DNA from: Lactiplantibacillus plajomi
GTDB taxonomy: Bacteria; Bacillota; Bacilli; Lactobacillales; Lactobacillaceae
Reading direction: 5' to 3'
DNA: 48,268 nucleotides
NCBI RefSeq assembly: GCF_005405405.1
Contig: NZ_BJDZ01000022.1
Location: forward strand, 1 to 48,268
Within the stretch, counting starts at the first letter, position 1; each line of letters begins with the position of its first letter. Below the pieces are notes generated by a model. That model made no database searches. It was given only the letters and a program-made list of their open reading frames with translations, and was not told where the DNA came from. Below are positions 1 through 48,268 of this stretch, one piece after another. The position numbers and the translations under genes were made by a program.

Positions 1-55
1 TGGTCGACTAGATTGTAGCACAGGACGGTATGTCCTTTTGTTGTGCATAAAAAAT

Positions 56-84
56 GGTGTTGATGGTTTTTATCCATCAACACC
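56..84. terminator. Perfect 11-bp hairpin at the window edge
   Basis: GGTGTTGATGG (56-66) and CCATCAACACC (74-84) pair perfectly around a 7-base loop. The A-run at 49-54 becomes a T-run on the minus strand, so it resembles a terminator for leftward transcription, but no leftward gene is visible here. It may instead belong to the 3' end of a gene that lies before the window. Confidence 0.45.
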
Positions 85-100
85 AAATATCATAGAGCCA

Positions 101-147
101 AATAATCGTTAATTACGACTAACTATCGTAATTAACGATTATTTTTT
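101..147 (+). terminator. AT-rich rho-independent-type terminator upstream of pstS
   Basis: An 18-base arm (101-118) pairs perfectly with 126-143 around a 7-base loop, and T bases continue to 147. It probably ends transcription arriving from a gene before the window and insulates the pst promoter. The stem is very AT-rich, so a role as a protein-binding inverted repeat is also possible. Confidence 0.6.
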
Positions 148-184
148 CGTTCCAGTTTAGCTTTCATTTCAAAATATTTTGACA

Positions 185-238
185 TTTACACAATCTTTAC
201 AAAACGCATATTAAGCATTTACACAAACTTTGTATTAT
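185..238 (+). promoter_or_regulatory. Pho-box-like repeats and -10 of the pst operon
   Basis: TTTACA occurs at 185-190, 196-201 and 218-223, steps of 11 and 22 bases. The 11-base helical phasing is that of Bacillus PhoP boxes (TT-A/T/C-ACA with about 5-base spacers). A weaker match, TTTGTA, sits at 229-234, again 11 bases on. A -10-like TATTAT lies at 233-238, and no good -35 is visible, as expected for an activated promoter. PhoP control by phosphate starvation is inferred; phoPR is not in the window. Confidence 0.7.
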
Positions 239-271
239 TGGAAATGAGCAATGGGTAGGAGGTATTTTGTT

Positions 272-1147
272 ATGAAAAAAAGTCGGATCATCCAACTGTT
301 AGGGTTGGTGCTAGTTGCCAGTTTGGTAGGTTTCGGGTATACGAACCGTGACCAGGCAAACGCCGGCGAGTCACTGACCGCAGTTGGTTCCACCGCTTTA
401 CAGCCGTTAGTAGAAGCTGCGGGTGAACAGTTTAGTTCCACGCGGACGAGTACTTTTATTAACGTTCAGGGTGGTGGGTCGGGTACCGGCCTTAGTCAAA
501 TTCAAGCCGGTGCGGTTGCCATCGGTAATTCGGATATTTTTGCCGAGGAACAACCCGGAATCGATGCGAGTAAACTTAAGGATCACCGGGTCGCCGTTGT
601 CGGCATTGCACCAATTGTAAATAAACAAGCCGGGGTCAAAAATTTAACCCAGGCCCAATTAATTAAGATATTTACGGGTCAAGTTACGAATTGGAAGCAG
701 GTGGGTGGTCGCGACCTCGCGATTACACTAATTAACCGCGCTCAAGGTTCGGGTACCCGGAAAACGTTTGAACGGTACGCGTTAAAGGGACACCAGAGTG
801 CCGATTCGCAAGAGCAGGATTCTTCCGGCTTGGCACGTTCGATTGTGGCTACGACACCCGGTGCGATTAGCTATACGGCCTTTTCGTACATCGACAAGTC
901 GGTGCAGGTCGTGCGGGTAGACGGCGTCAAACCAACGGAAGCCAACGTTCGGGATAACCGGTGGTACATTTGGTCTTACGAACACCTGTATACGGATAAA
1001 CAACCAAGTCAGTTAACGGAAGATTTTATTAATTACATTTTATCAACCGCTGTTCAGGAAAAGTTAGTTAAACAGTTAGGTTATATTTCGGTCCATGATA
1101 TGCAAGTTCAGCGGAGTGCGACCGGTAAAGTTTCGACAGTGAAATGA
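272..1147 (+). CDS. pstS: Phosphate ABC transporter substrate-binding protein PstS
   Basis: PstS captures inorganic phosphate outside the membrane and passes it to PstCA. The ATG at 272 is chosen because AGGAGG (257-262) sits 9 bases upstream; an in-frame ATG at 251 lies before that site. The protein is 291 residues, with a hydrophobic signal segment at about 5-22 and a likely signal peptidase I site near ANA-G (29-32). Phosphate-binding motifs are visible: GST (39-41), GGGSGTG (67-73), and R156 with GSGTR (159-163). Many Gram-positive PstS proteins are lipoproteins, but this signal region has no lipobox cysteine, so anchoring is unclear. It is the first gene of the pst operon. Confidence 0.95.
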   Translation: MKKSRIIQLLGLVLVASLVGFGYTNRDQANAGESLTAVGSTALQPLVEAAGEQFSSTRTSTFINVQGGGSGTGLSQIQAGAVAIGNSDIFAEEQPGIDASKLKDHRVAVVGIAPIVNKQAGVKNLTQAQLIKIFTGQVTNWKQVGGRDLAITLINRAQGSGTRKTFERYALKGHQSADSQEQDSSGLARSIVATTPGAISYTAFSYIDKSVQVVRVDGVKPTEANVRDNRWYIWSYEHLYTDKQPSQLTEDFINYILSTAVQEKLVKQLGYISVHDMQVQRSATGKVSTVK

Positions 1148-1157
1148 GGGGGAGCGC

Positions 1158-2087
1158 ATGGATAAAATTCGAGAAAGCTTATTAAAAAAGTCAATTGCCA
1201 GCAAAATCGAGCGGCGCGGAAAAATTATTAGTTTGATTTGTTTAGCGTTAATCGTTAGCGTTGTCTTTTTGATTTTTTACTTTGTGGCATCACGGGGGCT
1301 CGCAACCTTCTTCAAAAACCACATTAATTTATGGCAGTTTTTAAGTGGCACACAGTGGAATCCGGGGACGATGGGTACGAACGGCCAGCCAGCAGTTGGC
1401 GCGTTGCCGATGATTGTCGGCTCGTTCTTAATTACGATTCTTTCAGCCTTGATTGCAACGCCATTTGCAATTGGGACCGCGGTCTTTATGACCGAGATCT
1501 CGCCGCGACGGGGAGCCAAAATTTTACGGCCGGTTACGGAATTACTAGTCGGTATCCCGTCAGTTGTTTACGGTTTTATTGGGCTACAAGTGGTTGTCCC
1601 ATTTGTACGTAATACCTTTGGTGGGAGTGGTTACGGGATTTTATCCGGGACCTTCGTGCTATTTGTTATGATTTTACCAACCGTAACGTCGATGAGTGCC
1701 GATGCGTTAAACGCAGTCCCGCGTTATTACCGGGAAGCGTCGTTAGCGCTAGGTGCGACCCGCTGGCAAACAATTTATAAAGTGGTCTTACGGGCAGCCA
1801 TTCCAGGAATGCTGACGGCCATCGTCTTCGGCATGGCCCGGGCTTTTGGGGAAGCCTTGGCGGTCCAAATGGTCATTGGGAACGCGACGTTATTACCACA
1901 TAACTTGGTTTCACCAGCGTCAACCTTAACCAGTATTTTAACGATGGGAATCGGGAACACCGTCATGGGTTCGTTGCAAAATAACGCCCTCTGGTCATTA
2001 GCGATGATTCTGTTGTTGATGTCCTTAGTCTTCAACTTGGCCATCCGTTACATTGGACGAAAGGGGAAACTGAACCATGAACGCTAA
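1158..2087 (+). CDS. pstC: Phosphate ABC transporter permease PstC
   Basis: PstC is one of the two membrane subunits that form the phosphate channel. The protein has 309 residues. A long hydrophobic segment near 23-46 is followed by several further membrane spans. The EAA loop that contacts the ATPase is clear at about 193-212 (REASLALGATRW). The start ATG has a GGGGGAG site just upstream, and the gene begins 10 bases after pstS ends. Its 3' end overlaps pstA by 11 bases, pointing to translational coupling. Confidence 0.95.
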   Translation: MDKIRESLLKKSIASKIERRGKIISLICLALIVSVVFLIFYFVASRGLATFFKNHINLWQFLSGTQWNPGTMGTNGQPAVGALPMIVGSFLITILSALIATPFAIGTAVFMTEISPRRGAKILRPVTELLVGIPSVVYGFIGLQVVVPFVRNTFGGSGYGILSGTFVLFVMILPTVTSMSADALNAVPRYYREASLALGATRWQTIYKVVLRAAIPGMLTAIVFGMARAFGEALAVQMVIGNATLLPHNLVSPASTLTSILTMGIGNTVMGSLQNNALWSLAMILLLMSLVFNLAIRYIGRKGKLNHER

Positions 2088-2961
2088 ACGAATCGATAAA
2101 ATTGCAACCGGCGTCTTGTACGGTGTGGCCGCGCTAGTGGTTATCATTCTGGTTGCCTTACTTGGCTTTATTCTGATTGAAGGGGTGCCTAAGATTTCGT
2201 GGCACTTCTTAACGTCACCCGCCTTAGCTTTTGAAGCGGGTGGTGGGATTGGTATCCAACTCTTCAATTCCTTCTACTTACTATTTTTGGCGCTCCTGAT
2301 TTCTTTACCGATTTCACTGGGTGCCGGGATCTATTTGAATGAGTACGCTCCGCAAAATACGGTCACCGGTTTAATCCGAACAACGATTGAAATTTTGAGT
2401 TCTTTGCCTTCCGTTGTCGTGGGGTTATTCGGGTACCTGTTCTTCGTGGTGCAATTCAAGTTAGGTTTCTCGATTCTTTCAGGGTCGTTTGCCTTAACGG
2501 TTTTCAATTTACCAATTTTAACTCGGAGTATCGAAGAAGCTTTAGCTAATATTTCGAACGACCAGCGTGAAGCGGGCTACGCGCTTGGCTTATCGCGCTG
2601 GGAAACGGTCACAAAAATTGTGGTACCGGCCGCGTTACCAAGTATTATTACCGGGGTCGTTTTAAGTGCCGGCCGAATTTTTGGGGAAGCCGCCGCCTTG
2701 ATTTACACGGCGGGGCAAAGTGCGCCCGCTCTGGATTTCTCAGACTGGAATCCCTTCAACATTAGCAGCCCACTGAGTCCGTTACGACCAGCCGAAACGT
2801 TGGCGGTCCATATTTGGAAGATTAACTCGGAAGGAATCATGCCCGATGCCAAGGCGGTTTCGGCTGGTTCATCAGCGGTGCTGATCATTGCCGTCTTACT
2901 ATTCAACTTCCTAGCACGTTGGCTGGGCAAGCGACTCTACAAACATTTAACCGCTGAGTAA
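2077..2961 (+). CDS. pstA: Phosphate ABC transporter permease PstA
   Basis: PstA is the second membrane subunit of the Pst importer and pairs with PstC. It has 294 residues with about six hydrophobic spans, the first at about 10-34. The EAA loop lies at about 164-183 (REAGYALGLSRW). The start lies inside the end of pstC (11-base overlap), with a GGGGA ribosome site within the pstC coding sequence. A pstB gene follows 14 bases later. Confidence 0.95.
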   Translation: MNAKRIDKIATGVLYGVAALVVIILVALLGFILIEGVPKISWHFLTSPALAFEAGGGIGIQLFNSFYLLFLALLISLPISLGAGIYLNEYAPQNTVTGLIRTTIEILSSLPSVVVGLFGYLFFVVQFKLGFSILSGSFALTVFNLPILTRSIEEALANISNDQREAGYALGLSRWETVTKIVVPAALPSIITGVVLSAGRIFGEAAALIYTAGQSAPALDFSDWNPFNISSPLSPLRPAETLAVHIWKINSEGIMPDAKAVSAGSSAVLIIAVLLFNFLARWLGKRLYKHLTAE

Positions 2962-2975
2962 AGGAGGCCTTTTTG

Positions 2976-3785
2976 ATGGCAGAAAATTCAATGACAACGG
3001 ATCAACGCAATATCATGAAATTCGATCCGAAAGACCATGAAATTGCGCTTTCCACTGAAGATTTACACGTTTTTTACGGCAAGTCCGAAGCAATTTCCGA
3101 AGGCGATTTACAATTTGAACGCTACAAAATCAGTGCGCTGATTGGCCCGTCAGGTTCGGGTAAGTCGACCTACTTACGGTCACTTAACCGAATGAATGAC
3201 CGGATTGCAACGGTTAAGGGTAAGATTATGTACCGCGGACTCGATATTAATAGTAATGATATCGACGTCTACGAAATGCGTCGGCACATCGGCATGGTGT
3301 TTCAACGGCCGAATCCGTTTGCCAAGTCGATTTATGAAAACATTGCTTTTGCACTCCGTCAGCGCGGGATGACTAAGAAGCAGGACTTAGACGAAGTGGT
3401 GGAACGCTCGTTGCGCCAAGCCGCGATGTGGGACCAGGTCAAGGACGATTTGAATAAGAGCGCGTTGGCATTATCCGGTGGGCAACAACAACGGTTGTGT
3501 ATCGCCCGCGCGATTGCGATTAAGCCCGACATCTTATTGTTAGATGAACCGGCTAGTGCGCTGGATCCCGTTTCAACTAGTCAAATTGAAGATACGTTAT
3601 TGGAACTAAAGCAAAATTACACCATTATTATCGTGACCCATAACATGCAACAGGCCTCCCGAATTAGTGATTACACCGCGTTCTTTAATCTGGGAAAGGT
3701 TCTGGAATACGCGGAAACCGGGGATATCTTTACGAATCCTAAGGTCGATTTAACGAACGACTACATTTCCGGGAACTTTGGTTAG
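2976..3785 (+). CDS. pstB: Phosphate ABC transporter ATPase PstB (first copy)
   Basis: This is the ATPase driving phosphate import. Visible elements are Walker [10 protein letters not shown] (57-65), signature LSGGQQQR (166-173), Walker B ending ILLLDEPAS (D190, E191) and switch His222 in [10 protein letters not shown] 2976 is preferred over TTG 2973 because AGGAGG at 2962-2967 then has 8-base spacing. An N-terminal extension of about 25 residues precedes the ABC core. A second pstB follows directly; tandem pstB genes are common in lactic acid bacteria. How the two share work with one PstCA pair cannot be read from sequence. Confidence 0.95.
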
Positions 3786-3796
3786 GAGGATCGTTC

Positions 3797-4552
3797 ATGA
3801 GCACAATTTTAAAAACTGAAAACTTGAACCTATTTTATGGTAAAAAGGAAGCCTTAAAAAATATCAACATCGACTTCCAAGAAAAGGGAATCACCGCGTT
3901 GATTGGCCCGTCCGGTTGCGGTAAGTCGACGTTCTTGCGCTGCTTGAACCGGATGAACGACCTGATTCCGGGCGTGACGATTACCGGGAACGTTCAGTTC
4001 AATAATACGAATATTTACGCGCCGACGACCGATACGGTGCAGTTGCGTAAAGAAATCGGGATGGTATTCCAACAACCGAACCCGTTCCCGTTTTCGATTT
4101 ACGAAAACGTGGTATACGGCCTCCGTCTTGCGGGAGTTCGTGATAAGGAGACCCTCGACGCGGCGGTAGAGAAAAGCTTGAAACAAGCTGCTATTTGGGA
4201 CGAAGTCAAGGACCGCTTGCACGTTAACGCCTTAGCATTATCCGGTGGGCAGCAACAACGGGTCTGCATCGCTCGGGTTTTGGCCGTTGAACCGGATATT
4301 ATCTTGTTGGACGAAGCCACCAGTGCCCTCGACCCCGTTTCTAGTCACATGATTGAAATGACGCTATTGAATTTACGTCACGATTACACTATCATTACTG
4401 TTACGCATAACATGCAACAGGCTTCACGGATTTCTGACCGGACCGCGTTTTTCTTAAATGGAGAACTGATCGAGGTAAATGATACCAAGCAGATTTTCAT
4501 GAACCCGGTTAAGCAGGAAACCAATGACTATATTTCAGGACGATTTGGTTAG
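3797..4552 (+). CDS. pstB: Phosphate ABC transporter ATPase PstB (second copy)
   Basis: This is a second 251-residue PstB-type ATPase, 11 bases after the first. Walker [10 protein letters not shown] is at 37-45 and the signature LSGGQQQR at 148-155. After Walker B the usual DEPT/DEPA is DEAT here (Ala174 for Pro). That position is not catalytic, so activity is probably kept. It shares the [13 protein letters not shown] switch region with copy one but lacks its N-terminal extension. The ribosome site GGAGGA stands just upstream. It could work with PstCA as homodimer, heterodimer or alternative ATPase. Confidence 0.94.
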
Positions 4553-4563
4553 GAGGAAAACCC

Positions 4564-5238
4564 ATGCGACGATTATTTGATGATGAGTTAAGTGATATCG
4601 ATGCAAATTTCACTGAGATGGGCATGATGGTAAGTGAAACCATCGAAAAGGCGGTCAAAGCATTCATTGATCATGACCGTGAATTGGCGCAGTCCATTGT
4701 TGAAAATGATATTAAAATCAATCAACGGGAAGTTGAGTTGGAGCAAAAGTCGTTTGAAATGATTGCGCTATACCAGCCAGTTACTTCTGATTTACGGGAA
4801 ATCGTGACGATTTTAAAGGCGGTTTCAGAATTAGAACGGATGGCGGACTACGCGCGCAACATCGCGCACGCAACGATTCGCGTAAAGGGACACGTCCGGG
4901 TTCCCGAAATTGAAGCGGAGCTTTCTGAAATGGGGAACCGCGTCCGTTCAATGGTCGAAGAGATGTTATCAGCTTACGTTAAAAGTGATGACCAGGCGGC
5001 CCGGAAAGTGGCGGCGCGCGATGCCAAGGTTGGCGAAATGTATGATAGCATTAACGCCAAGGGAATCTCCAAGATGGAACGACACCCCGAAACGGTTAGT
5101 GGTTCGACTGATTATTTAAAGGTCGCCGACTATTTACAACGGATCGGGGCCCTGGTGACCAACATTGGTGAATGGATCGTTTACCTGAACACTGGGAAAA
5201 TTATTGAATTAAATCCCGAAAGTTCGACATTACTTTAG
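4564..5238 (+). CDS. phoU: Phosphate signalling protein PhoU
   Basis: PhoU links the Pst transporter to the phosphate-sensing kinase and keeps the Pho response off when phosphate is plentiful. The protein has 224 residues, the usual length, and is all-helical with two related three-helix halves. Metal-cluster type E/D motifs are visible in SELERMADYARN and in the second-half segment DYLQRIGALVTN. It is the last gene of the pst operon, 11 bases after the second pstB with an AGGAGG site, and a terminator follows. Confidence 0.95.
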   Translation: MRRLFDDELSDIDANFTEMGMMVSETIEKAVKAFIDHDRELAQSIVENDIKINQREVELEQKSFEMIALYQPVTSDLREIVTILKAVSELERMADYARNIAHATIRVKGHVRVPEIEAELSEMGNRVRSMVEEMLSAYVKSDDQAARKVAARDAKVGEMYDSINAKGISKMERHPETVSGSTDYLKVADYLQRIGALVTNIGEWIVYLNTGKIIELNPESSTLL

Positions 5239-5258
5239 TTAATCATAAATAATATCTT

Positions 5259-5290
5259 AAGCCGGTTCATCTAGTTTGCAACCGGCTTTT
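5259..5290 (+). terminator. Terminator of the pst-phoU operon
   Basis: AAGCCGGTT (5259-5267) pairs with AACCGGCTT (5280-5288) around a 12-base loop, then TT. The T-run is short but the stem is GC-rich and lies 20 bases after the phoU stop. Confidence 0.75.
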
Positions 5291-5339
5291 AGTATTAGTA
5301 AGATATAGTTAGACTATGGATGTTATGAGGTGTCTAATT

Positions 5340-5666
5340 ATGAAATCAAATACTAAACGAAAATTAACAAAATCGAATAACCGAGTTTTTGCTGGCGTGC
5401 TCGGCGGGATTGCGGAATACTTAAATTGGAATGCCAACGTTTTACGGGTGCTGTTTTTGGTTCTGATGATTCCGTCACACGGGTTGGCTGTTTTGATTTA
5501 TTTGCTGTTAATGACGATTATGCCTAGTAAACCTGGCAACGCCGGCTTTTTTGAGCAAGTTCGAAATGCAAGTCAGGATGGCGAGTCGCCGCGGCGGTCA
5601 CGTTCGAGCGGACGAAAAGAAATTCATAACGTCCGTGAAGAAGACGAACCGCGGCACCACGAGTAA
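5340..5666 (+). CDS. PspC-domain small membrane protein
   Basis: A protein of 108 residues. The N-terminal half matches the PspC domain: a basic start, NRVFAGVLGGIAEYLNW, then one strongly hydrophobic span (VLRVLFLVLM through LLLMTIMP). The C-terminal tail is charged and disordered (Arg, Ser, Glu, His). PspC proteins are linked to envelope stress; the exact role in lactobacilli is not established. The ATG at 5340 is chosen because GAGGTG (5327-5332) lies 7 bases upstream; an upstream in-frame ATG at 5316 has no ribosome site. It is probably co-transcribed with the next gene. Confidence 0.85.
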   Translation: MKSNTKRKLTKSNNRVFAGVLGGIAEYLNWNANVLRVLFLVLMIPSHGLAVLIYLLLMTIMPSKPGNAGFFEQVRNASQDGESPRRSRSSGRKEIHNVREEDEPRHHE

Positions 5667-5681
5667 CGGGGTGATGACTGA

Positions 5682-6047
5682 GTGGGTTTTTGGAAACGAA
5701 TTATAATCAATACCATTTTATTTGTGGCGATTGCGGGCTTTTTTCAGTCGAGTTTCCACGTGGCTAACGTTTGGATCGCGTTGTTAGCGAGTTTTGTCCT
5801 CGCAATTTTAAACGCGGCCATTAAACCGTTTTTAGTCTTACTATCACTACCAATTACGTTAATTACGCTCGGACTGTTCAGTATCGTCATCAACGGGTTC
5901 ATGTTACAGATGACGTCGTACGTTGTGGGACGGGCTAACTTTGGCTTTTCCAGCTTTGGAATGGCGGTACTCGTCTCGGTATTAATGTCACTGGCAAACG
6001 TTATCGTCTCGAATTTTTTCGCAAACAGTGGAGCTAATGGTGAATAA
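5682..6047 (+). CDS. Phage-holin-family (DUF) membrane protein
   Basis: A protein of 121 residues with four hydrophobic segments, including LPITLITLGLFSIVINGFML. This matches the family often labelled phage holin family 4/YvlD-like, which is chromosomal and not a lysis gene in this setting. It starts at GTG 5682 with GGGGTGATG upstream, 15 bases after the PspC gene. PspC and YvlD-like proteins are often neighbours in Firmicutes, suggesting a shared envelope-stress role (inference). Confidence 0.8.
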   Translation: MGFWKRIIINTILFVAIAGFFQSSFHVANVWIALLASFVLAILNAAIKPFLVLLSLPITLITLGLFSIVINGFMLQMTSYVVGRANFGFSSFGMAVLVSVLMSLANVIVSNFFANSGANGE

Positions 6048-6185
6048 AGCGCTTTAAAGTGCTAAGATTAGAAGATAGGAATGTTCCGTTTTCAGTCAGT
6101 GTGGCGGCTTGAATGGGTGGTGTCAACATCACTGGACAATGCCGACGCACTTTTTTTATTACTGAACGGGCTAGGAGGGATTATT

Positions 6186-7133
6186 TTGGCAGAAAGTGTA
6201 ACCGTTGCCGACTTGGTGAAAAACACGCGCCTGGATGTTTACCACGGCGCCGAGTTATTAGCTGATAAGGTGATTACGACTAGTGATATTTCACGGCCGG
6301 GCTTAGCCTTGACCGGTTATTTTAACTATTACCCGCGCGAACGGGTTCAATTATTGGGTAAAACTGAAACCGCTTATTCGAAGAACATGACGCATGATGA
6401 ACGGTTAATGATTTTTAGAAAAATGTGTCAATTAACGACCCCGGCGTTTGTGGTTTCGACCGGGTTGCCGGTGCCAGCCGAACTGGTGACGGCTGGTCAG
6501 GAAAACGGCGTGCCAATTTTGGGCACTAAGATGACTTCATCACGTATTTTAAGTAATATGACCAACTATTTGGAAGGTAAACTGGCGGAGCGGCAATCGG
6601 TACACGGCGTCTTGGTCGATATTTATGGTTTAGGGGTCCTGATTACCGGTGACTCTGGCGTTGGGAAGAGTGAAACGGCGTTGGAACTAGTTAAACGTGG
6701 CCACCGGCTGATCGCGGATGATCGCGTCGACGTTTACCAGCAGGACGAACAGACGCTTGTTGGGGAAGCGCCGAAGATTTTGAGCCACCTACTTGAGATT
6801 CGCGGTATCGGGATTATCGATGTCATGAACCTGTTTGGCGCCGGCGCAGTTCGGCAAGATACCGACATTGACCTGATTGTCCATTTGGAGAGTTGGACGC
6901 CCGATAAGCAATTTGATAGACTAGGAAATGGAGAACAATCACGGCGTTTCTTTGACGTAGAAGTTCCGGAAATTTCCGTGCCGGTTAAAACCGGGCGAAA
7001 CTTAGCGATTATTATCGAAGCCGCAGCAATGAACTTCCGTGCTGAAAGTATGGGGTACGATGCGACCAAGGTCTTTGATGATAATTTGAACTCACTAATT
7101 AAAGAAAACTCCGCGCAGGATTCCCACAAGTAA
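6186..7133 (+). CDS. hprK: HPr kinase/phosphorylase
   Basis: HprK phosphorylates and dephosphorylates Ser46 of HPr and so sets CcpA carbon catabolite repression. Start TTG 6186 gives a 315-residue protein beginning MAESVTVADL, with AGGAGG (6173-6178) 7 bases upstream. Longer in-frame extensions to ATG 6081 lack such a site. Motifs: His140, Walker A GDSGVGKS (155-162), the EIRGIGIIDVMNLFG segment (204-218), and the family signature with AVRQDTDIDL (221-230). The gene is followed after 26 bases by lgt, the usual pairing in lactobacilli. Confidence 0.95.
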   Translation: MAESVTVADLVKNTRLDVYHGAELLADKVITTSDISRPGLALTGYFNYYPRERVQLLGKTETAYSKNMTHDERLMIFRKMCQLTTPAFVVSTGLPVPAELVTAGQENGVPILGTKMTSSRILSNMTNYLEGKLAERQSVHGVLVDIYGLGVLITGDSGVGKSETALELVKRGHRLIADDRVDVYQQDEQTLVGEAPKILSHLLEIRGIGIIDVMNLFGAGAVRQDTDIDLIVHLESWTPDKQFDRLGNGEQSRRFFDVEVPEISVPVKTGRNLAIIIEAAAMNFRAESMGYDATKVFDDNLNSLIKENSAQDSHK

Positions 7134-7159
7134 TCAGGTAATAAGGAGATGGCAACAGC

Positions 7160-8002
7160 GTGAAGACCGTTTTAGGGGCACTAAACCCAATCGCACTTAA
7201 GTTGGGACCGATTCAAGTTCACTGGTACGGAGTGATTATTGCGAGTGCCGTTGTAATTGCGGTGGCGCTTGCAGTTCAGGAAGGCCAGCGACGCGGTATC
7301 CGGCCCGACGATATTTATGACATGATTTTATGGGCCCTACCGTTTACGCTGATCGCCGCTCGGCTATATTACGTCGCGTTCCAGTGGCCTTACTATGCAG
7401 CTAATCCCGGCGAAATTATCCGCATTTGGGATGGCGGAATTGCGATTTACGGCGGCTTGATTGGTGCGGCAATCGTCATTATTCTATTTTGTCGTTCCCG
7501 TTTCGTTCCGGTTTGGTTAATGTTAGACGTGGCGGCGCCGACCGTCATTATGGCACAAGGAATTGGCCGCTGGGGTAATTTCATGAATCAGGAAGCGTTC
7601 GGACGGGTAACGAGTTTGAGTTTCTTGCAAGGGTTACGCTTGCCCGACTGGCTAATTCAACAGATGCACATTAATGGTGCTTATCGCCAGCCAACGTTTT
7701 TATACGAGTCCGTTTGGGACATCTTAGGATTCGTTCTCTTAATGGTGACTCGTCACCGTGGCTATTACAAGCAGGGTGACGTATTTTTAACGTACGTTGC
7801 TTGGTATTCGTTTGGCCGTTTCTTTGTTGAAGGGATGCGAACGGATTCGTTAATGCTGTTTAATACGATTCGGATTTCGCAGGCACTTTCAGTTGTCTTG
7901 TTCTTTGGAAGCATTGGCTTGATGATTTGGCGTCGGCGCCACCTGGCCAACAATCGTTGGTACTTAGATGGTTCCGGCCAAAAAATTGAAACAGAAAACT
8001 AG
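7160..8002 (+). CDS. lgt: Prolipoprotein diacylglyceryl transferase
   Basis: Lgt transfers diacylglycerol from phosphatidylglycerol to the lipobox cysteine of prolipoproteins. The protein has 280 residues and several membrane spans. The Lgt signature [13 protein letters not shown] is at 136-148, and conserved HWYG (21-24) and DGGIAIYGG (91-99) are present. Start GTG 7160 has an AAGGAGATGG site upstream. It serves lipoproteins such as the OppA encoded at 28752. It lies in a hprK-lgt-gpsA-galU cluster. Confidence 0.95.
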
Positions 8003-8022
8003 TAGATTAGAGGGTTATTTGA

Positions 8023-9039
8023 ATGACAGAAAAAATTGCGGTTTTAGGTGCGGGTTCTTGGGGTAGCGTGTTAGCTAACTTGTTGGACGAAAATGGTCAC
8101 AACGTTCGACTATGGTCCAACAACCCTGCTCAAGTTGCGGAATTAAACGACCAACACACGAATCAGCATTACGTTCCTGACTTTCATTATTCAGAATCAC
8201 TCACGGCCTACACCGATTTAGCAGCCGCGTTAGATGGCGTGGCAGCGATTTTATTCGTTGTCCCGACGAAGGCCATCCGCAGCGTTGCGCAACAAGTTGC
8301 GGCGGTCTTAGCGGAGACGAAAAAGCAACCGATTATTATTCACGCAAGTAAGGGGCTGGAAGTGAAGACGCATAAGCGGCTATCACAAGTTTTGAGTGAA
8401 GAAATTCCGGCCGACTTGCGCAAGGCCATCGTTGTCTTATCCGGTCCGAGTCACGCCGAAGAAGTGGCTAAGCGGGACATTACGTTGATTACCGCGGCTA
8501 GCGCGGATCAGCAAGCCGCTCAATTTGTGCAACAATTATTCATGAACGACTACTTCCGGATTTACACGAACAACGACGTCATCGGGGTTGAACTCGGCGC
8601 GGCGTTGAAAAACATTATTGCTTTGGGTGCTGGTGCGTTACACGGCTTGGGCTACGGGGACGATGCCAAGGCCGCGTTGATGACCCGTGGATTGGCTGAA
8701 ATCAGTCGTCTGGGCGTTGCACTGGGGGCCGAACCGTTAACGTTTATCGGTTTGTCCGGGGTTGGTGATTTAATCGTTACGGCAACGAGTGTGCATTCCC
8801 GTAACTGGCGGGCCGGCAATGAATTAGGGTCTGGTCAGAATCTACAAACGGTCATTGATACCATGGGAATGGTCATCGAAGGTATTCCGTCGACCCAGGC
8901 CGCTTACGAGTTAGCACAGCAACAAAATATCGAAATGCCGATTACTGAAGCCATTTATGATGTATTATATAAAGGTGCCGACATTAAGCAGGTCATTCCA
9001 CAATTGATGCGGCGCGAAGGTAAGCCTGAACTTCAGTAG
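8023..9039 (+). CDS. gpsA: NAD(P)-dependent glycerol-3-phosphate dehydrogenase
   Basis: GpsA makes sn-glycerol-3-phosphate from dihydroxyacetone phosphate for phospholipid and teichoic acid synthesis. The protein has 338 residues. The nucleotide-binding motif GAGSWGS starts at residue 9. Conserved [18 protein letters not shown] and [13 protein letters not shown] (with the catalytic Lys) are visible. It begins 20 bases after lgt. Its neighbour galU also feeds cell-envelope glycerol and sugar metabolism. Confidence 0.96.
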
Positions 9040-9076
9040 TTTGGGACTTGATTTCACTATTTAGGAGGATTATCAC

Positions 9077-9994
9077 ATGTCAAAAGTTAGAAAAGCCGTT
9101 ATTCCAGCGGCTGGTTTAGGGACTCGCTTCTTACCAGCTACGAAAGCAATGCCTAAGGAAATGTTACCGATCGTCGACAAGCCAACGATTCAATTTATCG
9201 TTGACGAAGCGCGTAAGTCCGGTATTGAAGACATCGTTATCGTGACTGGGAAGAGTAAGCGGAGTATTGAAGATTACTACGACTCCAACCCTGAACTCGA
9301 AGATAACTTGCGGGCTAAGCACAAGGAAGAAATGTTGAAGCTGGTTCAAGAAACCACCGACATCAACTTGTACTTCATCCGTCAGTCGCACCCACGGGGC
9401 CTCGGGGACGCCGTTTTAACGGCAAAGGCCTTCGTTGGTGACGAACCGTTCGTTGTCATGTTAGGTGATGACTTGATGGAGGACAAAGTACCGTTAACGA
9501 AACAATTAATGAATAGCTATGATAAGACGCACGCGTCAACCTTAGCCGTTATGAAGGTTCCTCACGAGGAAGTTTCCAAGTACGGGGTGATTAATCCCGA
9601 AAGCGAAAAGGAACCCGGCCTGTACAACGTGAACAACTTCGTTGAAAAGCCGAGTCCGGAAGACGCTCCGAGTGACCTCGCCATCATCGGTCGTTACTTA
9701 TTAACCCCAGAAATTTTTGATGTGCTAGAACACCAAAAACCAGGTAAGGGTAACGAAGTCCAGTTAACGGATGCCATTGATACTTTGAACAAGACGCAAC
9801 GGGTCTTTGCCCACGAATTTAAGGGAACCCGCCACGACGTTGGTTATAAGTTTGGTTATCTGAAGACAACCATTGAATATGGATTGACGCATCCGGACGT
9901 TAAGGATGATTTGCGGGCTTACTTAAAAGACTTGGGTGCCAAGTTAACTAAGGAAGACAGCGCGGCTAAACCAGCTAAAAAATCAACTAAATAA
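9077..9994 (+). CDS. galU: UTP-glucose-1-phosphate uridylyltransferase
   Basis: GalU makes UDP-glucose from UTP and glucose-1-phosphate, used for glycosylated teichoic acids, glycolipids and polysaccharide. The protein has 305 residues. The nucleotidyltransferase motif [20 protein letters not shown] lies near the N terminus, and [12 protein letters not shown] and the KGTRHDVG segment are also typical. The C-terminal tail is Lys/Ala-rich. AGGAGG stands 8-9 bases upstream of the ATG. The nearby phosphosugar mutase (11345) would supply glucose-1-phosphate. Confidence 0.96.
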
Positions 9995-10000
9995 GTTTTG

Positions 10001-10041
10001 AGTGGGGGCCTGCCCGGGAATCTTGGTGGGCTCCCACTTTC
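10001..10041 (+). terminator. Imperfect terminator after galU
   Basis: AGTGGGGGCC (10001-10010) pairs with GGGCTCCCACT (10028-10038) with one mismatch, followed by TT. It ends the hprK-lgt-gpsA-galU transcript. The T-run is weak. Confidence 0.55.
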
Positions 10042-10093
10042 TAACAGTGGGCTAACTCAAAAATTCAGATTCCATTGTGTACAAACAAGATAG

Positions 10094-10122
10094 TCGACAA
10101 ATGTAATTTTTGGGGGTATATT
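10094..10122 (+). promoter_or_regulatory. trxB promoter
   Basis: TCGACA (10094-10099) and TATATT (10117-10122) are separated by 17 bases, five of six matches to each sigma-A element. It lies 38 bases before trxB. Confidence 0.65.
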
Positions 10123-10159
10123 AAGCCACATAGTATTTGAGTGAAAGGGGTCTTTATAA

Positions 10160-11098
10160 ATGGCAAAGAGTTACGACGTGATTATTATCGGTGCGGGGCC
10201 CGCTGGGATGACCGCTGCGTTATACGCGTCCCGCGCTAATTTATCAGTACTACTGTTAGATCGCGGAATCTATGGTGGTCAGATGAATAATACCGCCGCA
10301 ATTGAAAATTATCCGGGCTTCAAATCCGTCTTGGGTCCGGACCTCGCTAAGGATATGTACGATTCGGCCACCCAATTTGGTGCGGAATACGCCTATGGTA
10401 GCGTTGAATCGGTTACGGATAACGGTGACGTTAAGGTCGTTAAGACTGACAGTGAGACGTTTGAAGCGAAAGCCATCATCATTGGGACCGGCTCTGAGTA
10501 CCGTAAATTAGGGGTGCCCGGTGAAGATACTTACGGTGGCCGGGGTGTGTCGTACTGTGCCGTCTGCGACGGGGCGTTCTTTAAGAACAAACACGTTGTT
10601 GTTATCGGTGGCGGGGACTCAGCCATTGAAGAAGGTACTTACCTGACCCAGTTAGTTGATAAGGTCACGGTTATTCACCGGCGCGATCAGTTACGGGCGC
10701 AACAAATTTTACAGGATCGCGCGTTCGCCAATCCTAAGATGGAATTTGTTTGGAATAGTAACGTGACGGAGATCGTTGGTGACGATAAAAAGGTTACCGG
10801 TGTTAAGGTCAACAATAACAAGACCGGTGAAGATAGTGAAATCGCCGTTGACGGGGTCTTCATTTACGTTGGTATCAACCCGATTACCGAACCGTTTGGT
10901 AACTTGGGCATTACCGATGAAAATGGTTGGATCTTAACGGACGACCACATGGCTACCAAGGTACCTGGTATTTTTGCCGTTGGTGACGTGCGTAAGAAGG
11001 ATCTCCGCCAAGTGGCCACTGCCGTTGGTGAAGGTGGGACGGCCGGTCAAGGCGTCTATAACTACATTACGGCTTTAAACGATAAGGTTAAAAACTAA
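10160..11098 (+). CDS. trxB: Thioredoxin reductase
   Basis: TrxB reduces thioredoxin with NADPH through FAD and a redox-active disulfide. The protein has 312 residues. The FAD motif GAGPAGMTAALYASR starts at residue 11. The active-site CAVC is at Cys133-Cys136, and the NADPH motif GGGDSAIEEG and the FAD-binding AVGDVRKKDLRQVATAVGEG follow. The start has an AAAGGGG site. It is a single gene between its own promoter and a strong terminator. Confidence 0.96.
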   Translation: MAKSYDVIIIGAGPAGMTAALYASRANLSVLLLDRGIYGGQMNNTAAIENYPGFKSVLGPDLAKDMYDSATQFGAEYAYGSVESVTDNGDVKVVKTDSETFEAKAIIIGTGSEYRKLGVPGEDTYGGRGVSYCAVCDGAFFKNKHVVVIGGGDSAIEEGTYLTQLVDKVTVIHRRDQLRAQQILQDRAFANPKMEFVWNSNVTEIVGDDKKVTGVKVNNNKTGEDSEIAVDGVFIYVGINPITEPFGNLGITDENGWILTDDHMATKVPGIFAVGDVRKKDLRQVATAVGEGGTAGQGVYNYITALNDKVKN

Positions 11099-11110
11099 AT
11101 TGACTTGTTT

Positions 11111-11156
11111 GTCGCTTACTTGGCTTCCTGTGGGGTGCCAAGTAAGCGACTTTTTT
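11111..11156 (+). terminator. Strong terminator after trxB
   Basis: A perfect 14-bp stem (11111-11124 with 11137-11150), a 12-base loop and six T bases (11151-11156). Confidence 0.92.
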
Positions 11157-11184
11157 AGTAAAATAAGTTTATTTATTTTACTAA
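11155..11184. repeat. Perfect 12-bp inverted repeat upstream of pgm
   Basis: TTAGTAAAATAA (11155-11166) and TTATTTTACTAA (11173-11184) are separated by 6 bases. The repeat directly abuts the trxB terminator. It lacks a T-run of its own, so it is an operator candidate or a second AT-rich hairpin. Confidence 0.5.
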
Positions 11185-11249
11185 GTAAATTAATTCAAAG
11201 TGGTTCAAAGCGTTCGTTTAGCAGGTTATAATTAAAAAATGGCGCTGAG

Positions 11250-11301
11250 GTAAAATTTCTTAGCGAATTTTACTTTGTCTGATTCTACAATAAGGTATAC
11301 T
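11250..11301 (+). promoter_or_regulatory. pgm promoter with adjacent inverted repeat
   Basis: A TATACT -10 (11296-11301) lies 16 bases after TTTGTC (11274-11279). Directly before the -35, GTAAAATT (11250-11257) and AATTTTAC (11266-11273) form an 8-bp inverted repeat with an 8-base gap. The position suggests a protein-binding site, but no known operator is recognised. Confidence 0.5.
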
Positions 11302-11344
11302 ATCTTTGTAAGCACTAACATTATCAGAAACGGGGATGGTTTTT

Positions 11345-13072
11345 TTGAGTTGGCAGGATACTTTTAACACCTGGAATGAGCAACCGACACTTGAAACGAG
11401 TTTGAAACAAGAATTAACCACGATGGCTAGCGATAACGCGGCCTTGGAAGACGCTTTTTATCAACCAATGGAATTTGGGACCGCTGGGATGCGCGGTGTG
11501 TTAGGCCCCGGCATCAACCGGATGAATATCTATACGGTTCGGCAAGCTACCGAAGGGTTGGCCCGGTTCATGGATACGTTACCAGAAGCGGTCAAACAAC
11601 GCGGGGTTGCGATTAGCTTTGATTCACGGCACCATTCGAAAGATTTCGCCCACGAATCTGCCCGGGTATTAGGCGCTCACGGCATTAAGTCGTTCGTCTT
11701 TGAAAGCTTACGGCCAACGCCAGAACTTTCCTTTACGGTCCGGCATTTACATACCTACGCCGGCATTATGATTACTGCTAGTCATAACCCGAAGCAGTAT
11801 AACGGCTACAAGATTTACGGTGAAGATGGTGGTCAGATGCCACCAAAGGAATCAGATTTAATTACGTCGTATATTCGGAAGGCCGATGATTTGTTTGCGA
11901 TTGACGTGGCGGATGAAACCCAACTATTAGCTGACCATGTTGAGACGATTATTGGTGATGACGTTGACCAAGCCTACCTAGCTAAGGTTAAGGAAGTCAC
12001 GATTAACCAGAAGTTAGTTGACGAAGTCGGTAAGGACATGAAGTTAGTCTTCACGCCACTACACGGGACTGGTCGGATGCTGGGTGAAAAAGCCCTTAAA
12101 AACGCTGGCTTTAAAAACTTCAGCGTGGTTAAAGAACAGGCCGTGGCCGATCCGGAATTTTCAACCGTTAAATTTCCAAATCCGGAATTTCCGGAAGCCT
12201 TTAAGATGGCGATTGACCTTGGTAAAAAGGAAGACGCGGACGTGTTGATTGCGGTTGATCCGGATGCTGACCGGTTGGGTACCGCCGTGCGGCAACCAGA
12301 TGGCGAATACGTCTTACTGACTGGGAATCAAATTGCGGCGGTCCTGCTACACTATATTTTACAAGCTAACAAGGATGCCGGAACGTTACCAGCTAACGCA
12401 GCGGCCGTGAAGTCGATTGTGTCGAGTGAATTTGCCACGAAGGTCGCCGATTCATTCGGGGTTGAAATGATCAACGTGTTGACCGGATTTAAGTACATTG
12501 CGGAACAAATCGAACACTTTGAAGCAACCGGTGAGCATACCTACATGTTCGGGTTTGAAGAAAGTTATGGTTACCTGATCAAGCCGTTCGTTCACGATAA
12601 GGACGCTATTCAAACGACCGTGTTATTAGCCGAAGTTGCGGCCTACTATAAACAACAAGGTAAGAACCTCTATAACGGTTTACAGGACTTGTTCGCTAAA
12701 TACGGCTATTTCCGTGAAAAGACCACTTCTGAAGAATTCGACGGGGTTGGTGGCAGTGATAAAATTGCGGCCTTAATGACTAAGTTCCGCGAAGAAGCAC
12801 CGCGGGCCTTTGCCGGCTACGACGTTGTGTCCACCGAAGACTTTGACAGTCAGGTCGAAAGTTTTGCGGACGGTACTACCAAGCCAATCACCTTACCAAA
12901 AGCTAACGTATTGAAGTACAAGTTAGCTGACGGGACTTGGATTGCCATTCGACCTTCCGGGACCGAACCTAAGATCAAGTTTTACGTTGGGACACTGGGG
13001 ACTAGTTTGGATGAAGCTAACCAGAAATTGGACCAGTTCGAAGACGCGCTACAAACCTTTATTAACGAGTAA
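11345..13072 (+). CDS. pgm: Phospho-sugar mutase (phosphoglucomutase type)
   Basis: Interconverts glucose-6-phosphate and glucose-1-phosphate, linking glycolysis to UDP-glucose made by GalU. The protein has 575 residues from TTG 11345, which has GGGGATGG 5 bases upstream; the in-frame ATG at 11336 lies within that site. The phosphoserine loop TASHNPKQYNGYK contains Ser146. The metal loop DPDADRLG and the phosphate-binding RPSGTEPKIKFY near the C terminus are present. The start choice between 11336 and 11345 is not certain. Confidence 0.93.
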   Translation: MSWQDTFNTWNEQPTLETSLKQELTTMASDNAALEDAFYQPMEFGTAGMRGVLGPGINRMNIYTVRQATEGLARFMDTLPEAVKQRGVAISFDSRHHSKDFAHESARVLGAHGIKSFVFESLRPTPELSFTVRHLHTYAGIMITASHNPKQYNGYKIYGEDGGQMPPKESDLITSYIRKADDLFAIDVADETQLLADHVETIIGDDVDQAYLAKVKEVTINQKLVDEVGKDMKLVFTPLHGTGRMLGEKALKNAGFKNFSVVKEQAVADPEFSTVKFPNPEFPEAFKMAIDLGKKEDADVLIAVDPDADRLGTAVRQPDGEYVLLTGNQIAAVLLHYILQANKDAGTLPANAAAVKSIVSSEFATKVADSFGVEMINVLTGFKYIAEQIEHFEATGEHTYMFGFEESYGYLIKPFVHDKDAIQTTVLLAEVAAYYKQQGKNLYNGLQDLFAKYGYFREKTTSEEFDGVGGSDKIAALMTKFREEAPRAFAGYDVVSTEDFDSQVESFADGTTKPITLPKANVLKYKLADGTWIAIRPSGTEPKIKFYVGTLGTSLDEANQKLDQFEDALQTFINE

Positions 13073-13082
13073 TGAGTAAGGC

Positions 13083-13112
13083 GAGGCCGTGACTTTAGTC
13101 ACGGCCTCTTTC
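13083..13112 (+). terminator. Terminator after pgm
   Basis: GAGGCCGTGAC (13083-13093) pairs with GTCACGGCCTC (13098-13108) around TTTA, then TTT. Its arm resembles GAGGCTGTGAC seen at 24747 and 48170. Confidence 0.85.
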
Positions 13113-13450
13113 CTACGATTAGTTAAGCCCGAATCGTGGCAACTTTCCGCCTTGCCGGTTGGTTCTAAAGCGGCTAAATACGTGTAAACTAGATAGTATC
13201 TCCCAATGATGAAAATTGGAGCTATTAACGTAAGACTGCTAAACAAAATTATAAAGTATGAACCTTTTTGAACCGTGAGTACGTGGTAGGGGTCATCATA
13301 TAATTGGCTGGTTTTCACTATGGCTAAATGACATTTGATCGGCTTATTTGTGCAAATTACCACTGCGACCTTATCCTGTTTGAGAAGGGGTGCCTTTTAC
13401 GTCTTCAAATTGTAATAGTCGAAATGTGCGCCCAAAGTCAGCTACTAGAC
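13113..13450. other. Gene-free stretch with no recognised element
   Basis: About 340 bases between the pgm terminator and the next hairpin. Stops are frequent in the plus frames. The only sizeable minus frame (13049-13363) runs back through the terminator and pgm and looks spurious. I see no RNA gene and no clear promoter. It may be decayed sequence. Confidence 0.4.
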
Positions 13451-13453
13451 GTT

Positions 13454-13509
13454 GAAGTGCCCCACAATTGCTAGACAAATCAGTCTAACAATTGTGGGGC
13501 ACTTCACTT
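13454..13509. terminator. Long bidirectional-type hairpin after the dipeptidase gene
   Basis: A 17-base arm (13454-13470) pairs perfectly with 13489-13505, continuing inward after one mismatch for 5 more bp (TAGAC/GTCTA). TTTT follows at 13507-13510 on the plus strand. It lies just past the 3' end of the minus-strand dipeptidase gene and can serve as its terminator. Confidence 0.75.
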
Positions 13510-13533
13510 TTGGTCCGTTCGGGTATTGGGAAA

Positions 13534-14091
13534 TTAGCGGTAGTCGTTTGGATCCGCGGCGAGCGGGCCGTACTGGTCCATCTCGGCGTCGCGGTAGTCC
13601 CACCATTCGTTTTCGTAGCCGATAAAGCCGGCTTGGGTCATGGCATCGTCTAAAATACGGTAATAACGTTCCTGGGTGGCCGTTTTGGGTGCGTTGCGGT
13701 GTGCGGCCGCCGAAAAGTCGTCAAAGCCGGTCGGCAAGTCACACTCATTACCAGCTTCGTCCGTGAGCGTCAGGTCGAGGGTGACGCCCTTTTGGTGGCT
13801 AAAGTTCGGGTCGGGTTGGGCAACGAACTGCGGATCGGGGTAGACCTCGAACAGCCGCTTTTGCGCACTGACCGGTCGGTAGGCGTCCCAGACTTTGAGC
13901 CGGTAGCCTTGCTGGTTAACGAGGTTACTGGCAACGGCCAGCTTGCGAGCCGTACCGGTTCGAACGATGGCGGTCGTAAAGTCGTAGATTACTTGGTGGG
14001 TAAAATTATTCGTGGTGGCGTAGCGCAGGTCAACGATAATCGATGGGGCTAACCGCTGGATATTGGTAAACCCGGTTAATTCAGCTTGCAT
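13534..14091 (-). CDS. D-Ala-D-Ala dipeptidase (VanX/DdpX-like, M15)
   Basis: The VanX family hydrolyses D-Ala-D-Ala. In lactobacilli, which end peptidoglycan precursors with D-Ala-D-Lac, such enzymes remove D-Ala-D-Ala. The protein has 185 residues from the ATG at 14091, with AGGAGG just upstream on the minus strand; longer frames run into the neighbouring divergent gene. Motifs are DAYRP (Arg72), FSHQKGVTLDLTL with zinc ligands His99 and Asp106, and catalytic Glu162 in NEWWDY. VanX has His as the third zinc ligand (EWWH); here this position is Asp165. Asp can bind zinc, so activity is plausible but should be tested. Confidence 0.85.
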   Translation of the reverse strand: MQAELTGFTNIQRLAPSIIVDLRYATTNNFTHQVIYDFTTAIVRTGTARKLAVASNLVNQQGYRLKVWDAYRPVSAQKRLFEVYPDPQFVAQPDPNFSHQKGVTLDLTLTDEAGNECDLPTGFDDFSAAAHRNAPKTATQERYYRILDDAMTQAGFIGYENEWWDYRDAEMDQYGPLAADPNDYR

Positions 14092-14185
14092 GGTGAGGCC
14101 TCCTAGTCTTTTATTACCCCCATTGTACCTAATTTGAATGTGCTTTTGGGGAAAGCAAACCCGGTAGTGGCGTCCAGTGCGGATT

Positions 14186-14196
14186 CTTGCTATGAT
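14186..14196 (+). promoter_or_regulatory. Extended -10 of the MFS transporter gene
   Basis: TGC followed by TATGAT (14191-14196) forms an extended -10, about 57 bases before the MFS start. No clear -35 is seen. Confidence 0.5.
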
Positions 14197-14252
14197 GAAC
14201 GGCGGACTGTTGTGAGCAACCGCCACAACAACATCAACGGGGGTGAACCGCA

Positions 14253-15437
14253 ATGACGCAACAAACGCGCCGGGCAATTTTTATTTTAATATTCAGTGAG
14301 TTCTTAGTCTGTCTAGGAATTAGTTTAGTAATTCCGGTCATGCCGTTTATTAAGAACGACTTACACTTGACCGCGACCAACATGGGGATTATGAACGCAT
14401 TATTTGCGTTCGCCCAGTTCGTGGCCTCGCCAATTATTGGCCGGGTTTCGGACAAAATCGGCCGTAAATCGGTTTTAACGGCCGGGTTGATTTTATACAT
14501 GGTATCCGAATTCTTATTCGCGTTAACTAACCAGCTATGGGTCTTTAACGTGTCACGGACAATCGGGGGCCTTTCCGCTGCCATGGTCGTCCCAACGGCG
14601 ATGGCACTGGCATCCGATATTACCACTAAACGGCAACGGGCGCGGGTGATTGGCTGGTTGTCAGCTGCGTTTAGCGGTGGCTTGATTCTCGGTCCCGGAA
14701 TCGGTGGTATTTTAGCGGGAATTAGTTATAAAACCCCGTTTTGGGTCGCTGGCAGTTTGGGCATCATCAGTGCAATTGTGCTAGTTATCTTATTGCCCGC
14801 CGACCGCTTGATCGATCCCGACCGCGAGGTGTTGGCGACGGACCGGCAGCCGCAACACCACCCGATGTCCCGGGCCTTTTGGACGTTACCCATCATTATT
14901 CTATTTACCATGATCCTAGTGTCGTCCTTTGGGTTGCAGGGGTTTGAAAGTATTTATAGTATTTACGTGAATGAAGTTTTCAATTTTAGCTTGAGTAACA
15001 TTGCGCTGGTGTTGACGTTAAACGGCCTGATTTCACTATTTTTACAGGTCGCGCTGTTTGACACGTTCGTTCAACGGTTTGGTGAACAGCGGGTGATCCG
15101 GGTTTGCTTTGCCGCGGCGGCCGTCTGCACGGTCTGGATCACCCAAGTACATTCGAAGGTCGCCGTCATGGTTGCCACGCTGGTAATCTTTTCAGCCTTT
15201 GACCTGCTACGGCCAGCGATTACAACGCTCTTGACGAAGGCCAGTGAAACGAACCAGGGGTTGATCAACGGTTTGAACATGTCACTAACTAGTATCGGTA
15301 ACATTGTGGGACCAATCATGTCGGGAATGCTACTGGACATGAACCCGCACTACCCGTACTTAGTAGTTGCCGGCTTTTTGATCGTCTCGTACCTGATGGC
15401 CTTCCTGCTACGACTGGGACGGATAGAACGCGTCTGA
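14253..15437 (+). CDS. MFS drug:H+ antiporter (DHA1-type)
   Basis: A 394-residue transporter with 12 predicted membrane spans. Motif A GRVSDKIGRK lies in the loop between spans 2 and 3. The motif C-like GLILGPGIGG in span 5 is typical of proton antiporters that export drugs (NorA/Bmr-like). The substrate cannot be inferred. The start has a GGGGGTG site. It is divergent from the dipeptidase gene, with about 160 bases between their starts, and the HD-domain gene follows. Confidence 0.85.
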   Translation: MTQQTRRAIFILIFSEFLVCLGISLVIPVMPFIKNDLHLTATNMGIMNALFAFAQFVASPIIGRVSDKIGRKSVLTAGLILYMVSEFLFALTNQLWVFNVSRTIGGLSAAMVVPTAMALASDITTKRQRARVIGWLSAAFSGGLILGPGIGGILAGISYKTPFWVAGSLGIISAIVLVILLPADRLIDPDREVLATDRQPQHHPMSRAFWTLPIIILFTMILVSSFGLQGFESIYSIYVNEVFNFSLSNIALVLTLNGLISLFLQVALFDTFVQRFGEQRVIRVCFAAAAVCTVWITQVHSKVAVMVATLVIFSAFDLLRPAITTLLTKASETNQGLINGLNMSLTSIGNIVGPIMSGMLLDMNPHYPYLVVAGFLIVSYLMAFLLRLGRIERV

Positions 15438-15514
15438 CAGCGGGACGGTTGCGTTTCCAAGGTGGCTTTGCTACACTTAGGCCAAAATCATGGCGTAAAG
15501 GATGGTGGCTAATT

Positions 15515-16162
15515 TTGGGAATGCATCAGTATTTACAAAGTTTGAGTAATTTAGAAACGATTCAGCGGGCGCCGGGGTTCTTTAAGTATCAGAACCACTC
15601 GGTGGCGGCCCACTCCTTTAAGGTGGCCGAAACGGCCCAGTTTTTAGGCGACGTCGAGGAAAATGCTGGGCAGACGGTCGACTGGCGGTCGTTATACGAG
15701 AAGGCACTTAATCACGACTATAATGAGCGCTTTATCGGTGATATTAAAACGCCGGTCAAGTACGCGACCCCGACTTTACGCCGGATGTTGGCGGACGTTG
15801 AAGACGAGTTATCCGAGAACTTCGTGCATAACGAAATTCCGACTGAATTCCAAGCGGCTTACTTACGGCGCCTATCGGAAGGTAAGGATGATAGTTTGGA
15901 AGGTCGCATCTTATCGGTTGCTGATAAAATCGACTTGCTATACGAATCCTTTGGTGAAATTCAAAAAGGAAATCCGGAGGCCGTCTTTACCGAGATTTAC
16001 CGTGAAAGTTTGAAGACGATTTTATCGTTCAAACGGATGGCCTGCGTCCGTTACTTTTTGAAGGCGGTCTTACCGGAAATGCTAGCCGAACCGTTTACGA
16101 GCCAGAGCCATTTACAGGCCTTGACCAAGCGCATTTTAACTGCGGCGGCGCAATCCGATTAA
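15515..16162 (+). CDS. HD-domain hydrolase (YfbR/5'-nucleotidase-like)
   Basis: A protein of 215 residues. The start TTG 15515 is chosen because AGGATGG (15500-15506) is 8 bases upstream; it gives MGMHQYLQSL. HD metal ligands are visible: His in SVAAHSFK, the HD pair in NHDYNE, and Asp in SVADKID. The layout resembles YfbR-type dNMP phosphatases, but the substrate is not proven. It lies between the MFS gene and uvrB; the LexA box for uvrB starts 4 bases after its stop. Confidence 0.75.
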   Translation: MGMHQYLQSLSNLETIQRAPGFFKYQNHSVAAHSFKVAETAQFLGDVEENAGQTVDWRSLYEKALNHDYNERFIGDIKTPVKYATPTLRRMLADVEDELSENFVHNEIPTEFQAAYLRRLSEGKDDSLEGRILSVADKIDLLYESFGEIQKGNPEAVFTEIYRESLKTILSFKRMACVRYFLKAVLPEMLAEPFTSQSHLQALTKRILTAAAQSD

Positions 16163-16165
16163 TGG

Positions 16166-16191
16166 CGAAAGTATGTTCGATGTGCTAAAAT
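16166..16191 (+). promoter_or_regulatory. LexA (DinR) box and uvrBA promoter
   Basis: CGAAAGTATGTTCG (16166-16179) matches the Gram-positive SOS box CGAACRNRYGTTYC/G at all but one position of the half-sites (A for C at position 5). An extended -10, TGC-TAAAAT (16183-16191), follows. The box covers the -35 region, as expected for repression by LexA and induction by DNA damage. Confidence 0.75.
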
Positions 16192-16207
16192 AAATAGCGG
16201 TTTTAGA

Positions 16208-16237
16208 AATAGGGAGCGGTGGCTGCCTATTTTTTTT
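16208..16237 (+). terminator. Terminator-like hairpin in the uvrB leader
   Basis: AATAGGGAGC (16208-16217) pairs with GCTGCCTATT around GGTG with one mismatch, followed by a T-run to 16237. It lies about 10 bases after the start site predicted from the SOS promoter and 100 bases before uvrB. It could be the HD gene's terminator, an attenuator of uvrBA, or both. Confidence 0.75.
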
Positions 16238-16283
16238 AGAACGGATAGACGGGTTAAACGGTGGGCGGTGGCGCGCCGTTCTA
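16237..16283. repeat. 8-bp inverted repeat in the uvrB leader
   Basis: TAGAACGG (16237-16244) and CCGTTCTA (16276-16283) are complementary across 31 bases. The left arm starts at the last T of the preceding terminator. It could form a second leader stem. Confidence 0.4.
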
Positions 16284-16336
16284 GCGCGTTTTTCGTGTTG
16301 TAATTACAGACAAAACACCTTAAGGAGGAGTCAAGT

Positions 16337-18340
16337 TTGATTGATCGGGTAGATAATAATCGGTTTGATTTAGTATCAGACTACCAACCGACTGGTGATC
16401 AACCACAGGCGATCCAACAACTGACCGACGGCATCAAGGCCGGGGAAAAGGAACAGATCCTAATGGGGGCGACCGGGACTGGTAAAACTTTCACCATCTC
16501 GAACGTCATTGCGCAGGTCAATAAGCCAACGCTGATCCTGTCACATAATAAAACGTTGGCTGGACAGCTGTACGGGGAGTTTAAGAAGTTTTTCCCGAAT
16601 AACGCGGTGGAATATTTCGTCAGTTACTATGACTACTACCAACCGGAAGCCTACGTGCCGTCCAGTGATACTTACATTGAAAAAGATTCGGCAATTAATG
16701 ATGAAATCGATAAGTTACGGCACTCCGCAACCAGCTCATTATTGGAGCGCAACGACGTCATCGTGGTGGCGTCGGTCTCCAGTATTTTCGGGTTAGGGGA
16801 TCCGCACGAGTACAAGGACCACGTGGTTTCACTGCGGGTCGGGATGCAGATTGAACGCAACGACTTGCTGCGTAAACTAGTGGATATTCAGTTTGACCGC
16901 AATGACATTGACTTTCAACGTGGGCGCTTTCGGGTCCACGGTGACGTCGTCGAAATCTTCCCGGCGTCTCGTGACGATCACGCGCTGCGCGTCGAGTTTT
17001 TTGGCGATGAAATCGACCGGATTCGTGAAATTGACGCGTTGACCGGTGAAATCGTGGGTGATCGTGATCACGTCGCGATTTTCCCGGCGACCCACTTTAT
17101 GACGAACGACGCTATTATGGAACACGCCATTAAGGGGATTGAGGCCGAACTAGATGACCGGCTAAAAGTTTTGACGGCCGATGGCAAGTTGTTGGAAGCA
17201 CAACGCTTAAAGCAGCGGACGACTTACGATATTGAAATGTTAAAGGAAATGGGTTATACCAGCGGTATTGAAAACTATTCACGCTTCATGGATGGTCGGC
17301 AACCGGGCGAACCGCCGTATACCTTACTGGATTTCTTTCCCAAGGACTTTCTGTTAGTCGTTGACGAATCCCACGTGACGATGCCGCAAGTTCGCGGGAT
17401 GTACAACGGGGACCGTGCCCGTAAACAGATGCTAGTTGATTACGGTTTCCGGTTGCCAAGCGCACTGGATAACCGGCCGTTAAAGTTAGCCGAAGTCGAG
17501 CAACACATTAATCAGGTCGTTTACATGTCGGCAACGCCGGGGCCTTACGAAATGGACCGCACTAAGCACGTTGTTCAACAAATTATTCGACCGACCGGCC
17601 TGCTTGATCCGACGGTTGAGGTTCGCCCGATTATGGGGCAAATTGATGACCTGGTCGGGGAGATCAATAAGCGCATTGAGCGTAACGAACGGGTCTTCGT
17701 GACGACCTTGACCAAGAAGATGGCGGAAGACTTAACCGATTATATGAAAGATCTCGGTATTAAGGTCCGTTACCTGCATAGTGATATTAAGACGCTGGAA
17801 CGGACCGAAATCATTCGCGACTTGCGGTTAGGTAAATTTGACGTGTTAGTTGGAATCAACTTACTACGTGAAGGAATCGACGTACCGGAAGTCTCGTTGG
17901 TGGCAATTTTGGATGCTGACAAGGAAGGATTCCTGCGTAATGAGCGGTCGCTGATTCAAACCATTGGGCGGGCGGCCCGTAACGAACACGGGGCGGTCAT
18001 CATGTATGCGGATGAAACCACCGCATCGATGCAGGCGGCCATTGACGAAACGGCTCGGCGGCGTAAGATCCAACAGCAGTATAATCTGGATCATCACATT
18101 ACGCCGAAGACGATCAAGAAGGCCATTCCGGAATTGATCGCGTCGACTAAGGTGGCCGATGACGATCATAAGAAGGATGATTTCTTAGAAACCGACTTTG
18201 ATGATATGACGCACGAACAACAGTTAGACATGATCAGTAAGTTAGAGGAACAGATGAAGACCGCCGCTAAGAAGCTTGACTTTGAACAAGCCGCAACGTT
18301 ACGGGATACGGTCTTAGAATTAAAAGCACAGATTAGCTAG
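16337..18340 (+). CDS. uvrB: Excinuclease ABC subunit B
   Basis: UvrB is the damage-verifying helicase-like subunit of nucleotide excision repair. It is loaded by UvrA and then recruits UvrC. The protein has 667 residues, full length. Walker A GATGTGKT is at 44-51, the beta-hairpin [12 protein letters not shown] at about 97-108, and the Walker B DESH around residue 343. The C-terminal UVR domain ([21 protein letters not shown]) contacts UvrC. Start TTG 16337 has AAGGAGGAG 6 bases upstream. uvrA follows after 11 bases. Confidence 0.97.
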
Positions 18341-18351
18341 GAGGTCTTTTT

Positions 18352-21210
18352 TTGGCAAATGATAAGATTGTCATTCACGGCGCTCGCGCCCATAACTTAA
18401 AGAATATCGACGTCACGATTCCGCGTAATAAACTGGTCGTGATTACCGGGTTATCTGGTTCCGGCAAAAGTTCGCTGGCGTTTGATACGTTGTACGCCGA
18501 GGGACAGCGGCGCTACGTAGAAAGCTTGTCCGCCTATGCCCGGCAGTTCTTAGGCCAGATGCAAAAGCCAGACGTTGATTCGATCGACGGGTTGAGTCCG
18601 GCGATTTCAATCGACCAAAAAACGACTTCTAAAAACCCGCGTTCCACGGTCGGCACGGTCACCGAAATCAACGACTATTTACGGTTGCTATGGGCCCGGG
18701 TCGGCGAACCGATTTGTCCCAATGACGGGACACCGATTGCCAGCCAAACCGTTGAACAAATGGTTAACCGCGTCCAACAGCTGCCCGAACGTACCAAGTT
18801 ACAAATCTTGTCACCCATCGTTCGGCAAAAGAAAGGCGAACATAAAAAGGTTTTCGAAAAAATTAAACGTGAGGGGTTCGTGCGCGTGCGGGTCGATGGC
18901 GAGGTCCACGACATCAGTGAAACTTTTGAACTGAATAAGAACCAGCAACACACGATTGAAATCGTCATCGACCGAATCGTTGTCAAACCCGGCGACCGCT
19001 CCCGTTTGTTTGACTCGTTTGAAGCCGCGCTACGGTTGAGTGGTGGTTACGCCATTGCCGATTTGATCGGTGGCGAGCCGATTCTGTTTTCTGAACACTA
19101 CGCTTGCCCGGTCTGTGGCTTCACGGTTGGTGAACTAGAACCGCGGCTATTCTCATTCAACGCACCCCAGGGGGCCTGCCCGGATTGTGAAGGGCTCGGT
19201 ATGAAGCTAGAAGTTGACGAGGATTTGGTCGTTCCCGACCAGACTTTGACGTTAGCGGAAGGTGCTTTAGCCCCGTGGAACCCGATCAGTTCGCAGTACT
19301 ATCCGGAAATGTTGAAACAGGCGTGCGAACAGTTGAAGATTCCAATGGACGTTCCGTACAAGGACTTGTCCAAGGCCCAACGGCAGACGGTCCTTTACGG
19401 TTCGGACGGTAAGACCTTTCATTTTCATTATCAAAATGATTTTGGCGGGGTCCGTGACGTGGACGCCGTTTTTGAAGGGGTCATCAATAACGTTGACCGC
19501 CGTTACCACGAAACCAGTAGTGATTTCACCCGTGACGTCATGCGTAAGTACATGACTGAATTAACGTGTCAAACTTGTCACGGGTTCCGTTTAAACCGCA
19601 AAGCGCTGGCCGTTAAAGTTGGTGGCGAGCATATCGGGATGGTTTCGGACCTAGCAATCGGTAAGGAGATCGACTTCTTTAACCAGTTACAACTGTCCGA
19701 GCAGGATTTAGTCATTGCCAAACCGATTTTAAAGGAAATTCGCGACCGGCTCTCCTTCCTGCGTAACGTTGGCTTGGCCTACTTAACGCTCAGTCGTTCG
19801 GCCCGCACCCTTTCCGGCGGGGAAGCCCAACGGATTCGGTTGGCGACGCAAATCGGGTCGAACTTATCGGGGGTGCTCTACATCTTGGACGAACCGTCGA
19901 TTGGGTTGCACCAACGCGATAACGACCGTTTAATCAGTTCGTTGAAGAAGATGCGCGACTTGGGGAATACGCTGATCGTGGTCGAACACGATGAGGATAC
20001 CATGCGGGCGGCTGATTACATCATTGACATCGGCCCGGGTGCCGGTGAAAACGGTGGCGAGGTGATGGCTGCTGGAACACCGAAGCAGGTCGCCCGCTCA
20101 CGCAAATCGTTAACGGGTCAATACCTGGCGGGCAAACGGTTTATTCCGGTTCCGGATAAGCGCCGCGCCGGTAACGGTAAGAAAATTCGGATTACTGGTG
20201 CCGCCGAAAATAACTTGAAGGATATTGACGTTGATTTTCCACTTGGTAAATTTGACGTGGTGACCGGGGTTTCCGGTTCCGGCAAGTCGACGTTGGTCAA
20301 CGATGTCTTAAAGCGGGCACTGGCTCAGAAATTGAACCATAATTCTGAAAAGCCTGGTAAATTCAAGCGAATTAGTGGTGTTCAGAATATTGAACGGCTC
20401 GTAAATATTGATCAAAGCCCGATCGGTCGGACACCGCGCAGTAACCCGGCCACCTATACCGGGGTATTCGATAATATCCGTGACTTGTTCGCGCAAACAA
20501 ACGAAGCTAAGTTGCGTGGTTATCAAAAGGGCCGCTTTAGTTTTAATATCAAGGGTGGCCGCTGTGAGGCTTGCCACGGTGATGGAATTTTAAAGATTGA
20601 AATGAACTTCTTGCCGGACGTCTTCGTACCCTGCGAAGTTTGTCACGGGAAACAGTATAATTCCGAAACGTTGGAAGTTGAATATAAGGGTAAAAACATT
20701 GCCGACGTGTTGCAGATGACCGCTTCGGAGGCACTCAAGTTCTTCGAACCGATTCCGAAAATTCGGCGTAAGCTGCAAACGTTAGTTGACGTTGGCTTAG
20801 GCTACGTTAAGTTGGGACAGTCAGCGACGACCCTGTCCGGTGGGGAAGCCCAACGGATGAAGTTGGCATCCGAACTGCATAAACAACAGTCCGGTAAGAG
20901 CTTCTATATTTTGGACGAACCAACGACCGGGTTGCATAGTGAGGATATCCGGCGCTTGATTGGGGTCTTAAACCGCTTGGTCGATGCCGGTAACACGGTT
21001 CTGATCATTGAACATAACTTGGACGTCGTCAAATCGGCGGATTACCTGATCGACCTCGGACCAGAGGGCGGTGACGGTGGCGGCACGGTGGTGGCGACCG
21101 GGACACCCGAACAGGTTGCTGAAGTCGCTGAAAGTTATACTGGTCAATATTTAAAGCCAGTTTTAGTCCGTGACCGTGAGCTAGAAGCTGCGGCAAATGC
21201 GAAATCTTAA
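18352..21210 (+). CDS. uvrA: Excinuclease ABC subunit A
   Basis: UvrA scans DNA for lesions as a dimeric ABC ATPase and hands DNA to UvrB. The protein has 952 residues. There are two ABC modules: Walker [10 protein letters not shown] (33-41) and GVSGSGKST, each followed by an LSGGEAQR signature. Zinc modules are visible as CPVCG...CPDC in the first half and CEACHGDG...CEVCHG in the second. Start TTG 18352 has AGGAGG upstream. It forms an operon with uvrB. Confidence 0.97.
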
Positions 21211-21218
21211 AATGAGTG

Positions 21219-21227
21219 TGCTACACT
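21219..21227 (+). promoter_or_regulatory. Extended -10 of luxS
   Basis: TG-C-TACACT (21219-21227) lies 37 bases before luxS and just after the uvrA stop. No strong -35 is seen, so luxS may also be read from uvrA. Confidence 0.5.
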
Positions 21228-21264
21228 AAACATGAAGTTATTTTTTATAGAGGAGTGTTTTTGA

Positions 21265-21741
21265 ATGGCGAAAGTAGAAAGCTTTACGTTAGATCATACG
21301 AAGGTTCTGGCCCCATACGTCCGTAAAATTACGGTGGAACACGGGCCTAAGGGTGATGCAATCACCAACTTCGATTTACGGTTAGTTCAACCGAATAAGG
21401 CGGCTATCGATACGGCCGGTTTACACACGATCGAACATATGCTAGCCGGGTTATTACGGGACCGCATGGATGGGGTCATTGATTGTTCCCCATTTGGTTG
21501 CCGGACCGGGTTCCATTTAATCACTTGGGGTGAACACGACACCGTTGAAGTCGCTAAGGCATTGAAGTCGTCACTCGAATTCATCGCCGGTCCCGCTAAG
21601 TGGGAAGACGTTCAGGGGACCACGATCGATAGTTGTGGGAACTACAAGGACCACTCCTTATTTTCAGCAAAAGAATGGGCAAAATTAATTTTGGCCGATG
21701 GGATCTCTTCCGACCCGTTTGTTCGCAAGGTCGTTGAATAA
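21265..21741 (+). CDS. luxS: S-ribosylhomocysteine lyase
   Basis: LuxS splits S-ribosylhomocysteine into homocysteine and DPD, the AI-2 precursor, in the activated methyl cycle. The protein has 158 residues. Metal ligands His54 and His58 (HTIEH) and Cys124 (SCGNYKDH) are present, as is catalytic Cys79 in FGCRTGFH. No pfs or other methyl-cycle gene lies alongside. It has its own terminator. Confidence 0.97.
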
Positions 21742-21755
21742 TTAGCGTGTTAATT

Positions 21756-21792
21756 CGCACTCGCCAGTCTAAGACTGCGGGTGCGTTTTTTT
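21756..21792 (+). terminator. Terminator after luxS
   Basis: A stem with outer CGCA/TGCG and inner CAGTC/GACTG pairing (21756-21785), followed by seven T bases. Confidence 0.85.
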
Positions 21793-21810
21793 ACGCTAAA
21801 ATACATTTAA

Positions 21811-21911
21811 TAATGAATAATTGCATAAAAATCCAATTAAATAGTGAATATCGGGAAAATAACGAATATTATCAAAAAATAATTGCATAATATTAAAAGC
21901 GGTGGTACGAT
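21811..21911 (+). promoter_or_regulatory. ARG boxes and promoter of argGH
   Basis: TAATGAATAATTGCATAA (21811-21828) is a good match to the Gram-positive ARG box, two inward half-sites of TGAAT/TGCAT type. Further half-sites are GTGAATA (21844-21850), CGAATATT (21863-21870) and TTGCATAA (21883-21890). The last one contains the -35 TTGCAT (21883-21888), 17 bases before TACGAT (21906-21911). ArgR bound here would block polymerase when arginine is plentiful (inference). Confidence 0.75.
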
Positions 21912-21956
21912 ACTGTCATTGAGAAATACAGATAACTTGTGATGGAGGGTCTATCA

Positions 21957-23192
21957 ATGGTCGAACAAAATGAAAAAATTATTTTAGCTTATTCTGGTGG
22001 GTTAGATACGTCAGTTGCAATTAGTTGGTTAAAGGATAAGGGCTACGACGTCGTTGCTTGCGGGATTGATGTTGGCGAAGGTAAAGACATGGACGCGATC
22101 AAAGCCAAAGCGTTGAAATTAGGGGCGGTCGCTTCTTACATGATCGACGCCAAGCAGGAATTTGCCGAAGAATACGCGTTGATTGCGTTACAGGGTCACA
22201 CCTTGTATGAAGGGGAATACCCGTTAGTTTCCGCATTGTCGCGGCCACTGATTGCCAAGAAATTGGTCACGTTGGCTAAGAAGGAACACGCGGTTGCGAT
22301 TGCGCACGGTTGTACCGGTAAGGGTAACGACCAGGTCCGTTTCGAAGTCGCCATTCACGCGTTGGCACCGGACATTAAGATCGAAGCCCCGGTTCGGGAC
22401 TGGCACTGGTCACGGGAAGAAGAAATCGACTACGCTAAGGACCATAACATTCCGGTACCGATTAACTTGGACAGCCCTTACTCGATTGATGAGAACTTAT
22501 GGGGCCGGGCCAACGAATGTGGCATCCTCGAAGACCCGTGGGAAGGTGCGCCGGCCGACGCGTTTGACCGGACCAAGGCGTTAGCGGATACGCCGGACAC
22601 ACCGACGACGTTAGAAATCACCTTTGAAGCCGGGGTTCCGGTGGCATTAGATGGTGAAGCCATGAACCTAGCCGATTTGATTATTAAGTTGGATAAAATT
22701 GCTGGTGAACACGGAATTGGTCGGATCGACCACATTGAAAACCGGTTAGTTGGTATCAAGTCACGGGAAGTTTACGAAGCCCCGGCCGCAACCGTTTTGT
22801 TAAAAGCACATAAGGACCTTGAAGACCTGACTTTTGAACGGGAGTTAGCGCACTTCAAACCAATTATTGAACAAAAATTGGCTGACACGATTTATAACGG
22901 ACTCTGGTTCTCACCACTGATGGAAGCGATGGTGGCCTTCTTGAAGCAGACGCAGCAAGTCGTTAACGGCGTGGTTCGCGTCCAACTCTTTAAGGGCAAC
23001 GTCATCACTGAAGGCCGGAAGTCACCAAATTCCTTGTACGATAAGGACTTGGCAACCTACACTGCAGCAGATTCGTTTGATCAACAAGCAGCGGTCGGCT
23101 TCATCAAGTTATGGGGCTTACCGACCCAGGTTAACGCCCAAGTACAAGCAAAGGTTCAGGCTGAAACCAAGGCCGATAAGGAACACGCCTAA
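21957..23192 (+). CDS. argG: Argininosuccinate synthase
   Basis: ArgG joins citrulline and aspartate with ATP to make argininosuccinate. The protein has 411 residues. The PP-loop ATP motif AYSGGLDTS is at 10-18. The ATG at 21957 is chosen because GGAGGG (21944-21949) is 7 bases upstream; the in-frame ATG at 21939 lies before that site. The stop overlaps the argH start by one base (TAATG), showing coupling. The earlier arginine genes are not in the window, so whether the pathway is complete is unknown. Confidence 0.96.
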
Positions 23193-24586
23193 TGAGTACA
23201 AAAAAATTATGGGGTGGCCGGTTTACCGAAACCGGTGCCAAGTACGTGGATGATTTTGGGGCTTCAATCGGTTTCGACCAGTTACTGGCCGCTGAAGACA
23301 TTACCGGGTCACTCGCGCACGTTAAGATGTTAAAGAAGACCGGAATCTTACCGGCCGAAGACGTGGACAAAATCGTGGCCGGCTTGGAAAGCTTAGAAGC
23401 CAAGTTGCAACGCGGGGAGCTCCACTTCTCAACGGTCAACGAAGACATTCATATGAATATTGAATCGTTACTGACCGAAGAAATCGGACCGGTAGCGGGG
23501 AAATTGCACACCGCCCGTTCTAGAAACGACCAGGTGGCTACCGATTTTCATTTGTATTTAAAACACCAGTTGCCAAAAATCCTAGAGCGTTTACACGAGC
23601 TTGAAACGGTGCTGGTCGATAAGGCCGCTGAAAACGTTGAGACCGTTATGCCGGGCTACACCCACTTACAACATGCACAACCGATTTCGTACGCCCACTA
23701 CCTTTTGGCCTACTACCAGATGTTCAAACGGGACATGGAACGGTTTGAATTCAACGTGCAGCATACTGACATTTCACCGTTGGGGGCGGCGGCGCTTGCC
23801 GGGACCACTTTCCCGATTGACCGGGAATACAGTGCGGAACTACTCGGTTTTAGCCAGGTCTACCATAACAGTTTAGACGCCGTATCCGACCGCGACTTTG
23901 TACTGGAATTCTTGAGTAACGCCGCCATTTTGATGATGCACTTATCCCGGTTTTGTGAGGAAATCGTCAGCTGGAGTAGTTACGAATTTAAATACATTAG
24001 TTTAAGTGATCAGTTTTCAACGGGGAGCTCCATCATGCCGCAAAAGAAAAATCCGGACATGGCGGAATTGATCCGGGGTAAATCCGGGCGGGTCTATGGT
24101 AACCTGATGGGCTTATTAACCGTGATGAAGGCCATCCCACTCGCTTATAACAAGGATCTTCAGGAAGATAAGGAGGGGGCGTTCGATACGGTCACGACCG
24201 TTCTAACGAGTCTACACGTCTTTACGGGCATGTTAGCGACCCTAACCGTTAATGAAGACCGGATGGCGCACGCCACCACTAACGATTTCTCAAACGCGAC
24301 CGAATTAGCGGATTACTTAGCCAATAAGGGCATTCCGTTCCGGCAGGCCCACGCGATCGTCGGTAAACTGGTTTTGGACGGCTTGAAGCATAACCGGCCG
24401 TTGCAGGACATTCCGTTGAGTGAGTATCAAGAAATTTCACCATTGATTGAAGCGGATGTTTACCACGACCTTGATCCGAAGATAGCCGTTGAACGGCGCC
24501 ACTCACTGGGCGGCACCGGCTTTGACCAAATTAAAGCGGAGTTGCAACGGGCACGAAAGCAACTCGCCGCTTACCAACCAAAGTAG
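23192..24586 (+). CDS. argH: Argininosuccinate lyase
   Basis: ArgH cleaves argininosuccinate to arginine and fumarate. The protein has 464 residues. The fumarase/aspartase superfamily signature [12 protein letters not shown] is present, with the [13 protein letters not shown] and [10 protein letters not shown] segments that build the active site. Translation is coupled to argG by a 1-base overlap. Confidence 0.97.
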
Positions 24587-24618
24587 CAAAAATCAATTTG
24601 ACCATTGATGGGGGGAGA

Positions 24619-24729
24619 GTGTGACAAAAGTCGGTTAGCTGGTGAGCATAACTGCGTAAGGCAAATAATCCCGGGCTTGGATTATTGGACTTACGGGGTT
24701 AAGCGGAGCCAGCTGACTTTTGGCGCACG
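24619..24729. repeat. Long nested inverted repeat, about 110 bases
   Basis: Successive arms pair across the element: CAAAAGTC with GACTTTTG, AGCTGG with CCAGCT, GCGTAAG with CTTACG, and AATAATCC (24665-24671 region) with GGATTATT. Together they make one long interrupted stem. No ORF is inside. It looks like a dispersed intergenic repeat or a structured RNA, not a simple terminator. Confidence 0.6.
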
Positions 24730-24747
24730 TTTCGAGAAACACACAAG

Positions 24748-24776
24748 AGGCTGTGACTGATGTCACAGCCTTATTT
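24748..24776 (+). terminator. Terminator with GAGGCTGTGAC arm
   Basis: AGGCTGTGAC (24748-24757) pairs with GTCACAGCCT (24762-24771) around TGAT, then TATTT. It ends the argGH region. Confidence 0.8.
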
Positions 24777-24835
24777 AGTGGATTCATTAAACTGGGGTTA
24801 AAGGTGCGGTAACAATTGGAAACTGGGGCGGCAAC

Positions 24836-24844
24836 TGGTATGAT
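24836..24844 (+). promoter_or_regulatory. Extended -10 of the DUF308 gene
   Basis: TG-G-TATGAT (24836-24844) puts the transcript start near 24851. This excludes the in-frame ATG at 24816 and supports ATG 24876. Confidence 0.6.
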
Positions 24845-24875
24845 GAAACTAAATAATCTATTGGAGATGTTGCAT

Positions 24876-25412
24876 ATGTTTGACGATCATCGCTGGGGAT
24901 TCGACTGGACGGAATTTATTACCGGGATCGTATTCTTAGTTGCGGCTTACTTTGTTATGAAACAACCGAAGGCCGCCTTATTGAGCCTAGTCTTTCTGTT
25001 CGCCATCGCGGCAATTATTAGTGGGATCACGACGATTGCCGGGTATACGAAACTGCGGCGAGAGACCGGTTTGCGAGCTAACTTCGCGTTAGTTTTTGCC
25101 ATCATTGATATCTTAGTTGGGTTGATGTTCTTATTCCATTCACCAACCGGGATCATCGTATTAGGCTACGTGTTCGCCTTCTGGTTCCTAATCGATTCGA
25201 TCGAGCGGCTGCTGGTCGTGTCGCACTTACGGGTCTTCGGGACCGGCTATTACGTCATTTCGTTGATCTTTGACATCATTAGTTTGGTGTTAGGGTTGAT
25301 GATGCTGTTCAGTCCGGTTGTGGCGGCGCTGACGTTTAACGTTTTGGTCAGCTTCTACTTTGCCATTTTCGGGGTCAACGCGATTCTGATTGCCTTTGCA
25401 CGGCGAAACTAA
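24876..25412 (+). CDS. DUF308/HdeD-family membrane protein
   Basis: A 178-residue integral membrane protein with about six hydrophobic spans arranged as repeated pairs, the DUF308 (HdeD-like) pattern. In enterobacteria HdeD is linked to acid resistance; the role here is unknown. The ATG at 24876 is chosen because GGAG (24863-24866) is 9 bases upstream and an extended -10 lies inside the longer reading frame. It stands alone between argGH and rapZ. Confidence 0.8.
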   Translation: MFDDHRWGFDWTEFITGIVFLVAAYFVMKQPKAALLSLVFLFAIAAIISGITTIAGYTKLRRETGLRANFALVFAIIDILVGLMFLFHSPTGIIVLGYVFAFWFLIDSIERLLVVSHLRVFGTGYYVISLIFDIISLVLGLMMLFSPVVAALTFNVLVSFYFAIFGVNAILIAFARRN

Positions 25413-25511
25413 GTTAAGTGAATTAGTTAGGGGGCGGCCACCGCTACGGCGGACTGGGCGCCCTTTGTCATCGGCTGCCGGCGGTCAAAAGTAGTAATGA
25501 CACGCCCGGTA

Positions 25512-25520
25512 TGCTATACT
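25512..25520 (+). promoter_or_regulatory. Extended -10 upstream of rapZ
   Basis: TG-C-TATACT (TATACT at 25515-25520) lies 31 bases before the rapZ ATG. The -35 is weak. Confidence 0.6.
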
Positions 25521-25551
25521 ACCAACAATGTGGACTGAGAGGAGTAAAAGC

Positions 25552-26436
25552 ATGGCAGATTCATTACAATTAGTGATTGTTTCGGGAATGAGCGGCGCCG
25601 GTAAGACGGTTGCCGTCCAAAGTTTTGAAGATCTCGGTTACTTTTGCATCGATAACATGCCGCCAACGCTGCTACCGAAATTTTCGGAGCTGGTGGAGGA
25701 AACCGGCAAAATTAAAAAGGTGGCGTTGGTGATCGACTTGCGGTCACGCGCCTTTTATGACGAAATTATGGACATGTTGGCGAACCTGGATAACACGGAT
25801 TTCGTTTCAACCAAAATTTTGTTTTTAGATGCGTCCAATGAAGAGCTGGTCTCCCGGTATAAGGAAACCCGCCGGTCGCACCCGTTAGCGATGGAAGGCC
25901 GGATTATGGACGGGGTCTTAAAAGAACGGGAACTATTAGCGCCGCTCAAAGACCGCGCCTCCTACGTGATCGATACAACGGCGCTGACGCCGCGAGAATT
26001 GCGCGAATCGTTATTTGATAAATTCGAAACCAGTGCGGACGAAACGTTCCACGTTGAAATGTTATCGTTCGGCTTTAAGTACGGCTTGCCAATCGATGCC
26101 GATATCGTGATGGATGTTCGGTTCTTACCCAATCCGTATTACGTGCCAGAACTTAAGAAACATACCGGGCTGGAAAAGCCGGTGGCGGACTATGTGATGA
26201 ACCAGCCGGCGACCGAAAAGTTTTACCAACAATTTCTCGGCATGCTGGAAAGTATCATGCCGGGTTACGAAGCGGAAGGCAAAACGAGTTTGACGATTGC
26301 CATCGGGTGTACCGGTGGTCAGCACCGCTCTGTTGCGCTGACTGAACGGATTGGTGCGGCCCTGGCGAAGAACTATAACGTTCATATTAGCCATCGCGAT
26401 ATCGACAAACGAAAGGAAACGGTCAATCGCTCATGA
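25552..26436 (+). CDS. rapZ: RNase adapter RapZ / YvcJ-type nucleotide-binding protein
   Basis: A P-loop protein of 294 residues. Walker A GMSGAGKT is at 12-19 and the conserved C-terminal [10 protein letters not shown] motif is present. In E. coli RapZ steers RNase E to the GlmZ sRNA. In Firmicutes YvcJ hydrolyses nucleotides and its target is less clear. The ATG at 25552 has AGAGGAG 7 bases upstream; an in-frame ATG at 25528 lies before that site. The stop overlaps the yvcK start (ATGA). It is the first gene of the conserved rapZ-yvcK-whiA operon. Confidence 0.93.
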
Positions 26437-27434
26437 GAAAATATACGTTTAAAACCCAGCGCCCGAAAATCGTTGTGATTGGCGGGGGGACCGGTTTGCC
26501 GGTCGTCCTGAACGGTTTGCGTAAGCAAGACGTTGATATCACGGCGGTCGTTACGGTGGCTGATGACGGGGGTTCGTCCGGCATTATTCGTAATTACGTT
26601 AACGTCGTGCCGCCTGGCGATATTCGTAACGTCATGGTGGCATTGTCGAATTGGCCCCACCTGTACAAGGATATCTTCCAGTACCGGTTTCAGGGTAGCG
26701 ACCAGTTCTTTGCCGGTCACGCCATCGGTAATTTAGTGATTGCCGCGTTGACCGAAATGAAATCTGGGGTGTTCGACGCCGTACAGGAACTATCAAGCAT
26801 GATGCAGGTCGACGGCCACGTTTATCCGGCCGCCAACGAGCCGCTAACGTTACACGGCCGCTTTAAGGACGGGACCGAATTAGTCGGTGAGGCCGAAATC
26901 ACCGCCGCCCACAAGTCACTCGACCGCGTTTGGGTGACGGACAAGGCGGGCGCCGAACCAGTCGCGGTCAAACCGGTTATCGACGCCATCATGGCTGCCG
27001 ACCAAATCGTGTTGGGCCCGGGGAGTTTATTTACCAGCATTTTACCGAACCTGACGATCAATAACATCGGCCGGGCGGTTTGTGAATCGGACGCCGAAGT
27101 CGTTTATATTTGTAACATCATGACCCAAAAGGGTGAAACCGATCATTTCTCAGATGCCGACCACGTGCGGGTCCTTAACCGCCACCTCGGTGAAAACTTT
27201 ATCAATACCGTCCTCGTCAACACGGAAAAAGTGCCCGAGGATTACATGGATTTCCATAAATTTAACGAAGTTTCGCGCCAAGTTAGTCACGATTTTCGGG
27301 GCTTACGCGAGCAGAACTGCAAGGTCATCTCGTCGAATTTCTTAAAATTGCGCGATAACGGGGCCTTCCACGACGGTGATCAAGTCGTTGCGGAACTGAT
27401 GAATTTAGTTGGTCATGCCAATATTTTAAGATAG
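26433..27434 (+). CDS. yvcK: YvcK/GlmR-type CofD-like protein
   Basis: A 333-residue CofD-fold protein. The nucleotide-sugar binding motif [16 protein letters not shown] is near the N terminus, with DDGGSSG and [10 protein letters not shown] following. In Bacillus, YvcK/GlmR binds UDP-GlcNAc and helps direct carbon into cell-wall precursors during gluconeogenic growth. Start overlaps rapZ by 4 bases; whiA begins 11 bases after the stop. Confidence 0.93.
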
Positions 27435-27445
27435 GAGGCCTACGA

Positions 27446-28378
27446 ATGTCATACGCCAGTGAAGTTAAGAAAGAATTAACCAACCTTGCTGTCCATCGCG
27501 AAAATGCCAAGGCCGAACTGATGGCTCTAATTCGGATGAATGGAACGATTAGCTTGGCTAATCACCATTTTATTTTGAATATTCAAACTGAAAACCCGGC
27601 AATTGCGCGGCGTATTTACCGGTTATTAAAGCAATTTTATGACGTTGCCAGTGAACTGATCGTTCGCCGAAAAATGAAGTTGAACAAGAATAACCTGTAC
27701 ATCGTGAGACTAAAGACCGGGACGGACATGGTCCTTGCGGATTTAGGAATTTTAAAGGATTATCAAATTGTGGAAGTGGCGCCGACCGAAGTGTTAACGG
27801 ATGACGGCGCGGTGCGGTCCTATTTACGGGGCGCATTCTTAGCCGGCGGATCCGTTAATAACCCAGAAACGTCGCGCTACCACTTGGAAATTTATTCGCT
27901 GTATGAAGAACATAACCGGATGATTTCTGAAATGATGAACAAGTACGGCTTAAATTCGCGAACGACCAACCGGCGCGGCGGATTCATTACTTACATCAAG
28001 GAAGCTGAAAAAATTGCCGACTTTTTGTCGCTGATCGGGGCGACTACCGCGATGCTCAAGTTTGAAGACGTGCGGATCATGCGTGATATGCGCAATTCGG
28101 TTAACCGGCTCGTGAACTGTGAGAACGCCAATATGGATAAGGTGGCCAACGCCTCTAGTCGGCAAATTGAAAACATTTTGTTGATCGATCAGACGGTTGG
28201 TTTGAAACAGTTACCGCAAAAGTTACAAGAAGTGGCGGTCACCCGCTTGGCCCACCGCGAAGTTAGCTTGAAAGAGTTGGGAACGTTGGTGCCGGGGGGG
28301 CCAATCTCCAAGTCGGGAATCAATCACCGGCTCAGAAAAATCAACCAATTTGCTGAACGGCTTCAAAAGGAAGCTTAG
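27446..28378 (+). CDS. whiA: DNA-binding protein WhiA
   Basis: WhiA has an N-terminal domain related to LAGLIDADG homing endonucleases ([15 protein letters not shown]) and a C-terminal helix-turn-helix ([20 protein letters not shown]). It governs sporulation in Streptomyces and affects division and chromosome segregation in Bacillus. The protein has 310 residues, full length, with a TAGGAGG site upstream. It is the last gene of the rapZ-yvcK-whiA operon. Confidence 0.95.
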
Positions 28379-28385
28379 TTTTGGG

Positions 28386-28421
28386 CGGCTCGGGTACCGG
28401 TATGGTCCCGGGTCGTTTTTT
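28386..28421 (+). terminator. Terminator after whiA
   Basis: A GC-rich stem (about 12 bp with wobbles and one bulge) between 28386-28398 and 28404-28415, followed by six T bases. Confidence 0.8.
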
Positions 28422-28463
28422 AAATCGAATGAGAACTTAATTAAAATCACGTGATGAAAACAC

Positions 28464-28493
28464 TTGACAAAAGTAAGTAGAACTGATTATACT
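28464..28493 (+). promoter_or_regulatory. Near-consensus sigma-A promoter of the oppA leader
   Basis: TTGACA (28464-28469) and TATACT (28488-28493) are separated by 18 bases. This is one of the best sigma-A matches in the window. The transcript would start near 28500 and carry the small ORF and terminator described next. Confidence 0.88.
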
Positions 28494-28515
28494 TGGTTCA
28501 ACTTATGAGATCGGA

Positions 28516-28614
28516 GAGACGTAGTCATGCAAATTTCAGCTAGCCAAATGATGATGTGCTGCCCATGTTGTGAACCTGACAACATGGTTATTTGCGTTGA
28601 ATTACAAGCGTCTC
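28516..28614 (+). ncRNA. Candidate three-way-junction leader RNA
   Basis: Three helices are compatible with each other: P1 GAGACG-T (28516-28522) with 28608-28614; P2 ATGCAAAT (28527-28534) with ATTTGCGT (28590-28597, one G-U); and P3 CCATGTTGT (28563-28571) with ACAACATGG (28579-28587). A 4-bp CAGC/GCTG helix (28537-28540, 28558-28561) completes a junction. P1 covers part of the small ORF's ribosome site and P2 covers its start codon. CAAGCG (28605-28610) in the P1 region could instead pair with TGCTTG in the terminator arm. This is folding by eye only; no known riboswitch class is recognised. Confidence 0.5.
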
Positions 28615-28631
28615 CAGTGCATCAAAATTAA
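28527..28631 (+). CDS. Cys/Met-rich leader peptide upstream of oppA
   Basis: An ORF of 34 codons with GGAGAG (28513-28518) 8 bases upstream. Residues 8-15 read MMMCCPCC, with further Met20 and Cys23, so seven of eight consecutive residues contain sulfur. There is no signal peptide. The position between a strong promoter and an intrinsic terminator before a peptide-binding lipoprotein fits a ribosome-mediated attenuator that senses charged Cys- or Met-tRNA. Alternatives are a metal-binding micro-protein, or a chance frame within a structured RNA. Confidence 0.6.
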   Translation: MQISASQMMMCCPCCEPDNMVICVELQASPVHQN

Positions 28632-28660
28632 CGGCATTGAGCTCAAATCGTTATTTTTGA

Positions 28661-28704
28661 AACGCCTGCTTGGAATCTGACGAGATTCTAAGCAGGCGTT
28701 TTTT
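28661..28704 (+). terminator. Strong terminator between leader ORF and oppA
   Basis: An 18-bp stem with one G-U pair (28661-28678 with 28683-28700), loop GACG, and six T bases (28699-28704). It lies 48 bases before oppA, and no convincing promoter follows it, so oppA expression probably needs readthrough. Confidence 0.93.
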
Positions 28705-28751
28705 GTTTCCGGTGCGTAAGGATACTTAGATTAAAAAAGGGGCGAAAAGAA

Positions 28752-30404
28752 TTGAAAAAGAAATCAGTTGTGACGGCATTATTGAGTTTAGTATTAGTAA
28801 CGGTGTTGGCTGCTTGTGGTCAGAATAGTTCACAATCGACTGGTAGTGGGAAATATGCCAGTAACCAAGTACTGAACCTTTCTTATCCCAGCCCGCTCGA
28901 TTCAATCGATATTTCTAACATGTCCGGTTATGGCAGTACCGGGAATATTTTTGAAAGCTTGTACCGGTTGGGGAAAAACGGTAGCATTACGCCTGGATTA
29001 GCCAAGTCGACGAAGGTATCGAAGGACGGGAAAACCTATACCTTCACGATTCGTGATGCCAAGTGGAGTGATGGTTCGGCAATTACTGCTCAGGACTTTG
29101 TTTATTCGTGGAAGCGGACGGTTACGCCGGCAACCAAGTCGCAGTACGCCTACCTCTTCTCGGGTGTTAAGAACGCGGACGCCATCGTGGCCGGTAAAAA
29201 AGCGCCAAGTACGTTAGGCGTTAAGGCTGAGGGCCAGCATACTTTCATCGTTAGTTTGGAAAAACCAATTAGCTACTTTAAAAAGTTGATGACTTACCCG
29301 CTTTTTGGACCGATCAGTGAAAAGGCGGTCAAGAAGTGGGGCGCCAAGTACGCCACTAAGGCGCAGTACATGCTTTATAGTGGGCCATTTAAGTTGACCG
29401 GTTGGACCGGGACCAATAATAAGTGGCAATTTGTCAAGAATGACCAGTACTGGGATAAAAAGGCGGTTCACTTACAAAAGATCAACTATTCTGTTAACCA
29501 AAGTACGACCACTACGTTGAACTTATTCCAAGAAAATAAGCTTGATTTAACCCAGTTAGCTAGTGAACAAGTTAAGAACCTGAAAAATAATTCAAAATAC
29601 CGGACGTATCCGTACTCGATTACGGCGTTCCTGGTTTATAACTTCCAAGATAGCGATTCAACCGTGAAGAAGGCACTCAATAATCAAAAGATTCGCCAGG
29701 CCATTTCGTTATCGATCAACCGTAAGACGCTGGTCAAGAACGTTATTGGCGACGCGTCAACGGTGTCTAAGACTTTCGTTCCCCAAGACTTGGCGGACGA
29801 TCCCAAGACTGGCAAGGACTTCTCGGCACAGTCAACCGTTAAAAATTCAACGTCCTATAATACTAAGTTGGCTAAGCAGTTATGGCAACAGGGGCTGAAG
29901 GAAACCGGTTTGAAAAAGCTGACCCTCCGGCTGTTGACCTCGAATGACGAACCCAACAAGCCGATTTCGCAATATTTGAAATCCGCGTTGGAAAAGAATT
30001 TAACTGGGCTGACGGTCGATTTATCCAACATCCCGGCAAAGGTAGCATCCAGCCGGGCTCAAGCTGGCAACTTTGATTTGTACCTAAGCGGTTGGGGCGC
30101 CGACTTCAACGACCCGATTTCCCACTTACAAATTATGACGAGTAACAGCGGCTATAATTACGGAAAATATAATAGTAAGACTTATAACCAGTTAGTCGAC
30201 CAGGCCCAGGATCAGGATGCCAATGATAAGAATGCCCGTTGGCAAGATATGCTTAAAGCGGAACGGACAATCATGCAGGATCAAGGCATTACACCACTGT
30301 ACCAGACGGTGTACTCGCACCTTCAAAATCCGAAGGCCAAGGGGATTATTCACAATACCGCGGGCACCCAGTGGAATTACAAGTACGCTTACATTGCGAA
30401 ATAG
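28752..30404 (+). CDS. oppA: Oligopeptide ABC transporter substrate-binding lipoprotein OppA
   Basis: An extracellular peptide-binding lipoprotein of the SBP_bac_5 family with 550 residues. The signal peptide (1-21) ends in lipobox LAAC with Cys22, so it needs Lgt. Start TTG 28752 has AAAAAGGGGCG upstream. Typical family segments are present: the N-terminal ISNMSGYGSTGNIFESLYRL region, and SDGSAITAQDFVYSWKR. No permease or ATPase gene is adjacent, so it must partner with an Opp transporter elsewhere. Control by the upstream Cys/Met-rich leader would suggest a role in supplying sulfur amino acids from peptides (inference). Confidence 0.93.
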   Translation: MKKKSVVTALLSLVLVTVLAACGQNSSQSTGSGKYASNQVLNLSYPSPLDSIDISNMSGYGSTGNIFESLYRLGKNGSITPGLAKSTKVSKDGKTYTFTIRDAKWSDGSAITAQDFVYSWKRTVTPATKSQYAYLFSGVKNADAIVAGKKAPSTLGVKAEGQHTFIVSLEKPISYFKKLMTYPLFGPISEKAVKKWGAKYATKAQYMLYSGPFKLTGWTGTNNKWQFVKNDQYWDKKAVHLQKINYSVNQSTTTTLNLFQENKLDLTQLASEQVKNLKNNSKYRTYPYSITAFLVYNFQDSDSTVKKALNNQKIRQAISLSINRKTLVKNVIGDASTVSKTFVPQDLADDPKTGKDFSAQSTVKNSTSYNTKLAKQLWQQGLKETGLKKLTLRLLTSNDEPNKPISQYLKSALEKNLTGLTVDLSNIPAKVASSRAQAGNFDLYLSGWGADFNDPISHLQIMTSNSGYNYGKYNSKTYNQLVDQAQDQDANDKNARWQDMLKAERTIMQDQGITPLYQTVYSHLQNPKAKGIIHNTAGTQWNYKYAYIAK

Positions 30405-30488
30405 GCGGACGGTATGAAGTATAACGATTAGGATTAAGTAAAAAATGGGTCGGAACGGTTCGTGGGCACGCTGTTCGAAGACCGCAAT

Positions 30489-30516
30489 TTTTGCTGACGA
30501 TGAGCCGTCAGCAAAA
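30489..30516. terminator. Hairpin after oppA (first of two)
   Basis: TTTTGCTGACG (30489-30499) pairs perfectly with CGTCAGCAAAA (30506-30516) around a 6-base loop. The upstream T bases suit termination of leftward transcription from clpP. Confidence 0.65.
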
Positions 30517-30553
30517 GGGACCTCCAATTCAGAATGAATTGGGGGTCCCTTTG
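30514..30553. terminator. Hairpin between convergent oppA and clpP (second)
   Basis: AAAGGGACC...CCAATTC (30514-30530) pairs with GAATTGG...GGTCCCTTT (30536-30552) with one mismatch around AGAAT. It can act for both converging genes. It overlaps the first hairpin by three bases, so the two may be alternatives. Confidence 0.75.
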
Positions 30554-30594
30554 TGTAATCAATGTTAAGCGTTAGTGATACGGGTGGTTAATGT

Positions 30595-31185
30595 TTATTT
30601 CAAACTATTGTTTTCCATAATATCATCAATCAAACCGTATTCCTTGGCTTCTTGAGCAGTCAAGTAGTTGTCACGTTCGGTATCGTGATTTAACTTCTCA
30701 ACGGGTTGACCGGAATTGCTTGCCAAGATTTCGTTGATCTTCTTACGAGTCTTCAAAATTTCTTCGGCAACGATTTCGATTTCCGTTTGTTGACCTTGTG
30801 CACCACCGGATGGTTGGTGAATCAAGATTTCTGAGTTAGGAAGCGCGAACCGCTTACCCTTGGTCCCGGATGATGCCAAGACACTGGCCATTGAAGCGGC
30901 CATCCCCATAACGATCGTTTGAACGTCGGATTTGATAAAGTTCATCGTATCGTAGATGGCCAAGCCGGCGGTAACGACCCCACCTGGTGAGTTGATATAA
31001 AGGTAGATGTCCTTACCTGAATCTTGGGCATCCAAGAAAAGTAATTGGGCAATGATGGCGTTAGCCATGTTGTCTTCGATTGGACCGGATAACATGATGA
31101 TACGGTCTTTTAAAAGTCGTGAATAGATATCATAGGCCCGTTCGCCACGTGATGACTGTTCGATAACTGTCGGAACTGGATACAT
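30595..31185 (-). CDS. clpP: ATP-dependent Clp protease proteolytic subunit
   Basis: ClpP is the tetradecameric serine protease that works with ClpX, ClpC or ClpE. The protein has 196 residues. The catalytic triad is Ser98 (GMAASMAS), His123 (IHQPSGG) and Asp172 (TERDNYL). On the minus strand AGGAGG precedes the start at 31185. The promoter and CtsR operator lie just upstream, so expression should rise under heat or protein stress. Confidence 0.97.
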
Positions 31186-31249
31186 AACTGTTAGCCTCCT
31201 AAAAGTTTCATATTTAAATTAGCGGTGTTAGCGCCTTGCTAATAAATGT

Positions 31250-31279
31250 AGTTTACCCCTAAGGTCAGTAAAGGTCAAA
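31250..31279 (-). promoter_or_regulatory. clpP promoter with CtsR operator
   Basis: On the plus strand GGTCAGT-AAA-GGTCAAA (31263-31279) matches the CtsR heptad repeat (A/GGTCAAA-NAN-A/GGTCAAA). Read leftward, -35 TTGACC (31273-31278) and -10 TAAACT (31250-31255) are 17 bases apart. The operator covers the -35, fitting CtsR repression. Confidence 0.88.
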
Positions 31280-31320
31280 AGAAAAACCTCAAAAGTAAAA
31301 TACCGTTTTAGTAGATAAAG

Positions 31321-31382
31321 TGGTATACTTAGGTTTCTATCATATACGGCTTGAGACTGGGAGGTGCCCGGTCTCTTTTTTT
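31321..31382 (+). ncRNA. Possible very short terminated transcript
   Basis: An extended -10 TG-G-TATACT (TATACT 31324-31329) is followed about 20 bases after the expected start by a hairpin, GAGACTGGG (31353-31361) with CCCGGTCTC (31367-31375), and seven T bases (31376-31382). This would give an RNA of about 45 bases. It may be only a terminator with a chance -10. Confidence 0.4.
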
Positions 31383-31497
31383 GCCCGTAACGTTTAAAAT
31401 AATCAACGTTATGGGCAAGCGAACCGCTTGTTTCTACTAATTAATAGGATAGAGATTTACCAACTAACAATCAAGTGGGAACGCTTAATCGTTGGTT
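31381..31497. repeat. Series of hairpins in the clpP-tRNA gap
   Basis: A 14-bp stem (31381-31394 with 31405-31418, one wobble) is followed by CAAGCG/CGCTTG (31416-31430) sharing two to three bases with it. A longer imperfect stem follows near 31462-31497 (CCAACTAAC with GTTGGTTG). No ORF is present. It could be a structured RNA on either strand or decayed repeats. Confidence 0.4.
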
Positions 31498-31590
31498 GAG
31501 CGAATTAGGGGTCGGACTTGTACTTATTCCCAAAATTCGTTAACATATGACAGTGTAACCAGTATAGTCCATTCGGGTAAATTAGGGTAT

Positions 31591-31617
31591 AAAAAAAGCT
31601 GAGCTTTAACTCAGCTA
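31591..31617 (-). terminator. Terminator of tRNA-Arg
   Basis: Read leftward, AGCTGAG (31611-31617) pairs with CTCAGCT (31598-31604) around 6 bases, followed by seven T bases (31597-31591). It lies just after the tRNA 3' end. Confidence 0.9.
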
Positions 31618-31622
31618 ACTGA

Positions 31623-31694
31623 TGCGCCCGGAGGGAATCGAACCCCCATTTCAAGAACCGGAATCTTACGTGCGATCCATTACACTACGGGCGC
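31623..31694 (-). tRNA. tRNA-Arg (anticodon CCG)
   Basis: Read on the minus strand: acceptor arm GCGCCCG/CGGGCGC, D-arm GTGT...GCAC, anticodon stem TAAGA/TCTTG with loop TTCCGGT giving anticodon CCG, and a T-arm with GGTTCGATTCC. It decodes CGG, a codon often used in this window outside the glycolytic genes. CCA is not encoded. A TATAAT-type -10 lies upstream (31706-31711 on the plus strand). Confidence 0.95.
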
Positions 31695-31776
31695 CTAAAC
31701 AACATATTATAGTTTAGCGGATTCTGGATAAAAACACAAGGGTTTTAAATAAAAATTTATTTGGGAGGGGTTATTA

Positions 31777-33114
31777 ATGGCATTACGACCGGAGTTTAGC
31801 CAACGCCAGCAGCAATCTCAAAAGCTGGCTATGACCCAGCGACTGCAGCAATCGATCCAAATGTTGCAGTTTAACGTTGAAGAGTTAAGGGACTTTCTAA
31901 CCCAAAAAGCCCTTGAAAACCCACTGATTGACGTGGACACGAGTTGGCAAACTAATCACGTTGGGCTCGAGGCGGCCAACAACGTTCCCGCTAAGGCGGA
32001 CTTTATTGAACGGGTCTCGACCAGTAATCAGCACTCGCTATTTGAATACTTATTAGATCAAATTCACCTGACGATGCGGGACACCCCGTTGCGAAAAATC
32101 GTTTTGACGTTAATTGAGTCTGTCGATGTGAACGGTTACTTGCAGATTGATGAGCAGCGGGTGCTAGCGGAAACCCACGCCACTAAAATTCAACTATTAG
32201 ATGCGATTACGCTGCTGCAGCAATTAGATCCACCGGGTGTTGGCGCGCGCGATTTACGTGAAGCGTTGATGTTACAAACAGAAAATGACGACTACGCCCC
32301 TAACTTGGCGTACATTATATTAGAAGAAAGTTTTGATGAGTTAGTCAACCACCACTGGGACCGACTGGCGAAGCGTTACCGGGTCGGACTGGCGGACATT
32401 TCAACGGTTTACGACTACGTGCGGACGTTGAGCCCGGTCCCGGGGGCGGCGGTGGGCCAAGAAACGACCGGCTACATTTTTCCAGACCTGGTTATTCGTA
32501 ATCACCACGGGCGTTTGACCTTGAAGACGGCCTCAATGGCCCAGCCGGTCGTCACCTTTCAGCGTAAGTATTATCAACAAATGGCTGGGCAGGGTGACCG
32601 GGAAGTGACCCAGTATTTGAAGGAAAAGAAGTCGGAATATGACTGGATTGCCAGCAGTCTTCAACAACGCGAAGCCACGATTTTTCGCGTTGGTAGTGCC
32701 ATTATGGAACGGCAAGTTGATTTCTTCCTGGAAAAGACGACGACGTTAACCCCGTTATTATTACGGGACGTTGCCCAGCAGCTTCACGTCCACGAGTCAA
32801 CGATTAGTCGGAGTATTAATGGGAAGTATGTTCAGACTGACTTTGGTATGTTTGAGTTGAAACGGTTCTTTACGCAAGCGGTCGGTAAGCGTCCCACGGG
32901 TGGTCAGTTAGTCTCGGCTGACCTGGTTCAGCACCGGATTCGGGCCTTGATTGATAGCGAAAATAAAGAAAAACCGCTTTCAGACCAGAAAATAGTTCAG
33001 ATTCTTAAGAGCGAGAATGTCGAACTTTCTCGTCGGACCGTCGCTAAATATCGGGAAAACCTTAACATCCCGGCTTCGTCGAAGCGAAAACAGTACTTGA
33101 AAACCGAACGATAA
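31777..33114 (+). CDS. rpoN: RNA polymerase sigma-54 factor
   Basis: RpoN directs transcription from -24/-12 promoters with enhancer-binding activators; in lactobacilli these are usually LevR/ManR-type regulators of mannose-family PTS genes. The protein has 445 residues. The N-terminal activator-interacting region is Gln-rich (QRQQQSQKLAMTQRLQQSIQ). The C-terminal RpoN box RRTVAKYRE is at 419-427. The start ATG has a GGGAGGGG site. No bEBP or PTS gene is in the window. Confidence 0.96.
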   Translation: MALRPEFSQRQQQSQKLAMTQRLQQSIQMLQFNVEELRDFLTQKALENPLIDVDTSWQTNHVGLEAANNVPAKADFIERVSTSNQHSLFEYLLDQIHLTMRDTPLRKIVLTLIESVDVNGYLQIDEQRVLAETHATKIQLLDAITLLQQLDPPGVGARDLREALMLQTENDDYAPNLAYIILEESFDELVNHHWDRLAKRYRVGLADISTVYDYVRTLSPVPGAAVGQETTGYIFPDLVIRNHHGRLTLKTASMAQPVVTFQRKYYQQMAGQGDREVTQYLKEKKSEYDWIASSLQQREATIFRVGSAIMERQVDFFLEKTTTLTPLLLRDVAQQLHVHESTISRSINGKYVQTDFGMFELKRFFTQAVGKRPTGGQLVSADLVQHRIRALIDSENKEKPLSDQKIVQILKSENVELSRRTVAKYRENLNIPASSKRKQYLKTER

Positions 33115-33138
33115 TAAAACTTGACGTTTAGACCAGTC

Positions 33139-33184
33139 GGTTCCTGACCAAGACTTGCTTTAGTTTGCAACGGCTTGGGGAACC
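33139..33184. repeat. Three-step hairpin between rpoN and cggR
   Basis: GGTTCC (33139-33144) pairs with GGAACC (33179-33184), CCAAG (33148-33152) with CTTGG (33174-33178), and inside TTGC with GCAA. It has no T-run and overlaps the -35 of the cggR promoter, so it may be the rpoN 3' end or a regulatory stem. Confidence 0.5.
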
Positions 33185-33193
33185 TGTTATAAT
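33165..33193 (+). promoter_or_regulatory. Promoter of the cggR-gap operon
   Basis: TTGCAA (33165-33170), a 17-base spacer ending in TGT, and a perfect TATAAT (33188-33193) with extended -10 TG. The transcript starts about 130 bases before cggR and carries the CggR operator. Confidence 0.85.
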
Positions 33194-33271
33194 TCATGTT
33201 GTGGTTAAGAGAGGTATGCAACAGCGATTTCGTAGTAAATTTGAGTTGTGTGCTTTGTTTTTTGAAGTCTT

Positions 33272-33307
33272 TGGGTCGTTATACGACATAGCTGGACCGG
33301 ACCCGTC
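33272..33307 (+). promoter_or_regulatory. CggR operator
   Basis: TGGGTC-N6-CGAC-N4-CTGGAC-N6-CGTC (33272-33307) has exactly the spacing of the Bacillus CggR operator CGGGAC-N6-TGTC-N4-CGGGAC-N6-TGTC, with partial base matches. It lies downstream of the -10, where CggR would act as a roadblock until fructose-1,6-bisphosphate releases it. Confidence 0.75.
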
Positions 33308-33331
33308 CCACTAGAGAGCAGGTTGGATGCC

Positions 33332-34363
33332 ATGCATTCAGATATTCAATGGATTGAGGCAATTGCCCCAGATATGGTCGACATGCTAAGTCATCGTTAC
33401 TTAGTGTTACGTACCATAAGTTGGATGGCCCCAGTTGGACGTCGGTTGTTAGCTCAAACCCTTGACGTCAGCGAACGGACACTACGTACCGAAACGGACG
33501 CGCTACGCAAATTGGATTTAATCATGACGAGTAAATCCGGTATGCAAGTGACGCAACAGGGACGTGATGTGTTGCTTGGGCTGAGTCAATTTATGGATGA
33601 GCTGATGGGGATTCGCCAGAAGGAACGGCAGTTAGCGCAGCAGTTTAACATTAAACGCTGCATCATCGTTTCGGGCGATTCCGATCGACAGTTAAAAGTT
33701 ATTGGGACCATGGGCGAAGAAGTGAACCAACTGTTACAGCAATTGTTACCGGAAGGTCAAAACATTGTTGCGGTAATGGGCGGTCACACCATGGCGCACG
33801 TGGCAAATCATTTAACGGACAAGTTAGCCCGTAAACGTGACTTGTTATTCGTGCCCGCACGCGGTGGGGTTGGCGAATCGGTTGAGATTCAAGCCAACAC
33901 GATCGCGTCGCAAATGGCACAGCATACCGGGGGTAAATTCCGGTCGTTGTTTGTGCCAGAACAGGTCAGTGAACGAACGTATAAGCCGCTCCTCCAAGAA
34001 CCAAGTATCCAGGAGGTTTTAGCGATTATCGGGCGTGCCAACGTGGTCGTGCATAGCATCGGTGATGCGATTGCCATGGCCCACCGGCGGAATATGTCGG
34101 AAGATCAAATTAAAGTGCTACGTGGTCGCAAAGCGATCGGCGAGGCCTTTGGTTACTTTTTCGACCAAGATGGTAACGTTGTTTACCGGATTCCGCGGAT
34201 TGGCTTGCAAATCGGAGCGCTGGCCGACAGGGAGATTATACTCGCAGTTGCGGGAGGTGCCTCTAAGGCGACCGCAATTGAGGCGTATATGACGAACATC
34301 GCACCTAAACATACGTGTCTGATCACGGATGAAGGTGCAGCAAACTTGATTTTAAAGAAGTAA
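33332..34363 (+). CDS. cggR: Central glycolytic genes regulator CggR
   Basis: A SorC-family repressor of the gap operon. The N-terminal DNA-binding part includes AQTLDVSERTLRTETDALRK. The C-terminal effector domain binds phosphorylated sugar (VMGGHTMAHVANHL, PARGGVGESVEIQ, AVAGGASKATAI). The ATG at 33332 gives 343 residues; an in-frame TTG at 33323 is also possible and neither has a strong ribosome site. Weak translation would suit a repressor. It autoregulates through the operator at 33272. Confidence 0.92.
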   Translation: MHSDIQWIEAIAPDMVDMLSHRYLVLRTISWMAPVGRRLLAQTLDVSERTLRTETDALRKLDLIMTSKSGMQVTQQGRDVLLGLSQFMDELMGIRQKERQLAQQFNIKRCIIVSGDSDRQLKVIGTMGEEVNQLLQQLLPEGQNIVAVMGGHTMAHVANHLTDKLARKRDLLFVPARGGVGESVEIQANTIASQMAQHTGGKFRSLFVPEQVSERTYKPLLQEPSIQEVLAIIGRANVVVHSIGDAIAMAHRRNMSEDQIKVLRGRKAIGEAFGYFFDQDGNVVYRIPRIGLQIGALADREIILAVAGGASKATAIEAYMTNIAPKHTCLITDEGAANLILKK

Positions 34364-34388
34364 TCTTCTATATTGAAGTTGCTTTTTA

Positions 34389-34408
34389 AAATAAAAATAT
34401 TTTTATTT
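34389..34408. repeat. 20-base perfect AT palindrome between cggR and gap
   Basis: The 20 bases are all A or T and equal their own reverse complement. It lies just upstream of the gap ribosome site. In Bacillus the cggR-gapA mRNA is processed here to separate a stable gap transcript from an unstable cggR part; this stem could play that role (inference). Confidence 0.5.
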
Positions 34409-34429
34409 CCACAAGGAGGAAATTCTAGT

Positions 34430-35452
34430 ATGTCTGTAAAAATTGGTATTAATGGTTTCGGACGTATCGGTCGTTTAGCATTCCGTCGTATCTTAGAACT
34501 TGGTGCAAAGTCAAGTGATATCGAAGTTGTTGCTATTAACGATTTAACTTCACCTGCATTGTTGGCTCATCTTTTGAAGTATGACTCAACTCATGGTACT
34601 TTGGATGCCGACGTTTCAGCAACTGACGATTCAATCGTCGTAAACGGTAAGAACTACCGTGTTTACGCTGAACCACAAGCACAAAACATTCCTTGGGTTA
34701 AGAATGATGGCGTTGACTTCGTCCTCGAATGTACTGGTTTCTACACTTCAAAAGCTAAGTCACAAGCTCACTTGGACGCCGGCGCAAAGCGTGTCTTGAT
34801 TTCTGCACCAGCTGGTTCAGACTTGAAGACTATCGTTTACAACGTTAACGATGACATCTTAACTTCAGATGACCGTATCGTTTCCGCTGGTTCATGTACC
34901 ACTAACTGCCTTGCACCATTAGCATTCTTTGAAAACAAAGAATTCGGTATCAAGGTTGGTACGATGACTACTATCCATGCTTACACTTCAACTCAAATGT
35001 TGCTTGACGGCCCTGTACGTGGTGGTAACTTCCGTGCTGCCCGCGCTGCCGGTGTAAACACGATTCCTCATTCAACTGGTGCCGCTAAAGCCCTTGGCTT
35101 AGTTATCCCAGAATTGAACGGTAAGTTACAAGGCCACGCACAACGTGTTGGTGTTGTTGACGGTTCATTGACTGAATTAGTTGCTATCCTTGACAAGAAG
35201 GTTACTGCTGACGAAGTTAACGCTGCTATCAAGAAGCACACTGAAGGTAACGAATCATTCGGTTACAACGATGACGAAATCGTTTCATCTGATGTTATCG
35301 GTACTACTTTTGGTTCAATCTTCGATCCTACCCAAACTGAAGTTACGACTGATGGTGACAACCAATTAGTTAAGACTGTTGCTTGGTACGATAACGAATA
35401 CGGCTTCACTTGCCAAATGGTACGTACTTTATTGAAGTTTGCCACTCTCTAA
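34430..35452 (+). CDS. gap: Glyceraldehyde-3-phosphate dehydrogenase
   Basis: Oxidises glyceraldehyde-3-phosphate with NAD+ and phosphate. The ATG at 34430 has AAGGAGGAA 8 bases upstream and gives 340 residues beginning [14 protein letters not shown]. The catalytic Cys156 is in SCTTNCLAP. The longer frame from 34373 includes non-conserved residues. Codon use changes sharply from cggR, with GGT, GCT, ACT, TCA and CGT favoured, as in highly expressed genes. Confidence 0.97.
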
Positions 35453-35494
35453 TTCGTTAGATAGCGAAGAACTTTAAAACCGCATACGGTTTAT

Positions 35495-35532
35495 AACGGC
35501 GGGGGGAGGCAGACTCCTCTTGCCGTTTTTTT
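35495..35532 (+). terminator. Terminator between gap and pgk
   Basis: AACGGC (35495-35500) pairs with GCCGTT (35522-35527), with an inner GAG/CTC pairing, then T bases to 35532. A smaller AAACCG/CGGTTT hairpin precedes it. It probably lowers readthrough, giving more gap than pgk transcript. Confidence 0.75.
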
Positions 35533-35567
35533 ATTCAGTATCCACGAATTCTTAGGAGGATTTAACA

Positions 35568-36770
35568 TTGGCTAAACTAATCGTTTCAGATTTAGATGTT
35601 AAAGATAAAAAAGTTTTAATTCGTGTCGACTTTAATGTTCCGATTAAAGACGGCAAGATTGGTGACGACAACCGTATCGTTGCCGCTTTACCAACGATTA
35701 AATACGTGATTGAACACGACGGTAAAGCCGTACTGTTCTCTCACTTAGGTCGGATTAAGAGTGAAGATGATAAGAAGGGCTTAAGCTTACGTCCAGTTGC
35801 AGAACGCCTTTCAAACTTATTGAACAAACCGGTCACTTTCGTACCCGTTACTGAAGGTGAACAACTTGAAACGGCTATCAACAACATGAACGACGGTGAC
35901 GTCTTAGTTGTTGAAAACACCCGTTTTGAAGACGTTGTTAACGGTGAACAAGTTAAGCGCGAATCTGGTAACGACCCTGAATTGGGCAAATACTGGGCTT
36001 CACTTGGTGACGTTTACGTTAACGATGCGTTCGGTACTGCCCACCGGAAGCATGCTTCCAACGTTGGGATTGCCTCCAACATGGACCAAGTTGCCGCTGG
36101 TTTCTTAATGGAAAAGGAAATCAAGTTCTTAGGTGACGCCGTTGACAATCCTAAGCACCCATTCGTTGCCATCTTAGGTGGTGCCAAGGTTTCTGACAAG
36201 ATCGGTGTGATTGATCACTTAATCAGCAAAGCTGACAAGATCATCATCGGTGGTGGGATGACCTACACCTTCTACGCAGCTAAGGGTATGGGCATTGGTA
36301 ACTCACTTGTTGAAAAGGACAAGATTGAATTAGCTAAGTCCATTATTGAAAAGGCCGGCGACAAGCTTGTCTTACCTAGCGACTCCGTTATTGCTGAAAA
36401 GTTCAGTAACGACGTTCCTAACAAAGTCGTTGAAGGTGCCATTCCTGACGGTTACATGGCCTTAGACATCGGTCCTAAGTCCGTTCAAGAATTCGAAGAC
36501 GTTTTGAAGACCGCTAAGACGGTTGTTTGGAACGGCCCAATGGGTGTCTTTGAAATGAGCAGCTACGCTAAGGGTACCCTTGAAGTTGGTAAGTTCTTAG
36601 GAACCTTATCAGACGCAACGACTATCGTTGGTGGTGGGGACTCAACTGCTGCCGTTAAGCAACTCGGCGTTGGCGACAAGTTGACCCACATCTCTACTGG
36701 TGGTGGCGCTTCACTTGAATACCTTGAAGGTAAGGAATTACCTGGTATCGCTGCTATTTCTGACAAATAA
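35568..36770 (+). CDS. pgk: Phosphoglycerate kinase
   Basis: Makes ATP from 1,3-bisphosphoglycerate. The protein has 400 residues. Typical segments are [13 protein letters not shown] near the N terminus, [18 protein letters not shown] and the C-terminal [13 protein letters not shown] and [16 protein letters not shown]. Start TTG 35568 has TAGGAGGA upstream. Codon use is strongly biased, as in gap. Confidence 0.97.
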
Positions 36771-37556
<786 letters not shown>

Positions 37557-37563
37557 TTAGTTA

Positions 37564-37592
37564 TTGCAAGTTGTATAGCAAAACTCTACAAT
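37564..37592 (+). promoter_or_regulatory. Internal promoter of eno
   Basis: TTGCAA (37564-37569) and TACAAT (37587-37592) with a 17-base spacer, 41 bases before eno. It would let eno be expressed apart from CggR control. Confidence 0.65.
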
Positions 37593-37621
37593 AAATGTGA
37601 ACCAAAATTAGCAAAATTTAA

Positions 37622-38962
<1,341 letters not shown>

Positions 38963-38982
38963 TTAAGTTGAAGTGAACCATG

Positions 38983-39009
38983 AAAACGTCGCTTACGGGC
39001 GGCGTTTTT
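38983..39009 (+). terminator. Terminator after eno
   Basis: AAAACG-TCGC (38983-38992) pairs with GCGG-CGTTTT (38999 region to 39008) with one mismatch; the arm ends in T bases. Confidence 0.7.
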
Positions 39010-39129
39010 ATATACATATTTTTAGCTGGGTCGGTAGCCGTACCAACGGCCGGGACAATTTGGAAAATACCGGTCGTAATCCTAGTCCCGTGTTAAAATA
39101 GGATGATGAGCAGTTAAAGGAGAATTGTA

Positions 39130-40026
39130 ATGGATTATTTTGAACAACCGATTGAGCATTTGGCGGATTGGGAAACGCTTCGGATCAACGTTTCGGCGTT
39201 TGAGCCCCTGATTCGCCAAATTTATGCCAGTGAGAACGAGCCCTTTAAGACGCCCGAGGTGGTTGCTGATCAGCAAGCAGCCGTATTTGCGGTGGGCAGT
39301 ACTGAAATCACGATTTTTCCGCCAGCAAACGTCTTGCCGCAAACGCGCGATAATTACCTAACGGAGCGGTACAGCTTAACGCGGCTTGAACGTTTGCACT
39401 TGACGGCTCCGCGGTTGAAGCACGCCGGTTTCATGTTTGACCGTTATCAATTCTATTACGTGATTTATCAACCGCTGACTGGGATTTGCCTCGCGGATTT
39501 TGCTAAAACGGCGGAACCGTTAGCCAAGTCAACGTTAGGACGGCAAATTGGGACGGCCCTCAACCAACTGAACCAGCCGGTTGCACCGTTTCGACAAGTC
39601 GTGGCCGCAGCGGATACTGGCGATTGGCACCAATTTGGTGACCAATTTATGGCGGACCGCACCGACTTCTTACGGACTCAGCCGGTCGCTAACGATGCTT
39701 TCGTTCACGGCCAGCTGAACGGCACTAACCTGGTCGTTACGAGCGGGCAGGTGGGTTTTTGTCACTTTACGGATGCGCAGCGGGCGGCTAAGGAAACTGA
39801 GCTAGTGCCGGTCGTGCTGGACGCCTTTGCTGGCGATGCGGATTTTATGGCCGGGTTAAGTGCGACCCTCGCTGAAAGTGATCTAACAACGGCATTGCTA
39901 AAGGGGTTGTTGGTTCGTTCAGATGGTCCTCAGTGGGTGACGCGGGTTATGGCGGGAGCGCCGGTGACAACGGTTGCCGCACTCCGGGCACGCTTAACCA
40001 CGATTATCGGAAATAAGGAGGATTAA
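39130..40026 (+). CDS. Unrecognised protein with degenerate APH-like kinase features
   Basis: A 298-residue soluble protein I cannot assign firmly. Its C-lobe has FVHGQLNGTN (192-200), placed like the catalytic loop HGDxxxxN of aminoglycoside phosphotransferase-type kinases, but the catalytic Asp is Gln195. The metal-binding DFD-like position reads HFTDA (212-216). The middle resembles the N-lobe to C-lobe linker (FYYVIYQPLTGICLADF). This suggests a pseudokinase or a very diverged kinase (inference). It ends 4 bases before the ClC gene, whose ribosome site lies inside its end, so the two are translationally linked. Confidence 0.6.
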   Translation: MDYFEQPIEHLADWETLRINVSAFEPLIRQIYASENEPFKTPEVVADQQAAVFAVGSTEITIFPPANVLPQTRDNYLTERYSLTRLERLHLTAPRLKHAGFMFDRYQFYYVIYQPLTGICLADFAKTAEPLAKSTLGRQIGTALNQLNQPVAPFRQVVAAADTGDWHQFGDQFMADRTDFLRTQPVANDAFVHGQLNGTNLVVTSGQVGFCHFTDAQRAAKETELVPVVLDAFAGDADFMAGLSATLAESDLTTALLKGLLVRSDGPQWVTRVMAGAPVTTVAALRARLTTIIGNKED

Positions 40027-40030
40027 GGCG

Positions 40031-41581
40031 TTGCAGAGTCAGATAACTAAACGAAAACGACACCTCGATTTGACTCGTTTGGGCGCAATCGGGCGCGGCT
40101 TACTCGTCGGGCTAATTGCCGGCGTGGTCGTTAGTATTTTTCGCTTTTGTATTCAGTACGGGCTAAAGTTTGTTCAGTGGGCCTACGTTGGGATGCGGGC
40201 CCAACCGGTTTGGCTGATTTTGTGGGTACTGGCGAGCGTTGCCATTGCGGTGTTTGTCGGTTACTTAGTGAAACAGTCACCGGATATTAAGGGTTCCGGG
40301 ATTCCGCAAGTTGAGGGCCAGCTGGCAGGTGAGCTGGATTACGCCTGGTGGCCGGTCCTGTGGCGCAAGTTCGTTGGCGGCATTTTGGGCATTGGCTCCG
40401 GCCTGTTTTTAGGCCGTGAAGGACCGTCGATTCAACTTGGCGCCACCATTGGTCAGGGTGTGGCCGAAAAGCTGCGCCGGACGGGTGCCGACCGGCGTTC
40501 GTTGATTGCCGGGGGCGCCGCGGCCGGGTTGTCGGCCGCGTTTAACGCACCAATTGCCAGCACGTTATTTATTTTGGAAGAAGTTTATCATAATTTTTCA
40601 CCGATTATCTGGACCACGGCGTTAGCCAGTGCGATTGCCAGCAATTTTATTTCGTTAAACTTTTTTGGGCTGGTGCCGGTCCTACATATTCCGTACACGG
40701 AAAATTTACCGCTAAGTCAGTACGGTAACTTAATTGGACTCGGAATCTTCCTCGGCGTGTTTGGTTACCTGTATCAAAACGTGACGTTGACGATGCCAAA
40801 TTGGTACGCGAAACTCCGGCTACCGAGTTGGTTAAACGGGTTAGTCCCGTTTCTATTAGTTATTCCGCTAGGTTTAAAGTGGCCACAACTACTCGGTGGT
40901 GGTAATGGCGTTATTTTGGACCTAGCCGCCGTGACGCCCGCACTATTAGTTTTAATTGGTATTTTTATCATCCGGTTCGTGTTCTCGACCGTTTCTTACG
41001 GGTCGGGGCTCCCCGGAGGAATTTTCCTGCCAATTCTATCGCTGGGGGCCGTGTTAGGCGCCATTTACGCTCAGGCGATGGTTAACTTAGGCTGGATGCC
41101 AGCGCACTTCGTTGCTAATTTTATTATTTTTGCAATGGCGGGTTACTTTGCCGGTATCGGTAAGGCGCCGTTTACGGCAATTTTACTGATTACTGAAATG
41201 GTCGGGACCTTGCACCACTTGATGCCACTCGCGGTCGTGTCGATGACCGCCTTTCTGGTCGTTGACTTGTTGGGAGGGGCCCCGATTTACGAGGCACTGC
41301 TGGAAAAACTGATCCGGCCGCGATTACCAGAACATACCGGTGTTCAGGACCGCTTGGAAGTACCGGTTTTTGAAGGGTCACAACTTGAAGACCACCAAGT
41401 CCGCGATTTCAAGTGGCCGAGTGAATCGTTACTAATTGCGATTTGCCGTGGTGAACGACAAGTGATTCCACACGGCGATACGCTGATGCGGGCCGGTGAT
41501 ACCTTGATTATCCTGACTGATCATGCTAACCGCGCCTGGGTTCGTCGTCAAATTGAGCAATTAACGGCGGCGACGCCGTGA
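40031..41581 (+). CDS. ClC-type Cl-/H+ antiporter with TrkA-C domain
   Basis: A 516-residue ClC protein. Selectivity motifs are GSGIPQ (88-93), GREGP (128-132, gating Glu130) and GLPGGIFLP. The pair Glu183-Glu184 matches the internal proton glutamate of exchangers, so antiport is more likely than a channel. After the membrane domain a TrkA-C (RCK-C) domain lies at about 433-510. Start TTG 40031 has AAGGAGGA 8 bases upstream, inside the previous gene. A role in acid or ion balance is likely. Confidence 0.9.
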   Translation: MQSQITKRKRHLDLTRLGAIGRGLLVGLIAGVVVSIFRFCIQYGLKFVQWAYVGMRAQPVWLILWVLASVAIAVFVGYLVKQSPDIKGSGIPQVEGQLAGELDYAWWPVLWRKFVGGILGIGSGLFLGREGPSIQLGATIGQGVAEKLRRTGADRRSLIAGGAAAGLSAAFNAPIASTLFILEEVYHNFSPIIWTTALASAIASNFISLNFFGLVPVLHIPYTENLPLSQYGNLIGLGIFLGVFGYLYQNVTLTMPNWYAKLRLPSWLNGLVPFLLVIPLGLKWPQLLGGGNGVILDLAAVTPALLVLIGIFIIRFVFSTVSYGSGLPGGIFLPILSLGAVLGAIYAQAMVNLGWMPAHFVANFIIFAMAGYFAGIGKAPFTAILLITEMVGTLHHLMPLAVVSMTAFLVVDLLGGAPIYEALLEKLIRPRLPEHTGVQDRLEVPVFEGSQLEDHQVRDFKWPSESLLIAICRGERQVIPHGDTLMRAGDTLIILTDHANRAWVRRQIEQLTAATP

Positions 41582-41642
41582 GTGCTTGACAAACGAAGGA
41601 ATTACGGCTAGGGCTGGAAAACTGGCGCTAAATATGTTAAAT

Positions 41643-41651
41643 TGTTATAGA
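41643..41651 (+). promoter_or_regulatory. Extended -10 of secG
   Basis: TG-T-TATAGA (TATAGA 41646-41651) lies 30 bases before secG. Confidence 0.5.
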
Positions 41652-41681
41652 CATAGCGGACTCTTTTAGGAGGCACTTTTA

Positions 41682-41918
41682 TTGTATAATCTACTGATGA
41701 CGTTAATATTGATTGTTTCCGTACTGATTATCATTGCGGTAATGATGCAACCATCCAAAACTAATGATGCCATGTCTTCATTGACCGGTGGTGCTGACGA
41801 CTTGTTCGCCAAGCAAAAGCCGCGGGGATTTGAAGCCTTTATGCAAAAAGTGACCGTCGTACTGGGACTTGCGTTCTTCGTACTGGCGTTGGCTTTAGCG
41901 TGGTATTCATCGAAGTAA
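41682..41918 (+). CDS. secG: Preprotein translocase subunit SecG
   Basis: A 78-residue subunit of the SecYEG channel. It has two membrane spans, at about 3-21 and 55-74, with the conserved MMQPSKTNDAMSSLTGG loop between them. Start TTG 41682 has AGGAGGC upstream. It stands at the head of the common secG-esterase-rnr-smpB cluster of Firmicutes, though a terminator follows it. Confidence 0.93.
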   Translation: MYNLLMTLILIVSVLIIIAVMMQPSKTNDAMSSLTGGADDLFAKQKPRGFEAFMQKVTVVLGLAFFVLALALAWYSSK

Positions 41919-41926
41919 TCGACCGT

Positions 41927-41956
41927 CCTCCTGTGATTTCAGGAGGCTTTTTTTTA
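41927..41956 (+). terminator. Terminator after secG
   Basis: CCTCCTG (41927-41933) pairs with CAGGAGG (41940-41946) around 6 bases, followed by C and eight T bases. Partial readthrough would feed the esterase-rnr-smpB genes. Confidence 0.88.
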
Positions 41957-41970
41957 AGGCAGGTGCTAGT

Positions 41971-42729
41971 GTGTTAAAACGACCGGAACCGTTCTTATTT
42001 GAACATGGCGACTGTGCGGTCATTTTGTTGCACGCCTATACGGGGAGTGCCAATGATGTTCGGATGTTGGGGCGGGCCTTGGAACGCGAAAACTACACGG
42101 TTTACGCCCCCCAGTTTAGTGGCCACGCGACTGATGATCCGCGTGACGTGCTGACCCAGGGCTCCCCAGAAAAATGGTGGCAGGATACGGCACGGGCAAT
42201 ATCATTTATGCGGCAAAAAGGCTATACTAAAATTAGTATCTTTGGCTTGTCGCTCGGCGGTATTTTCGCCACGGCAGCTTTAGAGCGTGACCCGGAACTG
42301 TTAGGCGGTGGGACGTTTAGTTCACCGGTCCTAGCGGGCGATAAAAGTCACGTGGCGAAGATGTTCTTAACACGCAGTCGGGCACAGTTGGCCAGGGGAC
42401 CGCTGGCAGCTGATGAACAGCACCGGGTCCTAGCGACGCTGCCGGCGCAAGTTGAACAGCAGTTACGGGCGATTGATGCGTATACCACGAACGAGGTGGC
42501 ATTGAAGCTTAATCGGCTTCAACGTCCGTTTTTTATCGGCCAGGGTGGCCGTGATGAGCTGATTGATGCCAACGTTGCCCAGACGTTACGAACCCGCTTG
42601 ATTAAGTTAGGGGTACCGGTCGACTTTCACTGGTACCCGGATAGCGGCCACGTAATCACGGTCAACGACGCACACGTTCAGTTGGAACAAGATGTCTTAA
42701 CGTATTTAAAAACTATATTTAACAAATGA
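41971..42729 (+). CDS. Carboxylesterase (Est30-like alpha/beta hydrolase)
   Basis: A 252-residue alpha/beta hydrolase. The catalytic triad is Ser94 (GLSLGG), Asp195 (GRDELID) and His227 (SGHVIT). Oxyanion region LLHAYTGS is at 19-26. Similar carboxylesterases sit between secG and rnr in many Firmicutes. The natural substrate is unknown. Start GTG 41971 has AGGTG upstream. rnr follows after 8 bases. Confidence 0.9.
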   Translation: MLKRPEPFLFEHGDCAVILLHAYTGSANDVRMLGRALERENYTVYAPQFSGHATDDPRDVLTQGSPEKWWQDTARAISFMRQKGYTKISIFGLSLGGIFATAALERDPELLGGGTFSSPVLAGDKSHVAKMFLTRSRAQLARGPLAADEQHRVLATLPAQVEQQLRAIDAYTTNEVALKLNRLQRPFFIGQGGRDELIDANVAQTLRTRLIKLGVPVDFHWYPDSGHVITVNDAHVQLEQDVLTYLKTIFNK

Positions 42730-42737
42730 GGTAAATA

Positions 42738-45152
42738 ATGTCAGAAACAAACTTACAAGAACAAATCCTGACTTTTCTGCAGGCGCATCCCGACCGCAGT
42801 TATAGTGTTGAGCAGTTAACTGATGAACTTCACTATACCGGCGCGACCGCCTTTACTTTCTTAGTCAAGGAACTCGCAAATATGGAACGTAAAAAGTTAG
42901 TTAGTACCGATGACCACGACCATTTTAAGATCGTGCAGGAAACTAAAACGGTGGAAGGCTCCTTCCATGGTAACGACAAGGGCTTTGGTTTCGTGCGCTA
43001 CGATCCCGACCTGCCCGATATTTATATTAACCCGGACAACACGATGTTCGCTTTTACTGGTGACGACGTGGAAGTTCAGATCATTCGACCGGCGCGGCCC
43101 GGTTCCGACCGCGGTCCGGAAGGAAAAATTACGCGGATCGTTAAGCGGAATTACTCGCAAATCGTTGGGGCGTTTACGCCTTCAACGGATACCGCGGGCT
43201 TTATCGGAACGGTCGAAATTAAAGAAAAGAAACTTTCAAAGTACCAATTATTCGTAACCGACCAGGGGATTCACCCGACCGAGGGCGAAGTGGTGATTGC
43301 GGAAGTTGCCGCCTACCCGGACGCCCAACACCCGACCCGCATCGTTGGGATTGCTAAGCAGGTTATCGGGAGCGTTGACGACCCCGGTATGGACGTTTTG
43401 CAAGTGGTCTACCAACACGAAGTCCCATCCGTTTTCCCTGAAGAAGTCACCGACCAGGCAAACCGAATTCCGGACTACGTCACCGACGCGGAAAAGGAAG
43501 GCCGGGTAGACATTACCGACCAACCGCTGGTCACGATTGACGGCGCTGAATCCAAAGACTTGGATGACGCGGTCGTGGCTTGGAAGCTCGACAACGGGAA
43601 CTACCACTTAGGGGTGCACATTGCTGATGTGAGCCACTACGTTACCGAAAACTCTGATTTGGACCGCGAAGCGTATAAGCGCGGGACGTCGGTTTACTTG
43701 ACCGACCGCGTGATTCCAATGCTACCGCGCCGGTTATCGAACGGCATTTGTTCGTTGAATCCGGACGTGGAACGGTTGGCGATGAGTTGCGAAATGGAAA
43801 TTACGCCGGCAGGGGAAATCGTCAACCATAAGATTTTCCAAAGTGTGATCAAGTCGCACGCGCGGATGACCTACGACGCAGTGAACCAAATTCTGGAAGC
43901 CCACGATCCTAAGACCCGAGAAAAGTACGCGGACTTGGTCGACATGTTCGACGTTATGGGCGACCTACACCGGATTCTCTACAAGCACCGGCGGCACCGT
44001 GGCGCAATTGACTTTGACGATAACGAAGCCAAGATTATCGTGGATGAAACAGGCCACCCGATCGACATTCAGTTGCGGGTGCGGGGATTAGCGGAACGGA
44101 TGATTGAAAGTTTCATGTTAGCCGCTAACGAAACGGTCGCTAAGCATTATAGCTTATTGAAAGTACCGTTTATCTACCGGGTCCACGAAACTCCGGATAG
44201 CGACCGGATGTTGAGCTTTTTCGAGTTCGTGACGACTTTCGGAGTGAACGTTACCGGTTCCTCAAAGGACGTTAAGCCGAAGATGTTGCAGGACGTGTTG
44301 AAGAAGGTTGCCGGCAAGCCGGAAGAAGCCATGGTTTCCGTGATGATGCTGCGGAGTATGAAGCAGGCCCATTACGCGGATCAATCGTTAGGCCACTTTG
44401 GGTTGGCAGCCCCTTATTACACCCACTTTACGTCACCGATTCGGCGTTACCCGGACATGATGGTTCACCGCTTGATTCGGCACTACGCTGAAAACGGCAC
44501 CGGTGAAGAAGCGCGGGCGAAGTATCGTGACGACTTACCGTCAATTGCCGAAACGACTTCTGATCACGAACGGCGCGGTATTGATACCGAACGCGACGTG
44601 GATTCGATGAAGAAGGCCGAATACATGGCTGACCACGTTGGTGAACATTTTGATGCGGTGATTGATTCCGTTATGAAGTTCGGGTTGTTCGTTGAGCTGG
44701 AAAACACGGTCGAAGGACTTGTGCATATCAGTGTGATGGATGACGATTACTACGAATACGTTGAAAAGCAATTGGCGTTAGTCGGTCGCAAGACGAAACG
44801 GACCTTTAGAATCGGTCAGCCGGTCAAGGTTGAACTGATGCGGGTCGATAAGGATCAACGGGAAATTGACTTTAAGTTGTTGAATCCAGAAGACGCGCCG
44901 AAGACCGACCTACTACCAAAACGGGAACATCACGATAATTATCGTGGTAATAACCGGCGCGGTGGTAACGGCAATTACCGGCGTAATGGCAATAACAACG
45001 GTAATCGCAACGGTGGTAATCACAATAATGATCACCGTAACGGCAATGGTGGTAACCGCCGTAATAACAACAACCACCGTAATAATAATCATAACAATAA
45101 TAATAACAACCGGAACAGTAATCGGCGGTCCAACGGCGACCACCGCCGGTAA
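42738..45152 (+). CDS. rnr: Ribonuclease R with Asn/Arg-rich tail
   Basis: RNase R is a 3'-5' exoribonuclease that degrades structured RNA and works with SmpB-tmRNA. Domains in order are an N-terminal winged helix (about 5-60), cold-shock domains, the RNB domain ([28 protein letters not shown]) and S1 ([31 protein letters not shown]). Residues 731-804 form a low-complexity tail of about 33 Asn, 15 Arg, 12 Gly and 7 His and no Lys. Many RNase R enzymes instead have a Lys-rich tail. The protein has 804 residues, and smpB follows. Confidence 0.96.
44928..45149 (+). repeat. Asn-codon-rich low-complexity tract in rnr
   Basis: AAT/AAC codons, in runs near 45062-45115, mix with CGT/CGG and GGT. The other frames read as hydrophobic Val/Ile/Thr strings and are artefacts. 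Such a tract can change length by slippage. Confidence 0.75.
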
Positions 45153-45178
45153 GTTATTCAGATAGGGGATGTGCGGTA

Positions 45179-45649
45179 ATGGCTAAAAAGCACGGGAAAC
45201 ACCCGGACACCGCCCTCGCCCAGAACCGAAAAGCCCGGCACGATTACGCGGTCGAGGACACTTATGAGGCCGGTATTGCGTTGACCGGGACGGAAATCAA
45301 GTCCGTCCGCGACCGGCGGGTTAACTTAAAGGACGGGTTCGTTCAAATTCGTAACGGTGAAGCGTGGATGCAAAACGTTCACATCAGTCCGTTCAAAGAG
45401 GGCAACCGCTTTAACGTGGACCCGCTCCGTAACCGTAAGCTGCTGTTGCATAAGAAAGAAATCAGTAAGCTTGGGTTGGCAACGCAGACTAAGGGGGTCA
45501 CGATTATCCCCTTAAAGATGTATTTGAAGCACGGGTTCGCAAAGGTTCTGATTGGCGTGGCTCACGGGAAACGTGAGTATGACAAGCGGCAGGACATTAA
45601 GAAACGTGAACAACAACGTCAGATTGACCGGGTCATGAAACATTATTGA
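45179..45649 (+). CDS. smpB: SsrA-binding protein SmpB
   Basis: SmpB binds tmRNA and brings it to stalled ribosomes. The protein has 156 residues, the usual length. Typical segments are [35 protein letters not shown], and the basic C-terminal tail [18 protein letters not shown]. It begins 26 bases after rnr. No ssrA (tmRNA) gene is seen nearby. Confidence 0.97.
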
Positions 45650-45664
45650 GCCCCGCTGACGGTC

Positions 45665-45700
45665 AAGGATCACCCCGAATTTTCGGCGGTGGTCCTTTTT
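45665..45700 (+). terminator. Terminator after smpB
   Basis: AAGGA-CACC arm (45665-45675) pairs with GGTGGTCCTT (45686-45695) with minor mismatch, then T bases to 45700. Confidence 0.8.
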
Positions 45701-45812
45701 GATGGGTGAATAAAAATAGCAAATATAACCGATCATTAGTTAATTACTGTAAAAAAATTTAAAAATGGCATTCCGCGTTGTTTTCTTCTGATTCTTTGCT
45801 GACAGCTAAAAA

Positions 45813-45831
45813 TAACTTAATTTTATTAAGT
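45813..45831. repeat. Small AT-rich inverted repeat upstream of the glutamine transporter
   Basis: ACTTAAT and ATTAAGT flank three T bases in this AT-rich gap (45701-45910). Apart from this repeat and the GlnR-type promoter beyond it, the gap holds no gene that I can see. Confidence 0.35.
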
Positions 45832-45889
45832 AAAGTCAAAATGATACCGTAATCATTAATTTTAAATTAGAATATCATTACAGGACGAG

Positions 45890-45927
45890 TTGGTTCTCTC
45901 CGATGAATTATGTTATATTTTATGACA
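45890..45927 (+). promoter_or_regulatory. Promoter with GlnR/TnrA operator
   Basis: TGTTA-N7-TGACA (45911-45927) fits the GlnR/TnrA consensus TGTNA-N7-TNACA fully. It overlaps an extended -10, TG-T-TATATT (45914-45919), with a weak -35 TTGGTT at 45890-45895. GlnR would repress the transporter when glutamine is abundant (inference). Confidence 0.8.
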
Positions 45928-45928
45928 T

Positions 45929-45941
45929 ACCAAATTGGTAA
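45929..45941. repeat. Palindrome TACCAAATTGGTA near the start site
   Basis: A 13-base palindrome just after the expected transcription start and directly beyond the GlnR box. It might be a second operator; no regulator is recognised. Confidence 0.35.
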
Positions 45942-45964
45942 ATGAACTGGGAGGTCTCACATTG

Positions 45965-47401
45965 ATGAAAAAATGGCAAGTTGCAGTTGTCATGTTGCTC
46001 GCTGCGATCGGAAGCTGGTTTGCGATTGGCAGTAACGCACAGGCAAAAACGTACACGATTGCAACCGATACCACCTTTGCGCCGTTTGAATTTCAAGCTA
46101 AGGGCGGCAAGTATAAGGGGATCGATATCGATATTTTAAAGGCAATCGCCAAAAAAGAAAATTTCAATTATAGGTTAAAAGCAATTAGTTTCGGGGCCGC
46201 GGTTCAGCAGTTAAGTGCCAATCAGGTTGACGGAGTGATTGCCGGGATGAACATTACACCGGAACGGCAAAAAACCTTTGATTTCTCCGACGCCTACTAC
46301 ACCTCTGGGGTTGTGATGGCAGTCGCTAAGGATAGTCAAGTTAAGAAGTTTAGCCAGTTAAAGGGCAAGACGGTCGCATTAAAGACCGGGACGGCCGGTG
46401 CGAGCTACGCCAAGTCGATTCAAAACAAGTACGGCTTTAAAATTAAGTATTTCAATGATTCTAATAATATGTATAACGACGTTAAAGTCGGTAACTCAGC
46501 CGCCTGTTTTGAAGATTACCCGGTTATGTCTTACGGGATCAAAAATGGGATTGCGTTAAAGATTGTATCTAAACAATACGATGCTGGTGATTACGGCTTT
46601 GCCGTTAAGAAGGGTAAGAACGCCGAATTATTGAAGAAGTTCAACGCCGGCTTAAAAGCCATCAAGGCGGACGGTACTTATAAGAAAATCACGAATAAGT
46701 ATTTAAATTCCAGTCAATCATCGTTGACCGGTGAAACGGCGAAGAGCCGGACGTTTGTCGGTTTGTTTACCCAAAACTTAGGGACGATCGGTACCGGGCT
46801 ATGGATGACCCTTGAACTGACCGTGATTTCAATTATTTTGGCAACCATCATGGGGGTCGCCCTCGGGGTACTCGGGGTGATGCCTGGGAAAGTCGGTCCC
46901 GCAATTTCGAGCACGATTATTTACATTTTCCGGGGGATGCCACTCATGGTGCTGGCCTTCTTCATCTACATCGGGTTCCCCGACTTGATTGGCCACGGGT
47001 TTAAGATTCCAGCCTTCATTGCCGGGATGATAACGTTGATGTTGAACGAAGGGGCGTATACCGGTGCGTTCGTGAAGGGGGGCTTCCAGGCCGTAGACGA
47101 AGGCCAGATGGAAGCGGCCCGCTCACTAGGGTTGCCTTACTGGACCGCAATGCGGAAAGTTATTATGCCGCAGGGGATTCGCATTATGATCCCGTCGTTC
47201 ATTAACCAATTCATTATTACGTTGAAGGATACCTCGATTCTATCCGTCATTGGGATTGTCGAATTAACTCAAACCGGGACGTTGATCATTGCCCGTAACT
47301 TTGAAGGGTTCAAGATCTGGTTAATGATCGCGATGATCTACTTGATTATCATCACCTTACTCACGTGGTTATCGAACTGGGTTCAAAGGAGGATTAACTA
47401 A
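45965..47401 (+). CDS. glnP: Fused glutamine-type ABC substrate-binding protein and permease
   Basis: A single 478-residue protein combines a signal peptide (1-29, cut near AQA-K), a periplasmic-type amino acid-binding domain (about 30-255, [13 protein letters not shown] and [14 protein letters not shown]), and a permease (about 270-478) with EAA loop [11 protein letters not shown]. Such fusions are typical of GlnP in lactic acid bacteria, importing glutamine or glutamate. ATG 45965 has GGGAGG 10 bases upstream; TTG 45962 (one residue longer) is equally possible. The GlnR box supports a nitrogen role. The ATPase gene follows after 2 bases. Confidence 0.93.
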
Positions 47402-47403
47402 GG

Positions 47404-48138
47404 ATGGCTAAAGTAACGGTTAAAGATTTACACAAAAGTTACGGTAACAACGAAGTGTTGAAAGGGCTGAACCTTGAAGTCCAGGATAACGAAGTTGTTT
47501 GCATGATTGGGCCGTCTGGCTCCGGGAAGAGTACCTTTTTACGGTGCTTAAACGACTTGGAAGTGCCGACTCAAGGCCAAGTGATTATTAGCGGCTACGA
47601 TTTGTCGGATAAGGCGACTAACATTAACCTGGTGCGCGAAAATATCGGGATGGTGTTCCAACACTTTAACCTGTTTCCACACCTCTCCGTCTTACAAAAC
47701 ATTACGTTGGCACCGATTCAGCTTGGTAAGGAATCAAAGGAAGCCGCGGAAAAGACGGCGCTTGATTTATTAGCCACGGTTGGGCTGTCAGACAAGGCCG
47801 ACGCGATGCCAAAGTCGTTATCTGGTGGGCAGAAGCAACGGGTCGCAATTGCCCGGGCGCTGGCCATGCACCCGAGTATCATGCTGTTTGATGAACCGAC
47901 CTCCGCGCTGGACCCCGAAATGGTCGGCGACGTGTTGGACGTTATGAAGAACTTGGCTGCTCAGGGGATGACGATGATCGTGGTAACCCACGAAATGGGC
48001 TTTGCCAAGGAAGTGGCTGACCGGGTCGTCTTTATGGCTGACGGGTTGATTCAGGAAAGCGGGAAACCGGATGACCTGTTTGATCACCCGAAGAGCCCGC
48101 GGTTACAGGACTTTTTACACAAGGTTATCAACGTTTAA
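47404..48138 (+). CDS. glnQ: Glutamine-type ABC transporter ATPase
   Basis: A 244-residue ABC ATPase that powers the upstream fused permease. Walker [10 protein letters not shown], signature LSGGQKQR, Walker [13 protein letters not shown] and switch His in VTHEMG are all intact. It starts 2 bases after the permease stop, with AAAGGAGG inside the permease end. It matches the polar amino acid (GlnQ) subfamily. Confidence 0.95.
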
Positions 48139-48169
48139 GTTTAATTGATTGGTTTAGACACCCAAAAAC

Positions 48170-48249
48170 GAGGCTGTGACATAAGTCTCTAAAAACAAAG
48201 CAGGTCTGGAAAAATCTTCGGATTTTTCCAGACCTGCTTTTGATATAAT
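48170..48249. other. Possible edge of an insertion sequence or repeat
   Basis: GAGGCTGTGAC (48170-48180) is followed by a perfect 20-bp hairpin (48197-48216 with 48221-48240) with a C-TTCG-G tetraloop. An extended -10, TG-A-TATAAT (48241-48249), overlaps its end, and A-rich sequence leads to the window edge. A hairpin directly before a promoter is common at IS ends. Without the sequence beyond 48268 this is only a guess. Confidence 0.4.
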
Positions 48250-48268
48250 AGAAAATAAAAAAAGAGCA

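Follow-up and report, generated by a model that had tools for sequence, protein, structure and literature searches.

The window analysed here, a 48,268-nt contig of Lactiplantibacillus plajomi (NZ_BJDZ01000022.1), carries a leader in the interval between whiA (27446-28378, TIGR00647) and the gene that it would control, which encodes an OppA-like lipoprotein (SBP_bac_5; 28752-30404, 550 aa). The TTG start of this oppA gene at 28752 was taken from a mechanical ORF list. The gene order is oppA, clpP, gap and pgk (names assigned by eye), and a tRNA gene is located beyond clpP on the minus strand (31623-31694). On the 3' side of whiA, a GC-rich inverted repeat followed by a T run (28384-28420) was seen by eye and is absent from the terminator scan. 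This repeat is likely a terminator and would insulate the leader against the whiA operon. The oppA gene and all leader features described below lie on the plus strand.

The promoter (28464-28493), described in the earlier note as near-consensus, indeed matches the consensus at 11 of 12 positions, with a -35 box TTGACA (28464-28469), a spacer of 18 nt and a -10 box TATACT (28488-28493). Scanning for promoters alone did not exceed chance (6 found vs 5.1 ± 1.8 expected), nor did scanning for terminators alone (5 found vs 4.2 ± 2.1 expected). The leader is above chance by virtue of its conservation at the sequence level, in 21/21 genomes of the genus with E-values of 9.1e-60 or better. The promoter spacer begins with AAAGTAAGT, next to the -35 box, and TTGACAAAAGTAAG precedes 21/21 oppA copies of Lactiplantibacillus. 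The conserved AAAGTAAGT box in the region 28464-28478 is also found upstream of other leaders: TTGAC followed by (A/G/T)(T/G)AAG occurs in 36 of 60, against 5.0 expected from shuffled spacers, in rows that are not independent. Within its own genome the box occurs at ten places with ≤ 2 mismatches (6 forward, 4 reverse; 1 exact), and its reversed control at 3 forward and 4 reverse places. The box is possibly an operator or an element of promoter strength.

The leader encodes a peptide of 34 codons followed by a TAA stop (28527-28631; translation MQISASQMMMCCPCCEPDNMVICVELQASPVHQN). Both the ORF and the ribosome site reported for it earlier were recovered, the latter as a Shine-Dalgarno (SD) GGAG at 28513-28516 that was identified from the sequence and the aligned copies. 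Its putative control codons are TGC TGC CCA TGT TGT (28557-28571), encoding Cys11, Cys12, Pro13, Cys14 and Cys15, and the resulting CCPCC is invariant in all 22 Lactiplantibacillus copies. The reading frame and the stop column are likewise kept in 22/22 copies. Gap runs within the aligned ORF number 24, with 12 each of 3 nt and 6 nt, while those in the 5' UTR (17 of 1 nt) and 3' of the stop (79 single-nt runs, 21 runs of 4 nt and 2 of 2 nt) are of other lengths. Because the gap runs inside the ORF are of 3 or 6 nt only and the stop column is shared, the leader ORF is very probably translated. The variable sites in the 72 core columns are distributed over the three codon positions as 6, 8 and 9, without a third-position excess, so for much of the ORF core the constraint seems to lie in the RNA rather than in the protein. 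In the genus alignment, drift is seen at the first and last codons. An additional Cys codon, codon 23 (in ICV; 28593-28595), is located at the edge of region 2, the 5' strand of the antiterminator described below; stalling at this codon would hide region 2 under the ribosome and promote termination.

Several hairpins and alternative pairings connect the ORF with the terminator. The 9-bp hairpin proposed from the sequence alone (P1, 28563-28587; 28563-28571 with 28579-28587) was confirmed and is invariant within the genus. Its left arm consists of the codons CCA TGT TGT; as the TGT TGT codons form this arm, a stalled ribosome would open P1. A terminator ahead of oppA had also been noted, and its presence is borne out: the predicted intrinsic terminator with its T run occupies 28659-28706, its stem (28659-28702) comprises 20 pairs when G-U pairs are counted, and it lies 49 nt from the TTG start of oppA. 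Its 17-pair helix is paired in 97.9% of cells in the genus alignment. The 5' arm has a single variable column (C to T in 2 copies), and the 3' arm drifts, mostly through G-U pairs; the near-invariance of the 5' arm and loop would follow from their second role in an antiterminator. This antiterminator pairs region 2 (28595-28610), which lies inside the ORF, with region 3 (28667-28682), which coincides with the terminator 5' arm and loop, at 14 of 16 positions. The earlier note had seen no strong antiterminator by eye, which no longer stands; its 6-bp candidate CAAGCG survives as the core of the 16-position, 14-pair structure. In the genus, 99.4% of antiterminator cells are paired, three pairs vary on one side only and one is unpaired in 2/22 copies. 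The loop of the antiterminator contains a further hairpin, P2 (28622-28660; 28622-28633 with 28649-28660), with 87% of cells paired, two pairs showing two-sided changes and one position paired in only 2/22 copies.

In a competing anti-antiterminator, region 2 would instead pair back with the 5' part of the leader, and helix H1 would close this fold; the 5' strand of H1 (28515-28522) overlaps the SD and its 3' strand (28608-28615) overlaps region 2. The outermost H1 pair, A28515-C28615, is a mismatch in the window itself. H1 shows the best covariation among the helices, with 93.3% of cells paired: over the 22 copies, columns 10-113 comprise 14 AU, 3 UA, 2 CG, 1 GC, 1 UG and 1 unpaired, and columns 13-110 comprise 17 CG, 3 UA and 2 unpaired. 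In the rest of the anti-antiterminator, which lies in the variable ORF start, the pairing partners differ among copies. The MFE of the region-2 fold-back is below the mean of shuffled starts in 22/22 copies and within 5% of shuffles in 11/22; for the pairing probability of region 2, 19/22 copies lie above the shuffled mean and only 6/22 are within 5% of shuffles. Compared with 500 shuffles, which ignore relatedness, the terminated structure (H1, P1, P2 and terminator) beats all shuffles on three of five measures and the antiterminated structure (P1, antiterminator and P2) on one of five, the covariation score. P1 and the antiterminator show hardly any variation within the genus. The terminator has a predicted energy of -32.4 kcal/mol and the freed RNA including it -47.6 kcal/mol, against -24.9 kcal/mol for the antiterminator state with P2. 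Folding without kinetics favours the terminator, and masking the Cys codons does not change this; since the terminator is far more stable at equilibrium, antitermination must win by timing.

The distribution of the element was determined by several searches. A DNA search detected it in 21/21 Lactiplantibacillus genomes as 22 copies, the second copy residing in genome G018. A CM search matched 38 of 397 Lactobacillaceae genomes at E ≤ 0.01, of which 17 belong to other genera; a Cys-rich ORF is present at the CM match in 15 of these 17 and absent in two. Further leaders were added by a peptide profile and a hairpin pattern, and examination of 20 candidate regions yielded four leaders (L173, L187, L188 and L191) and 16 regions without one. 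Over all searches, 60 leaders were counted in 55 of the 397 genomes, a lower bound with Cys codons among the selection criteria. They span six genera: 21 genomes of Lactiplantibacillus (g1), 7 of g5, 5 of g6, 10 of g16, 5 of g23 and 7 of g31. The CM matches in G313 (L082) and G106 (L088) were discarded as chance matches lying across the end of a longer ORF, with no Cys leader there, as were the profile matches L163, L166 and L167 on inspection. An order-level search of 395 genomes returned 20 with a match at E ≤ 0.02; inspection attributed the matches L203, L204, L207 and L209 in other families, and L208 and L212 within the Lactobacillaceae, to chance. No near match to the leader region was detected in the plasmids searched.

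Homologs keep the ORF and the helices alike, which answers the alignment check proposed in the earlier note: besides the CCPCC of the genus, a CC pair is present in 60/60 leaders, a set whose members were selected partly for their Cys codons. A Cys after N-M near the position of codon 23 occurs in 22/22 g1, 5/7 g5 and 10/10 g16 leaders.

Structure tests across genera were performed on 47 of the 60 leaders, leaving out 12 more genus copies and L079 (g16). A hairpin with a T run is located 5-77 nt after the stop in 46/47 by script and in L154 by eye, counted without a shuffled control. The 47 leaders contain 28 distinct pairs of P1 arms, in which the innermost pair is U-A in 14, C-G in 9, U-G in 3 and unpaired in 2, and the outer positions show single swaps from A-U to U-A and from U-A to C-G; the right arm was picked to maximise pairing, a choice biased towards paired cells. 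When the Cys codons were masked and the terminator 3' arm was withheld, the terminator 5' arm paired upstream with a mean probability of 0.67 vs 0.44 for shuffled sequences. This pairing exceeds the shuffled mean in 47/47 leaders and is within 5 of 100 shuffles in 23/47; L076, L085 and L169, at least, fail to show an MFE lower than the shuffled mean. Duplexes between region 2 and the terminator arm average -12.8 kcal/mol for cognate strands vs -8.9 kcal/mol for pairings with another genus, and the lowest of 5000 draws was -10.3 kcal/mol, among relatives that are not independent. Measured against foreign partners, the cognate one wins in a fraction of 0.88 in g1, 0.89 in g16, 0.80 in g23, 0.77 in g6, 0.71 in g31 and 0.59 in g5; in 8/47 leaders the mean foreign duplex equals or surpasses the cognate one, and the best duplex of L001 has a register other than that of most g1 rows. 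Judged from these duplexes, the switch sequences differ between genera, yet the two strands are a clear match for each other in four of the six. The antiterminator that shares the terminator 5' arm is thus present in the window and the genus, and is weak in g5 and g31. The competing pairing of the 5' part with region 2, which would give way to a ribosome positioned at the control codons, is present in the genus; across genera P1 alone is.

The first gene after the leader encodes an OppA-like protein in 49 of 60 cases, a polar amino acid ABC permease in 5, a DAACS-like symporter in 2, a MetA-like protein in 1 and a gamma-glutamyl-GABA hydrolase-like protein in 1. Two leaders precede a gene without a match in the reference set; by eye, we take one to be OsmC-like with an SBP behind it and the other to be ProC-like with an SBP and a permease further on. 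Three of the ABC permeases have 68-100% and two have 30% identity to that of L031. None of the ABC, symporter, MetA-like and hydrolase-like proteins reaches the NCBIfam cutoff of the family it is named after, so family membership does not establish their substrates. The DAACS-like symporter presumably resembles cystine carriers. Behind the MetA-like gene lies cysK (429.9 bits, cutoff 351), and a plasmid search with the MetA-like protein returned no lactobacillus among the best 30 of 47 matches. The hydrolase-like protein, also below cutoff, is encoded after oppA in L076 (3322-4038, g5) and under its own leader in L164 (625-1446, g6); this neighbour hints at gamma-glutamyl-cysteine or glutathione as a substrate.

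The second copy in G018 (L023/L031, 8615-11584) precedes a four-gene polar amino acid ABC operon. The SBP of this operon has 78% identity over 84% of its length to the SBP of plasmid operons of L. paracasei and L. plantarum, which share the same four-gene order. Where the G018 operon has the leader peptide, its L. paracasei plasmid relative has a T-box instead (62.8 bits, below the cutoff of 93; no T-box at gathering score precedes this operon), and the region upstream of the L. plantarum plasmid copy is nearly the same. Going by sequence, this exchange of leader peptide and T-box on the ABC operon is an apparent regulator swap. We take plasmid record CP000424 to be equivalent to NC_008502. 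The sections of PMC6004538 used here describe a Cys-specific T-box for the glnP2-glnM2-artM2-glnH4 operon type of L. paracasei, with more expression without cysteine, and place this operon type with its Cys T-box also on the ATCC 334 plasmid; in these sections the 5' terminator of the L. paracasei cysE2-ctl1-cysK2 operon is left unexplained.

We propose, with a probability of roughly 0.83, that the leader ahead of oppA belongs to a family of ribosome-mediated transcription attenuators that sense charged tRNA-Cys. The ORF, its codons, the hairpins, the alternative pairings, the covariation and the gene context are features of the sequence itself; from these we infer the stalling, the readthrough, the response to cysteine and the substrate. 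RNA polymerase would transcribe the leader from its own promoter, and ribosomes would translate it without delay. With plentiful Cys-tRNA, ribosomes would clear the Cys codons; behind them P1 would re-form, as would the H1-closed pairing between region 2 and the 5' part. Region 3 would then be free, the terminator would fold and oppA would not be transcribed. Going by ribosome footprint sizes, a ribosome with any of Cys11-Cys15 in its A site covers most or all of the P1 left arm and not region 2. When Cys-tRNA is short, a ribosome stalled at Cys11-Cys15 would therefore cover this arm and keep the 5' part from re-pairing, region 2 would be free as region 3 emerges, the antiterminator would form and RNA polymerase would read into oppA. 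The output would be uptake of cysteine-containing peptides or cystine. A broader proposal, to which we assign slightly less than even odds, is that attenuation replaces Cys T-boxes in a lineage-wide cysteine uptake regulon of the Lactobacillaceae. It would hold that the Cys codons are themselves the sensing hairpin and that the closing helix uses the SD, so that an untranslated leader would shut off its own translation and lock in termination.

The signal could differ from cysteine supply alone. The earlier note suggested a sensor of both Cys and Met, of which the cysteine part is supported and the methionine part is not: MMM stands ahead of CCPCC in 18/22 genus copies, but it is lost in the other 4 and occurs in only 3 of 29 aligned leaders of other genera, which makes an additional response to methionine unlikely. 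Very unlikely, in our estimate, is an arrest of the nascent peptide, in which CC-x-CC in the tunnel would sense free cysteine, metal or redox state and stall as TnaC does with tryptophan. Conserved Cys pairs could bind metal or oxidise, and lp_0783, the presumed L. plantarum counterpart of oppA, is listed among the changed proteins in the consulted part of a cadmium study (PMC5430759). Outside the CC pair, however, the peptides differ between genera, and the conserved N-M tracks the hairpin, being replaced by NV, SM, RM or NK where other bases keep the arm paired; the exception is NI in L154, which loses a pair.

An attenuator of general translation stress (antibiotics, slow ribosomes) without amino acid specificity would use the same RNA, since region 2 would become available whenever a ribosome stalls over P1. 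It is nonetheless very improbable, given that Cys makes up 13.4% of residues in the 47 leaders (a set chosen partly for Cys codons) and that one leader precedes a cysK operon and another a relative of the Cys T-box operon. Finally, the ORF looks translated and could simply be a gene for a small functional Cys-rich protein followed by an ordinary terminator, with oppA expressed by leakage. The peptide has no Pfam or NCBIfam match, its first and last codons drift as noted, and alternative pairings link the ORF to the terminator; we consider this explanation extremely unlikely.

Published expression data for L. plantarum were compared with the proposed cysteine attenuator. The syntenic gene in strain WCFS1 is taken to be lp_0783. 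In the available excerpts it is annotated as a gene for an oligopeptide ABC transporter, with clpP (lp_0786) and pgk (lp_0790) nearby. According to these excerpts, acid raises lp_0783 by 2.61 log2, together with cysE (3.18), cblB (3.69) and cbs (3.45) (PMC7645587), and lp_0783 is up 1 h after addition of a quorum sensing molecule (PMC6459948). A cadmium proteome table gives 2.77 for lp_0783 and -3.54 for cblB, for compared conditions that the excerpt does not identify (PMC5430759); these values speak against simple co-regulation with cysteine synthesis. As far as these excerpts go, the lp_0783 reports are correlations, and mixed.

T-boxes and riboswitches are the mechanisms to which the control of amino acid genes in Firmicutes is mostly attributed. 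Using Rfam at gathering scores, the whole window yielded tRNA only. T-box and riboswitch models gave no match in the leader region 28380-28800, where the sole match up to E = 1 was GlmZ_SraJ (13.2 bits vs a cutoff of 60). If the attenuator reading is true, a Cys-specific attenuator family extends over at least six genera, the leader marks a role in cysteine supply for transporters of unknown substrate, including L. plantarum lp_0783, and the movement of an operon between T-box and leader peptide can be directly tested within one bacterial family. No cysteine leader peptide of lactobacilli was found among the papers listed in searches of the open-licence PMC literature. The kind of mechanism is known; what appears new is the family, together with its spread and its uptake regulon.

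Cysteine codon runs in short upstream ORFs have precedents in other phyla. Poly-cysteine leaderless uORFs of mycobacteria are reportedly described by Canestrari (2020). These mycobacterial uORFs and actinobacterial leader peptides (PMC1262725) resemble the present leader in placing runs of Cys codons before cys genes; as far as the excerpts consulted show, they are leaderless or lack a conserved terminator, and translation attenuation or Rho has been proposed for them. In contrast, the window leader has an SD 10 nt and a predicted -10 box 33 nt before the ATG, as well as a terminator and an antiterminator. A predicted Cys attenuator, uORFC-8-2 of Rhodobacterales cysS (PMC8632094), contains a first stem that holds tandem Cys codons, as a rule at positions 14-15, with an intrinsic terminator behind it; by its description, to which this comparison is limited, it differs in belonging to Alphaproteobacteria and in preceding cysS, whereas the leaders here precede uptake genes and the gene downstream of the window leader is not cysS. 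The L. paracasei Cys T-box (PMC6004538), in the sections used, shares the operon type, the inferred signal and transcription termination, but binds tRNA directly, without a leader peptide. Within the Firmicutes, a further likeness in mechanism is to the His leader peptides of bacilli, regular leader-peptide attenuators that the cited part of PMC2965389 presents as a new finding for Firmicutes as of 2010; these predicted ribosome-mediated attenuators use His codons and precede hisS or hisZ.
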